A stretch of 64,000 nt of DNA, taken from Athripsodes cinereus. Lineage: Eukaryota > Arthropoda > Insecta > Trichoptera > Leptoceridae. Shown in pieces: positions 1-64,000 of the stretch. A program made the position numbers and the translations under genes. Location: contig OX388305.1 in the NCBI GenBank assembly GCA_947579605.1, positions 32,067,542 through 32,131,541 on the forward strand. Direction: 5' to 3'. Under the pieces are notes generated by a model that saw nothing but the letters and a program-made list of their open reading frames with translations, did no database searches and was not told the DNA's origin. How positions within the stretch are numbered: the first letter of the stretch is position 1; each line of letters begins with the position of its first letter.

Positions 1-33
1 AAGCAGAATGCTCCATACAAAGGCTTTTTCGTA

Positions 34-74
34 ATCGACTTAAGCGTAAGGTTCTTCCTTACGCTTAAGTCGAT
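34..74. repeat. Perfect 18-bp hairpin
   Basis: Positions 34-51 are the exact reverse complement of 57-74, with a 5-nt loop. The arm contains CTTAAG and reads ATCGACTTAAGCGTAAGG. The perfect match suggests a recent small foldback or a transcribed hairpin. No related copy is seen in the window. Confidence 0.6.
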
Positions 75-119
75 ATTTATAATATTTAGCATATTTTGTT
101 AAAATGTTAGGTTACTTCT

Positions 120-313
120 GAGCTCACGGCCTCTTGGATTGGGGGCCCTCTGTCCTGTACCTGTCCCCTCCGTGCCAACAAAAACTTAAGACATTAAGGT
201 TCGGGAGGCAAACTTCATCGCTGAATTTGAGATGAAAAATGTCTTTATTTTTTTCAAGCACCTACCTAATTAGATACTCGAAAACTTACAGAAACGAGTG
301 GGGGTGGCTCTTA
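120..313 (-). mobile_element. T-SINE copy, decayed
   Basis: Reverse-oriented copy of the approximately 270-bp T-SINE family. It keeps the family block around GCCAACA...TTAAGACATT, the part reading CATCGCTGAATTT, and the terminal block ACTCGAAAACTTACAGAA. The 3' end (towards 120) has diverged. Confidence 0.7.
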
Positions 314-1956
314 TGTTAAATGCTTAGAGACGTTTATTTCTAAATAAATAAAAAAAAAACAGCTTCTAGTATATTTATTTAATATCGTTTAAAACCTTGT
401 TGAAAATTTATTTATTTTAAGTAAAAAAAAACACGACCATGACATTGTTCACCTTTTCGATGAGTGATGCACATAACAATAGTACAGAAAAAAACGCATT
501 ATTACGGAAATAAAGGAAAATACAAAGATAAAAAGGAAAATACACATATATTAACTAAAATGAAATAAATTTAAACAATGCACTATTTGAATTCGATCGT
601 AAACAACAAAAATAATTATTTAATGAAAAATAAAAACTTACATAATTATAACCATAACAGTTTTAAAAGTATGTTTTTTTTTTTCAAAATTAAGCTTTAA
701 TTTAAATAATTTTTTGGTGCTAGATACGATATTATTTAGTGTTTACAACAAAGTACACCAACAGATATAAAAATCTTCACTAAAACACAGAATAAGCTGG
801 CAAAATTAAATGGGAAATCTCTATGTGGAAAACATGCTTTGGAGTAGCCAGAGACCCTGAAAGCAGGAATAAACATCTACAGCAATATACAAATAATATA
901 CAGTAGGTATGGTTCAGAGAAGAAAGTCTTAGGTGATCTTAGGCTGGCTTACTCTCCTCTATTCTGCAGGTGATACATATTTTGCGATTGAACTATGTCT
1001 ATCGTCATATATACACTTTCATAGGTGTGAATATTCCATTTTATACTACTAACAAAATAAAAAACCGATATGTGATGGGCTGCTATAGTCCATCACATAA
1101 TTTATATGTCTTGGACATTCAGTAAACGCAAAAATCAATAAAGATACCGTTGAATCCATTTCTTTATCTACGAATGACTAATATAATGTTTAAAGTATAG
1201 TATTTATGGAGTCTTAAGTTATTAAAAGTAATAATAAAGAGTTCATGTCTATAAAATAATCTACTCCTTTAAAGAAATATCGAGAAATTTCGTGCAAAAT
1301 TCGTAATATCCAAAGACCAAAAGGACAAAAAATAGAATACAGTAAAATTTTGATGATTTCATTTCGCTAAAACGGGGTTATTGTAAAGCAACTTGATAAA
1401 ATCTTTGGACGAATCTCTCTCTTATTTTTTTGTTTCATAGTTAGGGTGGTTGGTCGTTGGTCATAGATACGTTTACCCTACTTCCTACACTGAGATCAGC
1501 ATACTAATTATGCAATCACTAGAGGAAAAATTATCATAAAATTCTCGAAATACTCACATTCGTACATCATGTCAAATACAGGAATTGTGAATAATATGAA
1601 AGATATTTTATTGATAAGTACTTAGCTTGGTTCAAAAATAATTCTATTGTTTCGTAACAAAGGGCACAAAACAGACAATGACTACAAATTTAAGTGCAGA
1701 TAAAAATGTGAATTTTTCAAAGGTTATTTATTAATATGTAAATTAATACCTACATTTTGAACCAAATCATCCTGTGTTGGATGGAATGCCTTTGAAAAGT
1801 ACATTAGCATGTTATAAGGATATGTATTTTTAATGAAAATTAAAGCTTTGTCTTGCCTGTCATAATAATTGTATTTGTTTCATTCAATCTACCTATTTGA
1901 AGTATATTTAAAGTAACACCATCCAGACATTTATCTTAAGATACTATCGTACTGTG
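314..1956. other. AT-rich DNA without identifiable genes
   Basis: I see no coding frame above background, no tRNA-like sequence and no clear repeat. Homopolymer A and T runs are common. Confidence 0.5.
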
Positions 1957-1985
1957 ATATATTATATTATATTATATTATATTAA
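1957..1985. repeat. ATATT microsatellite
   Basis: Five to six copies of a TATTA pentamer. It may be the tail of a lost retroelement, because LINE-A and T-SINE tails in this window are also pentamers or tetramers, but no element body is visible beside it. Confidence 0.7.
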
Positions 1986-2309
1986 TGGAATTATGTACAA
2001 GTGTTGTCATATAATTCGTCATTATTTCTATCTTAGGGGATAGTTTTGTGTATGATTGAGATCCTGGGCACGCCCATTCTATCATTCATTTTTACAAAGT
2101 TACCTGTATGTATAACAATATTGTCTAATGCTATTTAATGAGCCTATAAAAATATTTATGGGTGGTGGCTTTTAATACGTATACGAGTATATATAATATA
2201 TATGATAGAGTAGGCAGAGCACATATAAATATAATACTCATAATTTGATAGTTGAGAATCGATATCACAGCGAATAGTAAAATAATTATTAATAATCGCA
2301 CCAGGACTG

Positions 2310-2480
2310 GCTGTAGGATGTGATGATAATATAATGGCGGGGGACAGGCAGGGGATATAATGCGGAGGGGATTTGTTCTGGCGCGCAGCTTTCCGGTCCT
2401 GAGCCATGTAGGGTGGAGGAGGGGCGGAAGCCTGAAGCGGGGGACACCGGAGGAGAGGGGTGGCTGAAAGAAGATGACTA
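2310..2480. other. GC-rich island, function unknown
   Basis: Composition changes sharply from AT-rich to G-rich on the + strand (GGCGGGGGACAGG, GGAGGAGGGGCGG). A 121-codon frame on the minus strand overlaps it, but its sequence is Pro/Ser/His-biased and looks like a by-product of composition. Candidate cis-regulatory or promoter-proximal DNA; this is inference. Confidence 0.35.
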
Positions 2481-2809
2481 CAGGGATGAATTGAATTACA
2501 AATAACGCTGTATTCCACCATGTTGAAGATTCTGACGTATGAACAGAAAATTTACCAAATTTTCTTAAATATAATATAATTCATACATAATTTTGATTTG
2601 ATCTCAATATTCTAGTGGATATTTTCTTTAGGTATTATCTCTACGAAAACATTGAGGAATATGCATTATATATGAATTTACTAAATGTTTAACATGCCAA
2701 TGCACAATAGATAATTATTGTAGTATTCTCTAGCTCAGTTAATTGTGAATGAAATTATTAGAAAATATTTTGCAATAAAAAGTGCAAAGCGGTACTTTTC
2801 TGATATAGG

Positions 2810-3250
2810 GCTGATGGTGTAGAGTGCTGGGTTTGGGTGCAGGTGTGAGGTGGTAGTGGGAGCCGGGACAACCCCTGGTGGGTCCCGCCCCTGTGCCCGG
2901 GTTATGTCTAGCACCAGCAGACATTCGGGCGGCGGCTACGCTCCGTGCTGCTTCATCACTCACCATCATCATCCATACAAAGTACTCGCACTACTATCCG
3001 ATACAATTACTCCTACTATGGCTACTCTTGCATCTACAGCTCTACACAACACTACAGTATAATATACTATACCTACTACACTACTATACACACACCTATA
3101 TACTACCATACAGCACACCCTTATACCTACTAACAGTATCCACTTTACACTACACACTTACTACAGCTACCTACATCCGAACTTCATCAACCCTACGCAC
3201 GAGACGACCGCCATTTCGCGCACGGCGCCGCTGCAATCGGACGCATATTA
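2810..3250. other. GC-rich island followed by a G-poor tract
   Basis: 2820-2945 is GC-rich (GGGTCCCGCCCCTGTGCC, GGGCGGCGGC). 2985-3190 is almost free of G on the + strand and built of ACT/TAC/CTA trinucleotides. 3195-3250 is again GC-rich and contains CCGCCATTTCGCGC. Several overlapping frames exist in all phases, which is expected from such skewed composition. It may be a regulatory segment or an untranslated exon; no splice-supported model could be made. Confidence 0.35.
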
Positions 3251-4186
3251 ATTTTATTATTTTTTACTATCAACAACACGATACAAATAATGATTTATTG
3301 CGAATTGTCTCGATACGGAGTAAATGTACGAAGTAGAAGCTCACAATCAGTGATTATTTGATGCTAAAACTCAAACAGAACATACCTAAATACGATCATG
3401 CATTTCTACATCCTATATTATTATCAACATTTAACGTGATACAGTACTATATTATAAAAATAAATGTAATAGTAATGTGACATACATAATTCCTTACATA
3501 CATATTTTCATTGAGCATATTTTTTGCTTTTTCCGTTGTTCTATTATACAGACGTCTTCAGTGGTGATTGATATATAATTGGACTTATTATTGTATGTAA
3601 TTTGTTAAAATTGTGTGTTATCTTCGTATCTACATCGTGTATTGGAGTCGCAGCGGGAGGTGAGATACTCTATGCTTATTATCATTTAATACAATTTTCA
3701 GTTTTCACATATTTTTATTATTTTTATGAATACTGGAAAAAAAATAAGGGAAAAGGGTTCTCAAACATGCATTATATGGTGAAAAAGGATTATTTTACAC
3801 GACGAGCACATTATTTTAGCATGCTTTTATCCTGTCCATGCCCATCGTATACCCACCCGTTTTGCACGTGACGTTTAAAATTTGTAACCTCAATCTGTAT
3901 CTATCTGGAATGTTAATACGGGTACTTTTTTTACAAACATGGTTTCAGATTTTACCAAATAATGACATTTGAATTGCAATTATTTTTTTTATCATGAGTT
4001 TATATTTTTACATAAGAAATTTGATGTACCTGCACCATATGTAACTTGCTTATCAATCCACATGTTTGTAGATAACATTTTAATGGATAATAATGTAGCT
4101 CCTATCGATTATATCTTAACCTATCATGCTGACATCAAATCAAAGAAACTAGGCAAAATTAATTTACTATTATTACTACACTATCA
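3251..4186. other. AT-rich DNA, nothing identifiable
   Basis: Short frames of 88-89 codons at 3602 and 3969 are Tyr/Phe/Ile-rich, as expected from AT-rich noncoding DNA. No repeat recognised. Confidence 0.4.
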
Positions 4187-4400
4187 CGGCATATCCCACA
4201 AGTGGGGGTGTCAGCAGACCAGCTGGATGCAATAAACATACGTGGCAACAAAAAATAAGATATTCAGGATTCATTTTTCATTGCTGAATTTAAGATGTAA
4301 AATGTATTCATTTTTTGAGCACCTGCCTTTTACAGATTACTCGAAAACTTACGGAAAAGAAGGGAGGCCAGTTCTTTGCCGGTTGCTCCACGGAAAAAAA
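4187..4400 (-). mobile_element. T-SINE copy
   Basis: Nearly full-length reverse-oriented T-SINE. It has the shared 3' block (ACGGCATATCCCACAAGTG), the middle block CATTGCTGAATTTAAGATG, then ACTCGAAAACTTACGGAA and the 5' end GCCGGTTGCTCCACGG. Confidence 0.85.
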
Positions 4401-6302
4401 TAAATTTATTTGTAGTCATTAGACAATTTATTAGAATGAAAATAGATAATGACGTCTAACTTTATAATTATTACTTTAGGAAAATATGAAAACATGTTGT
4501 AAACTAGTAAAGCCAAACTATTACAGTTTTTATGACACGTGTATACAATGCGTAGCTACGAATAACCAAGTTTATTTCTAATTTGTCAGCTGCGAGATTT
4601 ATATAAACATCCTCGATTCATCAAATCTGAGATTTGTATTAGCTTAGAATTTATTAAAACTGAATAACATTTTCGTGAATATGTTCATTCAATGATATTT
4701 AAGTACATCATGCGAATAAAAAACAAAAGAAAAACGTAACGCATCTTATAAACCTGTTTGCATCCAGAAGGCAGAGTAAATGGTAGAAGTAATTAGAGTA
4801 TATAAACATCGAATCACCTCCTTCTGAAAGCCTTTGTCTTATCCCTAATTAACCATCAGTGAGTATCATTCTCTCTTAGTCATTCAACTTTCTGTCTGCG
4901 CCTGAAAAGCTTCTAGCCGGCAACCACATTAACCGCATCGTAATGAGCTGTACTTATATAATTAGTTCAATTCACATTATTATTGTAGACCTTACGTTAG
5001 TTTTCACTACAATATTAATTACTCCAATGGTGCATAAATATTTTTTTGAATTTGAATAAATAATTCATAATTTGTGTAGTATATTCTATATTCATGAAAA
5101 AAAAACATGAACCAGATTCACCAGCAACCACGTGACTATTCATTGTCATAATTTTTTTTGTATGCAAAAATGGGCTCATTTTGTAATATACCTACTACGA
5201 TTCTATTTGTGATACAAACTTTCTCGGCAACTTAAAAAATGCAATGACACTAAGTAATAAGGTATCTTGTATCATGAAAACAAAATAACTCGGAACTGGG
5301 ATTCAAAAGGCAGTTTTTGAATCAGAGTCCTCTAATGGGATACCAAGCATTCCATACATTTGTTAGTATCTTTTAATTGACTTCAAAGACCATTTTAACT
5401 TTCTTGTACATCTATTTCAAAATCTGACTGACTTCAAATTGGTAACTATGGTAACTGGTCACGTGGGCTACATTAAATGCTTTACAATTTGTTTAAATTT
5501 TTCATTTCGAGTCTGGTGCATCATCTCCCACTATCCAATAGATGACGAATGAAAAACTAGTCTTTTTGATCCATTCTCAGACATAGGGCTCCTCTTTGAT
5601 ATTATATAATTTTCTATCCTGATCACATTTCATATACATCACTTCTGTAGTTTAAAGAATTTCATCCAACAATCTGACCCATGGTATAACCATGTACCTA
5701 AGTAGCTGTGCGGAGTGTACCTACTTATTCTGGGTGGCTTCTTTCACTTGGTTACTCCATCTCATTGGTATTCGACCTCTTTTCATTATTTCTCCTCTGC
5801 ACCATTCATCCCTGGAACTAAATAATTTCTCTCTCCTAATTAACCGCTTCTATAGCATGGAACGTAATGACTGAATTCTATGAAAAGAAATAGATATCTA
5901 GATTGATCCTTATTCGATGAGCTTTTCATCTTCCAAAGTCTAAAACGAAGGTTAAAAGGTAGGTTAATAGGATATTATTTAACTAGTCACTACAGCAAAA
6001 CTTTAAACAGCATATTAAAGACACGTAGTAATTGTATAAATTTGATTATTTTTGTATGTGGTTGTTTATGTGGACATACGTAGGCAATATTACTTGGGCG
6101 GAATAATGTAAGGTGATGTGTGGGTGTAGTTGTGTATTTACCGCAGGTAATTTCATGGCAGGCCGAGTTTGTCCATGAATATTTGATTATATATCCACCC
6201 CTTCACTTCACTCTGCAGTGGTGTAACATGAAATATTAAATCATATAATCACGATTTAGAAGAAGTCAAAAGGTTCAAGAAGCAAAATGAATGCTTCAAT
6301 TT
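4401..6302. other. AT-rich DNA with one X-box-like palindrome
   Basis: No gene or repeat recognised. At 5442-5455 the sequence GTAACTATGGTAAC resembles the RFX-factor X-box (GTNRCC..RGNAAC type). Context gives no further support. Confidence 0.3.
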
Positions 6303-6380
6303 TCACCAACACCCTTGAGACAGTCGAAGGATCATAAAACGGCGCCAAAGAAAAAAAAATCATATTACATCATCACGTTG
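6303..6380 (+). mobile_element. CR1/L2-like LINE, 3' end only
   Basis: Matches the 3' end of the element at 62003-62512: CACCCTTGAGACAGTCGAAGG, then AAACGGCGCC, then CATCATCA. Severely 5'-truncated and diverged. Confidence 0.6.
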
Positions 6381-7601
6381 TATTATTTAATAACAAGGTG
6401 TATGTATTTTAATTAAAAGTGAGATGATTATTTTCCCATAATTATGATTATGGTCGACATACTCTACTGGTGGACATCATTAGTAATTTTTAATAATATT
6501 TTTTATCTCTCTACGTGCAACCTATAATTATTATCAGAATGAATAGCTATTTGTAATAATGAATTTTAAAAAGCCTTCATTTATGAAATATAAAAAAAAC
6601 GTTTAAAAATGACAATAAAAAATATACAAATGTAATGTTTTATTAACAAAATAGACAAAAAAGTATAAAAATTAAGCAATATAAACAACAATTATATCCT
6701 GATAAATGGCGGACTTGTTGCGAAAACAACATATTCTGACCAACTATCATAATAAAAGAGACAATGAAGTAATGTGGTATAGATAAAATAATATAAAATC
6801 AAATAAATGCGAGATGTCAGTTACTGTACATACCTATGGTATAGAAACATTGATTATCATCAAATGATTATGCCATTCTCTAAGTAGGAAGGATTTAACG
6901 CTCTAACAAGAAATGATAAGTGGACTTAATTGAAAGTTCAACCTACTAATTTTTTTGACCTAGTCTTTTTAGATTTAGTTGAATAACATGTTTTGTAACT
7001 TGCCTTAAAATAATCTCAAAATTCTAATTAATCAATAGGCTAAGGCCAATTTATTGGATTTTTTTTTTTCATTTTCAGATTTCAGGGACTGACCGTCATA
7101 ATTTTTTAAAACGATCATCGTCTTGTGTCACTTCTGCGATCTGTTAGATCTATAGCATTTCCCTATTTTTCATGATTTAAAATAACCGATTTCAAATATC
7201 TTTTAAAGGTTTTCTGGATAAGGCACATTGCGTTCATTTTCTTATTACTAATTTCCTTATATCCACAGACCATTTAATCTTTGAGTATTCTACTATTTGC
7301 AAATTTTTCTGTATATCAATAGATCAAATTCTCAAAACAAAGCAGTACAATAATGATTTTTTTCTTATTTAAGTGTTTGATTATCAATTCAATACATAAA
7401 TAGAACAAATATCACTATTACACTACAAATACTTATCTTATAAAAGTGCCATCTACACTGAATAGTTACGAGTTCGATTTTCAGCAATCGCACAGCTTTC
7501 TGAAAAGAATTTCTAGTGTTGCTTTTAATTAGGTAGTATTATGGATTTCTTGTTTTCATTGTCGTAAACCTCGATTTATTTTCATATAAAAGATGAATTT
7601 G
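6381..7601. other. AT-rich DNA, nothing identifiable
   Basis: No frame, RNA gene or repeat stands out. Confidence 0.4.
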
Positions 7602-7793
7602 CAGGGTTGCTCTTGATAAAATCTAAATACAATGTTTATCTTGTCTTGGTCATAATCAAACGAGTGGTGAAGGGACTATAGTAAAAAATACCACGTTACC
7701 TTTACCGTGAGATTAGTATGCACGTATTTTTTTTACTATAGTCACTTCGCGCATTTCAGATTATGTATTTAGATTGTGTCAAGAGTAGCCCTG
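7602..7793. mobile_element. hAT-like MITE, 192 bp
   Basis: Terminal inverted repeats begin CAGGGTTGCTCTTGA at 7602 and, read from the other end, CAGGGCTACTCTTGA at 7793. Similarity continues through ATCTAAATACA. A second inner inverted repeat (GACTATAGTAAAAAA) makes the element almost fully palindromic. The CAGGG start is typical of hAT elements. No clean 8-bp target duplication is visible, so the class is inferred from the ends. Confidence 0.65.
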
Positions 7794-7844
7794 CTGGATT
7801 TAAAATAAGCTCAAATACACTCCAGACATACTCACAGAAAGCAA

Positions 7845-7985
7845 TATTCTTGTGTTGTGAAGGTGGAGTTAGTCGTTAACGGGTGGAATAGAACCCGGGT
7901 TTCTCGTTTGAAAGTGTAACACAAACACTGAGAACATCAAGCTATCGATAGACCACTAACTTATATACATAAGCGCGCTGAAATG
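7845..7985 (-). mobile_element. SINE-C, tRNA-derived, decayed
   Basis: On the minus strand the block CCCGGGTTCTATTCC fits a tRNA B-box region, preceded at tRNA-like spacing by CTATCGATAGCTTGATG as an A-box-like block. A related + copy lies at 12228. No intact tRNA fold, so this is a SINE head rather than a tRNA gene. Confidence 0.5.
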
Positions 7986-8077
7986 CTTCGTAGTTTAAAG
8001 TTCTCTAGTCACACCGAAGAATGAACTCTTTATACAGGCCATAATAGGTATAGTATTCAAATAGGTCGTGTAAGTTA

Positions 8078-8091
8078 ATAACCATGGTAAC
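8078..8091. promoter_or_regulatory. X-box-like palindrome
   Basis: ATAACCATGGTAAC differs by few bases from the RFX X-box GTAACCATGGCAAC, which occurs exactly at 56224. Isolated site, so weak. Confidence 0.25.
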
Positions 8092-8779
8092 TTAGTTAAA
8101 ATGTAAATTATAAATTTTGTTGTGTCTCTTTATAAAACTTTCTAGAGACGACAATGATTTACGTGTTCTGTTTAGTTCTAAATAGTTTATATTATATTGT
8201 GTTATATTACGGTGATTGTTTTAATTCCAACTATTCTAAGTAGTTGTCCACTAGTCAATACAATAATAACAGATTTTCTATGAAAACAAACTAAGTTACT
8301 TGACCATTTACCAATAATTCATAGTAATTTAAAATACTTATTGAAGTACCTAAAATAATTACGATTAACATTCATAGGTAGATCATAGACATTAAAGGCA
8401 AATATTTACAAAGGTTTTAGTTTCAGTAGTTGCTTAATTAAGACTATAAAAGAGTGTACATTCATATAAATATGTCTATTTTAGTATCCTAACACGTGTT
8501 TTACATTATGTCAAAGTGTTTAAAATGTCATTAATTTGAGCATGGTACATTTTGTATTAGAACTACACAGTTGCTATGAAACATGTTATTGTTAAGTGCT
8601 TATCCTTTTCTGGTCACATGGATTAGAATGACGATGTTTTAATTGTTATGTAATGGAAGAATTCATTGCAATATCTCAATAAGAGATGGCTGAGTATTAG
8701 ACTTTTAAGCAATAGATATCTGGTACAAATTTTCCAACTTCTAATATACTTCACCTTTATTGTCTGGCGTATTTGTGTT

Positions 8780-8905
8780 TATTTTATTTATTTATTTATT
8801 TATTTATTTAAGCACATTCACGGCTTTCGCCTTTTACATGTTAACAGCACAAAATAAATATAACAACAACAAGCAATTTCAAAGTCATAAAAAATATAGT
8901 AAAAA
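8780..8905 (-). mobile_element. LINE 3' tail, reverse orientation
   Basis: A (TTTA)n tract at 8784-8811 is followed by GGCTTTCGCCTTTTACATGT. The same join appears in forward orientation at 21270-21333 (ACATGTAAAAGGCTCACGCC then (AAATA)n). A 5'-truncated LINE end with an AAAT-type tail. Confidence 0.6.
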
Positions 8906-9296
8906 TAATAATTAAAATAACAAAATATAATATTGAGATGTCAGTTCGTAAAAGTAATAATTTAATTTATATGTAACGTCAAAATATGCACAAACACACA
9001 CAAATACAATATCAATGTCTTTAAATAACAAGTAATAAAAATAAAATTTTGAATTATAAAAAATCAATTAGACAAACGTCAATTTCGGGTACGGTCGGAT
9101 TGATTCGGAAAAAATTCGTTTGTGTTAAACAATCAAATGAGAAACGCGGTGTCTATTCTATATGCTAACAACTTACTCCACCTTCCACATTTAAAACACA
9201 TTGAAAACAAAATCTACGAAGATGTGGAAAATGTATTAAAAGCTACAAATTGTATTGTGTTGCTATGTATTCTTGACATTTTAATAATTACTTTTA

Positions 9297-9575
9297 TTTT
9301 TACTACAACACTCGTTAACAATGATGAAAGTATGACGAAGAGGGTGTATTTGTCTAATAGAGGTGGTATGAGAAAGCGCGGATGTCCTGGAGCTACGTGA
9401 TTTGATCAAGTAGATCAAATTTTCCAGGACGGCCTGATGTCTAGTATGAAAAATGGCGTGCGTGTATGAGAAATCGTGTGAATGTAGAGTAAGCAAAGAA
9501 GTATATGAGAATAGGTATAAATAGCGTTCTATTCTCTCTGCCTATTCCGCTTGGGACACGGCGTGAGAGTGTGAA
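9297..9575 (+). mobile_element. LINE-A 3' end, degenerate
   Basis: Translated + strand pieces match the LINE-A C-terminus, for example MTKRVYLSNRGGMRKRG, then stops and frameshifts through the region corresponding to RRACMRN. It ends with CTGCCTATTCCGCTTGGGAC and a GTGAGAG tail. Non-coding relic. Confidence 0.7.
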
Positions 9576-10129
9576 TAAATAGATAGGCACTTCAGCAAAT
9601 TGATGACCCCTCTATAAATAGAATAGACTGGCTCTTTTAAATACATACCTACACCTATTATATATTTACATAGTGTCATTTGTACAATGCCAATGTATAT
9701 AAGTATCTATCTGTTCAAATTTAAATTTCTTAGAGTTCCAAAATGAAGTTATTTTTACCCTATGCTCCCGAGAGGAACGTCAAAGGGCAAAACAAAAAGA
9801 AGAATAGACTTCTCTAGTTCTGTTTTTCTTATTTCCTAGGATGTTGGCAGCCTGGTAGCAGTAGATTTTCCGGGTAATCTTTCTTAACTTGTGTCTGTTC
9901 TGAACTATGAGAAGGAGGTCAAAAATAGAAGTTCACGTTGTCTTCCGGGCTTTATTGCTCGGTCTTGTTAGTACACGCTCACGAGAAGTCATTCTCTCGA
10001 TACTCGTTCTTAAAATCTTGAGCCTTTCCAGATTATCTGGTTATCTCATGATTTACCTGAAGAACTATAGGATGCGTCTCAGGCATACACACTACACAAT
10101 GCATTTCATTGGATGTACAATACCTACAA
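9576..10129. other. No identifiable gene or repeat
   Basis: The frame at 9907-10155 (82 codons) has no recognisable motif. Confidence 0.35.
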
Positions 10130-10287
10130 TGGCTCGTAGTCAAAACACATTTTAGCGTTACGTTTTCGTTCAAATATAGACGACGTTACGAGAAAGTGTC
10201 AATTTTCGTAGATACTTGCGTATTTTAGCTACTAGTCGTCTACATTAGAACAAAAAATAACGCTAAAATGTGTTTTTACTACAGTCC
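10130..10287. mobile_element. Foldback element, FB2 family, degenerate
   Basis: Imperfect palindrome. 10135-10160 pairs with 10259-10284, and GTTCAAATATAGACGAC pairs with GTCGTCTACATTAGAAC. The centre contains GTGTCAATTTTCG, shared with the perfect FB2 copy at 26701. No ribozyme-like core is present in this family. Confidence 0.65.
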
Positions 10288-10753
10288 AATGTGTGTGATA
10301 TATGATTGAATCCACATTTGTATGTATGTATGTATATATGTGTCATGCTATGTGGTGTTATTACTCCCTACATTGTTCACAATGGAGTAGTGAATTTAAT
10401 AAATTATATTAATAATGTAACGGCATATGTACGGCAGGGGTTTGTGACTTACACACTAAGTGATTTTAATACATACAGGTGTCGTCAACAGTCTATTATT
10501 ATTTTTTATTTTTTTTAATGTATAGTGTCAATATTCGAACAGAGTTTATAAATTTTAAATTTATACTGTTTCTGCATCTTCCATCTGTTGGATAGCCAGT
10601 GTACTAACTGCGTGTAATGAGCGTACAAGTCGACCTCTCCGTTCCAAATAAAACGTGCAAGATTGGTTGCTTTTTGATAAATATCTTACAAACATTATGA
10701 AGTTAATTTGAAACAAATGTTTCTTTCTACTATAAGTTATTGATCTCGAGAGA

Positions 10754-10790
10754 GAGACGGCTTTCGACTTATCAGGTCATTATCAATCTC
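10754..10790 (-). ncRNA. Hammerhead-like core, U3-A8 variant
   Basis: Read on the minus strand: core UUGAUAA at 10786-10780, one extra U, helix II GAC/GUC (10778-10776 with 10668-type loop at 10775-10769 and 10768-10766), GAA at 10765-10763, helix III within AGCCGUCU, C17 at 10754, then UCUC able to pair with GAGA upstream. Compared with the canonical CUGANGA, C3 is U and G8 is A, which keeps the 3-8 pair. Cleavage activity is unknown. Confidence 0.5.
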
Positions 10791-10800
10791 GATAATCTTG

Positions 10801-10853
10801 ATCAATGATTGATAATGACCTGATAAGTCGAAAGACGTCTCGTAATCAATAAC
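10801..10853 (+). ncRNA. Hammerhead-like core, U3-A8 variant
   Basis: Core UUGAUAA 10809-10815, extra U 10816, helix II GAC 10817-10819 with GUC 10827-10829, GAA 10830-10832, palindromic helix III AGACGUCU 10833-10840, C17 at 10841. The following stem I strand has lost a UCUCUC stretch present in the copies at 50141 and 61149, so stem I pairs poorly here. Probably inactive. Confidence 0.45.
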
Positions 10854-11011
10854 TTTTAGTAGAAGGAAACACTTGTATCAAATTACCTAATTATGGAATT
10901 CTACAATGTGTGCACCGACACAATTAATACCTTATATACATTTATAAGTTTATAAAAATTATGGGTTAGTCAGATACTTGTTAGTACCAAAATTGGGGCC
11001 AGTTAACAATA

Positions 11012-11235
11012 AAATGATTGTATCGGTGTTTAGCTAGTAGATTTCCATAGCGAAATAAATAAAACAAATGTTTTATTCTACTATTTGTTTATTTGACGAG
11101 AGAGACATCTTTCGTCTTATTAGGACATTGTCAATAAGACGAAGTCAAAATTAAATTGTCATTATAAGACGAAAGACGTCTCTCTCGTCAAATAAACAAA
11201 TAGTAGAATAAAACATTTGTTTTATTTATTTCAAT
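11012..11235. mobile_element. Foldback element, hammerhead family, longer arms
   Basis: The left flank carries the family terminus (TATCGGTG, AGTAGATTTCCATAGCG). Arms 11056-11122 and 11165-11231 are nearly perfect inverted repeats through ACAAATGTTTTATTCTAC and GACGAGAGAGAC. On the minus strand 11102-11134 fits the variant hammerhead core (UUGACAA at 11134-11128, helix II GUC/GAC, GAA, AGAUGUCU, C), but the 5' strand of stem I next to the core does not pair. Confidence 0.75.
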
Positions 11236-11383
11236 AAAATGATAAAAAGTAAAAGGAAACACAATCTTTATTACATCTATTACATCCTTCAATTGGAACT
11301 CACATAAAATTCTCGCATTTTAGTCAAATTTGTGACAATCACAAGTGTTTTCAAAATTTTATAATAATTCAATAAAAATAATA

Positions 11384-11452
11384 GGCGCCCTTGAGACGGT
11401 CTAGGGACTGTTAAACGGTGTCAAAATAAAATCAACCATAATCATCATCTAA
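11384..11452 (+). mobile_element. CR1/L2-like LINE, 3' end only
   Basis: GGCGCCCTTGAGACGGTCTA and GGACTGTTAAACGGTGTCA are nearly identical to the 3' UTR of the longer copy ending at 62512; it ends in an ATCATCATC tail. Confidence 0.8.
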
Positions 11453-12227
11453 GACATTATAAAAATTGAGTAGCGCAATGATTGAAATCTATGAGGTAGA
11501 AAAATATAATACTCAAAATATCTTGTAAGTAAATTAGTCATCTTTCCACCATGACTTTTTTTTCCAATTAAGCAGAATTATTAAAATGTTTCTCACAATT
11601 CAATGAAACAAGTTCAATGAATTTGGATTGAATTTTTTTATTCTATTACCGATTATTCTACAACTACACATGTTTTGACCGTACGATGTATCATATTGAA
11701 CAATTGCAACTTTGATGGTTATTGACCCCTGTACGCAGCTGTCGCGCACTGTTTTATATCAAAATACAAGCAGCTGTATCATAGATAAGGTATGTATGTA
11801 TGTAATAAACCTATATTTATATCATAAAATAGTCACTATTCTACGCTAAGATAACACAAACCATTATGTTGTCAATCTCAGCCGAGTACGTCAAAAATTT
11901 ACTCATTAATTTACCTAGAGGTATTATAATTTTTTAGGAATTGGATTTGTAAACTTTGTGTATGTATATTTTTATATATGTTTTTACATTTTTTATGTAT
12001 GTTTTAACATTTTTTTCTTTCTTCATCATCTTTTTTAAAATAAAGTACTTTTTTAGTTGGTAAGTTTATTAGTTGGTTAGAATGGGATCTTGATTGGTTT
12101 GCTCATTGTTGTAATTAGGTAATATATTTATCGTTATAACTGCATGATCCATAAGAATAAATAAAATGCACAATATGTTTGGGTAGGCTTTAATGTTTTT
12201 TCAACGTCTTTTTAAATCCTCACAGTC
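11453..12227. other. AT-rich DNA, nothing identifiable
   Basis: No gene, RNA or repeat recognised. Confidence 0.4.
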
Positions 12228-12475
12228 AATAAGCTTAAGGTGATCGATAGCCTTATAGAAAAGTCTTGGAATTTCCATCGGGAGGTCCGAGGTTCGTATC
12301 ATTTTCAGCTGTCAATTCATTTTCACACCTATACGATACACAAACAATACAAACTGTGATGTTGTTTGGGTTTAACTAGTTATATTATTGTTGTCTTAAA
12401 AATTTAACCCAGCACCGAGATCATTACAGACTTTTGGCCAAGGCGATCTCAGGAGAAAATAAAATGATGCAAACT
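12228..12475 (+). mobile_element. SINE-C, tRNA-derived, decayed
   Basis: GATCGATAGCCTTATAG then GAGGTTCGTATCA are at tRNA A-box/B-box spacing and resemble the minus-strand copy at 7845. The body runs to about ACTCAGATAATTTT. Class is inferred from these two blocks. Confidence 0.45.
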
Positions 12476-12811
12476 CAGATAATTTTTGTTAAAAAAATAT
12501 AACGTAGAGTGTTTACGTAATCTAGTTCAATGTACATATTTTTTTGCATTATTCCATCACTGACTGAGATGGCGCGATCATTTGGGTAGAGATATATTGC
12601 CTATCGTTATTTAACAAAATTAAGTAACATAAATCATTCATTTACCTAAATAGTTGTTTTTGTAATTGACTTTGTCAAAATTAAGGTTACAATGAAATTC
12701 GATAGCTGTGACACTACGAGTATTTGAAAAAATTGAACTAATGTTTACAAATTTAGTGTTTTCCCTAATTTGTAACTAGCTATTTTTTATATAAATATAT
12801 AAAATTTATAT

Positions 12812-13035
12812 TTAGTGGTACACCCGACAATAAATCGGTCTCCCACTTTTTCCCAAATTTCAATATGTATGGTAAAAAATAAACACATTTTACATCTTAA
12901 ATTCAGGGATAAGTTTTGACACCCAACCTAAATGCCTTAATTTTTGTATGCACGGAGAGGAGAGCTTACATATTTATTGCGTGCGGCTGGTCTGCCGGGT
13001 GCCCCACTAGTGATAAATGCCGTGATATTGATATC
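12812..13035 (+). mobile_element. T-SINE copy
   Basis: Forward copy, diverged: ACACCCGACAATAAATCGG at the 5' end, TCTTAAATTCAGGGATAAG in the middle, and GCCCCACTAGTGATAAATG then CCGTGATATTGAT at the shared 3' end. Confidence 0.8.
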
Positions 13036-13109
13036 AGATTTATTTTACTACATTTTAATACGACAAATTTAAATTAATAAAAACTTAACTAACTCTAATC
13101 CATGGCTAA

Positions 13110-13308
13110 ATTAGAATAATAAAAACTAGATATAGAAAAACTAGATCTCTATCTCATGACGAGACAACACTAGTTATTGTTATAATATATAAATATACAT
13201 AAATGTATATAATAAAAATAGAATAATAAAAACTAGATAAATCTCACGACGAGACAATACTAGTTATTGTTATAATATATAAAAATACATAAATTTATAT
13301 AATAAGTG
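13110..13308. repeat. Tandem duplication, about 100 bp, two units
   Basis: 13112-13217 and 13218-13308 repeat the order TAGAATAATAAAAACTAGAT, then CGACGAGACAA, then CTAGTTATTGTTATAATATA. The first unit has an extra copy of an ACTAGAT segment. Confidence 0.8.
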
Positions 13309-13971
13309 ATAGCAAATATTCAGAAATAGTACTCATATAATTTAAAGGGGTGGACATAGAGAATACAACAACAATATAAATTAGTGAATTTTTAATTACC
13401 CCTGAAGGGTCTTATGATGCCGAATCAACCGGTCATTGCCCAACCTATTCACATTCACAGCTGTTCATTGCGTTATCAGGACAGGGTTATTAAACATGAC
13501 ATGCAAAAAAAGTTATTTTATTGAAATTGAATACGCTGTAACAACTTATTACTAAGCAGTTATTGTCTTCATGCTGAATATGAATTATGGTTTATATAAA
13601 ATTACTTTTAAATTATTAGGTTAGCACATCCACGTTTTAATATATTTTTTTTATATTGCAATTTAGAGAAATATTTTATACTTGGAGATTTTAAAGATTA
13701 TAATAAGTATATTAAATAATTTGTGTCATTGTACAGTTTAGATAATAGGTAGCAATGAACGATTTGAAATGAAAACAAATTAGTCTAGAGCCTTTTTTAT
13801 CAGTCAATTTGTTAATACATCTTTATTTACTAAAAGAGCATTATATAAAAGCAAAGTTTATCTTATTAAAGTTTCATAAACAAGCTTAATTATATTTTTT
13901 CATAATTTATTGTAGCTTCATACTTTATTCTTGTAAAAATAACTTGAACATCAAGTTTATTAATTGAGTTG
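13309..13971. other. AT-rich DNA, nothing identifiable
   Basis: No gene or repeat recognised. Confidence 0.35.
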
Positions 13972-14056
13972 ACATTAATTTTATATGTAAACAAACAAAC
14001 TGTTTAATTTATCGACCGACAGTTCTTGGTGGAAGTTCATATTAATAGTTTTTAAT

Positions 14057-14235
14057 TCACTGTGCTTAGGTAGTAGAATTCCACAGCGAAATATAATTTT
14101 TACTAGTTATTCCACTAACTTTATTAGTATTGCGAGCCAGCTTTCAAGAGCTTCCGCTATCATCGTCAAGCAAAACTTTTGCCATTGATAAATTTGCCAC
14201 TAATAAAGTCAATAGTGGAATAACTAGATAGGTAT
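14057..14235. mobile_element. Foldback element with hammerhead-like loop
   Basis: Arms 14103-14128 and 14199-14227 are inverted repeats (CTAGTTATTCCACTA...). The left flank 14057-14093 (GGTAGTAGAATTCCACAGCG) is the same terminal block as at 11012 and 62514, although the arms are unrelated in sequence to those copies. Confidence 0.65.
14130..14173 (-). ncRNA. Hammerhead-like core, C3-to-U
   Basis: On the minus strand: stem I UUGC (14173-14170), core UUGACGA (14169-14163), extra U 14162, helix II 14161-14146 with AGC/GCU and GGAA loop, GAA 14145-14143, helix III AGCUGGCU 14142-14135, C17 at 14134, stem I' GCAA 14133-14130. Only core position 3 departs from CUGANGA. That leaves a U-G wobble with G8. 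Confidence 0.55.
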
Positions 14236-14391
14236 CGTGTTTCATTTTAAAAATTATTAAACAAACTATTTTAAGTCTTATTAATAATATTAACCTGGTT
14301 TCGACTAACAAGGTCACTGTCGAACTATTATTAATAAATACAGTAAAACCTAAAACAGTTTGTTTGTTTACATAAATTTAATATCAAGCTT

Positions 14392-14884
14392 AATGAAAGT
14401 GTTAAAATTAAATAAACCGCGAATAAAACTGCTTGCTGTTCTAAATATATAATAGTATATTATTTTATAAACCCTACTTATTCACTTAATATCGCTAACG
14501 ACAGTTTGTTCCTAATCGCCCTGTACTTTCAACTGGATTTACTATTTACATATATCTGTAATGCAGACATACAGCTGCTATACCTACTATACCAGTACCT
14601 AATAATAATATTATCCCTGCATTAACAACAATATACCTAGTATTGTATTCTATGTAGTCCCATTTCATTTTTTATGTATATATGTTTGTATGAAAGAAAT
14701 TTGAATATTCCGCTACATGTGATTTGCATAAGCGTGTCACATTATGAGGAGAGAATTGTTATTATTATTATTATATGTGAAACATTTGTGTGGAATTAAT
14801 AAAATGACGTATAAATTTTAGAATTCATATGGACTAGTAAAGATATTGTGCTTCTGCGATAAACTCGTTCAATATCATTTTGTT
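14392..14884. other. AT-rich DNA, nothing identifiable
   Basis: A short ATT/TTA microsatellite lies near 14758-14776; otherwise nothing recognised. Confidence 0.35.
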
Positions 14885-15062
14885 TACATACATACATACA
14901 TCTTCTTCCCCTTGTCCTAGTTGGGTTGGGGCACCATTGCGCCTAGGTACCTACCTCCTCCAGAGATCCCTGTCCACCGCTGCTTCCAGGACCTCTGGCC
15001 ACTCCAAACCACGCCTTTCAACACACAAGTTTGACACCTGCCTTTGCCAGCTTCTTCTAGGG
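14885..15062 (-). mobile_element. LINE-B 3' end
   Basis: The minus strand matches LINE-B at 51266-51548, including the stretch coding RYLGAM near the C-terminus and the ATGT tail, here (ACAT)n at 14886-14901 on the + strand. Severely 5'-truncated. The longer open frame over it (to 15255) continues into unrelated DNA and is not taken as a gene. Confidence 0.75.
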
Positions 15063-15861
15063 CTTCTTCTTCATTTTGTTTAGTAAATTCAAATTCGTTT
15101 ATTTCCTCAAATAAGCATATATAACACCTATCCACATCCTCTGTAACTGTGACGCACTCGCTCGCAATCGAAGTCATATCCTCGGAGGTCCACTGCTGGA
15201 CTCTGAGAAGGTGAGGCTTCTCACACCAAGACAGATAGTGTACTGCATGACGCACCTAGGTCTTGAGAGTGAGATATGACACAGAAAGATGTCACAATAG
15301 ATCTATTATGGTCGCGGTGACACAAGGGATGCAAGGTTCCTTGACCTTTATGGAAAAAAGCATATATAATCAAATACAGTTCAAACATCCATAATATGCC
15401 AATAAAACTAATTCCACATTGCCACCTCACTAGGATAAAATAAATACTACGTTTTTATTGTTTTTATCGTTTTATTGTAGTATTTTGTGCATTTTATTGC
15501 AATATAGCTGAACGTAATGAACATAAAGGGCGTCATCTTTGTGGCTTTAAAAATAAGATATTACGGATTGGCTGGAAGAAATCGCATAGGTATGTGAAAA
15601 GCCCGCCTTTTGGTATTCTGTATTTTGTTGTGTACTACATATTGGATAGGTACCAATAAAGTTTTATTTATTATTATTATTTATTACATTCAGATGGGTG
15701 CAATAGGTACCTCATCGCTGAATTAAAGAGGTCGTATATATTATCTACTTTTTATTTTATATTTTGTATTTTACTACCTACTTGTTTTTTTACAATAAAC
15801 TGGAACATTTTTATAATTATTGATTCCAATAATTTAATCACAAAACTACCTACTCCTATTA
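15063..15861. other. No identifiable gene
   Basis: Frames of 69-112 codons near 15221-15430 have no recognisable motif. AT content rises after 15600. Confidence 0.3.
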
Positions 15862-16430
15862 CTATACCATCACGGCAGGGGTACCCAGCAGACAAGCTGC
15901 ATATAATATATTATACATGTAAGCCGTACTCTCCCTGTCAACACAAAATTAAGACATTCAAGTTGGGTGGCAAATCTCATCGCTGAATTCAAGATTCAAT
16001 TCAATAAACACCTGCCTTTTACATATTACTCAAACTTGGGAAACATATTCTTTGTAAATCATGGGAAACATATTCTTTGTAAATCATGGGAAACATATTC
16101 TTTGTAAATCATGGGAAACATATTCTTTGTAAATCATGGGAAACATATTCTTTGTAAATCATGGGAAACATATTCTTTGTAAATCATGGGAAACATATTC
16201 TTTGTAAATCATGGGAAACATATTCTTTGTAAATCATGGGAAACATATTCTTTGTAAATCATGGGAAACATATTCTTTGTAAATCATGGGAAACATATTC
16301 TTTGTAAATCATGGGAAACATATTCTTTGTAAATCATGGGAAACATATTCTTTGTAAATCATGGGAAACATATTCTTTGTAAATCATGGGAAACATATTC
16401 TTTGCCGGGCGCTCATGAATCGTGACAATA
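15862..16430 (-). mobile_element. T-SINE copy interrupted by a minisatellite
   Basis: Reverse T-SINE: ACTATACCATCACGGC tail join at 15862, TTAAGACATTCAAG and CATCGCTGAATTCAAG in the middle, CCTGCCTTTTACATATTACT, then the array, then CCGGGCGCTCATGAA, which is the family 5' terminus. The array sits where other copies have GGGAGACCAATTCTTTA. Confidence 0.85.
16038..16404. repeat. 25-bp minisatellite, 14.7 units
   Basis: Unit GGGAAACATATTC + TTTGTAAATCAT repeated without visible differences; 14 full units and a 17-bp partial. The homogeneity implies very recent expansion, or an assembly-resolved array whose true length may differ. Confidence 0.95.
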
Positions 16431-16946
16431 TTATTTCATGTTATTTGTAGTTTATGAGTTATCACATTAGCGACCCCTCCCCCACAGTGGCCTAAATGTT
16501 TATAATACAAATAGGTACTTATACTTCAAGGTTATACGATAGTCGTCAGAATAGATTCATATATCAAATAATATTCATGTAGCAGAAGCTAATACAAATA
16601 CTCGTATTTTCAGACATCCTACCCCCTTTTTTATTTCCACAAAGTCTTCTCACAGTCCTATTAATTGTTATCAGCTGTACAATTTTCATCCTCTAATATC
16701 TTATTTTAATAATCATTTTAGTCATCAATTCCTCATTTTTAATATTTAATAAAAAAATAGTTTTATTAATTATAGGCGGCTGGTGTGGCGCGGAGGTAAC
16801 GCTCTTGCCTTTGAGTCACGAGGTCCCGGGTTCAATTCTCGGCAAAGGCAAAATGAGGAATGACCTCTTTCAAATTTTCCTGAGTCTGGGTTTTACATGT
16901 ATATGTGTTTAATGCATTGTATATATGTGTATCATCGTGTTGGTAC

Positions 16947-17451
16947 CAGGGTTGCCAGGTCTTTTCCAAAAAAATACCGAACATTGAGCAAAAAATGTTT
17001 TAATCGTTGATCTATATTATGACCTTAAAATACAAAGTACCATTACACAAGAAGCAACTAGCCCCCCATAACTTATAAATATTTTATTTTTTATCACTAA
17101 TGCACGCTTCCAGCAATGTCTTATTTGCTTTAAATGCCCCATGCATTTCGCGACATGTCAAGCTGAAATTACATCGTATACATAATTCAGCCTCCACCAT
17201 GTCCACACTTAATTTATTACGGCTGTTCGTCCAGTTATAAACTCTACTCTTTCCACATAAGCATTACTACATTGGTACTGCCATTATCGTTTAAATTATC
17301 TGTTTCAAGTTAGGGCTTATGTCGTTTGTTAGGGAGAAAAATCAATCAGAAAAAAATACCGAACCGCCCATACTTCGGTATTTTTTTCATACCGAACACG
17401 GTGCTAAAATACCGAATGGTTCGATAGAATACCGAACACCTGGCAACACTG
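16947..17451. mobile_element. hAT transposon, 505 bp, with 8-bp TSD
   Basis: Ends CAGGGTTGCCAGGT and (reverse) CAGTGTTGCCAGGT are 14-bp terminal inverted repeats with one mismatch. They are flanked by GTTGGTAC at 16939-16946 and 17452-17459, an exact 8-bp target duplication inside SINE-A. Subterminal ATACCGAA repeats occur several times near both ends. CAG-type ends and an 8-bp duplication define the hAT superfamily. Internally deleted and non-autonomous. Confidence 0.9.
17084..17269 (-). pseudogene. hAT transposase C-terminal remnant
   Basis: The minus strand inside the hAT is open for about 60 codons, ending with TAA at 17084-17086. It includes NWTNSRNKLSVDMVEAELC and then MHGAFKANKTLLEACISDK. 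The order SRN-(K/R)-L-S-V...VE...L...N followed by a short Cys/Leu-rich tail resembles the end of the hAT dimerisation (hATC) region. No start, no catalytic core and no zinc finger remain, so it cannot encode a working transposase. The assignment rests on position in a hAT and on motif resemblance. Confidence 0.6.
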
Positions 17452-17776
17452 GTTGGTACCCATAATACAAGATTCATCTTAATTTGGGACTAGCTCGATC
17501 TGTATGAACTGTCTATGAATGTTATGTTATTATAATCTATTATATTGACACTTATCTGCGAAAAGATTTTCTTGCTGTCATGTGTCTCATTATAACTATA
17601 AATAAATAAAACAACTTTACATAAATATCCTTTATTTATTTACAAGTTACACGGACAATATACAATACATGGTTATGGCAAAAATCAACTAAAGATTTTG
17701 ATTTAATTTATGCAAAATTCAATGTTGTTTAATTAATAGTATCGGCATTAACTTTGTAATACTTCATTTTAAATTA

Positions 17777-17981
17777 TCAAATAAAATAAAATAAATATTT
17801 ATTATTTTGTTTTGTGTAACTGTTGAGTAAGACTAACGCACGACCGGCGTTTAGATCAGATCTAGTAGTATAGATCAGCACCTGATGATGCGAACTCGTA
17901 GTCCGCGAAACCAGTCGTGCGTTAGTCTTACTCAACAGTGACACAAAACAAAATAATAAATATTTATTTTATTTTATTTGA
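17777..17981. mobile_element. Foldback element with hammerhead ribozyme
   Basis: Arms 17777-17844 and 17914-17981 are 68-bp inverted repeats with one mismatch. The 69-nt loop carries a canonical hammerhead on the + strand. The right arm begins two bases before the predicted cleavage site, so the left arm is an inverted copy of the 3' cleavage product. A half copy of the same family lies at 44547. Confidence 0.85.
17878..17920 (+). ncRNA. Type I hammerhead ribozyme candidate
   Basis: Stem I GCAC 17878-17881; core CUGAUGA 17882-17888; extra U 17889; helix II GCG.ACU with AGU.CGC (17890-17906, one A-C mismatch, loop CGU); GAA 17907-17909; helix III A-C with G-U and a CA loop (17910-17915); C17 at 17916; stem I' GUGC 17917-17920. 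All catalytic residues (G5, A6, G8, A9, G12, A13, A14) are canonical and the triplet is GUC. Predicted cut between 17916 and 17917. The extra base after A9 is a known tolerated variation in natural hammerheads. Confidence 0.75.
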
Positions 17982-18161
17982 TAATAAACATTAATTCAAA
18001 AATTACAGATAAAATAGCCAAACTACATAGAAAACTAATGATTGACACAAATAGTACATAAATGATATTTATATTAATAAAAACACTGCAATTACTCAAA
18101 ATTTGTTGTAACGAAATTCAATTCTTTAAAATTAGTTTTAATAACAATTCTTTAACAATTA

Positions 18162-18242
18162 TATACCTATTAATATAAAATAATTACCTAATTAATTAAT
18201 ATTTTATATTAATAGGTATATTATACCTATTAATATAAAATA
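18162..18242. repeat. 21-bp unit, inverted then direct
   Basis: TATACCTATTAATATAAAATA (one base over 20, split as TATACCTATTAA + TATAAAATA) occurs at 18162-18182, inverted at 18200-18220, and direct again at 18222-18242, all without mismatches. Cruciform-capable. Confidence 0.85.
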
Positions 18243-20345
18243 TTCATAGTAAGTAGAATATTTGCTTCTAAGTTATGACCATAATTCATAATATAGTTCC
18301 AATGTTAGAATGTATCCGAGGTCACTGACCGATTGCACCCTACTGCATTATTTATATGTGTATGTACGTAACAATACTCTTTATAACAATGCATCCGATC
18401 ACATGGTCCCTATGATCACAATGCCTACCTATATAGTTAGGTATACATATTTACTATATAGGTATTCTCCCCATATTCGTATATCATATTATACTAGTGT
18501 TATTAAACCCGACTTCTATCAGGAAATATAAACATCAAAATATTGACAAATTATGTAACACTATTTTAAAAAGTATATAGGTAATTTACGCACAGGGTTT
18601 CCTGAGAAATGGAAACAATGTGGAGAAGATAGGTAATTTAAAAGTTGGCAACTCCACGTTGGATATATTTTTAACAATTTATGACGAATTAATGCAAAAT
18701 ATTACTACCTAATTTACTTTTGATTAGTTATTTATTTTATTTTAATAGCTGTTATAATATTTAGGCACAAATAGGTGCATATTATTTTGAACGTTACAAT
18801 CATGATAGTAAAATATTTTTCCTTCTTATAATATAAACACAATAAAATGAAAATGTTGATTTTAGACAAAACCCAGAACAATATATTCACTACCGATACA
18901 TAATATGTTATGACATAATATCATATAATATCGCAATCTGTAATAATCCTATCAATAAAAAATATATGGTAATGTTTTAAGTCTAAAGGATGGGACTGTA
19001 GGTGTATAATTTTTCTTCTGGTGGTAATATAGAGTACATATTATAAACATACAAACATTTATATCCGAACTGATTAAGATATTTATATGGAGTCGTGTGA
19101 TTTGGTGATTTGGTAGGTAGGTATACAATGCATGGTCCCGTTATATCGTTGTCCTTATCAGAATGTATAGACCTACATGCCTACCCATAGCGAATCATAA
19201 TACTACAATCACGGTTTTTATAGTTAGTTCCCCAAAGTACCTACAGGATAATCGAAAAGTTACTGTTATTTAAATAATGACGAGGCTAGGATATACTGAA
19301 AAAAATGTTTCATATAACAACGAGAGAGAGACCTCCGTCGATTTCTTAGGATGTTAACTAAATATAGAATTCTTCTAATTGAGTACCATTACTATAAATA
19401 AATAAATAATAAATTTAACCATACTTGGAACCACTCTAGATTAATCATTCCAATTGATCACACTCACCGATAGTCAGCCTATTTGAATAGGTATTAACTA
19501 CATAGGTAGATATGTTGTATATGATACACATACATTTATGTGAACTTCCTAAGGAGTGCACGACACAGAGTTTCGACGCTTGTGAATCGACTCAAGCCTT
19601 GTTTAAGAGTATATAGTTCACATCCAATTGTGTCAAAAATTCATAACATAAATAAAATAAATAATGACTAGACAATCGATAGACATAAACTTCTAACTTT
19701 GGAACTTTCTATCTAGCTGGAGATCCCGGGAATTAAATATTCTCACTGCTGATTAATTCGTTGGTTATAAATTGCTTTCTTGTTTCTAAAAATACCTACT
19801 AGTATTAATCTTTTGTTTTGAAATTGAAAATAAAAATCTATTAAAGCGATAATTTTCATAAGGGAGAAATGTTTTTTTTTTCTTGAAATGGATATGGTAA
19901 CATTATTTATATATTTTGGTAGCCAGTAGGCGAACTGTACGTAAAAAATATGCAAGTTGCCATCTTCTAACTAGTAAATACATATTTCAATTTGTATATA
20001 TTTCATCTTTTAGCGGTTGCATAATTATATTTATTGACACTGTTGATATTTTTTGACGTTTTGATTACTAACACTTTCACTTTACAACTAGCTTTACTGT
20101 TATTTCTAAATTTCTATGGTATTGCGCTCACATTTTAAAATATAAGACATAATTTTTTTTTTGAAAATTTCATATATTTAAAACCAGATTAAGATGTATT
20201 TTTTCATCCCAAATATATCGTTTACACCATTCATAAAAATTTATTCGTCTCTACGATAAACCTTGTAAACGTTACACACAACTTTTCTTTGTAGCTTTTA
20301 AAAAAAAGTTAAATATCTTTTTATTCGTGTTTGTACACCCTGTGT
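18243..20345. other. AT-rich DNA with a foldback relic
   Basis: At 19318-19355 AACGAGAGAGAGACC...GTCGATTTCTTAGGA is a decayed fragment of the hammerhead foldback family. Nothing else recognised. Confidence 0.35.
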
Positions 20346-20530
20346 CGAGGGCATGGGGTATTGTCACCCCATCATAAGGATTTTTTCCCAAGGGCACACC
20401 ACCCGGCCCATTCATCCCTAGGCCGCGCATGCGTACCACCGCTACTTTTGATTCAACAAGAGAGAGACGGAGAGAATGAAAGGGAAATCCTTACTATGAC
20501 AATACCCTTTGAAGTGACAAGGACGGCACA
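20346..20530. mobile_element. Candidate MITE with imperfect inverted repeats
   Basis: GGGTATTGTCACCCCATCAT + AAGGATTT near the left end is mirrored by AAATCCTTACTATGACAATA + CCC near the right. The interior is GC-rich (CCTAGGCCGCGCATGCG), unlike its surroundings. No target duplication identified. Confidence 0.5.
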
Positions 20531-21269
20531 AGGTATATATTAAACTACCCCATTATTTCACAACGTCATATTATTTTGATTAAGTGCAACTGTAGATGGG
20601 TTCATTTTATTATAATAACACACATTAATCAGGCCTAGGTATACCTATTTAATTTGGACGCAATATGAAGATAGCAGTATTAATAAAAAATATATTTGGT
20701 AAATTTTGTGTAGGACTTAAAGAAAAATATTTATATTTTCATGCTACTAATTGAATAATGATGTAATACTTTTTCAGATATACTATGAAATATTAGAATA
20801 ACCTAGTTATGTATATAAATATCTGAATATTAATTTAAATAAAACAAATTATAATAAAGTTTGTTTTAAATGTTAAAATACGTTACTTACGCCTTTTGTT
20901 TTGTCTGATATCCGTAATTTATTTTTACTCTGATACCAGCAATCATGAAAGTTGTTTTGAGGTACCTATATTAATTAAAAAATAAATGTTATATTTAAAA
21001 AAAGAACAATTGTTGTGAATATTATCTTTGTTTTTATTTGTTCAGAATTGTTGTTTTACATTTGTTTTATTTCTTTGATATACTCATGCTTATTTGGACT
21101 GACATAATTAATGTAATTTATTTATCGTAGACCTGTTATTTTCTATTGACTTCTTTTGTTTTGCACTATTTATTGATTTTTTTGACTGTTACTTATTAAC
21201 TAATTACTCTATTTATACAAAAATGTATTTTTGACTATTGCGTCTGTTTGTGCTTGTTGTTTATCTTAC
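20531..21269. other. AT-rich DNA, nothing identifiable
   Basis: No gene or repeat recognised. Confidence 0.35.
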
Positions 21270-21333
21270 TGCTTGTTTAACATGTAAAAGGCTCACGCCG
21301 TGTGTTCATCTAAATAAAATAAATAAATAAATA
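21270..21333 (+). mobile_element. LINE 3' tail
   Basis: ACATGTAAAAGGCTCACGCC followed by AAATAAATAAATAAAT-type tail; same end as the reversed copy at 8780. Confidence 0.55.
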
Positions 21334-21784
21334 TTGCAAATATAGAAATATGAATTTGTTATATCGAACTGTCGAGCCATATGGAATCAGATATAACATT
21401 AATTAGGTTTTTATTTACTTAATTTAGACAGTAAACATCATTTGCCTTTACACGACAAATTAACATAATATAATTAGGTAGGTACATTGTGACTTTGGGA
21501 GAAGCTTAAAAGTTCTATTTCCAAAGCACTTATTCTGCTAATCAAAAATATTTAAGTTTTCTATAAAATATAATGTATTGAACAATATTATGCTAATGTG
21601 AGCGATAATATATATCCTTACCGTGAAATTTAGATATAGCTCCTTCCATTTCGAATGCTTTTCAATAAAAATAAAGTATTCTATTTTTTCGGTGGTAACC
21701 TTATTTTTTTTTTATTTATTTTATTTAACATATTTTTTACAAGTACATTTTTTACAAGTACATTATGAAAGTTCATTTTTTTTA

Positions 21785-21939
21785 TATTAAAATGATTAAG
21801 TTAAAACACTGTTACTTTCACTGTATAAATTTTATTTTCTAAGTTGACGGCACTGAAGATGGACTAAGTCCGAAAGGCCTCTGCCAAAATAAAATTTATA
21901 GAGTGAAAGTTACAGTGTTTTAATTTAATCATTTTAATA
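21785..21939. mobile_element. Foldback element with hammerhead ribozyme
   Basis: Arms about 21785-21838 and 21886-21939 are inverted repeats with a few mismatches (AAAATGATTAAGTTAAAACA; TATAAATTTTATTTT). The loop between them is a canonical hammerhead on the + strand. Arm sequence is unrelated to the other foldback families. Confidence 0.85.
21849..21885 (+). ncRNA. Type I hammerhead ribozyme candidate
   Basis: Stem I GGCA 21849-21852; core CUGAAGA 21853-21859; extra U 21860; helix II GGAC/GUCC with UAA loop 21861-21871; GAA 21872-21874; palindromic helix III AGGCCU 21875-21880; C17 21881; stem I' UGCC 21882-21885. Every required core base is present and the triplet is CUC. Helix III has no loop in cis, so the fold would work best as a dimer. 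Beyond a 10-nt internal loop the arms extend the stem. Confidence 0.75.
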
Positions 21940-22759
21940 TTAATAAAAATAAAGTAATTAATTCTAATGTAGGTATACGCAAAAAAAAAACTTCTCTATC
22001 CGAGATTGTTTTTGAATAATAGATTGATTATTTTCAACACTTTATTTAGGTGCGTGCAGTTCGTTTATCAACTGAATCTTTTTTCTCTAATAATGTATTA
22101 CTAGTAAAAAATGTAGTAATGAAAAACAAAACAAATCGATTTTTCGCTGACCCTCAAACACACATGACCTAAATAATTAGTTGACGTGCTCTCATTGTAA
22201 GAATATAATATATCTGAGTACAACTCATAACCTAAATTAAAAAGAAAACTTTTAATAACGTATTTATAATAATAATACTATTAGAAATAGTTAGCAACCT
22301 TCAAACGTAGGAATTTAGTTTTGTCACTCGGGTTATTTTTGCGTAACACGCAAGGTTTGATCGATTACACAAAATCTAGCAACTTAGCTTCATGCATATT
22401 TTCTACGTTTTGTTGCCTAGTTGTATGAACTTTATTTAATATAATATATATTTCTTTGTGTAACTCGTGTTATTATTTATATAGATTAAAGGCTATTTGT
22501 GGGTTTCACTCTTACCCTACGACCAACATTATTATTGGTATTACTTACTCGTATTATATGTATGAACACGCATCTGCGTTATAAAAATGCTTCTTCTCCA
22601 AGTGCTTCTCTTTTAGAGAATCTCAAAAAATAAAAAAGATTGGTTATTATTTTATGATGTGATTAACTTAATTTCAGAGAATCCACATATATTTTCATAG
22701 AGTAAATAAATCGACTTATATTTGCGAAAGAAGAAATGAAATTTAGCATTTGATAATAC
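21940..22759. other. AT-rich DNA, nothing identifiable
   Basis: No gene or repeat recognised. Confidence 0.35.
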
Positions 22760-24010
22760 TTACGCTGTTCATAGATATGATAACACTTCTTTTTCTTCAT
22801 GTATCGTGTTGAGTCTCCAGACGTTGACTATCACTTTTGAGAATGTGTCCTTATCATGCCCTAAATAGGACACTTTCCGAGTTTTAATATTTGATATTAG
22901 TTCTCTATTCGTTCTGACTTTTTGGAGGACCAAAGCATTGATGATCATGTTCATTCAAAGTATGTATGTATGTATATTGGATTTCGAAGCATTCTTCGAT
23001 GTCTTGACTTTTCAAATACCTCCAACCAGTTTATGCTACTCACTTTGAGGGTCCAATTTTAAACCACATAACAACACTGACCATATTTAGCATTTAACTA
23101 GCCATTGTCTAAACTTCGGATTAAGTTTGCGGTTGCAATATATTTGTCAAAGTCTGTTAAAAGCGGCTTGTGTTGCTTCTGTCCTACACTTATTTCGATT
23201 TCTGAGAAAAGGTCTTCCACCAAGATACTAACTACATATTTACACTTCTTTACAATCTCTATGTCAGATTGAGACGTGCTCCTGCGTGATCTTGCCGGCT
23301 AAATGTTATGAACTTTTATTTGCTAACATCCACGTTAAACCCCAGTCGCACACCAGCATCGTTTAATCTGTTAATATGTGTTTAAGTTATCAATGCTGTC
23401 AGCAAAAATAACTGTCATCCATGTATCTGATGTTTATATGAGCATTGTCAACCTCGACTCCTAGATCCACATTATGTTAAGCCTTCTTGAATATTATATC
23501 GTGATATAAATTGAAAAGTATTTATGATATATCGTAACCCCGTTAAACTTCACGATAAATACTACAATACAACTTGGTTTGAGTAAAGGATTAAAATAAT
23601 TTTAATACCTTTATCATCTCGTTCTTGTTGCATCCTGATGAGACAGGGTGTTTTACTCTGTCTAGCGTGTTTTTATAATTTATAATTCAGCCAAAAATGT
23701 ATTTCCTTTGATCATAGCATTCCTGGAGTAACACATTTATTAAAAGTAATACCACACTTATAAAAAGAGTTTTCCGCAATGTATTTATGTATCACTTTGA
23801 ATTTTAATAGGTTTGCAACCAGTTTCTACACGTAAAGTCAATTCAAAAGTAGATTGTAATATTTTCAATCTGCTTATGAATGACAATATTAAGTAGGTAA
23901 CCAAGAGTACCTTTGAAGCCACACTGGAAATCAGATGGTACTCATTTTATTCCTGATTCTTGAGTGTATGACCTCCAAGAATATCTTCAACGCTACTTTT
24001 GTAGAATTAA
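22760..24010 (-). pseudogene. Fossil RTE-like LINE reverse transcriptase
   Basis: The minus strand, read through many stops and frameshifts, keeps the order of an RTE-type reverse transcriptase. Near 23645-23685 there is NYKNTLDRVKH, matching the (D)YKKAFDRV motif that holds a catalytic Asp (here altered to Asn-Tyr). Near 23483-23527 is LFNLYHDIIFKKA. At 23414-23425 is YMDD, the catalytic box (usual form YADD), within VDNAHINIRYMDD. A region like KCYVWSVLL follows, then TRKVSYLGHDKDTF near 22830, the usual end of this family. Dead and old. It is a different LINE from LINE-A, LINE-B and the CR1-like element. Confidence 0.8.
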
Positions 24011-25477
24011 AATATTGTGGATAGCTGAATTTATAAAATTGTATATGACATGTAGGTATCGAAATACTTGCATTTAGTTAAAAGACATAATGCTACATAT
24101 TTTAGACTTTTAATTTTCTTATATTCCAATAAAAAATATGTGCAAGGGAGAAATAGTCAGCATTTTATACACAGTTTTGTGAATAAAAAACTGTATATTT
24201 TCATACTATTCTCTTTATTGGTTGAAATCTGTTAATTTGTATTTAGAGTGTGATATAATAAAATATTCTTCAATGTCAATAAAAGCTTTCCTAGACAAAC
24301 ATTCACATTGGATTAACACGAAGTCCCGCTAAATGAATAGGAACGTATACGTGAGGCTTTAGGTATGTTTAGTTATACTAATTTGTTATGTGAGTAATAT
24401 TGCGTGACTCTCACTCCACGTGAAAAAGGTTTATTAGTCATTTATGATTTCATCGTAGCACCCGAATATTAACTATATATTTTATTACATACCTACATAT
24501 TATGTACTTATGTGAGGGAGAATTTTTTGTGTGTCACATCGGCATTTATAGAAATTTTTACACAACAGTTATGTCAACATTTTCTAATATCTATTAACAT
24601 TTGCAAAAGTGTTTACCTAAATTTGTAATTTTGAAAAAGTCAACTTTTGTTCCCAAAATCATTGATATACATACCTCCTGAAATTGGATGGGAGCCTCAC
24701 TATTTAACTCAATACATCGCATATAATAATCTCGTCAATATCTTCAATTTAGAAATGATATGTAGATTTTCCTTTCCTGATTATCTTATATTAACTTAGT
24801 CAATAAGATATCTCGAGAAGAGAGAAATGAATGGATACAGTATTGTTATATTTGAATGAATACAGGTAGGTATATTTACATTTTTTTGACAATTATAGCA
24901 TAGTTTTTTTAATATTTTTTTTAGCAAACAATTCCAACCATCTCACATTTTTAAAAGGATTATAAAAATCATCTATGGAACATTCAGAACAGATGATAAA
25001 ATTCGATATTATATAAAAGATTAGTGTACTCAGGATGTTTTTGATTTTCTTTATAATATAACAATATCAAATATGTGGAGCTTTTTAATCCCAGTTTTCA
25101 TAAGTTGGTTATTTTGGAAACACATTAAATTTAACCCTTCCTTGTTGCTTAATTTCAATTTTACATATATAAGAATTTGAGATATTTCATGATCTGATAA
25201 CCACCTTATATTTAGTATAATCTCTATGGGGTGAACAGTTTTTCCATTTTGATGCCAATTTTCCATACTTTTCTCTAATTTTATTATTTGTCTACTTTTT
25301 TTTCATCTTCTTTTTTCGAGATCCTTGGGGTGCGAGGGGAGGCAGCGGTTTTATAATATATCAAAATGACACCGAAATAGGAATTTGCGTTTTGCTCCTA
25401 AAAGTCGGAAAAAATACGATGGTTTTATGATTGTTAAACAAAGGTGACGAAAAAGTGGAACTGTAAAAAATATTCAA
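24011..25477. other. AT-rich DNA, nothing identifiable
   Basis: No gene or repeat recognised; the 71-codon frame at 25051-25266 has no motif. Confidence 0.35.
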
Positions 25478-25562
25478 AATATTAATATTTTAGAACAATA
25501 AGATATTGATATTTTTGAATAATAAGATATTCAAGATATTGATATTTTGAGCAATAAGATAT
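25478..25562. repeat. Imperfect tandem repeat, about 30-bp units
   Basis: Three degenerate copies of ATATTGATATTTT..GA followed by AATAAGAT. Confidence 0.6.
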
Positions 25563-26689
25563 CCGGAGTAATGAGAAAAATCTTACGTCTATGGCATGCG
25601 TATGAAAGCTTGTACTATAGGTAATTCAAACTTACAGAGTTGCTAAGAAGAAAAACGAAGTATCACTGACATAATAATGTTCACATAACATTAAGTTGTA
25701 GCGTGATATGAATATTGAGAAGGTATTCATAAAACGGTAAAATTTAATATGAACCAACATCATGTTTATACTCGTACCTATATGATATATGTATATACGA
25801 GAGGTGAAGCATTGCGACGCGGCGTTATGTCGCCCACACAATTATTATGTGAGGAGCTTGATTACTATAAAGTACACACATACACAATTAGTGTCTATAT
25901 ACCTACATATATAACATAGTTCAATATACATAATATGTGTGTGTATCCATCATCCCTCATATCGCATTCCTATAACTTCTAGATGTATACCTTACCAAGT
26001 TCACTATATCAGCGAGGTCTACTTCTTAATCCATCGAAGTCCCAAGCGATTAATAAAGTATGGATAACGTTTCTCAATTTCGCCCCTTTGTCATCTTTAA
26101 TTTTAATTATTCCATAATTTCTTTCGCTGATAAGGTCATAAATTTGAGTATATTGTATTTTGAAAGTATTCTGTCTTGGTGGAGGCATGTTAAAGGGCGT
26201 TTGTTTCTTTATAATATTCTCTTAAAATAATTTAAAATTTTCATCCTATTAACATAAAAGTACATATTTCTCATTGAATATTATTACTTTTATATTTGAG
26301 TATGCAGATGTACGCTGTTTAGACCTCTCAGTCGAGGCGCTGGATAAACTGGAAAGCCAATCAGTATATTTTTGATCATAAAAAGCGCGTACACATTTTT
26401 CAGTTCCAGTAACGCCTTGGCTGAGGGATGATTACTCATCGTAGGGATGTACAAAATGTACATATTACCTATCTTGTTTACAAAATTCTGTTCAATCCTT
26501 TCGCACCATCTTACTTGATTCAAATATTTTTCTTCTTACAATCACACGGTCTATCACTTAGTTCAGCTAAAATAATCGCACTTATTTACGAAGGATTAAC
26601 TATGTGACAGTTGCGAGACATTTTTGAAATAAGTATTTATACCTACTACGAATTATCTGTTATTTGATTTCGCCAAAGTTAATTTTAAT
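25563..26689. other. No identifiable gene or repeat
   Basis: Minus frames at 25632-25841 and 26290-26523 have ordinary composition for noncoding DNA and no recognised motif. Confidence 0.3.
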
Positions 26690-26952
26690 AGCATGCAGCA
26701 GAGGCCTGAGTCAATAACACACTTTCGCGTCACGTTCCCGCTCCGTTAGCGTTCGGGTGCAGACGATGTTGCAAGCAAGTGTCAATTTCGTTGCTAAGAT
26801 ACACAATAGTTACGAAAATTAACACTTTGGCGCAACATCGTCTGCACCCGAACGCTAACGGAGCGGGAACGTGACGCGAAAGTGTGTTATTGACTCAGGC
26901 CTCTGGTCTGTTGGCTACCCCACTTGTGGAATATGCTGTGATGGTGTAGTAG
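26690..26952 (+). mobile_element. T-SINE 3' end split by a foldback
   Basis: GCATGCAGCA at 26691-26700 and TGGTCTGTTGGCTACCCCAC from 26904 are the two sides of the T-SINE block that is continuous elsewhere (for example 42010-42040). It ends ATGCTGTGATGGTGTAGTAG. Confidence 0.75.
26701..26903. mobile_element. FB2 foldback, perfect 71-bp arms
   Basis: 26701-26771 and 26833-26903 are exact reverse complements (GAGGCCTGAGTCAATAACAC...). Pairing continues imperfectly inward (AGTGTCAATTTCGT with ACGAAAATTAACACT). The arms are much richer in GC than the surroundings. Flanking CA and TG extend the pairing by two bases. No ORF. Related degenerate copy at 10130. Confidence 0.9.
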
Positions 26953-27498
26953 TAATTTTATTTGGTAATTTTATATTATTTCACATTGAATTTATAGCTT
27001 TTATCTAAAATAAAAAGAATTAATGTAGTATTTTATTAATTTTTCGCTAAATTTATTTATTTATCCCTGATATTATATTTCATACATAATCAATGCAGGA
27101 ATCGTTTTATTAATTTGGTGAAAAGTACTACATATCTACATGTGCTGCAATGATTCATAGGATTTATACAAAGAAATTATTAACCATTGAAAGTTTTTTC
27201 AACAGTCAACATTTATAAATAGCCTATTGATAACAGACAGTATGTATTTACGTTTTTATACGAAGCGATGTGGATTGTACATAATAGTGACGTGTTGTCG
27301 TAAGTCAATAATCCAATAATTGCTTCATATGAATCAGGGAAATGTACTATCATACTTCTTTAATTTTCCAATGAAAATTATACCTTCGAGCATTCTGCTT
27401 AAGTTTGGAAAATCCTTAAACATTCTCATATTACTTCGTCTCTTTTGTGGCACGTAAAAAAATACAAATGTTAATTTTCCGCAATGGGGAACTTAGTA
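26953..27498. other. AT-rich DNA, nothing identifiable
   Basis: No gene or repeat recognised. Confidence 0.35.
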
Positions 27499-28156
27499 CA
27501 GAAAATTAGAAAAATTATGATGCTTTTTAAAGACTTTTATCACCATTTGAAAAAGCAATTTTCACACTTCGCCGCGAAAACGTCTACCCATGGCGGAACA
27601 AGTGTTTGACGTCATCAAACGCTACAGAGAGTACTACGAGTCAAATGAGTGCCGACGACGAACGACGTCATAATGCACTAATTCAATGACATGGCGTTTA
27701 AAATTTTGACAGAAAATATAGATTTTAAAGTGAGGTCCTCAGTGGATGAATGGGGAATATGCATGTGTGAGGAATATGAATATAATAATGTTGTCATTTT
27801 ATTTTGATAAATATACGCTAATCACGAATACCTTTATAAGAAACGATAAAATAAAACTTTTCATTCATTATTTTTATTTTAAAAATCCATATTTTCTGTC
27901 AAAATTTTAAAGGCCTTGTCATGAATTAACCCGTTGTGACGTCGTTAGGCAGTAAGTTGTATTGGCACGCATTTAACTCGTAGCATCTGATGACACATTT
28001 GAATGTCTGTAGCATCTGATGACGTCACATAGCTGTTCCGCCATGGGTGAGCCGTTTTGCGGTGAAGTGTAATAATTGCTTTTTCAAATGATGATAAAAA
28101 CCTTTAAAATGAACATTAAAATATATAAAAACCATTATAATTTTTCTAATTTTCTG
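27499..28156. mobile_element. Non-autonomous element with long inverted repeats, 658 bp
   Basis: Both ends read CAGAAAATTAGAAAAATTAT inward, and similarity continues over roughly 200 bp per side (ATTTGAAAAAGCAATT, CCCATGGCGGAACA, GACGTCATCA, AATTTTGACAGAAAATAT). The centre holds AT-rich unique DNA. The right side contains a local tandem repeat of GTAGCATCTGATGACG. No transposase frame. Superfamily not assignable from the ends. Confidence 0.8.
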
Positions 28157-28164
28157 ACATTGAC

Positions 28165-28342
28165 ATCGAAGACATTGTACATCTTAAATTCAGCGATGAG
28201 GTTTGCCACCCATCCTGAATGTCTTAATTTTATATTGGCACGAAGAGGACAGCTTGCATGTTTCTTACATGCAGCTGGTCTGCTGGTTACCCCACTTGTG
28301 GGATATGCCGTGATGGTATAGTAGTAGTAGTAGTAGTAGTAA
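28165..28342 (+). mobile_element. T-SINE, 5'-truncated, TAG tail
   Basis: Well preserved from ACATTGTACATCTTAAATTC through GCGATGAGGTTTGCCACCC and GGCACGAAGAGGACAGCTTG to CCACTTGTGGGATATGCCG, then GTGATGGTATAG and a (TAG)n tail to 28342. Confidence 0.9.
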
Positions 28343-28531
28343 TTTTCTGTACTATTTTTGGAGCTGATTTTTTTTTATTTACTTTCCTCATTGAGCCTCC
28401 TGAATACTTTTTATGCATCTTAATATATAATTTATATGATAATATATATGTCCAATATTTAATTCCATTGATTCCTGGGTTTATGGGATCATTGTCACCT
28501 TTTTAGTGACAATGATTTCAGAGTATTAGCA
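28343..28531. other. AT-rich DNA, nothing identifiable
   Basis: No repeat recognised. Confidence 0.3.
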
Positions 28532-28720
28532 ATATTTATTTATTTAGCTAATATACGGCTAATGCCTTTTACAGGATAGGTATGAAGAAAATAATAATAT
28601 GAGCTATAATTTATGAGTTATAACTCACTTAAACTTATGAGCTATACAAATAATAACTTATTGGTAATATAGGTATCTTGCAAACAAAACAATAATACAC
28701 AGCAAAATAACAACTACTTA
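28532..28720 (-). mobile_element. LINE 3' tail, reverse orientation
   Basis: TTTATTTATTTAG tract followed by CGGCTAATGCCTTTTACAGG. It shares AATAATACACAGC with the longer copy at 32858. Confidence 0.5.
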
Positions 28721-29199
28721 GTTAAAAAAAATAATATCGTGGGAAGTACTGAATGAATTCGAAATACGGAAGTACTGAAGTCGAAAATAAGTTTTTTATG
28801 TTTTTTTTTTGGTCTTGTTATTTAAACTCTTTTGTCGCAATGATAAGCTACAAGCAACTTCAGATACAATTATTGATATCTATTCTTAGGTAGTAAATTT
28901 ATACGTATTTATGGTTTAGATCATTTTTGTTCTAAATTAATTTAAATTTTCATGGATAGGTATATGCTGCGCATGCGCCTTTCAGACCAGAATACTAACA
29001 ATAATAGTATCTATATCTATTAGGTGCAACATACCTCATCGTGATACTACGGTTATCTGAATATATATACGATATTCGCTGTACATATACACACTTAGAT
29101 AGCCCCCGTGTGTGCTTTATTTCTTTATACGTAGATATAGATAGATAGGTGGGTTCAAATACATACTGGATTATATACCTATATGTGAGACAGGCGGAT

Positions 29200-29370
29200 A
29201 CTCACCCCCAGATAGCGGTACGTATGTAGGTATATACTATTACTAGAATACAACGTACTATACTATACTACTCTATTCACATTATTCCAGTATCCAGTAC
29301 CTATCCGCCGCTCGGTAGTTGAGTTTGTATTCGCTGACGTGCCAGCCGTACCCCCATCCCCCATCAGCCG
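29200..29370. other. GC-richer island, possible regulatory or 5' exon DNA
   Basis: CTATCCGCCGCTCGGTAG and GCTGACGTGCCAGCCGTACC stand out from AT-rich flanks. No open frame or convincing splice pair, so only the compositional change is supported. Confidence 0.25.
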
Positions 29371-29757
29371 GGTGATTATTTTTATTTTATGTGAAGTGCA
29401 GTATTGTGTACGTACAACAATAAATATCACAAGAACTTGAAATTAATAATTATTACGTAGATACCAGTATAAAAAAGTGTGTTATAAATGTTTCACAGTT
29501 AGCTGCTAGCCTTGATCTATTTTCAGGCTACTACTACCACAGTACATTTATATTTATACACATGACAGCATAGGATAACGACATTAATTGGAAAGTGCCT
29601 AGTGTAATAACAATTTATATACTCATAGCTCTTACATAATATATTATTGTGTGTAGGGAGGAATAATTATTGTGATAAGTATAGAATACCTACGATAAAA
29701 CGAAATATAGAAATCGTCTTTATTTCTGTTCAACAAATAGGTACATATTATATAAAT

Positions 29758-30070
29758 AACTAGCGGTCCACCCCAGCTTCCCGCGGGTAGATAGATATTT
29801 AAAAAATTATTAAGCTTTCATACAGATCTTAAAAAATCTTTTATTTATTCTATTAAAAGAATATTTTGGGTAATTTTTACACCTTGGGTTACATGCATTG
29901 TTGGAGTTTTAGTAAGGATCCCCTTTTTTTGAAAATATAATATAGCCTATATCACCCGGGAAGAGTGTAGCTTCCCAACAGTGAAAGAATTTTTCAAATT
30001 GGTTCAGTAGTTTCGGAGCCTATTCAATGCAAACAATCAAATATTTCCTCTTTATAATATTAGTATAGAT
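29758..30070 (+). mobile_element. Common arthropod repeat, CTAGCGG type
   Basis: Starts AACTAGCGGTCCACCCCAGC, contains TTCAAATTGGTTCAGTAGTT and ends TATAATATTAGTATAGAT. This start, the ATTGGTTCAGTAGTTT block and the TTAGTATAGAT end form a widespread insect repeat (retroelement-derived; exact class not settled here). A relative lies at 39614. Confidence 0.75.
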
Positions 30071-30609
30071 AATTGCCATCACCGCTGATTTCATGTTCCT
30101 ATCGAAGTTGTTTTATTAGTGAAATGAATTGACATTATTGTATATACCCGTACCAATCTACTTATCTATGTTTTACAGAATTATTTTCTTTATGTCCACT
30201 TTTATTGTCGCTCATCAAGGTGATGTAATGTATCATATTAATACAATAAATGTAATTGAATATAAGTTTATTATGAGATATAAAAGATCCTTGATAATAA
30301 TTGAATTAAACTAAAATAATTTGTACGTAATGTTGTATAACCTAGTTACTGAGTGTTATTTAATTTCTGACATTTGGAAATTAATATTCATTGTGGTTAT
30401 TATGCAATCTGAGTACATTTTGTTCTAATAAGTTTCTAAGTATAATTAAAGATGTATGAGGTGAAAGTTTTCATACTGTCTAGTGAAATTCAAGCTAATA
30501 ATTTCTATAAATGAATTTGGTTGCAACAGTGTAAAAAGAAATAGATTGATTATACAAGGTTTGTATGCGACTTTGTTGCGAAAAATTGCCGTAAATAAGT
30601 ATGTGTTAA
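30071..30609. other. AT-rich DNA, nothing identifiable
   Basis: No gene or repeat recognised. Confidence 0.3.
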
Positions 30610-30782
30610 GTTTCAAAAAAAAATATCTGGGTTTTCGTTATAAACCCAAATACAACCTTATATACCTTTCACAGTAAACTAAATGCTTGTGTCGTGAGGG
30701 GGGGAGTTTGCCGGTACCTGGGATCGAATCGCACACCTCTTGTGTATGACACCGAGGCTCTACCGCTCGGCTACCAACAAAC
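30610..30782 (-). mobile_element. SINE-B, tRNA-derived
   Basis: On the minus strand: GGTAGCCGAGCGGTAGAGCC (A-box region), GTGCGATTCGATCCCAGGTA (B-box), then a body ending AAGGTTGTATTTGGGTTTAT. Other copies at 39018, 51118 and 58768. Confidence 0.85.
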
Positions 30783-30959
30783 TTTATAAAAATAAATGTA
30801 AAACCTTGTGCTATTCAAACTTTACCTAGTTACTGGAAAATTAAAATAATTGATATTACAAATGAACTCTATTTGTAATGATAATAAAAATTAATGAATT
30901 TAGTTTTTTTATACAACAAAAAATACAACACCAAATACTCTCACAACTTTTATACTACT

Positions 30960-31135
30960 ACTTTAGCATCAAGGCATATACCACATGTGGGGTAGCCAGC
31001 AGACTGGTCGCATACAATAATCATTCATGCCGTCCTCACTGCGCAAACAAAAATTAAGAGATGCAGAATGGTTGGCTTACCTCATCCTTAAATTAACTAT
31101 TTGCTTTTTACAGGAAACTCGAAAACTTGCATTTA
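30960..31135 (-). mobile_element. T-SINE copy, 5'-incomplete
   Basis: Reverse copy: GGCATATACCACATGTGGGG, AACAAAAATTAAGAGATGC, TTTTTACAGGAAACTCGAAA. Stops before the 5' terminal block. Confidence 0.75.
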
Positions 31136-32086
31136 TCTTTTAATTAGAACATTTACTTCAGTACTCGTCTATTCGTTGCGGTCAATCCGTTACTAAACAT
31201 TTTGAGTAAAGGGAGTTGAATTACTTTTTGGGGAAATATTTTAATCGGCGACCGAAAAAACAGATTACTAACCAACAATGAACTGACTCTTATATCACTT
31301 GTGTTACAAAAAATTAAGTTGATCCATAATATTATATACGTACCAAATAATAGTAAATTTATCAATATTATTTTTACAGTAAACAATTGTATGAGGTCAC
31401 ATTAATTTATTGTGAATTAAAAACATTAAACTATTATTAGGTATAAGGCTTAGAAAAGACGGCGTTATATTTTATTAGAAGTGCCCTGGAACGGGACACG
31501 AATCCGCGCCCCATTGTCTTTGTGAGGTATACGAGTATATTGTTTAATAAGTGCTTTATTTTAGAATTGAAAATTTATCCACAGGTAAGTAACCAAGTTT
31601 TTCATTTTATACAAAAAATGTTTGACGTCGATTAGATTTTCTTCTTCTTCCTGTCGTAGAAGATTGGCGATTTGTTCACTCGTAATTAGATTCCTTCCAC
31701 GACTCTATTACATCTACGTGTAAGTAACTTAAATTTTTTATTGTTTTTATTACATCACTATTACAAATCACTCGAATTGGGTGGATTGCCGGAACCAATT
31801 AATAATTACATAACTATATGATGTTTGCCTTTTAATATACATTTAATATATTATTTTTTATTATACAGTCTTCAAATATAAAAAAAGAACATTTTCAAAT
31901 AAAGTAAGTTACAAAATTTGAAATAAGTAAAAACATGTCAAAATCAGTGGAAACAAAATAAGCACTAGACTAACACAACAACATAAAGCTACGTAAAACT
32001 TATATAACATACAAAATAAAAGTTCTATACTACATAAGTTTCTGCCCATCATATTCCCGGTTTTTTGTACCAAATTTTGTTTATTT
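31136..32086. other. AT-rich DNA with a tRNA-like fragment
   Basis: At 31483-31520 GGGACACGAATCCGCGCCCC resembles, on the minus strand, a tRNA B-box arm of a decayed SINE. Nothing else recognised. Confidence 0.3.
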
Positions 32087-32215
32087 TTCCTATGATGATG
32101 ATGAAGATTTTGGATGATTTTATTTTGACGCCGTTTAACAGTCCTTTGACCGTCTCAAGGGCGCCAGTGAAGAGTTCAGTTTTTAATTTATTTCTGAAGC
32201 TGGCACCTGTGTGTG
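32087..32215 (-). mobile_element. CR1/L2-like LINE, 3' end
   Basis: Reverse copy: GATGATGATGAAG tail, GACGCCGTTTAACAGTCC, GACCGTCTCAAGGGCGCC, then AGTGAAGAGTTCAG, which on the minus strand encodes the ELFTGA end seen at 62450. Confidence 0.8.
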
Positions 32216-32857
32216 CATTTTGGATCCATTTTATGCATTTTTATAATTTTAATAAAAACATATGTACCTATTCGTGTTTCTCCGCCTTAAGATGATATTG
32301 AAAGCTTACAGAAGTGTTTAAGATTTGAAAGATTTGGTTGGTAGGCTACTTGCCCGTGATGACATTTTTTTTGTTTGCAAATGCGGATAAACAGGAGTCA
32401 TTGACTCTTGAGATATCTGGGTATGTCGAGGGTCTTTCAATATATTTAAAAAAAATAATGATTTTTTAAAAAAAAAAAAAATTCAGTATGTAAATATTAT
32501 TCAATAATAATTGTTCTCCATCTGAAGGAAAAGGAAGTGCTTAGTTAGTTATTATGATAGAATAAATAGTTACATAGTTATTCTATCCTTGACATATTGC
32601 GTACCACTGTAACTACTAATACTATGCGTGATGTAACCATTGGTGTTTGTGTGAATAAAATAAAACTTCCCCGTTTTATATATTGTATGTGTAATATGCA
32701 CAGTGTTGTAGAGGCAGTAAACAATATTTGTGGCAATTTTCCCCCATCATTTATACGCCAACATCTAGACGGGATTTCCCCCACCCATATGGCCTCAAAA
32801 GAACATGGGGTAACCAAATGTAACATTAAATCCATTATTTTATTATTGCAATTTTGA

Positions 32858-33290
32858 TTTTTATTTTATTTATTTATTTATTTTAATTATCTTTGAGAAA
32901 CAAACAGTTATGACATAAATAATAATACACAGCCAAATCAATTACAATTATTAAACCAGCAAAGTTTACAAATATTATCTGGTTTTATAAAACAAGACAT
33001 TTCAAAAAGAAAGGTAAAAAGAAGAAAGCCTCAAAGCACATGCAATCAATCATCTCCAGTCAAGAAGGGAATAAAGGAATGGGACAGGAAATTGGAGCAG
33101 AAAGGAAAGCATCAATTGATTATACCCCATGAGACCCCGAAGTCACCAGGGATCTTTTAATAGTGTCGTTGAAACGCCCTAAGGATGTATCGAATACATC
33201 TATATGATCAAAAAATGAGTTGAAATTGTTACATGCTCGGTATATGAATGAGCTCTGCAGATAGATGGTTGCGCAATAGATTTTTTTTTT
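32858..33290 (-). mobile_element. LINE 3' fragment, reverse orientation
   Basis: Begins with a (TTTA)n tract; AATAATACACAGCCAAATCA is shared with 28532. The body includes CCATGAGACCCCGAAGTCAC, typical of a decayed LINE 3' region. A minus frame is not intact. Confidence 0.5.
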
Positions 33291-34126
33291 GAATAAGATT
33301 CTTACTTTGAAGTTGGATCGCTTTGATTTTTAAATACGATTATTATACAATATATTTTTTTTTCATTTACTTTCTTTTTGGTTAAAGATATTGAGTTGGT
33401 TAACCTACGTACGTAGGTACGTATGATATTTTATTTTAAGATATAAACTCATTTCTACAAAGTTTGAAACAATATATTTTGTACCGATATCTTTTTTCGA
33501 AATGTAAGTTTATGATTAGCTGTAATTATAATATATAAAATTTACGTATTATCTACAAATCATGTTTATTTAACAAAACAAATTTTGACTTTTTGAAGCT
33601 TTGTATAATGTGAAAATAGATCTATACCTACATACAGCCCCGTATATTGTATTGTTCAATTTATTTTACAATATTAGATACAAATAATTTCCTATTTATA
33701 AACCTATTTAGGTGTAAGCTTTTACTATAAATAAAATATGAACTTGTTCACTTTCACATGTTATATAAATGTTTCGCCTCAAATATTACCTCGTTTTTTT
33801 AAACTTGCCCTCTGATAGTAAATATTAATAAATTCAGTAATTTAGATAACTAATAATTCTATTTTGCTAAAACGTTAAAGTAGGCAAACTAACTTCATAC
33901 AATAAATATACAATTAACATATGTACAACAAATAAGTTATCTCCTCCATACGATGAGTAACAAGCATCATGGTAAATTGTAGTTACTTATCTGCGTTTCT
34001 TGGGTTAGAAGATGTCGCGCTTCAGCTATAATCTCGCCTATTGCACAAAATTATGTGTTCAGTAGTTATCATAGATTTTTTATATATTATACCTAGATGG
34101 AGTACTCGTATGTATTTTCATTCTAA
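33291..34126. other. AT-rich DNA, nothing identifiable
   Basis: Only a short palindrome ACCTACGTACGTAGGT near 33402. Confidence 0.35.
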
Positions 34127-34350
34127 TAAAGTGAGGCACCATTTTTCGGCACTTTTGACAGATCGGTTGGCGAAAAAAAGTGTGGTAAATCGCTTAAAAC
34201 GTCGACAAGAACTTCAAAAAATAAATGTAAAAATGATAGATATAGGTATTTAAATAAAAATGCGAGAAATACTTCATAAAATGTAGGAAACACCACACGC
34301 TTTCGCCAACCGTTCTGTCAAAAATTCATAGATTTTTTGCCTCACTTTTG
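34127..34350. mobile_element. MITE with about 55-bp inverted repeats
   Basis: Left AAAGTGAGGCACCATTTTTC, GACAGATCGGTTGGCGAAA and GTGTGG are mirrored on the right by CCACACGCTTTCGCCAACCG, TTCTGTCAAAAATTCA and TTTGCCTCACTTTTG. Interior is AT-rich without an ORF. No target duplication identified. Confidence 0.75.
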
Positions 34351-34452
34351 TAAATGAGTCAGGGTTCTAGGTTTTGTATGGAATTCTGTGGTGGTTATGA
34401 TATCATGTTTTTTTTCTCCATATATACTGTTTTTATTATTATTTCTTCTTCT

Positions 34453-34487
34453 TTGCCTACCCCATTTGGAATACGGCGTGAGGGTAA
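34453..34487 (+). mobile_element. LINE-A 3' tip
   Basis: TTTGCCTACCCCATTTGGAA + TACGGCGTGAGGG matches the terminal block of LINE-A (compare the reverse of 47559-47590). Confidence 0.6.
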
Positions 34488-34499
34488 GTAATTCATAAC

Positions 34500-34608
34500 T
34501 TGTACGCGATGTTTTACGTCGAGTATATCTGTCTTTTGCAGAACACTCGAAAACTTACAGAACAAAGCTGGGGAGATCTATTCTATGCCCGGGACTCCAC
34601 GGGGTGAT
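34500..34608 (-). mobile_element. T-SINE 5' half, reverse
   Basis: TGCAGAACACTCGAAAACTT, ACAGAACAAAGCTGGGGAGA and GCCCGGGACTCCACGGGG correspond to the family 5' end. Confidence 0.7.
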
Positions 34609-34799
34609 ACATAATAAAAATTTACTCGGTTAGGAATTAGGATAAAATAATAATAGTAAGTGCACCCTATAAATAGAGTAGATATTATATAGTACCTCTA
34701 CCTAGTTGTAAACAGTGACTACTAACGTTGTTGATATGTGAATAGAAAAGTGGCAAGTATTTGATAGTAATTGCTATATTATTATAATACTCCCGTGTC

Positions 34800-34930
34800 T
34801 CAAATACAAATACAATACCGCGCTGACGTCATACACCGCGTGAGACACCCACACCCTCACATACATACACATACAACATACACACAACAGCTGACGGCCT
34901 AGTGGAGCCGGAGGTGGTTGAAGAATATAA
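34800..34930. other. GC-richer island with a CRE-type palindrome
   Basis: TGACGTCA at 34824-34831 is the CREB/ATF consensus. Downstream are an ACAC/ATAC-rich tract and AGCTGACGGCCTAGTGGAGC. Single-site evidence only. Confidence 0.25.
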
Positions 34931-35394
34931 TACCTATTGCAGAAACAATACATCGGTGAATAAAATTACATAAATTTTGTACTGTACACATTATTCGCAT
35001 AAATGTTCACTTACTAAATAAGGTAGTACCTACCTATCTATTATATTGTTTGGCTTGGCCTGGACGTCCTTCTTTCACAATAAACCATTACTATGACAAC
35101 GACATCACAGCGCTAGAAATTCATGTTGTGAGAAGAGGTGACTCAATTGGCGCAAAAACTCTCTGAATGGAAGAGGTTAGTTTACGCCCTGTGCTCCTGA
35201 GAGAGCGTTAAAGTGTGATTGAGTAAATGAGGCAGTGTCAAGTAATATGTTTGTTTTCTTCCATATGTTTGAACATGAAATAACGCCGTCATTAGTGATA
35301 AAATTTGACATCATTTTCGCATACTATGGTATTATAAAATTTGTCCTTATCCTATAGTTCTTAATGCACGCCTTTATACTTAATATGTTAAGAA

Positions 35395-35510
35395 TATTTT
35401 ACACTCGCCCTCTGTATATTGAGTGTATCTTACATGAATGTTTTAACTTTTATGTAATTGTTTGTAATCTATGTAGAGTAAAGAATGAATTTATTAATAA
35501 ATAAATGTGT
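35395..35510 (+). mobile_element. LINE 3' UTR tail, AATAAA type
   Basis: CTCGCCCTCTGTATATTG...GTAAAGAATGAATTTATTAA then TAAATAAATG; resembles the ends at 44905 and 59205. Confidence 0.5.
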
Positions 35511-36430
35511 AGATACATTCTTCAGAACAGTGGTCTCCAAACTTTATATCTCCACGATCGGTCAAAATTTTATCATTTACCGTGGACGGCTGAGGAAGAG
35601 ACGCTGATACCTTTGAGGACTTTTTTTATTAGGTCTCATATCTCCAGAATTTGATGATTTTTCTTTCATCAAAAATCCCTAGCCCCTTTAAAATATTGAA
35701 AATCTTTGGATTCAAAAGTGAGGACATTCTGAGCTTCCAGATTTCATAATAATTTCTTTAACATTGTAAATTTCTACCTTCCCGTCACCAGGTTTTTGGA
35801 ATTTAACATATTTCATGACCTCCATGATTTTGGTAAGGATTACTTAAAAATTTGTTTTACTTTGTTTAAGATATCGAAAAACAGGACCCAACAAAAAAAT
35901 TCTGGCCTTTACGGTTCTTCCGTGTGCCGTTAGCACTTGTTCGTAATGCTGGAGTTTATAACTACGTAATTTGTACATTTGAAATACCATGTATCTTTGA
36001 CAGACACGACTGATACTAACAAATAATCTTTTGAGGATAGACAGAAAGTATAATTTATTTTTATTTATTTATTTATTTGTTCATCATCCCTAGGTCCAAC
36101 CGGACACTTGGAATCGTCAGTCAGTAATGTGTTTCAACGGATACGAATTGGCTTTCGATTGGCTGGTTTAAGCGCGCTAAACTCCTAGGAAACGTTCACC
36201 TTTTCCACTTTTTTCTGTGTGCATTCAGTATTAGTTCATCTCAAAACGGGTTATTGTATTCATTGCTGTAAAGCATTTCATGCAACTAACCATCGCGAGG
36301 AGATTCCATCCTCTGCAGGATTTGAAAGCAATTGTTGAGAATATTTTTGTCATTTTAAAATATCCGAATAGGTACATCTATTTATTACAGATAAATAAAG
36401 TAGTAGTTATTTGCATGACTTTTTATTACA
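35511..36430. other. AT-rich DNA, nothing identifiable
   Basis: Contains a (TTTA)n tract near 36057 followed by GTCCAACCGGACACTTGG, possibly another reversed LINE tail. Confidence 0.3.
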
Positions 36431-36482
36431 TGCAGTTAATCTGCTGACTACCCCACATGAAAAATCAGCCATAAAGGTAGAT
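36431..36482 (+). mobile_element. T-SINE 3' relic
   Basis: GCAGTTAATCTGCTGACTAC + CCCACATG then CAGCCATAAAGG match the shared 3' block with several changes. Confidence 0.5.
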
Positions 36483-38927
36483 ATAGTTACTACTTTTACT
36501 ATATTTACTGTGTTTAGGTCCGAACGGTGTTTCTTTGCTACCACTACAGTTCTCGTATTCTTTGGATGGAAGGTTACTGGAGAAAGAAGAAGGCTACAAC
36601 TGACTTGGACCCTAGAAGTTGACACACATAGAGAATGTCTTACTCCTCGTGTTCACTGGTGGCGCCATTATGTATATTTAACATCATAAGGCACGCGGTG
36701 AATGCCAAGAGCAGACTGATTTCTTCAAGCTGATACTGATCAATTTAATCTTCGTCATTTTTATTATGTATTAGAGGACCTAAAGATTGAATTGTAATTG
36801 TTAACTATGTAGATAAATGTACCAATCTTATTTAATTTTTGTAATTTTTATTTGGTGTGCTATTTAGCCTTGATCACGAGTCAACGAGTAAATGACCTTC
36901 ATAGGTAATTTGTAATATATTATTAAAGAGATGTTTTAGCCTGATAAGATTTATTCTTAAATTTTCAAAGTGCCCATTTTTACACCAGTTACGGTAGTGA
37001 AAAGTGATTTTTTTTTCACATTGTTTACGTCTTATTTCAAATATTTTATTTTTCCTTTATTATGCGCGAAATATGAAATACTGATGAAAATGTTAACAAC
37101 GAAGAACTTTTAAAAATGTATTAGCAATCATAAAGTTTACACCAAATTTTTAGTTTCAAAGAATGCACTTTATTGTGAAAGTTCTGTAAGTAATTATTAT
37201 AATATAAAACCAAGAGATGTTATTTATGCATCATCTCCGTTACATTGCTTTGATAAAAACTATCAAACCGACATTACGTTGTATTATAATGTAGTTTGTT
37301 GACAATATTTAATATACTCAACATTTAATATGTAGATACATTTGCAGCGCAATGCTGGTATGGAAATTGCATATTGTATGAAGACACAATATGCAATACA
37401 TACTGTATAATTTCAGTTTGATGTACGTGTATACGGATGGTGTCATGCAATAATGTGTCAAAACATGCCAACCTCAAACTGATACTGTTGATGTTTTGTG
37501 TTAAACGCAGAGGTATTTATTAAGTTACTACACACTTAGTTCCGGTGATCAGACAGTTTGTGTCACTTTGTAAAGGCTTGACTTCCGAAACAATAGATCT
37601 TCAAGCTTTTTGATCCAAGCCTAAAGTGTTTAGCATTAAGCTCAAGCCCCGGGCAAGGGTGAATGAGTGCTGCCACCTATTTTCGCACTAATAAGCATTT
37701 TTTTTATTATTTAACTTTTTCTTTAACTTCTTTAAACTTTTTAATTTTGCTTTTTTAGTAAGTGTGTGTATGTATTACATATATCACATGTTGAGTGTAG
37801 GTATTAATTTATTGTTATCATGTTATGTTATTACTGTTTTATTCTCTAATATTGTAAAAATAAAAATAACACAATAGGTCTCAGCAGAGTTATTCTTACC
37901 ACGATCTTAATCTTTGCCTCATCTTAATCCTACGATGCGCGATGTGACCATAGTCAAAAAAACGTACATAATAATCCTGCTGTAGCTGAGGACAGTCGTT
38001 TTCAACATTTACATGAGTATCATGGATTTGTTTTTGTCAAACGCAATAATATACCAGACATTGGTGTATATATTTATATTGTGATTACCTTACAATGGTT
38101 TTCTTAAATTCTGAATCCTTGAAATTTATCTGTATAGTTTGTAAGTAAATACCTAAGTTGGATGTAAAATGTATCTTTGTTTGAAAGGTATTAGCTGTTT
38201 ATTTAATAAACAAACATGTATTGATGTTAACTAACACTATTTGCCATGGTTTGCTAAACAATCTTATGCTCTCGAGTATACTTACCTTGCAGAATGCACT
38301 ACGTTGACTTTTCATTTTCATTAACTTTAGTTTAGGATTGGTTGAATATAATTGCTCGATAATTCGCAAAGTCGGAAAGCTAATTTTACAAAATTCTGAA
38401 TAGTGATATCAAATATTTTTATTGAATTATGGTTTTCTACATTGTCGCATAATGCTATTCATTTATTTTCCCTTGACATGTAAACATTGTTCCCTCGACG
38501 TTGCAGAATATTATTATGTATTATGGTGATTGCATTAGAGGTAGACGGGTTGATTGTTACATTAGAAGTGGTTGATATACATACATACAGATTCAGCTAA
38601 TCCTCTCTTCATTGTTATACCACCACAAGCCCACAGGAGACCAGAGAATTTGAATATTTGATTGCTCCGAGAGTTTGTACATATAACTATTTTCATATAT
38701 ATCATATAATTTTATCTATAATAATAGATAAGAGCTTTATTGTACCACTGCATTTTACACTAGAGGGTAACCAGTTAATTAACCGCACGTTATAAACATA
38801 AAGTTTTTTTTTTATTATTTTAATACACAATGAAAATAAAATAACTAACTTTAAACTCGGTTATAAATAAAATGCTTAAACAGCTCAAACTCATGAACTC
38901 CATGGAAGATGTATACTTTTCATCGTA
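36483..38927. other. AT-rich DNA with a 12-bp hairpin
   Basis: ATTGCATATTGT at 37366-37377 is inverted at 37386-37397 with an 8-nt loop. No gene recognised; the 92-codon frame at 36411 has no motif. Confidence 0.35.
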
Positions 38928-39270
38928 AATGCCACAATAATGACAACCTGGATGTTTATTAAATGCAGTCACAACCCATCCGTAAGAGATAGTATAAATA
39001 ATATATATTTAATAAAAAGATATATCTGATTTTTTGTTAAAAACCCAAGTACAACCTTATATACCTTTCACAGTAAGCTACTAAAAGCTTGTGTCGTAAA
39101 AGAGGAGTTTGCCGGCACCTGGTATCGAACCACGGACCCCTTGTTCACGAGGCCGAGACTCTACCTCCAGGCTACCAACGAACTCAATATAATCATGAAT
39201 GACACAATGATGACAACCTGGACGTTTATTACATGCAGTCACAACTCATCCGTGAGACATAGTATTAGTA
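38928..39270. repeat. Direct repeat of about 74 bp flanking SINE-B
   Basis: 38928-39000 and 39197-39270 share ACAACCTGGATGTTTATTA / GACGTTTATTAC..., ATGCAGTCACAAC and CATCCGT with a few differences. SINE-B at 39018-39182 lies between. Far longer than a normal target duplication. Confidence 0.75.
39018..39182 (-). mobile_element. SINE-B, tRNA-derived, best copy
   Basis: On the minus strand: TTCGTTGGTAGCCTGGAGGT, AGAGTCTCGGCCTCG, GTCCGTGGTTCGATACCAGG (B-box), GCCGGCAAACTCC, and a 3' body ending in TACTTGGGTTTTTAAC. A functional pol III promoter is plausible. Confidence 0.85.
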
Positions 39271-39296
39271 CATAATAATAGACAAGACTTCAAAAC

Positions 39297-39340
39297 CGTC
39301 CTCGATCAGAAAGCTGCATCTTTCTGAAAAGCGTTTGACG
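39297..39340 (+). ncRNA. Decayed hammerhead-like relic
   Basis: Stem I CGTC 39297-39300 with GACG 39337-39340; helix II CAGAAAG/CTTTCTG with a 6-nt loop; then AAA where GAA is required, and GCGTTT. The core reads CUCGAU, as if two bases were lost. The last 14 bases resemble those at 56470-56483. A further decayed block (ACGTTTGAGG) lies at 39381. Inactive. Confidence 0.4.
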
Positions 39341-39613
39341 TAAATGAAGCATATTACCTTCGAGGACAAATCGTCATGACACGTTTGAGGTAAAATATCA
39401 GAATATTTTTAGGAATGCCCTCGTATTATCGTTATAATTTAAAATTTAATTACATAATTTTTAATGTTTTACTAGTGCTTTTGTCCGTATAATGATGTGT
39501 ATGAATGTAGTATTTATTAATGAACAATGAATGGCGCAAAAGGTGAAATATTTTTTTAAATATTTTATTTGTATTTTTATGTCAAGGCATTCATTGATAA
39601 TTTATTGTATATA

Positions 39614-39960
39614 AATACTAGCTGACCCGGCAAACGTTGTTTTGCCGTATACATTATATTTTCTAGATATCTAATATCGCTATTAAAAAATAGGGGTTGA
39701 TGGTAGAAGGGTGAACATTTTGGGCTGTATGTATTCTTTAATGCCTCACCATAAAAAAATAAAAATAAAATAAATTACCAAAAAATAAAATAATCAAAAT
39801 TCGAGGTGGACCACCCTTTACTTTTAGAGGTATAAAAAAGAAATGTTGGCCGATTGTAAGACTTACCTGATAAGCACACAAAATTTCATCAAAATCGGTC
39901 CGGTCATTTCAGAGAAGTATGATAACAAACACCGTGACACGAGAATTTTATATATTAGAT
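39614..39960 (+). mobile_element. Common arthropod repeat, CTAGCTGACCCGG type
   Basis: Starts ACTAGCTGACCCGGCAAACG, contains CAAAATTTCATCAAAATCGG + TCCGGTCATTTCAGAGAAG and ends ACGAGAATTTTATATATTAG. Typical of a very common insect retroelement-derived repeat; same group as 29758. Confidence 0.8.
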
Positions 39961-39979
39961 ATTTGTGAATGAATTAATT

Positions 39980-40330
39980 AGATTTTTTTTTTTTTAATAA
40001 TTTTATTTAACAAAATACATTTACATTAATTGTTTGTTATATATATATATATAACATATTTTTTTGCATTCTCTGGAGAACAAAAATACGTTTTTTACCC
40101 CTCCAGAAAGTGCACAAACACTTGTGTAGGAGTGGCAAGCAGTGTCTATACATAATACATATCAAAAATACATAAACACATACAAATACACATAAATACA
40201 ACAAAACATATAAACACCATTATAATTTAACATTTCAGGAACATGCTTATGGAAGAACTATCTCATAGAAGGTATCAATTTCTGTTTTAATAAAATTAAC
40301 ATATCTACATAATATATAACTTACGGCTGG
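39980..40330 (-). mobile_element. Probable reversed LINE 3' tail with (TA)n
   Basis: TTTAATAATTTTATTTAAC start, a perfect palindrome GTTATATATATATATATAAC at 40039-40058, then ACAAATACACATAAATACAA. Class uncertain. Confidence 0.35.
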
Positions 40331-40799
40331 ACATACCTAACTGTTTGTCATTATTTTATTAATGGAACTACGTAGTTACATTTACTTAGGTATGAAAAGT
40401 AAAATTATGCTTAAGGAATATAATAATTATAATTACGTTATAGAAGGTATGATTTTGAATATGGGAAGAAGGGACGATGTGCCAAAGGAAAAAGGACTTA
40501 CATATTTGTAATTATATTGGCCAAAATAAGGACTTACATATTTGAAATATCACCTACTTGGATATAATTCCATAAAACTATGGATGAAATATGAAAATAG
40601 ATGAAATATTATGTTATAAATACTCAAATATTACTCCAAGAAAGAATAGATCAGTTTTGGAGTACGACTTTCCTTAAGAGATAGGTATTTGTAAAACATC
40701 TCATACAAAATATATATTATTTTTTTATATGTTCTTCACCAATGATGGTGTTCTTGGTCAGTCTCAAGATTGTAAATATATAAAATATTTAACACCTTC

Positions 40800-41185
40800 A
40801 ATATAGCTATGAAGTATGTTACCTATCCAGAATGTCTCAAACTTTTATTAGCACGTAGGGAACGGTTAGGATTTTTTTCATTTGCTTTTAAGCGGCCGGT
40901 GAAGTGCGGAGGTAACGCTCTTGCCTTTGAGTCACGAGGTCCCGGGTTCAATTCCCGGCCAGGGCAAAATGAAGAATGACCTTTTTCAAATTGTCCTGGG
41001 TCTGGGTGTTACATGTATATGTGTTTAGTGCATTGAATATACCTATGTATATCGTCGTCCTGGTACCCATGATATAAAATTCATCTTTGTTTGAGACTAG
41101 CTCGATCTATGTGAATATTGTCTAAACATGTTATGTTATGTTAAGTTATTTAATCTGCTGGCTGGGGTAAATGTCGTGTGTGTAA
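40800..41185 (+). mobile_element. T-SINE relic split by SINE-A
   Basis: TACCTATCCAGAATGTCTC and TTAGCACGTAGGGAACGG before the SINE, and AATCTGCTGGCTGGGGTAA + ATGTCGTG after it, are consecutive parts of the T-SINE. Confidence 0.7.
40890..41147 (+). mobile_element. SINE-A, tRNA-derived, intact
   Basis: GAAGTGCGGAGGTAACGCTC (A-box region), GGTCCCGGGTTCAATTCCCG (B-box), CCTGGGTCTGGGTGTTACAT, TGTGTTTAGTGCATTG, GACTAGCTCGATCTATG, and a (TTATG)n 3' end. It lies inside the T-SINE at 40800. Confidence 0.9.
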
Positions 41186-41490
41186 AAATAAACAAATTAA
41201 GTGTTAAAACTTAATTCCACCAAAAAATAAAAGTATAAAATTCAAGTTTATTGCCCTACGGCGAACTTTAACAATTGACCAAAATTATAAGAATGTTAAT
41301 TAATTTTCAGTATGCTGTAAGCTAAGTACTTACGTAAATAAAATAGCAATTGAAAAAAATATCTTTAAAATAAATAAATAAAAAGAATTACAAATAAATT
41401 CATACATAAATTAATATACACATAGGTATATATACAATAAGAATAGGAAAAGGGGAGTAATACATTGAAGAAGGATTATTGAGTGTAAAG
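41186..41490. other. AT-rich DNA with possible LINE tail
   Basis: CAAGTTTATTGCCCTACGGC at 41242 looks like a reversed LINE 3' end. Confidence 0.3.
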
Positions 41491-41555
41491 GGTCGTTCAC
41501 ATTTGTTCACTTTCAGTGATCACTCCGGATGATCCTCCAAGATGAACAGGCGTTT

Positions 41556-41579
41556 CATCGCTAGTGATCACTAGCGATG
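41556..41579. repeat. 24-bp perfect palindrome
   Basis: CATCGCTAGTGA joined to TCACTAGCGATG with no spacer; centre TGATCA. It lies near the left end of the MITE and may be a transposase or factor binding site. Confidence 0.8.
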
Positions 41580-41820
41580 ACGGAGGAAAGAGATTACCAC
41601 TCGTCATAATTTTGATGAAAGGTCCTTTCACTGAAACGACCATAAACAAGTTTTATCTTATTATTTGTTTAATTGTCTATGAATTTGTATTGAATGTCAG
41701 AATCATATACAAAATTATTATGCAGTCGAGAGCTATATTAATTTATTATAAGTGTTATTTTTCATTTTTGAATTTGTTTAATTATTTTTATACGAAAATA
41801 CGTCAAACTACATAAGAGTT

Positions 41821-42090
41821 TTTCCCGTGGAGCACCCGGTAAAGAATTGGTCTCCCACTCTTCTGCGTAAGTTTTCGAGTGTCCTGTAAAAGGCAGGTGT
41901 TCGAAAAAAATAAGACATTTTACATCTTGAATTCAGCGATGAGGCTTGCCACCCATCCTGAATGTCTTGATTTTATATTGGCACGAAGAGGACAGTTTGC
42001 ATGTTTCTTACGTGCAGCTGATCTGCTGGCTACCCCACTTGTGGGATATGCCGTGATGGTATAGTATAGTATAGTATAGTATAGTATACA
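41821..42090 (+). mobile_element. T-SINE, full-length reference copy
   Basis: Complete: 5' CCGTGGAGCACCCGGTAAAG, GTAAGTTTTCGAGTGTCCTG, GGTGTTCGAAAAAAAT, TTCAGCGATGAGGCTTGCC, GGCACGAAGAGGACAGTTTG, CTGGCTACCCCACTTGTGGG, ATGCCGTGATGG, then (TATAG)n to 42088. It encodes no protein. The head has no obvious tRNA or 5S promoter, though GTGTTCGA is weakly B-box-like. The 3' block matches LINE-A, so LINE-A is its likely source of reverse transcriptase. Confidence 0.9.
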
Positions 42091-42405
42091 TACGAGTACA
42101 ACATGAGTGAGAGTGTTGATATGGCTGTGAAAGCATAGGATGAACAAATGTGAACAGACGTGTTCACTTTCGATGAACAGGTTTGACCCTGACACTCTGG
42201 ATGATCATCCAAAATGAAGCAATGTGAATGCTACTTAAGATAGTGGATGATGTTTCAGTCAATTTTTGACTAATAGAAGCAAATAATTAAAATTCTCTTA
42301 ATAAAGTTATTAATACTATTATTAACGTTGTTTTATTTTATTGTAATACCCATTTAGGCTTAGTAAAACTTTTTGAGTGTTCTTTTTTTCATTTCTTTTA
42401 TTGTG

Positions 42406-42605
42406 NNNNNNNNNNNNNNNNNNNNNNNNNNNNNNNNNNNNNNNNNNNNNNNNNNNNNNNNNNNNNNNNNNNNNNNNNNNNNNNNNNNNNNNNNNNNNNN
42501 NNNNNNNNNNNNNNNNNNNNNNNNNNNNNNNNNNNNNNNNNNNNNNNNNNNNNNNNNNNNNNNNNNNNNNNNNNNNNNNNNNNNNNNNNNNNNNNNNNNN
42601 NNNNN
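42406..42605. other. Assembly gap, 200 N
   Basis: Exactly 200 unknown bases; the round size suggests a fixed-length or estimated scaffold gap. Confidence 0.99.
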
Positions 42606-43719
42606 ATATGTTGGAAATTATGTTTAACAATGTGGAAACACTTATGGAGTACCTATCCGTATGTCATTTAAATGGTAATATTTTATTTTTATCTTTCGTT
42701 ATAAATAACTCAAAGTTTTGTTCTTCATCATTTTAATTGTCATTTGTAAATTGAATTGTAAATGTCATGAACGTATTATTATGTTTTACTATTGAATACT
42801 CGAAGTACAACACCTACACAATTATGGGGAGTTGGATATTAGCTGTGTAATTTAAATGCCTTGTTAAATGGTCATATTGAGTCAAAATATAGATTTCAAT
42901 AAAATATTTGAAATTGTATAATAATTTATATAGACTTAGATTTAGAATAATAAAAAATCAAATAAAAGAAAAAAAAATATTTTTACTATTTTGGATATTT
43001 TTGGATAATAATGAATAACAGTAGATATAAAATGAAAATATAAAAAATTGTTTTGCGTATGTAATATTTTGATATAGTATGTATAATTAACATACCTACA
43101 TACTACTTTTGTTTCATAGAGCTTAGGCGTTGGCTAACATTTTATTCATAAATTCACACCATAAATTTAAAATTATATCTAGGAAGGTATTTCTATTTTT
43201 CTCTCTTTGTTCATACTTGTGTTCATTACCGTTTATAGACATGTTTTTTTTATGTGAATCAATTTTAGAACAAATTTCATATTAAATAGATTCTGACGAA
43301 TAAGTATGTTGTTTTATTTGTTTTTGTATAACATTATCAACAATGGATATATAGAAGCTTTCTGGTAATGCTAAGACGAAATTTATTTCGTTTAATGTTT
43401 TAAAAAATATAGGATGAGATAATCCACACTATGCCTGGAAATCGATCTCGCTTGCTTTTTGCTATAAAGGAAAAATATAAATATATACCTATGCAGTAAG
43501 TTTAATACTAATAATATAATACATTATCCTTCCACAATGTTCACATAATAAGGTTCATGACTCTTTACTTGTGATGGTGCCTACTATAAAAATGGCTTCT
43601 ACTCTTTAGTATTTCCAGGTGGGCGATCCCATTTATTATAAATGTTCAAAATCCAACCGCACACGTGGTGTAAATATACCATTAAACACTTTATATAGTT
43701 ACGTTGTTAGGTCGTATTT
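42606..43719. other. AT-rich DNA, nothing identifiable
   Basis: No gene or repeat recognised. Confidence 0.35.
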
Positions 43720-43880
43720 CGCTAACAACGGGGAGGCTGTTCATTGGTTCGGTACAGCTGAGCGTAGTAAGTACATTCGGCAGCTTCCGAATCAGGACAA
43801 GCTGGGACTCCTGGGAGGGAGAGGAGACTGCGAGGCTTTGGGGGGGGTGGAGGAGGTTTTCTTTGACCCCGACAAACCCA
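43720..43880. other. GC-rich island
   Basis: CATTGGTTCGGTACAGCTGA, CGGCAGCTTCCGAATCAGG and a G8 run near 43846. Frames are open on both strands (81-93 codons) but show no recognised domain. Candidate regulatory DNA or untranslated exon. Confidence 0.3.
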
Positions 43881-44185
43881 ATTGGAAAGGTTTTATATAG
43901 TGAGAGCAGAGATGAAAATGTATTTCTAGTCATACACGTAGCGCTCTAGTGGCAAATACTCGTAACATTCAAATGTGAAATGAACATAGATTATTATAAA
44001 ATAACATCATCAGATACATCTCGTCTACACTATCTATATCTGTGACTACTGCATCTGAATAACATTTTACTGAACGTACAAGAAAGTATAAATATATGCG
44101 TAAAATCATATGATATTTCGTCCATGATGTGTGTGTGTGTGCATAAAATCCGTTTTTCTTAGTATTTTACGTCTTGTAAAAGGCT

Positions 44186-44330
44186 TTTCAGTTGGTCTCC
44201 GTACGCCACTGCCCGACGTTACTTGCAGGATTCAACTTGACATCGGCCGGGGCGTTGCGGAGAGGTGGCATGCTTCGGCGGCGCTGGTGTTGTGAAGGTA
44301 GCAGGCGTCGATGAGCAGATATTATGTATT
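44186..44330. other. GC-rich island, open on both strands
   Basis: TCCGTACGCCACTGCCCGAC to GGCGGCGCTGGTGTTGTG. Preceded by CTTTTCAG and followed by GAAGGTAGC, so it could be drawn as a + strand exon with open frames of about 40 codons, while a minus frame is also open. No homology recognised. Left as unclassified. Confidence 0.3.
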
Positions 44331-44546
44331 TTTATATAATTATATAAACCAATACTTATTTAAAAGTAATACTTTTATTTATTTTTTATTGAAAAGTTGG
44401 ACTTTCTTTTAAAAAATTTGTACTTACACATTTATTTCAACTTAATTCTATTAATATCTAGCGACATGTTTTCATACATTACAAACAAACAAACTTAAAT
44501 CACTTCAAGCAATATTATTTTTTTAACTTAAAAAACTTTTACTTTA

Positions 44547-44660
44547 TCAAATAAAATAAAATAAATATTTATTATTTTGTTTTGTGTTACTGTTGAGTAT
44601 GACTAACGCACGACCGGTTTCGCGGACTCCGAGTTCGCATCATCAGGTGCTGATCTATAC
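44547..44660. mobile_element. Half foldback with hammerhead ribozyme
   Basis: The left arm (AAATAAAATAAAATAAATAT... GACTAACGCACGACC) matches 17777-17844 almost exactly, but the right arm is absent and the loop is inverted relative to that copy. The hammerhead is therefore on the minus strand. Confidence 0.8.
44608..44650 (-). ncRNA. Type I hammerhead ribozyme candidate
   Basis: Minus strand: stem I GCAC 44650-44647; core CUGAUGA 44646-44640; extra U 44639; helix II GCG.ACU/AGU.CGC with one A-C mismatch, 44638-44622; GAA 44621-44619; palindromic helix III ACCGGU 44618-44613; C17 44612; stem I' GUGC 44611-44608. Fully canonical core, triplet GUC, predicted cut between 44612 and 44611. Confidence 0.75.
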
Positions 44661-44904
44661 TGAATTAAACAAAAACAAATACAAAAGTTCGTTAGGGTTT
44701 ACAGTGAGGGTGTAGGGGTAGGCGGGGTCGTGTTGGTTTCAGGCGTGGAGTTCTTGGAATATGAGATGGATCTAACACAAAAATACATACACATAGAAAT
44801 TCTATGATACAAAGATATAAGAAAAAGGAATATTGACCACGTCCAATCGAAATACATTATGTTGTTACGAGATAGGAACAAAAACGTATGATTATATACC
44901 TCTA

Positions 44905-45015
44905 CGATAAACTCGCCCACTGTATGTTGATAATATCTTATTTTAATATATTTTTCTATAAAATTGTATGTATTGTAATCAATGTACATTAAAGAATGAA
45001 TAAATAAATAATAAA
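44905..45015 (+). mobile_element. LINE 3' UTR tail
   Basis: ACGATAAACTCGCCCACTGT ... GTACATTAAAGAATGAATAA then ATAAATAATAAA. Same type of end as 35395 and 59205. Confidence 0.5.
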
Positions 45016-45697
45016 TTAATTAATTATAGCTTTTAAGAGAAAACCTCATTTTTGTGCAACGGTAATATTTATGAGATATCTACATCAGAATCATTGTAAA
45101 TAGTTTGCGTATCTTCAAATAGTTTTCATATAAAATGAAAGTCCAAAAAATTTGGGTGCCTCTCAAACAACTTTTAGCAAAAATTTGAACACCAACTTTC
45201 AAAGTTTCTGAGTTGTATAATAATGATGAATTGTTAAATCAACATTTGACATTCTCTAAATATAACCAGGACTATCATTGCTCTTTCAGATAAAGGTCAG
45301 AATGAGACGACGCACAACCCAGAAGTTATACAATCCATCAAAATACTTAGTTCGTATTATAACTAATTAGGGGAATGGAATGGGGATTTTAATGGAAAAA
45401 TGTGTTTCCACCTTGTATTTTGAAGAGAAACGTTGCAAGTGAAAGAAGAAAATAAAGAAATATATTTATCGCAGGCTTTTACTATATTTTAAGAAAACTA
45501 CAAAAACGGATGTCTAGTAAAATAATTGTAGAAAAACAAAAACTTTATCCAGAGTACATTTTATCATTTTTTAATTATAATCAACGAAGAATCCTGTCAT
45601 ATAAGAAAGTCTTGTAGCACAAAGAGGAAATTCAATACTTTTATTGGAAGCATTGATTTCGTGAAAAATGTCACGAATGACGAAAAATATTATATCG
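45016..45697. other. AT-rich DNA, nothing identifiable
   Basis: No gene or repeat recognised. Confidence 0.35.
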
Positions 45698-45930
45698 AAG
45701 ATACCACCTGACAAAGAATTGGTCTCCCACTCTTTCCCATAAGTTTTCGAGTGTCCTAGAAAAGGAGGGTGTTCGAAAAATAAAGACAATTCACATCTTC
45801 ATTTCAGCGATGGGGTTTTCCGCTCATCATGAATTTATTAATTTTGTGTCACGTAGAGGACAGCATAAATGTTTATTTATGCAGCTGGTCTACTGGCAAC
45901 CACACTTGTGGGATTCGCCGTGATGATTGA
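45698..45930 (+). mobile_element. T-SINE copy, near full length
   Basis: ACCTGACAAAGAATTGGTCT, GTTTTCGAGTGTCCTAGAAA, ATTTCAGCGATGGGG, CACACTTGTGGGATTCGCCG then TGATGATTGA. No repeated tail. Confidence 0.85.
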
Positions 45931-46799
45931 CGCACATATAATGTACTATTTTTATTATTTTTGAAACTATTTTGATTTATTCTATTCAAGTGTACATGTA
46001 AAAGCTGTATTTTTTCTGGTATTACCCCAGAACAGACCTTAGTCTAGTGGGGCAATATATTCCATAATGTTGATCTTTTTGTTTATTTGTGAAAGTTAAA
46101 TATGCAAATTGAATCTAGTCTAAATTTTGACAATAATTATATACAAAACTTCGTTAAATTAAAAAAAAATGGCGTTATATCAACGATCCAATAATACTGT
46201 CGACACTCCTGTAATGTATGCAAAGTACACAGACCACATAATTGGCTATGTATGTACAATAGAAGGAGTAGAGCCATGCTATGTTCTATTAGCATTCCAC
46301 TCTATTCTGTATATTATTATATAAATATAGTATGTAGTGTGAGTGCCTGAATAAATTGCATTATTCCAGATTACTTTATACTGTCTTCGAACATTCGTGG
46401 GGAACATTTATTCCCAGGCACAGGGCTGTGTCTCACCATAATATACCAGGAATTTAAAAAAAATAAAAATTATGAATTATGAATTCTGGAAATATATAGG
46501 TAATAAATATTTTTATTTATTTATAAATCAGAAAAGATATGTGATAAACTCATTCATAGTAGACAATAATTCTTTATGTATAAGAAATAGCAGTATTACT
46601 AAATTTAAATATAAGTATTGTTACACGTTTTCGGTTAGTTTAAAATAAAGGGATCCAAAATTTAAAAAATTGTTGGATAACACGGGACATTTTAAAAAAA
46701 AAAACTAATTAAATTTTTTATAAGTCTCCCAATATTTCAAACAAAATCTATGTTAGAATTTGATATTGAATACTTTGTGTCTGAAACTTTCTTTTCAGC
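45931..46799. other. AT-rich DNA, nothing identifiable
   Basis: No gene or repeat recognised. Confidence 0.35.
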
Positions 46800-46880
46800 A
46801 TACATAATCATCATCGTGGTTAGATAGAAAAAAATCACTTCATAGTGATAATCTCGCCACTGCATGTTGTCCTTATCATC
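46800..46880 (+). mobile_element. Jockey-like LINE 3' UTR fragment
   Basis: CGTGGTTAGATAGAAAAAAATC then ATAGTGATAATCTCGCCACT + GCATGTTGTCC; nearly the same as 59205-59270. The (ta)GAT(g)GAAGA..ATCACT..GTGATAA..CGCC layout is common at the 3' ends of lepidopteran Jockey-type LINEs. Confidence 0.65.
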
Positions 46881-47214
46881 AATTAATTATTTTTTTCTTA
46901 AACTCTATATTTATTTCTATAATTTTCGATCCTTAAGGTACAAAATGATTTCATTAATAAAAATAAACAAATTTTGTAAAAAAGATAATAAAATATCAAT
47001 AATACAAAACTGAACAGAAGTAAATTGAATTTTGATCCGTAATAATTCATTATAAAATATAATAAGCGTCCTCAAAAATGTCTTCAGCAACAAAATCTCA
47101 AATATCGTCCAACTCCCTTGATGCACCCACGTCATTTTTTTAATATCTTATTTAGACCATAATAAGTTACGTGCTGTAATAAATCTTACTTGTGACAAAT
47201 CTTTACTTGCCGAG

Positions 47215-47345
47215 ATATTACGATGTCTAGAGGTAACTGCTGTCCAAAGTTACCCAACTTTCCCGTACATGCAATTAATAGGCTAGCAACGGGATGCGAA
47301 CTCAAAACCTTTTAATTGAAATTCCAGAACACTATCAACTAACTA
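47215..47345 (-). mobile_element. Possible tRNA-derived SINE relic
   Basis: On the minus strand CTAGTTAGTTGATAGTG and GTTTTGAGTTCGCATCCCG are at A-box/B-box spacing. Similar in plan to SINE-C. Confidence 0.4.
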
Positions 47346-47377
47346 GGAAATCGAACACTATATTTTTATATAGTCAG

Positions 47378-47508
47378 TGTCCTAACAAGACGAACGACGT
47401 CTCTCTCGTCAAATAAACAAAGAGTAGAATAAAATATTTGTTTTATTTGTTTCGCTATGGAATTCTACTACCTAAATAACGACACAGTGACTACACTGTA
47501 TTTTCTTA
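47378..47508. mobile_element. Right half of a hammerhead-family foldback
   Basis: GACGTCTCTCTCGTCAAATA, then TAGAATAAAATATTTGTTTT, then TTCGCTATGGAATTCTACTA and the family terminus CGACACAGTG. The left arm is missing and the core reads GAAC instead of GAAA. It gives the complete right terminus of the family. Confidence 0.75.
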
Positions 47509-47541
47509 GCATTGCTATTGTTTGTAACATAAGTAGTGTAT

Positions 47542-47930
47542 TATTCTATTCTATTCCCTCACACCGTATCCCAAGTGGGGTAGGCAGAGAGAACGGAACG
47601 CCAAATAGATCTGTCCTTACATACTTCTTTCGCTTCCTCTACAGTCATACAATTTCTCATGCACGCACGTCGGTTTCTTTTACTCAAAACACGGCCGTCC
47701 TTGAGAATTTGATCTACATGTTCAAGCCATGTGGTTCTCGAACGCCCACGCTTCCTCACACCCCTCCTTTCAGCCAAGTATATCCTCTTTGTCATTCTTT
47801 CCTCTTTCATTCGTTCCACATGACCAAACCATCTCAATTTATTTACACGCATTCTATCCACAACACTCCTCTTGCATCCACTCATTCTTCTAATATCCTC
47901 ATTCCTCACTCTTTCACGCAAATTAAAATT
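47542..47930 (-). mobile_element. LINE-A 3' end, 120 codons open
   Basis: The minus frame 47559-47921 is uninterrupted: RVRNEDIRRMSGCKRSVVD, KLRWFGHVERM near residues 29-39, RGRSRTTWLEHV, RRACMRNCMTVEEAKEVCKD and WRSVLSAYPTW at the end. This is the region C-terminal to the reverse transcriptase. It is followed by a GAATA tail. 5'-truncated. Subfamily (RMRVNKL, TWLEHVDQILKD) differs from the copy at 62599. Confidence 0.85.
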
Positions 47931-48479
47931 TTCAAAAAATAATTACAATGAAATAAAATATACTTACTTATGTAAAGTTGTGCCTATTCATTAAATACAT
48001 ATACACAAGTGGTATTCGCAGTTCGAGCAAACCAAGAAGTAGGTATATCCAACATGGGAAAAACTGTTAAGAGTCAAAATTAGGAAATTAAAATATCAAT
48101 TTTACCTGTCAATGGTATGGTCATCAGAAAATAAAATCCATATTGTGTGCATAATGGAATAAAGGAAATTATTTTTAATTGATTTTCCATGTAACGACAT
48201 TTTAAAAGGAATTTTAAATATCATTTTCTAGGCGAATGAATATGAATGAAAGTGCGTTTATGAACTTATCCGATAATTTTTAGAACTAAAAACTTTATAG
48301 ACGTTATCAAAAAAATGGAAATATTCACAAAAAAAAATACATATTGTCTCCAAATATTTATTATCACCGTTTGTAATTCTTGCCTTAGAGAAACTCATAC
48401 GATTATTTTCTTCGTGTAAATTTAAATCAAATCCACTGTAGATTAGAAAATAAATTTAAATTTATTTATACGTGGCGGA

Positions 48480-48670
48480 ATAAAACCGAGTTTCGGGTCT
48501 GAGTGGAAAATGGAAGGGAGTTGTGTAGCAACTGTAGTGGGCCGGAGGTGGTAGGCGATGGGTGTGAGAGGGTGGAGGCCTGGGAATAGGGGATGAGAGA
48601 TGGAGAGACTCTCAGAGAAGATCGATCCCGGTCGTCATGGTAACCAGGCCCGGCCTACACAGAAGAGGCT
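48480..48670. other. GC-rich island
   Basis: GGCCGGAGGTGGTAGGCGAT, GGTGTGAGAGGGTGGAGGCC and CGTCATGGTAACCAGGCCCG. The last contains an X-box half (ATGGTAACC). No frame with recognisable homology. Candidate regulatory DNA. Confidence 0.3.
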
Positions 48671-49029
48671 GAGAAACATTATTATTATACACCGAACGGA
48701 ATCTACACGGTTTTACTATTATTTATCTATTTATTTATTTTTAAAACATTCAGTTAATGGATAATCACCAACAGATGGTGTCGGTATATACAACTATTAC
48801 CTATATGTAATACATTTACACATCTTAATATACCTATTAGTAGTTATAACTACTTGAGGTAATTTAAAATAAAATAAACAGTAAGATATAGTTTAATAAT
48901 AAATGTACAGTAATATATTGGTTGAGTTGACGTTTATTTTGTAAAACTCAAGACATCTCTTAAATTTTCCCTGAAAATCTCTCGACCAAAATTTTCTGCA
49001 AAACTATAGGTTAACTTCTCTTTTCTTTT

Positions 49030-49725
49030 ATACTATACTACTATACTATACCATCACGCCATGTCCCAGGAGGGGTAGGCAGAGAGAATGGAACGCCATA
49101 TAGATCTATCCTTACATACTTCTTTCGCTTCCTCTACATTCATCCAGTTTCTCATACATGCACGCCGATTTCTCTTACTCAACACGCGTCCGTCCTTAAG
49201 AATTCCACGGACCACGTGCTCAAGCCACGTGGTTCTTGGACGTCCGCGCTTCCTCACACTCCTTCTTTCAGATAAATACATCTTCTTCGTCATCCTTTCA
49301 TCTTGCATTCGCTCAACTGTCCAAACCATCTCAACTTGTTTACACGCATTCTGTCCACAACACTCCTCTCACATCCGCTCATTCTCCTGATATCCTCATT
49401 CTTCATTCTATCTCGCAACGTTTTTCCAACCATTCCTCTCAGTGAACGCATCTCCACAGAATTTATTCCACTCTCGTCGTTTTTTAACCACGTCCAAGTT
49501 TCGCTTGCATACATAGGTGTCGGTACCAGAATGGTATTGTGCACTAGCATGTTCGACACTTTGCTATTGCTAACAATGGGTCGAAGTGCACCATTCACTC
49601 TAGCACCGGCGACTTTTCTTCTTTTTATGTCCTTATCAAATCTTCCATCCCTCGCAAACGGACTTCCTAATAGACATACCTACTAATTCACTTGCTCTTT
49701 TATCATGCCTTGCTTATTAAGTACA
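49030..49725 (-). mobile_element. LINE-A 3' part, frameshifted
   Basis: The minus strand holds YLGS-type block (VCLLGSPFARDG, after two stops), NGALRPIVSNSKVSN, ASETWTWLKNDESG, EMRSLRGMVGKTLRDR, RVNKLRWFG, then a frameshift near 49320, ERMQDERMTKKMYLSE, RRACMRNWMN and WRSILSAYPSWDMA. The two frames overlap at 49290-49329. Ends with a TATAG-type tail at 49030. Non-functional. Confidence 0.85.
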
Positions 49726-50096
49726 AAATATAATTCATTTCATATTAACACAAATGTAGTTATTTACATTATTTTATCATTTTGATGCTTGTTATTTCGA
49801 TTCTAATCTAAGTTACTTCTTCCTCGTTTAAACTATACATATTATGAAAAAATTAATAGAGTAAGAAAACAGAGTACTTTTTTTAAAATATTGTGACCCT
49901 CTGTTTTACTAAAAAGAGTGTTACAGGGCTAATAAGAGTTTATCGCAAATTCCACATCTGTACGTCGGAGCGATACTAAAACATGTCGAATTTTGCCTGA
50001 AGTGAATTATAGTCCTTGTCATACTCTTTGTGATGACATATTTATCCATCTTTAAAACGATTTATATTTTGTAATATCCTTTAATTAAAAAATGAC
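49726..50096. other. AT-rich DNA, nothing identifiable
   Basis: No gene or repeat recognised. Confidence 0.35.
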
Positions 50097-50270
50097 TATG
50101 TAATTTGAAACAAGTGTTTCTTTCTACTATTGATTATTAATTCACAGATTGATAATGACCTTATAAGTCGAAAGACGTCTCTCTGCGAATTAATAATCAA
50201 TAGTAGAAAGAAACACTTGTTTCAAATTACATAATTATGGAATTCTACTACGTGTGCACCGACACAATTA
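50097..50270. mobile_element. Foldback forming one giant hammerhead
   Basis: Arms 50097-50148 and 50182-50233 pair over 52 nt with one mismatch (A50144-C50186), and the 33-nt apex is the hammerhead core. The right flank 50230-50270 (ATTATGGAATTCTACTACGT, GCACCGACACAATTAAT) is the family terminus shared with 10888-10930. Near-identity of the arms implies recent formation or sequence homogenisation. Confidence 0.85.
50141..50189 (+). ncRNA. Hammerhead core, U3-A8 variant, long stem I
   Basis: Stem I end TTCACAGA 50141-50148 with TCTGCGAA 50182-50189; core UUGAUAA 50149-50155; extra U 50156; helix II GAC/GUC (50157-50159, 50167-50169) with a 7-nt loop; GAA 50170-50172; palindromic helix III AGACGUCU 50173-50180; C17 50181. 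C3 to U and G8 to A keep the core 3-8 pair as U-A. G5, A6, A9, G12, A13 and A14 are unchanged. Activity uncertain because G8 takes part in catalysis. Confidence 0.6.
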
Positions 50271-51117
50271 ATAAAAAAATGACATTTTTTTCAATGGATA
50301 TTAATTTAAAAAATGCCATTTTTTTTGTTAAAGCAAGACATTTTAACGCAATATTGTGATTTATTTCATAAAAGTGTAAGATTTTGATTAATAGCAATCA
50401 TTCACAATAATTTTTAAAAGTATTTTCATGTTAACAAACATTTTAGGAGTAAATACAATTTTGTATAATAATATTTGAACTGCCATATTGAAAAATGACG
50501 TCTACAGAATTGTAATTACTAAAAAAAGTGATTGTTTAAAAATACAACGGTTTGAAATTCGAATAAAACAAACTTTGTAAGTTTTTCATTTGACAGGCAA
50601 GTTAAAATACATCAAAACAAGGAAGTATACTATATAAATTGGATAGAACCTACTTATGTTTGCTGTAGGTAGATGTGTTGTTATACAAAGAATTTAATAG
50701 TACATTATTAATATTTCCCCTGACACGAGCTGTCTTTCTATCTTGGAGCAGAGATTCTCTTCGTTACTCCATGGGATATTGAAAATTCCACAAACAACAT
50801 TCCCAATCCAATACATAGGTACAGTGAAACTACTTCAGGGAAATGAGAAAATAATATATCGAATATTTCTATCTAAGCTGTATGATGGAATAATTTTATA
50901 CATCAAAATATGATACCTACATAACATTATTCCGTTCTTCTCCCTGACGATTTAATAACATTTAGAAACCTTTTTTGGAACAAATCATCCTTTTAGGGTG
51001 TTATGCAATAATTAAAAAAAATATTCCGTCCCATAGAGTATTTTTTTAATTAAAAATCATTGTTTTTTTTTTGTTACTAAGGTTTCCGATGCCAACAATC
51101 TGGACAAGTACCTTTCA
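50271..51117. other. AT-rich DNA, nothing identifiable
   Basis: No gene or repeat recognised. Confidence 0.35.
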
Positions 51118-51600
51118 CGATAAAAAAATGATAATTTAGTTTTTCCATAAACCCAAATATACCTCCAATACCTTCGCAATAAGCAATAAGTTTGTGACAT
51201 GAAGATGAAGTAGTTAGTAGCAGGTAGTGTCGTACCTGGGAATTCCCGATTGAAAGTTCAAGACTATAGATATAGAGAGGTCGCAGTTGCGATGGCTGGG
51301 TCACGTTCTCCGAATGCCAGAAGACAGACTACCACTTAGATCTTTGGAGGCTGGAGGAGAGGGCAGAAGACCGGTGGGCTGCCCTACAAGAACCTGGCAA
51401 GGGTAGGTGTCGAACTTGTGTGTTGAAAGGCTAGGTTTGGAGTGGCCAGAGGTCCTGGAAGCAGCGGTGGACAGGGATCTCTGGAGGAGGTACCTAGGCG
51501 CAATGGACCCCCGACCCAACTTGGACAAGGGGAAAAAGGTGTATGTATAAGTTCAAGACTCTACCGTTAGGTTACCGAAACATCAAAAACTTTATACATA
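51118..51600 (-). mobile_element. SINE-B split by LINE-B
   Basis: TAAACCCAAATATACC, GTGTCGTACCTGGGAATTCC before the insertion and TCAAGACTCTACCGTTAGGT after it are consecutive SINE-B blocks. Confidence 0.75.
51266..51548 (+). mobile_element. LINE-B 3' end with 12-bp TSD
   Basis: Flanked by AAGTTCAAGACT at 51254-51265 and again at 51549-51560. The + strand translates as QLRWLGHVLRMPEDRLPLRS, then GCPTRTWQG and one stop, then EAAVDRDLWRRYLGAM. RWLGHV.RM..DR and AVDRD.WR are the usual C-terminal motifs of RTE/CR1-type LINE proteins. Tail is GTATGTAT. 283 bp, strongly 5'-truncated. Related copy at 14885 (minus). Confidence 0.85.
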
Positions 51601-52279
51601 AAACATTTATGAATTAAAAAACTTTTGATTTATCAGACAGTCACATCCCAGCAATAAATTGTTTAACGACCCCATAATGAACTTGAAAGTAGGTCTATAA
51701 ATCAATATAAAAATTGAACCAGCTGACAATTTTCATATCAATCTTTATTTAAGAACTGCCATACTGAATTATAAATAAAAACAAATACTCGTTTTTTAAA
51801 GAAAAAGAATAATTAAATTGTTGTTATCAAGGGAACAGAGAAATATCTATAAAAAAATAAGAAACGAGAATTAAATAAATTCAAATATTTTATTATTAAT
51901 GAATAAATATTTTATACCTTACAATATTTTTGATGATTTTGATTTAAAACAAGCCTAATGCTACGTATCAAATCCAATCCCCATATGGTTTAATATTAAA
52001 ATCATTTAAACGATGAGGCATATATGCACACTGAAAATCTTGATCTGAATTTTCTTTGAAAATCTTGATTTGATTTTTCTTTGAAGTTTGAAGTTTCAGC
52101 ATCTAATGTGCCTTTCGTCCCTCGCGAAATGTTAGAGCAAAACTTTAAATCTATAAGATTATAGCAATGCAATGATAGATATACAATAAAATTATCATTT
52201 TTTTTTGTTTACACAGATATTGTTAAGTCACCATCTTAATATTTTAAGTCAGTACTACCACAGTAACGATAACATATAC
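51601..52279. other. AT-rich DNA, nothing identifiable
   Basis: Contains a local repeat of AAATCTTGATTTGA-like blocks near 52035-52075. Confidence 0.3.
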
Positions 52280-52450
52280 ACTTGGTGACATAAATGCTAT
52301 AGACAGGGAGATAATGCGTCGTCTTCTGTAAAGCCAGGCACAGGTAGACAGATGGGTGCCTCACTGGCTCAGTGCCTCCAGAGCTTCTCCTTATTCCCAT
52401 CCTCGTTAACTTCGTTTTCCCTCTTTCATCATAAAAAGGAGGCGACAGCT
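52280..52450. other. GC-richer island
   Basis: GCCAGGCACAGGTAGACAG, GTGCCTCACTGGCTCAGTGC and AAAGGAGGCGACAGCTAGTG contrast with the flanks. No frame or repeat recognised. Confidence 0.25.
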
Positions 52451-54086
52451 AGTGAAGAAAATTATACAAGTGCTCACTGAATATAACGCCAAAGTTCTAA
52501 ATAGTATATCTAACTAAATCCTTCAATATAGCTATTATTCATATTCTTACTTTATCTTTATTATTCTCTTTTCTTTAAAATTCACTCTACGTTCTTTGAG
52601 AAAATATATTTTTCCAATTTCATTTTACCAAGTCTCTTGGTGTGATCATATTATACAGATAGTTAGATACCTATAGATAGGTAGATATATGCATCAATAA
52701 ACCTAGATGGTGTAGAATGAAAAAACAGAGTTATAATCGATTATTATTATTGAATTGGTGTTTAATTTTTATTATTATTTTATTAAAATTTAAATATTTT
52801 TTTATATTACAATTAATATCTAGTGAAGGACTACTAAACAAAGTCTATTATAAGTAGGTCTATGTCAACTTTATTATCGCAAAGTAAATAAATAAATCAT
52901 ACATAATTATGCACTTAAATATCCCCTTTGAATAAATATTTCATCTAAACGACGAGCGACTCCGAGGAGCAGTTAAATATTTAATTTATTTAAACGTCTC
53001 GTATACATAAATTCATCATAATTCCTTTCTCCCAAATAGTTCAATTATAGCTTACACTATTTTTTGTATATTGCACAAAGTATATACTTACAAAAATAAA
53101 TTTCGAAACTTCAAAACATCGTGAAAATAAAGTTACTCTTTCTACAACCTTGCATCAAAATTCATGGAATTCACTCATTATTTAAAACTATCACATCAAT
53201 ATCTCTTAGACTGGGGTAGATTCTGGTACGAGGACATCCAAAGAATAAACAGTATAAGAAGTCTAAATATTATTCATGGATTACTACTCTTCCTAAAGTA
53301 ATCCTCAAAGCAATGGAAAGATAGCTAAGCCTCCACATTGCAAGAAGAGGTTCCTATAGCAATAGACTCCATAGTGTATTAAAAATTTAAAAAGAAGATA
53401 TCTCAAGGATTAAATTCAATTTTGCAATTTATCTTAAATAATCTTATTAATAAATAATTGCTTAATGTATATGGAAACAGTGAAGTTAGAGCACACGAAG
53501 TAAATTCTCGATAGTCAAAACACTCAAAGTTAATATAAGTTATTCATAAAATGTTTTCTCTAAAAGAGGACGTATAACTCACAGAGTGATGAATTAATTT
53601 CACAATAGAAGGAACATATTTTTAACAAAACAAAAAAGAAACATGTTTAGTTACATCACATTTATTACAATCGTGACCGTTTTAATTTTAAATAAGAAAA
53701 TAAATATTGTATTATACGAGAGAGAAATATTATGTTTTCCGGAAGCAAAAAATCGTTCAAAGCAAGTCATAAATTAAACATGATATAATATTACTTCCCT
53801 CAGTGAGTTATTAATAATCTTAAAGGCTGGAGTCCTGGGAAAGATGAAGCTCATGGGGTGTGGTTTTGGAGGGTGGAAAGGGAATGTTGCGATGGGGATA
53901 TCATATTTATCACAATTCACTTCGATCATTCATAATATTTATAACATTTTTTTTCTTAAATTATGAATTTCTTGATGATAATAAAACTAGCAGTAAAATA
54001 AATTATACCAAGCTTTATCCGCATTATTTTTTGCATATTGAAATTTTTATTTGTTCAGATGCGGGAAAAGAAAATATTTTACATTC
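52451..54086. other. AT-rich DNA, nothing identifiable
   Basis: No gene or repeat recognised; the 83-codon frame at 53860 has no motif. Confidence 0.35.
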
Positions 54087-54330
54087 ATACCATCATGACA
54101 TCTCTCAATAGTGGGGTAACCACTATTGAGAGAAACATAACAAACATGGAATTTATCCTCTCCGTGTCAATAAAACTTTAGACAATCAGGATGGGTGGCA
54201 TACTTCATCGCTGAACTGAAAATATTAAATGTTTTGAATGTGATGTTTTACGAATACCTGCCCCTTGCAAGGACACTCAAAAATTTACAGAACAAATTAG
54301 GAGTCCCATCCAGGGGACTTCATAGTACCC
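54087..54330 (-). mobile_element. T-SINE copy with internal hairpin
   Basis: Reverse T-SINE: CATACCATCATGACATCTC, CAGGATGGGTGGCATACTTC, ATCGCTGAACTGAAAA, GGACACTCAAAAATTTACAG, GTCCCATCCAGGGGACTTCA. The 3' block has become a hairpin: CTCTCAATAGTGG (54101) and CCACTATTGAGAG around GGTAA. Confidence 0.8.
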
Positions 54331-54734
54331 ATGTATATTACAAAAGAGGCTAAAATTAAAAGCATGTTCGATACACAAAAAAACGAATGAAAAAACAAGA
54401 CACAAAAAAATGACTTTGGATACATTTAGTAAATTAGTTTAATGACATGAGAAGAGTACCTATGTGATATGCAAGTTGTTAAATAGACATATGTATACCT
54501 ATTACCTCTGGTATGAGGAAGAGACTCATTGCAAAGAGCCTAATAGATTGTTGAAACATATTGCTTCAAATAGGTTTCTTATGGTGTTCTCCCGTATTTT
54601 GAGTCTTATGAGAATGTTTGATTTTTTATCAATGAATTGCTAGAAAACTATAGGTATATAAATAGACACCTATATCATAAATCTGCTACTGGAACTTAAG
54701 ATCCTCCTTGGTCGCGTAGAAAAACCATAATAAT
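54331..54734. other. AT-rich DNA, nothing identifiable
   Basis: No gene or repeat recognised. Confidence 0.3.
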
Positions 54735-55090
54735 TGAAATCTTTATTGAAATCTTACTGTTCACAATCCTATTACATAAAAAACATCAATATATGCACAA
54801 GTATCTGTCTACCACACTAGCTGCGAGGCTGTGTTGTGTCATGATAACAATCGACTTATCTTATTGTCAAATAAAAAAATACAAATAATACAAGTAAAAT
54901 AAAATAAAATATGTAAAATAAAATACGTAAAAATTAAAATAAAATAAGTGAATAACACAAAATAAAATTTGTATAATATAGTAAAAAAAACAGTTAGTGG
55001 ATGAGTTAGTACACAAACCAGAAAGTGAGTCAGAAAAATGAGTAAGTCAGCGAGTTAGTAGAGATTAGCAGTGAATGTAATAACTATATA
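54735..55090 (-). mobile_element. Probable reversed LINE 3' end
   Basis: Starts ATTGAAATCTTTATTGAAAT (a reversed polyadenylation-type end), with GTCTACCACACTAGCTGCGA and an AAATAAAAT-rich stretch. Class uncertain. Confidence 0.35.
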
Positions 55091-55339
55091 AGTTTTGTGG
55101 TAAAGAACTTCAAAATCCGAAAAAAATAAACGCAAAGAAAATACACCCATTCGGAAAGATTTTTAATAATAGACAATTTTTAAGATGCACCCTTTTGTGG
55201 AAAAACCACCGCAAGGGCCCATATTTTTATCATAATATTTTTACATGAGTATTGAATATTAATAATATTGTGCTTAGGTACTTTTATTCGAAATATTTTC
55301 CATTCAGTCCCGTGATAGGCGCTTTGCTGACATACTGAT

Positions 55340-55850
55340 GTATCAATAATCATACATACCATCACGCCGTTTCCCTCGCGGGGTAGGCAGAAAGGATTGA
55401 GCGCCACTTCCTTCAATCCTTGCATACATCTTTCGCTTCCGTCACTGTCATACAATTCCTCATGCATGCTCTCCTGTTCAATGTGCTCAACACGTGACCG
55501 TCCTGTAGGATTTGATTTAAATGATCTTGCCATTTAATCCTCGGACGTCCGCGTCTCCGAGCACCATTCCTCTCAGCCAAATATATCTTCTTAGTCATTC
55601 TGTCCTCATTCATTCTTTCCACGTGCCCAAACCATCTTAACTTATTTACATTCATCCTTGTTATTACACCAACTTTCATTCCACATTCCTTTCGTATATC
55701 ACTGTTACGCACACGATCTCTCAGACTTTTGCCACACATCCTTCTCAACGATCTCATTTTCACTGCATTTATGCCACTTTCATCCTTCTTTAACCATGTC
55801 CACGTCTCCCTTGCATACATAAGTGTTGGCACTAAGATAGCAGAGTATAT
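55340..55850 (-). mobile_element. LINE-A 3' end, one nonsense change
   Basis: The minus strand follows the 62599-63393 protein closely from PTLMYARETWTWLKKDES through KLRWFGHVERMNEDRM, RRGRPRIKWQDH and RRACMRNCMTVTEAKD to CKD, where TGA at 55413-55415 replaces an Arg codon. The rest of the C-terminus and the GGCGTGATGGTATG tail follow. Truncated at about 55848. Close similarity to 62599 shows recent activity of this subfamily. Confidence 0.85.
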
Positions 55851-56159
55851 ATTATCAATAATCAGCCTAGTGCAAAGCGGCTTAGTGCGGTGGGTTTAGG
55901 TGTTCTTGTGCACATTCCTATATACTATATACCTAGGTAATACTTTGTATCACTGGTGGTGATTGTAAAACTACATAATAATATTATGCACTCTATACAT
56001 AGAATAATACATAAGTAGGTTCACGTAAAGTGTAAGTAGTATAGGTATGAAGTGAGTGTCGTGTCTCTAGTGTAGATATATCTCATCTGTTAGAAGAGGA
56101 TGGGGATGTTCGAGTACAAGCATAGTAGCGTAGTTGTATGGTGTTTGTTATAGAATGAG

Positions 56160-56300
56160 TCGTTCAGCTCCCGAACAGAGTTCAGGGTTACCCTTTAGTG
56201 GGAACAGATCAATATCTGCTGTTGTAACCATGGCAACCAGCTGGTAGTATCTGAACAACCCCCCGAAGCTGGGCGGAAACTTCCGAACTTTCATCTCAAA
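56160..56300. other. GC-richer island with RFX X-box
   Basis: TCAGCTCCCGAACAGAGTTC, the X-box, and CCCCGAAGCTGGGCGGAAAC. Candidate enhancer or promoter; no transcript evidence. Confidence 0.35.
56224..56237. promoter_or_regulatory. RFX-type X-box, exact palindromic consensus
   Basis: GTAACCATGGCAAC is the canonical X-box bound by RFX transcription factors, which in insects act in ciliated sensory neurons. Functional role here is inferred only from the motif. Confidence 0.45.
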
Positions 56301-56438
56301 TACCAGTGTACTTGTTTATAATTCGTTCCTCATTTCACCCACGTATGTATGACACTTTAAATTTACACCTACCCAGTTTTTTGATAGCTGATATTTACAG
56401 CTAACTAACTTTAGTAAAATAACATTACATAACAGAGT

Positions 56439-56483
56439 CCTCCTGATGATGCCAAGTAGAAGCCTTGGCGAAAACGTTTGAGG
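56439..56483 (+). ncRNA. Type I hammerhead ribozyme candidate
   Basis: Stem I CCUC 56439-56442; core CUGAUGA 56443-56449; extra U 56450; helix II GCCAAG/CUUGGC (56451-56456, 56464-56469) with a 7-nt loop; GAA 56470-56472; palindromic helix III AACGUU 56473-56478; H17 U at 56479; stem I' GAGG 56480-56483. All core residues canonical; the triplet UUU is allowed but usually slow. Not flanked by arms; a separate inverted repeat (AATTTGGAAATT) lies just downstream. Relatives: 39297 and 58944 minus. Confidence 0.7.
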
Positions 56484-56554
56484 TGAATAAATTTAATTTG
56501 GAAATTATACAGTGTTTTTAAATTCATTTTAATTATAATGAATTTCCAAAGTGT

Positions 56555-58767
56555 TAACACAAAAACATTTGATTTATTAAAATAACATTATCTTTTTTTT
56601 ATTTCCCACAGAACATTGAATTGTCCATTAATTAAGAAAAGAAAATAAAGTTAATTTTATTTATTTATTTAAAGGTCAAACATTATCTTAAGTTGAAAAA
56701 TTTATTTAATTGAAAGGTTTTTTCCCATTTATAATATCTATTAAGAAAAAAACTATTTTATTATAAGGTATTTTTTCGACGCAAAATGTAATTTTTTGTA
56801 GAGAAAGGTTGTGAACGATGTTTTAGTAAAAAATGTTAATCTTTTTATATACCTACAAATTTTTCCCCGGTATATAAATTTAAGATATTGAAAGGATCGA
56901 CGAGTTAACAGTTCTAACTGTCCCAATATCCCAAATATGAATATTTATACTATTGTATACTTACCTATCTATTACAATACAAAAACCCAGTTTAATTTCC
57001 ATATTGTTTTGTGTATAGTATCCGCCCAATAGTTAGATTAACCGGTTAACAAAATGACTGGGTGGTTAAAATGCCGCCACTCAATTGAATACCTAGCTGC
57101 AATGACGCATCAAGCGTTCAATAGTCTTCCTGGTCGAAGCTAGCCCGATTGTTGAAATTAAGTCTTTTTATTTGGCGCTGTAGCGTTAGAATTGATGAAC
57201 GTTGCGATAAATAATCCAGATAGATCTCTTCCTTGTAAGCCATTCAATTGAATGCCATGGTTTAACTAATACCCTAGCCATTTGGCTAACTGACTAATTC
57301 AACTATCTGGACACGACATAGAGCTTATAAAAATTCTACCTCGTTTGAAAATCTTAATCTATTTTATGAAATACTTTTTCAAATGGATGAAATCAATATT
57401 TGAGAACTATGAATTTCATAATAGCTTGCAACAATTATCAGGCCGTTCTATGGGATTTTATTAAAATAAATAATAATTCTATATTTATACCATAACAATA
57501 TTTCTTATAACTCATAAGTGGAATAAGCAGTAGATTAACATGGTAGTGGTCCTCTCTGTCCCTATGAATAAATAAATAATAAAAAAAGTACAATTCGATA
57601 GAAACAAGAAAATAAAACTTATCCATATCATTGAGTAACAACCTACACGTGCAACAAAATCAAAATGTATCTTATCAACTGGGCTTCAGTATCATAGGGC
57701 CGTGTATCATCCAGAGGCACACTTAGTGATTGAGTACGTGAGAAGGTACCTAGGTATTATAAGATCGTAGAGCTAAAACTATACATATCGGTATAACACG
57801 AACAACGCTGCCGAGGCCTCAAGGTGATTATAGCAATTTATCACACAAACTGCTCCGTATGATGCTGACTGGGCAAGTTAAGTTACTGTAAAAGAATAAT
57901 GCTGTACCTATACCTAGTTACGTATTACATGAGTGTCTGCTTTAATAGCTGTATTATTATGTCCTGCGATTTCTCTCTCCTGTTACATTCTGAAACGTGG
58001 TGTGCAATTTTTCATCGGTGCTAAATATTTTTATCACGAGCCCTGCGCCAATTTTCTTTTTTAGATTTTTCTCATAGTTTATGTTTCAAATTGATTATGA
58101 TTTTGTTATTTATGTTTTGTGAAATTTTTCAAACATTTGGTGATGCACTCAGTAAAATATAATCTTTAATATTGTTAACTGGTAAACAAAAGTAATAAAA
58201 TTAAAAACTAATTAAATTTTATTTAGTATTGAGATTAATTTGTTAAAAAGTTGATCATAATAGTTTATCGTAAAATGTAAATTCTTAAAATTCTAATATT
58301 ATAAGAAAACTAAGATCTATAATATTTTTAGACTAAAGCATATTCTGTATGAAATAAAAGATATAAAATGGTAATTTCATTGTTACTTACACCGACCCTG
58401 ATTAATTTAACAAACTTATGATTTTATAGACATTTTGTAGTCTGCAGACTAATACAAATGTCGGCATCCACCACAATAGAAGTACATAATATTTAATAAT
58501 GAGTTTGTAGATATTAGGTATATATATAGTATCTGTCCACTGCAAAATAAAATTTCAATGTATAAAATAGGTAAAACTTATCATACAACAAACCTCGCCT
58601 TATTAGATTTGGAGAAATTATCAAGTTGATAAAACTCAAATTATCAATTGAAACAGTAATAGAAATTGTACATACGAGAACACATGTAAAGATTAAACAC
58701 CTTGATCATCTGTTGTAAAAGAGTGAACAGCCTGAGTTAGGAAGTAAAACAAAATTATTATTTAAAA
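56555..58767. other. AT-rich DNA, nothing identifiable
   Basis: No gene or repeat recognised. Confidence 0.35.
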
Positions 58768-58878
58768 AAAAAGATATATCTGGGTTTTGTTATAAACCCA
58801 AATACAACCTTATACACCTTTCATAGTAGGTAAGTTAAAAGCTTTATAGCTCTACCTCCAGGCTGCCGACGAACTCTA
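58768..58878 (-). mobile_element. SINE-B, internally deleted
   Basis: ATATATCTGGGTTTTGTTAT, CCCAAATACAACCTTATACA and, after a deletion of the B-box region, GCTCTACCTCCAGGCTGCCG. Confidence 0.75.
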
Positions 58879-58943
58879 ATTTTAATTTTTAAAATAAATT
58901 AATTATAAAAACACTGTTTTATTTTCACTTCAATTTTTTAATT

Positions 58944-58980
58944 GCCTCAAACGTTTTCAGAAGGGACATGACTTACATCA
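58944..58980 (-). ncRNA. Decayed hammerhead-like relic
   Basis: The minus strand ends TTCTGAAAACGTTTGAGGC, matching 56468-56483, but helix II and the CUGANGA core are lost. Confidence 0.35.
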
Positions 58981-59204
58981 AATTTAATATATACTGATTT
59001 TTATTCGAAAAATCTTCATATTTGCTATCTTCTAACTCAGTATCCGTTCCCTAGCCCCCCCCCCCTCCTCTGATCCATAATCCCTACCACATGTTGGGTG
59101 TGTGTCAAATATTATTTTAAATTTTCTTTTTTTCTTTTGTTGTGTATTAATGTTTTATATGTTTTTTTTAAGTAAATTAGTTTTTACTAGGTTTATGTCA
59201 ATGT

Positions 59205-59340
59205 GTCGTGGTTAGATGGAAGAAATCACTTTATAGTGATAATCTCGCCACTGCACATCGTCCTGGTTTTTTAAAAAAATATATTATTTTGTTAACACTG
59301 TTATGTAATGATGATGTGCAAGAATAAATAAATAAATATT
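59205..59340 (+). mobile_element. Jockey-like LINE 3' end
   Basis: GTCGTGGTTAGATGGAAGAA, ATAGTGATAATCTCGCCACT, GCACATCGTCCTGG, then GTGCAAGAATAAATAAATAA. Same family as 46800. Confidence 0.7.
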
Positions 59341-59929
59341 TATTTTGCGAATACTTTTGTTATTTTGCATATGTATGTATTTTTAATGCATATTTTGGTA
59401 TTTTTATATTGCATTCAAGTCTATCCACTTTACAAAGTACACACCACAATATAAATAGTTGAAACCATAATGCGACTTAAATGAGAAAAGATGTGAAAGT
59501 TTTAAGAACATCCTGACATACACAAAAATCACGTAGTCTAAAATAGCAATTTCAACATAAGACTTTCAGAAAGTGTATGTACAAGGTACTGAGTGTATTA
59601 TGATGTAATAAAACCTATATTTTTTATATATAGGTATAGATATGCATACACACAAAGGAAATTTGTATTCCTGTCGCAAAGACGGTGATTTCTTCCCCAA
59701 GAACAACTTTGTATTCTTAATACAGAAAGGGTAAGGGATTATAAATATTCACAGTGCAAACAAAAATAATATAAACTGAAATAAATTCTTATGCATATTT
59801 TTTATAATATCAATATAAATTAATACCAAGGTATAATATTAAACAGGTTTAGGTTTAATGTTTCGGTTTAATCTCTCTTACTATCTCCTTTGTACGACGT
59901 ACTATGGTGTATATGTAATACCGATAAAA
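59341..59929. other. AT-rich DNA, nothing identifiable
   Basis: No gene or repeat recognised. Confidence 0.3.
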
Positions 59930-60010
59930 TACACCATAAATTACATGTTAAGAAAAAAAATTAAATCCTCAATTCAGCAGTAAAATATGCCACCCATCCT
60001 GAATATATTT
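59930..60010 (+). mobile_element. T-SINE middle fragment
   Basis: AATCCTCAATTCAGCAGTAA and ATGCCACCCATCCTGAATA match the T-SINE interior; both ends lost. Confidence 0.6.
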
Positions 60011-60072
60011 ATATTTGAATATAATAAGTGAAAGTTTACGTGTAAAATTGAGATAACATTACATGTAGGTAT

Positions 60073-60300
60073 AGACAATTCACACAGACCGAGCTAGTCC
60101 CAAACTAAGATATGAATCTTGTATTATGGGTACTAACACGACAATACACATATATACAATGCACTGAACACGTATAAATGTAACACCCAGACCCAGGACA
60201 GTTTGAAAAAGGTCATTCTTCATTGTGCCCTGGCCGGGAATCGAACCCGGGACCTTGTGACTCAAAGACAAGATAAGCCTCTGCACCACACCGTTCGTCG
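60073..60300 (-). mobile_element. SINE-A, tRNA-derived
   Basis: Minus strand: GGTGTGGTGCAGAGGCTTAT, GGTCCCGGGTTCGATTCCCG (B-box), GGCCAGGGCACAATGAAGAA, CCTGGGTCTGGGTGTTACAT and GACTAGCTCGGTCTGTG. Full-length and close to the other two copies. Confidence 0.9.
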
Positions 60301-61140
60301 ATATTACCTATATATTATAAATTTATTTACAAAAAACATATTTGTTTCAGAAAAGGAATCAATTCCTACTTTCATGTTTTACTCTAAAATTAAATATCAA
60401 ATTGATTCAATCATTAAAAGTAAAAAAAGATAATTTCAAAGTTTTCAGATCATGTTTATCAAGCAATGTGTACAAATGTCTAAATATTTTGGAAGAAATT
60501 AAACTTAAAACCTTTGAAATATCAATAAATCTTTAAACTTCAATGACAAGTTTGTGCAGAGGTGAGTAGGTGTTTCAGCATCATATGAAATGTGATAAAC
60601 ACGTGAAGAAGGATTTTTTATTGGTAAGCAAATAAAATGTGTCCTTAGAAGTAAATAGGGAGTGAATGTATTGGGGCTTCCGCAAGAATTTACTTTACAT
60701 AATAGCATGAGTCAAATTCCTAAGTTTATAATTTACCTATGATTCAGTGGCAGTAAACCAAACATAAACTAGATCGGTAGTTCAAAGAAAAAATCATACA
60801 TATGGTCATACAGCCGACCAAATTTTGCATCCAGTTTTATACTGACGTTGGTTGTAAGATTTCATTTTATTTAATTTCTCATCCAAGCTTTGTGAAAACT
60901 TGAGTGATTGTAATATATATAAAGAGGGTTAAGAATTAATATCAGGGTACTATGTCAATATTGTTTGTATAGAGCACACTTCATTATTATATTATTATGT
61001 TGGAACCTCTCGGAAGAATATTGTATCACGTATCTAGAAGGAGAATCTCATTCTCTCATTCCTCTAGCTTAATGCTTAGCGTGAGGGTTTAAAGAGATAT
61101 TAATCAATAATAATAAAATACTATCTGATAGAGTAATATT
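60301..61140. other. AT-rich DNA, nothing identifiable
   Basis: No gene or repeat recognised. Confidence 0.35.
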
Positions 61141-61200
61141 CCATCAGATTGATAATGACCTGATAAGTCGAAAGACGTCTCTCTCGTGATCAATAACTTA
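61141..61200 (+). ncRNA. Hammerhead-like core, U3-A8 variant, solo
   Basis: Core UUGAUAA 61149-61155; extra U; helix II GAC/GUC; GAA 61170-61172; palindromic helix III AGACGUCU 61173-61180; C17 61181; then UCUCGUGAUCAAUAAC. Stem I pairs through AGA/UCU only next to the core. Arms are missing, so this is a solo relic of the foldback family. Confidence 0.5.
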
Positions 61201-62002
61201 TATATAACATTTACAAGTACAACAGTGACAATTTTAACAAAATAATATATCAGTAAATTTAAAGAAATCAAATGATCAAACATCAAACAGAAAACCAATT
61301 TTGTGTGATACCTACATGCAATGTGAATAAACATATACATATATATAAATACATACATACACAGTTACACTAATACACAGTCATGTAGACATTAAATAAT
61401 TTAAAATGGAAGAATATATTATAACAGACATGAGGTAAAAAATACTGAGATATTAAGTTTTCTCATTCAGATTCCATATTGACATTACCCATCCCAAGAC
61501 TGAATACATTATCACTTTTCACTTGTCACTCCTCTATACGATGCCTTAATCATTTGCAAAACTTTCCGTACAAGACATCTGCGGCACATTTCCACCCACT
61601 ACATCAGGAAATAAACTTACTCAGAGTTCCTTCTATAGATATATGTACATAATAGACAAATATATTATGTACTTACTTTATATTAACCCAATGCTTCGTA
61701 CTTCGTACATCTACAGAAACACCCGCAGTACGTAATTAATTACTTGGCATTAAGAGAAAATGTTGTATACACATTACACATACATACAGCGCGTTTTTGT
61801 ACATTCTAATATTTGAATCTTAAAACTTCATTGACGCTGAATGGTTTTAGTTAGTATAAATGTAAATTTCCTAGGACTATATCTCTCATCAAAACGAATA
61901 ATTATTATTTATTATTCTAAGAACATTTAAAAAACTGAAATATCGTATAATTACAATACATTGGTGCAATAATTTTGTGATAATTGTAAACTAAGTACCT
62001 AA
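61201..62002. other. AT-rich DNA, nothing identifiable
   Basis: No gene or repeat recognised. Confidence 0.35.
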
Positions 62003-62512
62003 GTATTGCAACGTCGTTTATGCTGGGCTACCTCGAAGCCTTCTCAATCGTTTGCAGCTGGCATTCAACAGTGCTGCGCGGCTCATTTTCTGTGATGGCA
62101 AAAGATGCCACATCACTCCCCTCCTAAAACGACCACACTGGCTGAGGGTGGAGGAAAGGGTGACATTCAAGGTATGCCTTTTGGTCTACAAGGCTATAAA
62201 TAAAATGGCACCATCGTGCCTCACAGAGCTTTTTCCCCTTGACTCGACGACTAGAAGACCTCTGCGCTCTTCAGAACTGGCCGTGAATAGATTTACTGAG
62301 CCCAATAGAGCCGGTTAGTCTAACTTCCATGAGAGGGCCTTTGGCGTTGTTGGACTGGTTATGTGGAATCGCCTACCGATGCCATTGAGAGATAGTCAGG
62401 CTGTCACCAGCTTCAGAAGCAAATTAAAAACAGAACTCTTCACTGGCGCCCTTGAGACAGTCTAGGGACTGTTAAACGGTGTCATCCAAAATCATCATCA
62501 TCATAACATTCA
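62003..62512 (+). mobile_element. CR1/L2-like LINE, C-terminal part and 3' UTR
   Basis: The + frame from about 62019 reads GLPRSLLNRLQLAFNSAARL, HITPLLKRPHWLRVEERV, FKVCLLVYKAINKMAPSCL, then RRPLRSSELAV, one internal TAG at 62315-62317, then RAFGVVGLVMWNRLP and SFRSKLKTELF to a final TAG near 62465. The order LQ..NSAARL, HITP.L..LHWL, R..FK..L..YKA, G.AP.YL, R.LRSS, RAF....P.LWN.LP, SF...LKT.LF is diagnostic of the C-terminus of CR1/L2-clade LINE proteins. 3' UTR ends with (ATC)n. 5'-truncated. Confidence 0.9.
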
Positions 62513-62513
62513 T

Positions 62514-62572
62514 TCGTTCACTGTGACGGTGTTTAGGTAGTAGAATCCCATAGCGAAATAAATAAAACAATT
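62514..62572. mobile_element. Left end of a hammerhead-family foldback
   Basis: CACTGTGACGGTGTTTAGGT then AGTAGAATCCCATAGCGAAA + TAAATAAAACAA is the family left terminus (compare 11012 and the inverse of 47450-47508). Cut off by LINE-A. Confidence 0.75.
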
Positions 62573-62598
62573 GTTATAACTTACATACATACATACCA

Positions 62599-63393
62599 TC
62601 ACGCCGCTTCCCTCGCGGGGTAGGCAGAAAGGATCGAGCGCCACTTCCTTCTATCCTTGCATACATCTTTCGCTTCCGTCACTGTCATACAATTCCTCAT
62701 GCATGCTCTCCTGTTCAATGTGCTCAACACGTGACCGTCCTGTAGGATTTGATTTAAATGATCTTGCCATTTAATCCTCGGACGTCCGCGTCTCCGAGCA
62801 CCATTCCTCTCAGCCAAATATATCTTCTTAGTCATTCTGTCCTCATTCATTCTTTCCACGTGCCCAAACCATCTTAACTTATTTACATTCATCTTTGTTA
62901 TTACACCAACTTTCATTCCACATTCCTTTCGTATATCACTGTTACGTACACGATCTCTCAGACTCTTGCCACACATCCTTCTCAACGATCTCATTTCCAC
63001 TGCATTTATGCCACTTTCATCCTTTTTTAACCATGTCCACGTCTCACTTGCAAACATAAGTGTTGGCACTAAGATAGCAGAGTGCACCAACCTTTTAGCT
63101 GTGGTGGATATGTTTCTATTTGCAATTATTGGTCGGATTGCACCATTTACCTTATTACCAGCAACTTTTCTCCTTTCAATATCGCTTTCACACTTCCCAT
63201 CTCTCGTGAACAAACTACCTAAGTACACACATTCGTCAACTTGCTCTAACACTTCGTTGTCAATCATTACCTGGCATACTGTTCTCTCACTTCCTCTTTC
63301 AAACACCATGATTTTTGTCTTTTTTGCATTCATTCTCAATCCCTTAATCGCACAATTTTCATACACACACGTCATCATTCGCTGTAACTTCAT
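62599..63393 (-). CDS. LINE-A reverse transcriptase C-terminal fragment, 264 aa
   Basis: Longest open frame of the window; part of a 5'-truncated LINE (about 62581-63435), not a host gene. It starts just after the place where the catalytic YADD box should be. Residues 15-31 (NCAIKGLRMNAKKTKIMVF) are the conserved block downstream of that box. YLGS is at 57-60, ETWTW at 117-121, EMRSLRRMCGKSLRDRVRN at 133-151, KLRWFGHVERM at 172-182, RRGRPRIKWQDHL at 201-213, RRACMRNCMT at 228-237 and WRSILSAYP at 251-259. This layout is that of RTE/Proto2-like non-LTR elements. The RT fingers, catalytic Asps and any endonuclease are absent, so the product cannot be enzymatically complete. The stop TGA (62599-62601) lies within the terminal GGCGTGATGG block, followed at once by a (TATG)n tail; the element thus has almost no 3' UTR. 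The frame continues open upstream of the Met to about 63432. Confidence 0.85.
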   Translation of the reverse strand: MKLQRMMTCVYENCAIKGLRMNAKKTKIMVFERGSERTVCQVMIDNEVLEQVDECVYLGSLFTRDGKCESDIERRKVAGNKVNGAIRPIIANRNISTTAKRLVHSAILVPTLMFASETWTWLKKDESGINAVEMRSLRRMCGKSLRDRVRNSDIRKECGMKVGVITKMNVNKLRWFGHVERMNEDRMTKKIYLAERNGARRRGRPRIKWQDHLNQILQDGHVLSTLNRRACMRNCMTVTEAKDVCKDRRKWRSILSAYPAREAA

Positions 63394-63475
63394 GAAAAAT
63401 AAACTGGCTTCTGAGTCAAATATTGTTCATAGTAAAAATAATAGGTAGATTGTTTAATTTTATTTTATCGCTCCA

Positions 63476-63530
63476 TCCACTCTGCCTACCCCGCTTGGGG
63501 TATATGTAGATAGATAGATAGATTGATAGT
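63476..63530 (+). mobile_element. LINE-A 3' tip with ATAG tail
   Basis: CACTCTGCCTACCCCGCTTG + GGGTATATG then (ATAG)n; the terminal block of LINE-A without a body. Confidence 0.65.
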
Positions 63531-64000
63531 TATAGGTATATGTTCTCAAGAGGTGATGATGAGAATATGGAATGTTCTAACATGCGAGATGTTAATAATA
63601 CCTATTCATATATTGTCTCTCCATCTATACTCGTGTTCATAGAATATATTTTGATCAGCCAATGTTGATTATTAATGAATCAATTTGTATTATTACAGAT
63701 ATATAATATGCTTCTATTCTAATATATCACCATTTAAATCGTGTGCTGTTGGGAAAATAAGATCGCTTTAGTTACAGAAAAAGTCGATTAAATCTCTTTG
63801 CTGAGGGTTCCACAGAACTACATAATTATTATGTATTTTAAATATGTGTCATAAATATGTTATTTATCTCCATCATGAAATTTTCTCTTTACATGTACCT
63901 ATAAAAGTATTTTTGTTAAAACTTAGTTAATTACAATTTGATTTTCTTTCTAGTTAAGCATAATTATTCAAACATGTACATTGAAGGACCCACCGACCAC
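63531..64000. other. AT-rich DNA, nothing identifiable
   Basis: No gene or repeat recognised up to the window end. Confidence 0.35.

Follow-up and report, generated by a model that had tools for sequence, protein, structure and literature searches.

Head-to-head pairs of hammerhead-bearing Penelope-like leaders in the genome of Athripsodes cinereus and their probable origin by priming on both target strands

A palindromic element and its relatives in the window

The stretch of Athripsodes cinereus DNA analyzed here (contig OX388305.1; 64,000 nucleotides, hereafter the window, in whose coordinates positions are given) contains at 17728-17985 a palindromic element that is one insertion of a multi-copy retroelement. 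An inverted-repeat scan of the window found two arms of 75 nt at 17773-17847 and 17911-17985 that are 97% complementary, and the palindrome folds with −113.5 kcal/mol (z = −20 vs 200 shuffles). An earlier note on this DNA had described the left arm as an inverted copy of the right arm, which holds, and had placed a hammerhead motif between them. The element is made of two leader units of a Penelope-like element (PLE) family, here called family A, whose reference locus L111 lies elsewhere in the genome. The window contains three such hammerhead-leader families, of which A and B are linked to PLE proteins and C is grouped with them by structure only. Their features in the window are:

17728..17847, minus strand: left half of the family A pair, covering leader positions 167 to 45, 91.9% identical to L111
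about 17728-17767, minus strand: one-sided tail (first ORF codons), part of the family A left half
17867..17985, plus strand: right half of the family A pair, covering leader positions 1 to 122, without tail, 92.6% identical to L111
17878..17920, plus strand: hammerhead-like core GCAC-CUGAUGA-U-GCG..CGC-GAA-A(CCAG)U-C^GUGC, from a descriptor scan with one inserted base; folds in isolation
21676..21838, minus strand: left half of a family B palindrome, with tail
21830..21953, plus strand: right half of the family B palindrome, with a hammerhead-like core at 21849-21885
44537..44769, minus strand: remnant of a family A PLE, truncated to its 3' end (C-terminal part of the ORF and 3'UTR, followed by hammerhead and arm, no tail), from blastn and an exact core match
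56436..56585, plus strand: single leader-like unit of family C with tail and hammerhead-like core, from the descriptor scan and genome matches

The right half of the family A pair starts with AGTATAG, the 5' end common to many copies, and the left half ends at leader position +45, which is 6 nt past the predicted ribozyme cut and one value within a spread. The flank repeat of this copy is only 7 bp, with no clear target site duplication (TSD), a point against the explanation preferred below. The family B palindrome has inverted arms at 21776-21838/21886-21948 and a tail into which some 36 bp are inserted (21724-21759). The truncated PLE is 94.5% identical over 236 columns to L111 2576-2811 and holds the window's second family A copy (44661-44544, minus strand). 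No partner half was found for the family C unit among inverted pairs of at least 20 nt at 56300-56700, and the 39 other genomic places with the best scores match it at 96-100% identity; judged from these identities, family C is likely to have been active recently. A tblastn comparison of PLE proteins with the window gave no match at E 0.01, and blastn recovered PLE fragments that it had missed.

Elsewhere in the window, a mir-124 precursor scores above the Rfam threshold at 36641-36713 (plus strand), and two related minus-strand frames at 55413-55832 and 62599-63393 resemble, by eye, C-terminal pieces of a LINE polyprotein. A near-perfect AT-rich inverted repeat of 26 nt lies at 18195-18247, and a run of 200 N at 42406-42605 is likely an assembly gap or a withheld stretch.

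The hammerhead-like core

In the core at 17878-17920, GUC is followed by GUGC, which puts the predicted cut after 17916; helix II is GCG/CGC and is preceded by an unpaired U, and stem I continues past GCAC/GUGC via a CA/GUUA internal loop. A match to the type I core (CUGANGA..GAAA..UH with three helices) required an additional base behind CUGANGA, and a descriptor without an inserted base had no match on either strand of the window. The earlier note's palindrome with a hammerhead-like core is thus retained, whereas its description of the ribozyme as "fully canonical" is not. With room for one base ahead of helix II, the descriptor gave four matches in the window (17882 plus, 21853 plus, 56443 plus and about 44646 minus); the last has no left arm because the locus is a truncated PLE. 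The same descriptor reported six matches, at four separate places, in a random control of 20 Mb of single-stranded sequence with the same dinucleotide make-up. The covariance search recommended in the note was negative, an outcome that it had listed among its refuting observations: no Rfam hammerhead model matched at the gathering threshold in the window, or at E <= 10 on 17700-18060 or on five related loci that include an intact PLE. This says little about the ribozyme because the core has the extra base. A viroid hammerhead with an extra core nucleotide is reportedly on record.

The extra base is U in 97 of 98 pattern-matched family A and B cores and C in the other. The helix III loop reads CCGG in 35/36 family A cores, the exception having CCAG like the window copy, and GGCC in 62/62 family B cores, these being fixed-pattern counts that pick near-intact cores and may count one locus on both strands, and so not unbiased rates. 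A search for the same A and B cores without the extra base found none. In the family C window copy the loop is ACGT and the position of the cleavage triplet reads UUU, a poorer hammerhead cleavage site. Around this core the helices of families A, B and C are GCG/CGC, GGAC/GUCC and GCCAAG/CUUGGC for helix II and GCAC/GUGC, GGCA/UGCC and CCUC/GAGG for stem I. Such wholly different helix sequences around one core constitute, at the level of sequence, covariation between three families. Self-complementary helix III loops permitting dimers are described for other hammerheads (PMC3088659; PMC7229834).

Folding predictions differ between the palindrome and its parts. In the whole window palindrome the left arm pairs with the strand of the cleavage site, so that forcing the hammerhead carries a cost of 12.2 kcal/mol, and this cost falls to 0 when the left half is removed; a leader alone with the hammerhead formed lies 0-1.9 kcal/mol from its optimum fold. 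From this penalty we predict that in the finished palindrome the hammerhead is masked by the opposite arm and that the palindromic copy is a poor ribozyme.

A Penelope-like source and its genomic copies

L111 is a tandem locus that spans two family A tails. Its open frame has 832 codons from stop to stop (830 from ATG) and begins MKCYKVN (ATG AAG TGT TAC AAA...) within the tail, which therefore represents the first part of a protein gene. The order of the locus is a leader (hammerhead, arm and ORF start), the ORF, a stop, a 3'UTR and a second leader starting TTC/AGTATAG. The predicted protein contains a reverse transcriptase domain (RVT_1, E 2.8e-9) and a GIY-YIG nuclease domain (E 2e-5), each of which passes the curated cut-off, and has 63 homologous proteins, the first being an 808-aa protein of the butterfly Parnassius mnemosyne that is 40% identical over 97%. 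In family B, a GIY-YIG domain was found in copy L076 (E 8.1e-5), and L076, L078 and L085 have a related C-terminal frame adjoining the family B leader, the likeness of the last two being judged by eye. Structural traits of PLEs are also present, namely tandem pLTRs (in L111) and inverted pairs with one tail. On its domains and structure we assign the source to the Penelope-like elements with reverse transcriptase and GIY-YIG nuclease. The earlier note had named the Penelope-like elements among the retroelements known to carry hammerheads, and the hammerhead-type motif does belong to that family, L111 being the source PLE.

Copies were sought in the 716-Mb genome, where a first look gave 468 (A), 1158 (B) and 1440 (C) candidates; 40 per family were scored. 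Tail sequences match 1770 places genome-wide for family A (up to three mismatches) and 380 for family B (up to two mismatches), and reversed tail patterns used as a control had no match. The family A alignment consists of 28 distinct copies (30 loci minus two duplicates), all of which score as head-to-head pairs; their centers vary, and a single side of each runs about 45-50 bp further. Of 20 family A places found by tail and taken in map order, 10 score as head-to-head pairs and seven have the 3' end of a PLE in front of the leader; the other three are neither. Family B has the same plan, with head-to-head pairs in 27 of the 30 loci found by their arms (the exceptions are L051, L056 and L058). 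Of 49 family B loci found by tail, 27 score as pairs and 22 are unpaired, the latter counting against the preferred explanation; some of these are PLE copies with an ORF. For family C, hand counts of the 60 listed matches assign 38 to 19 head-to-head pairs, each of one long and one short half, and place the start of 48 within two bases of the corresponding AGT; the 22 listed matches that are unpaired likewise count against.

Pairs almost invariably have a single tail. One tail was scored in 27 of the 28 family A copies and seen by eye in the remaining one (L010), and one tail was scored in 24 of 27 arms-found family B pairs and in 15 of 16 scored pairs of the tail-found family B sample, in which the other had none. 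The three arms-found family B pairs scored as tail-less are the window copy L031, whose tail is split, and L039 and L054, and they stand against a strict rule. No pair with two tails occurs among the 71 scored in family A and both family B samples.

Most copies have direct flank repeats of 8-15 bp whose sequences differ between copies. Repeats of at least 8 bp flank 20/27 (A) and 20/24 (B) of the one-tail copies, compared with mean values of 9.5% and 10.9% (maxima 28% and 29%) in mispaired-flank controls. The two arms of a copy also tend to share subfamily variants. These occur in both arms versus one arm in a ratio of 7/0 at site 62 and 5/1 at site 79 of family A, and 14/4 at site 78, 15/3 at site 93 and 19/0 at site 94 of family B. 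Over all variable sites, arm agreement is 29 in family A (shuffled mean 12.9, maximum 28) and 62 in family B (shuffled mean 27.2, maximum 45) across 500 shuffled pairings. Single-arm variants are abundant and count against such agreement (115 cells in A, 145 in B), part of them being shifted gaps in AT-rich stretches. The shared variants make it most likely that both halves of a copy were made at the same time and are not an old inherited palindrome.

The inner ends of the halves bear on the RNA that was copied. In the 28 family A copies, 28 of 56 inner ends lie at +1 to +4, another 27 lie at +5 to +45 and one falls within 4 nt of the cut, so 55/56 halves reach past it. Ten further family A copies, chosen by tail position only, have 11, 4 and 1 of their 20 inner ends in the same classes and 4 beyond the cut, and 16/20 of these tail-found halves reach past the predicted cut. 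Upstream of +1, family A pairs have at most five bases, except for L127, which aligned to −17 in what we judged by eye to be chance, and in L125 position +1 is joined directly to +1 with no base between. The gathering of family A ends at +1 and their scarcity upstream suggest that +1, at TTC/AGT, is likely the 5' end of the template RNA; this sequence resembles an arthropod initiator. The 5' end of family B is less sharp, with several halves starting 8-23 nt upstream of +1, which counts against this assignment; these were included in the +1 to +4 class because the inner-end query starts at +1. In tail-found family B, 37 of 54 halves pass the cut and inner ends fall within 4 nt of it in only three. 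Since most halves were copied past the cut, the template leader RNA would have been mostly uncleaved.

Formation of the pairs and comparison with known systems

The element at 17728-17985 is probably a pair of hammerhead-bearing PLE leaders (pLTRs), inverted head to head and without a protein gene. It was likely produced by reverse transcription (RT), with both strands of a staggered cut at the target serving as primers. The PLE enzyme would nick both strands at an A/T-rich site, and each free 3' end would prime on a leader RNA. One RT start, some 13 codons into the ORF, would give the tail, and the other would lie close to the ATG. From these starts each cDNA would extend toward the 5' end of the RNA, which would be the AGT immediately before the ribozyme; a template jump or end joining may then connect the two cDNA ends. 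If both start sites lay in a leader at the RNA 5' end, a leader-only pair could result. Since the RNA appears to be used mostly uncleaved, the hammerhead is likely a passenger in the palindromic copies.

We favor priming on both strands, which the single tail, the flank repeats, the matched arms and the inner ends fit. The purified protein of Poseidon PAc, a PLE from Anolis, is reported to introduce nicks into both strands at AT-rich sites and to extend them, and its RT starts at two internal sites, the interval between them being the tail (PMC11167929). The same study describes a hammerhead that cuts only when PLE protein is added, the insertion of RNA regardless of hammerhead mutations, insertion in vitro thus being independent of cleavage, and no RNA-seq reads beginning or ending at the hammerhead cut (PMC11167929).

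A pair might also arise by self-priming, in which a first cDNA (or antisense RNA) folds back and is copied into the inverted half. This would account for the head-to-head order and the matched arms, and for rotifer Penelope elements it is proposed as one option, with other templates left possible (PMC3846280). Fold-back predicts, however, that the loop is always missing from the tail-less half, whereas in 15 of 27 one-tail family A copies truncation has gone further in the half with the tail. Counts of copies in which the tail half or the tail-less half is the shorter-reaching one are 15 v 11 (A), 12 v 7 (tail-found B) and 8 v 15 (arms-found B), a near-symmetric 35 versus 33 with nine equal among the 77 one-tail copies of the three samples. 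The +1-to-+1 junction of L125 moreover leaves no loop, and we regard self-priming as unlikely. Far less probable still is that hammerhead-cleaved RNA was copied, with the left arm marking the 3' cleavage product, as the earlier note had proposed. The left half of the window copy does end 6 nt from the cut, and 8/54 halves of arms-found family B end within 4 nt of it. A cleavage footprint in these eight was nevertheless discarded: the query used for that sample itself ended at +53, and the tail-found family B sample has the three near-cut and 37 passing halves given above. With the family A halves in 55/56 and 16/20 cases past the cut, about half of them reaching one 5' end and no pile-up at the cut in the tail-found samples, the proposal is not supported.

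We attach very little probability to a palindromic nonautonomous element (MITE- or SINE-like) that moved or was transcribed as a palindrome and inherited its center. The high copy number would suit such an element, and two family B copies (L061 and L091) have similar centers, with inner ends at +53 and +58/59, so some palindromes could be copied as such. Centers differ among most copies inspected, however, the one-sided tail is PLE coding sequence, the flank repeats differ in sequence and the arms share subfamily variants. A DNA transposon with terminal inverted repeats, or a SINE, was rejected on account of that same coding tail. Within the preferred reading of priming on both strands, it is possible but rather doubtful that an enzyme dimer gives each target strand one RT start, making every leader insertion an inverted one-tail pair, and that the hammerhead serves mainly as a pairing device whose self-complementary helix III loop (CCGG, GGCC and ACGT in the three families) keeps two leader RNAs joined and does not cut them.

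For PLEs, published work already covers both hammerheads in pLTRs and inverted pLTRs that have a tail on one side. The earlier note's idea that the palindromic form may be new is accordingly not supported, as such inverted pLTRs are described for Penelope elements (PMC3846280; PMC8969392). The literature searched, with most subscription papers outside its scope, yielded no inverted, leader-only PLE family of Lepidoptera that has a hammerhead at its center.

Metazoan retrozymes resemble the families described here in their type I hammerhead, to which the present cores are similar, and in their short AT-rich repeats, and the axolotl retrozyme has a weak helix III with a palindromic tetraloop (PMC7229834). 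They differ in consisting of direct tandem repeats that give circular RNA, whereas here we find inverted pairs, a PLE tail and a PLE source (PMC7229834). The paired units are head-to-head and not direct tandem hammerhead repeats, so this retrozyme trait is absent.

Poseidon PAc is alike in having a hammerhead in the pLTR at the ORF start, an AT-rich target and a tail equal to the interval of two RT starts (PMC11167929). It differs in its reported tandem arrangement and in showing no difference in start site between the strands, whereas the halves of our pairs nearly always differ, which counts against the preferred explanation. In the Penelope elements of the rotifer Adineta vaga, an ORF with pLTRs has an adjacent inverted pLTR, mostly head-to-head, and solo pLTRs also occur; one inverted pLTR has an optional 31 bp tail reaching into the ORF, and the TSDs are 8-10 bp (PMC3846280). 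The resemblance extends to the ORF with pLTRs, the head-to-head inverted pLTR, the one-sided tail into the ORF, the short TSDs and the solo pLTRs. The one-tail rule, the matched arms and the symmetric truncation of the present families add detail on PLE insertion, and their copies, which display the steps unusually clearly, bear on how PLEs insert and what their hammerheads do. Compared with the rotifer elements, most pairs inspected here lack an ORF between the halves and are present in high copy number, their center has a hammerhead-like core, and the tail occurs on one half in nearly all pairs.
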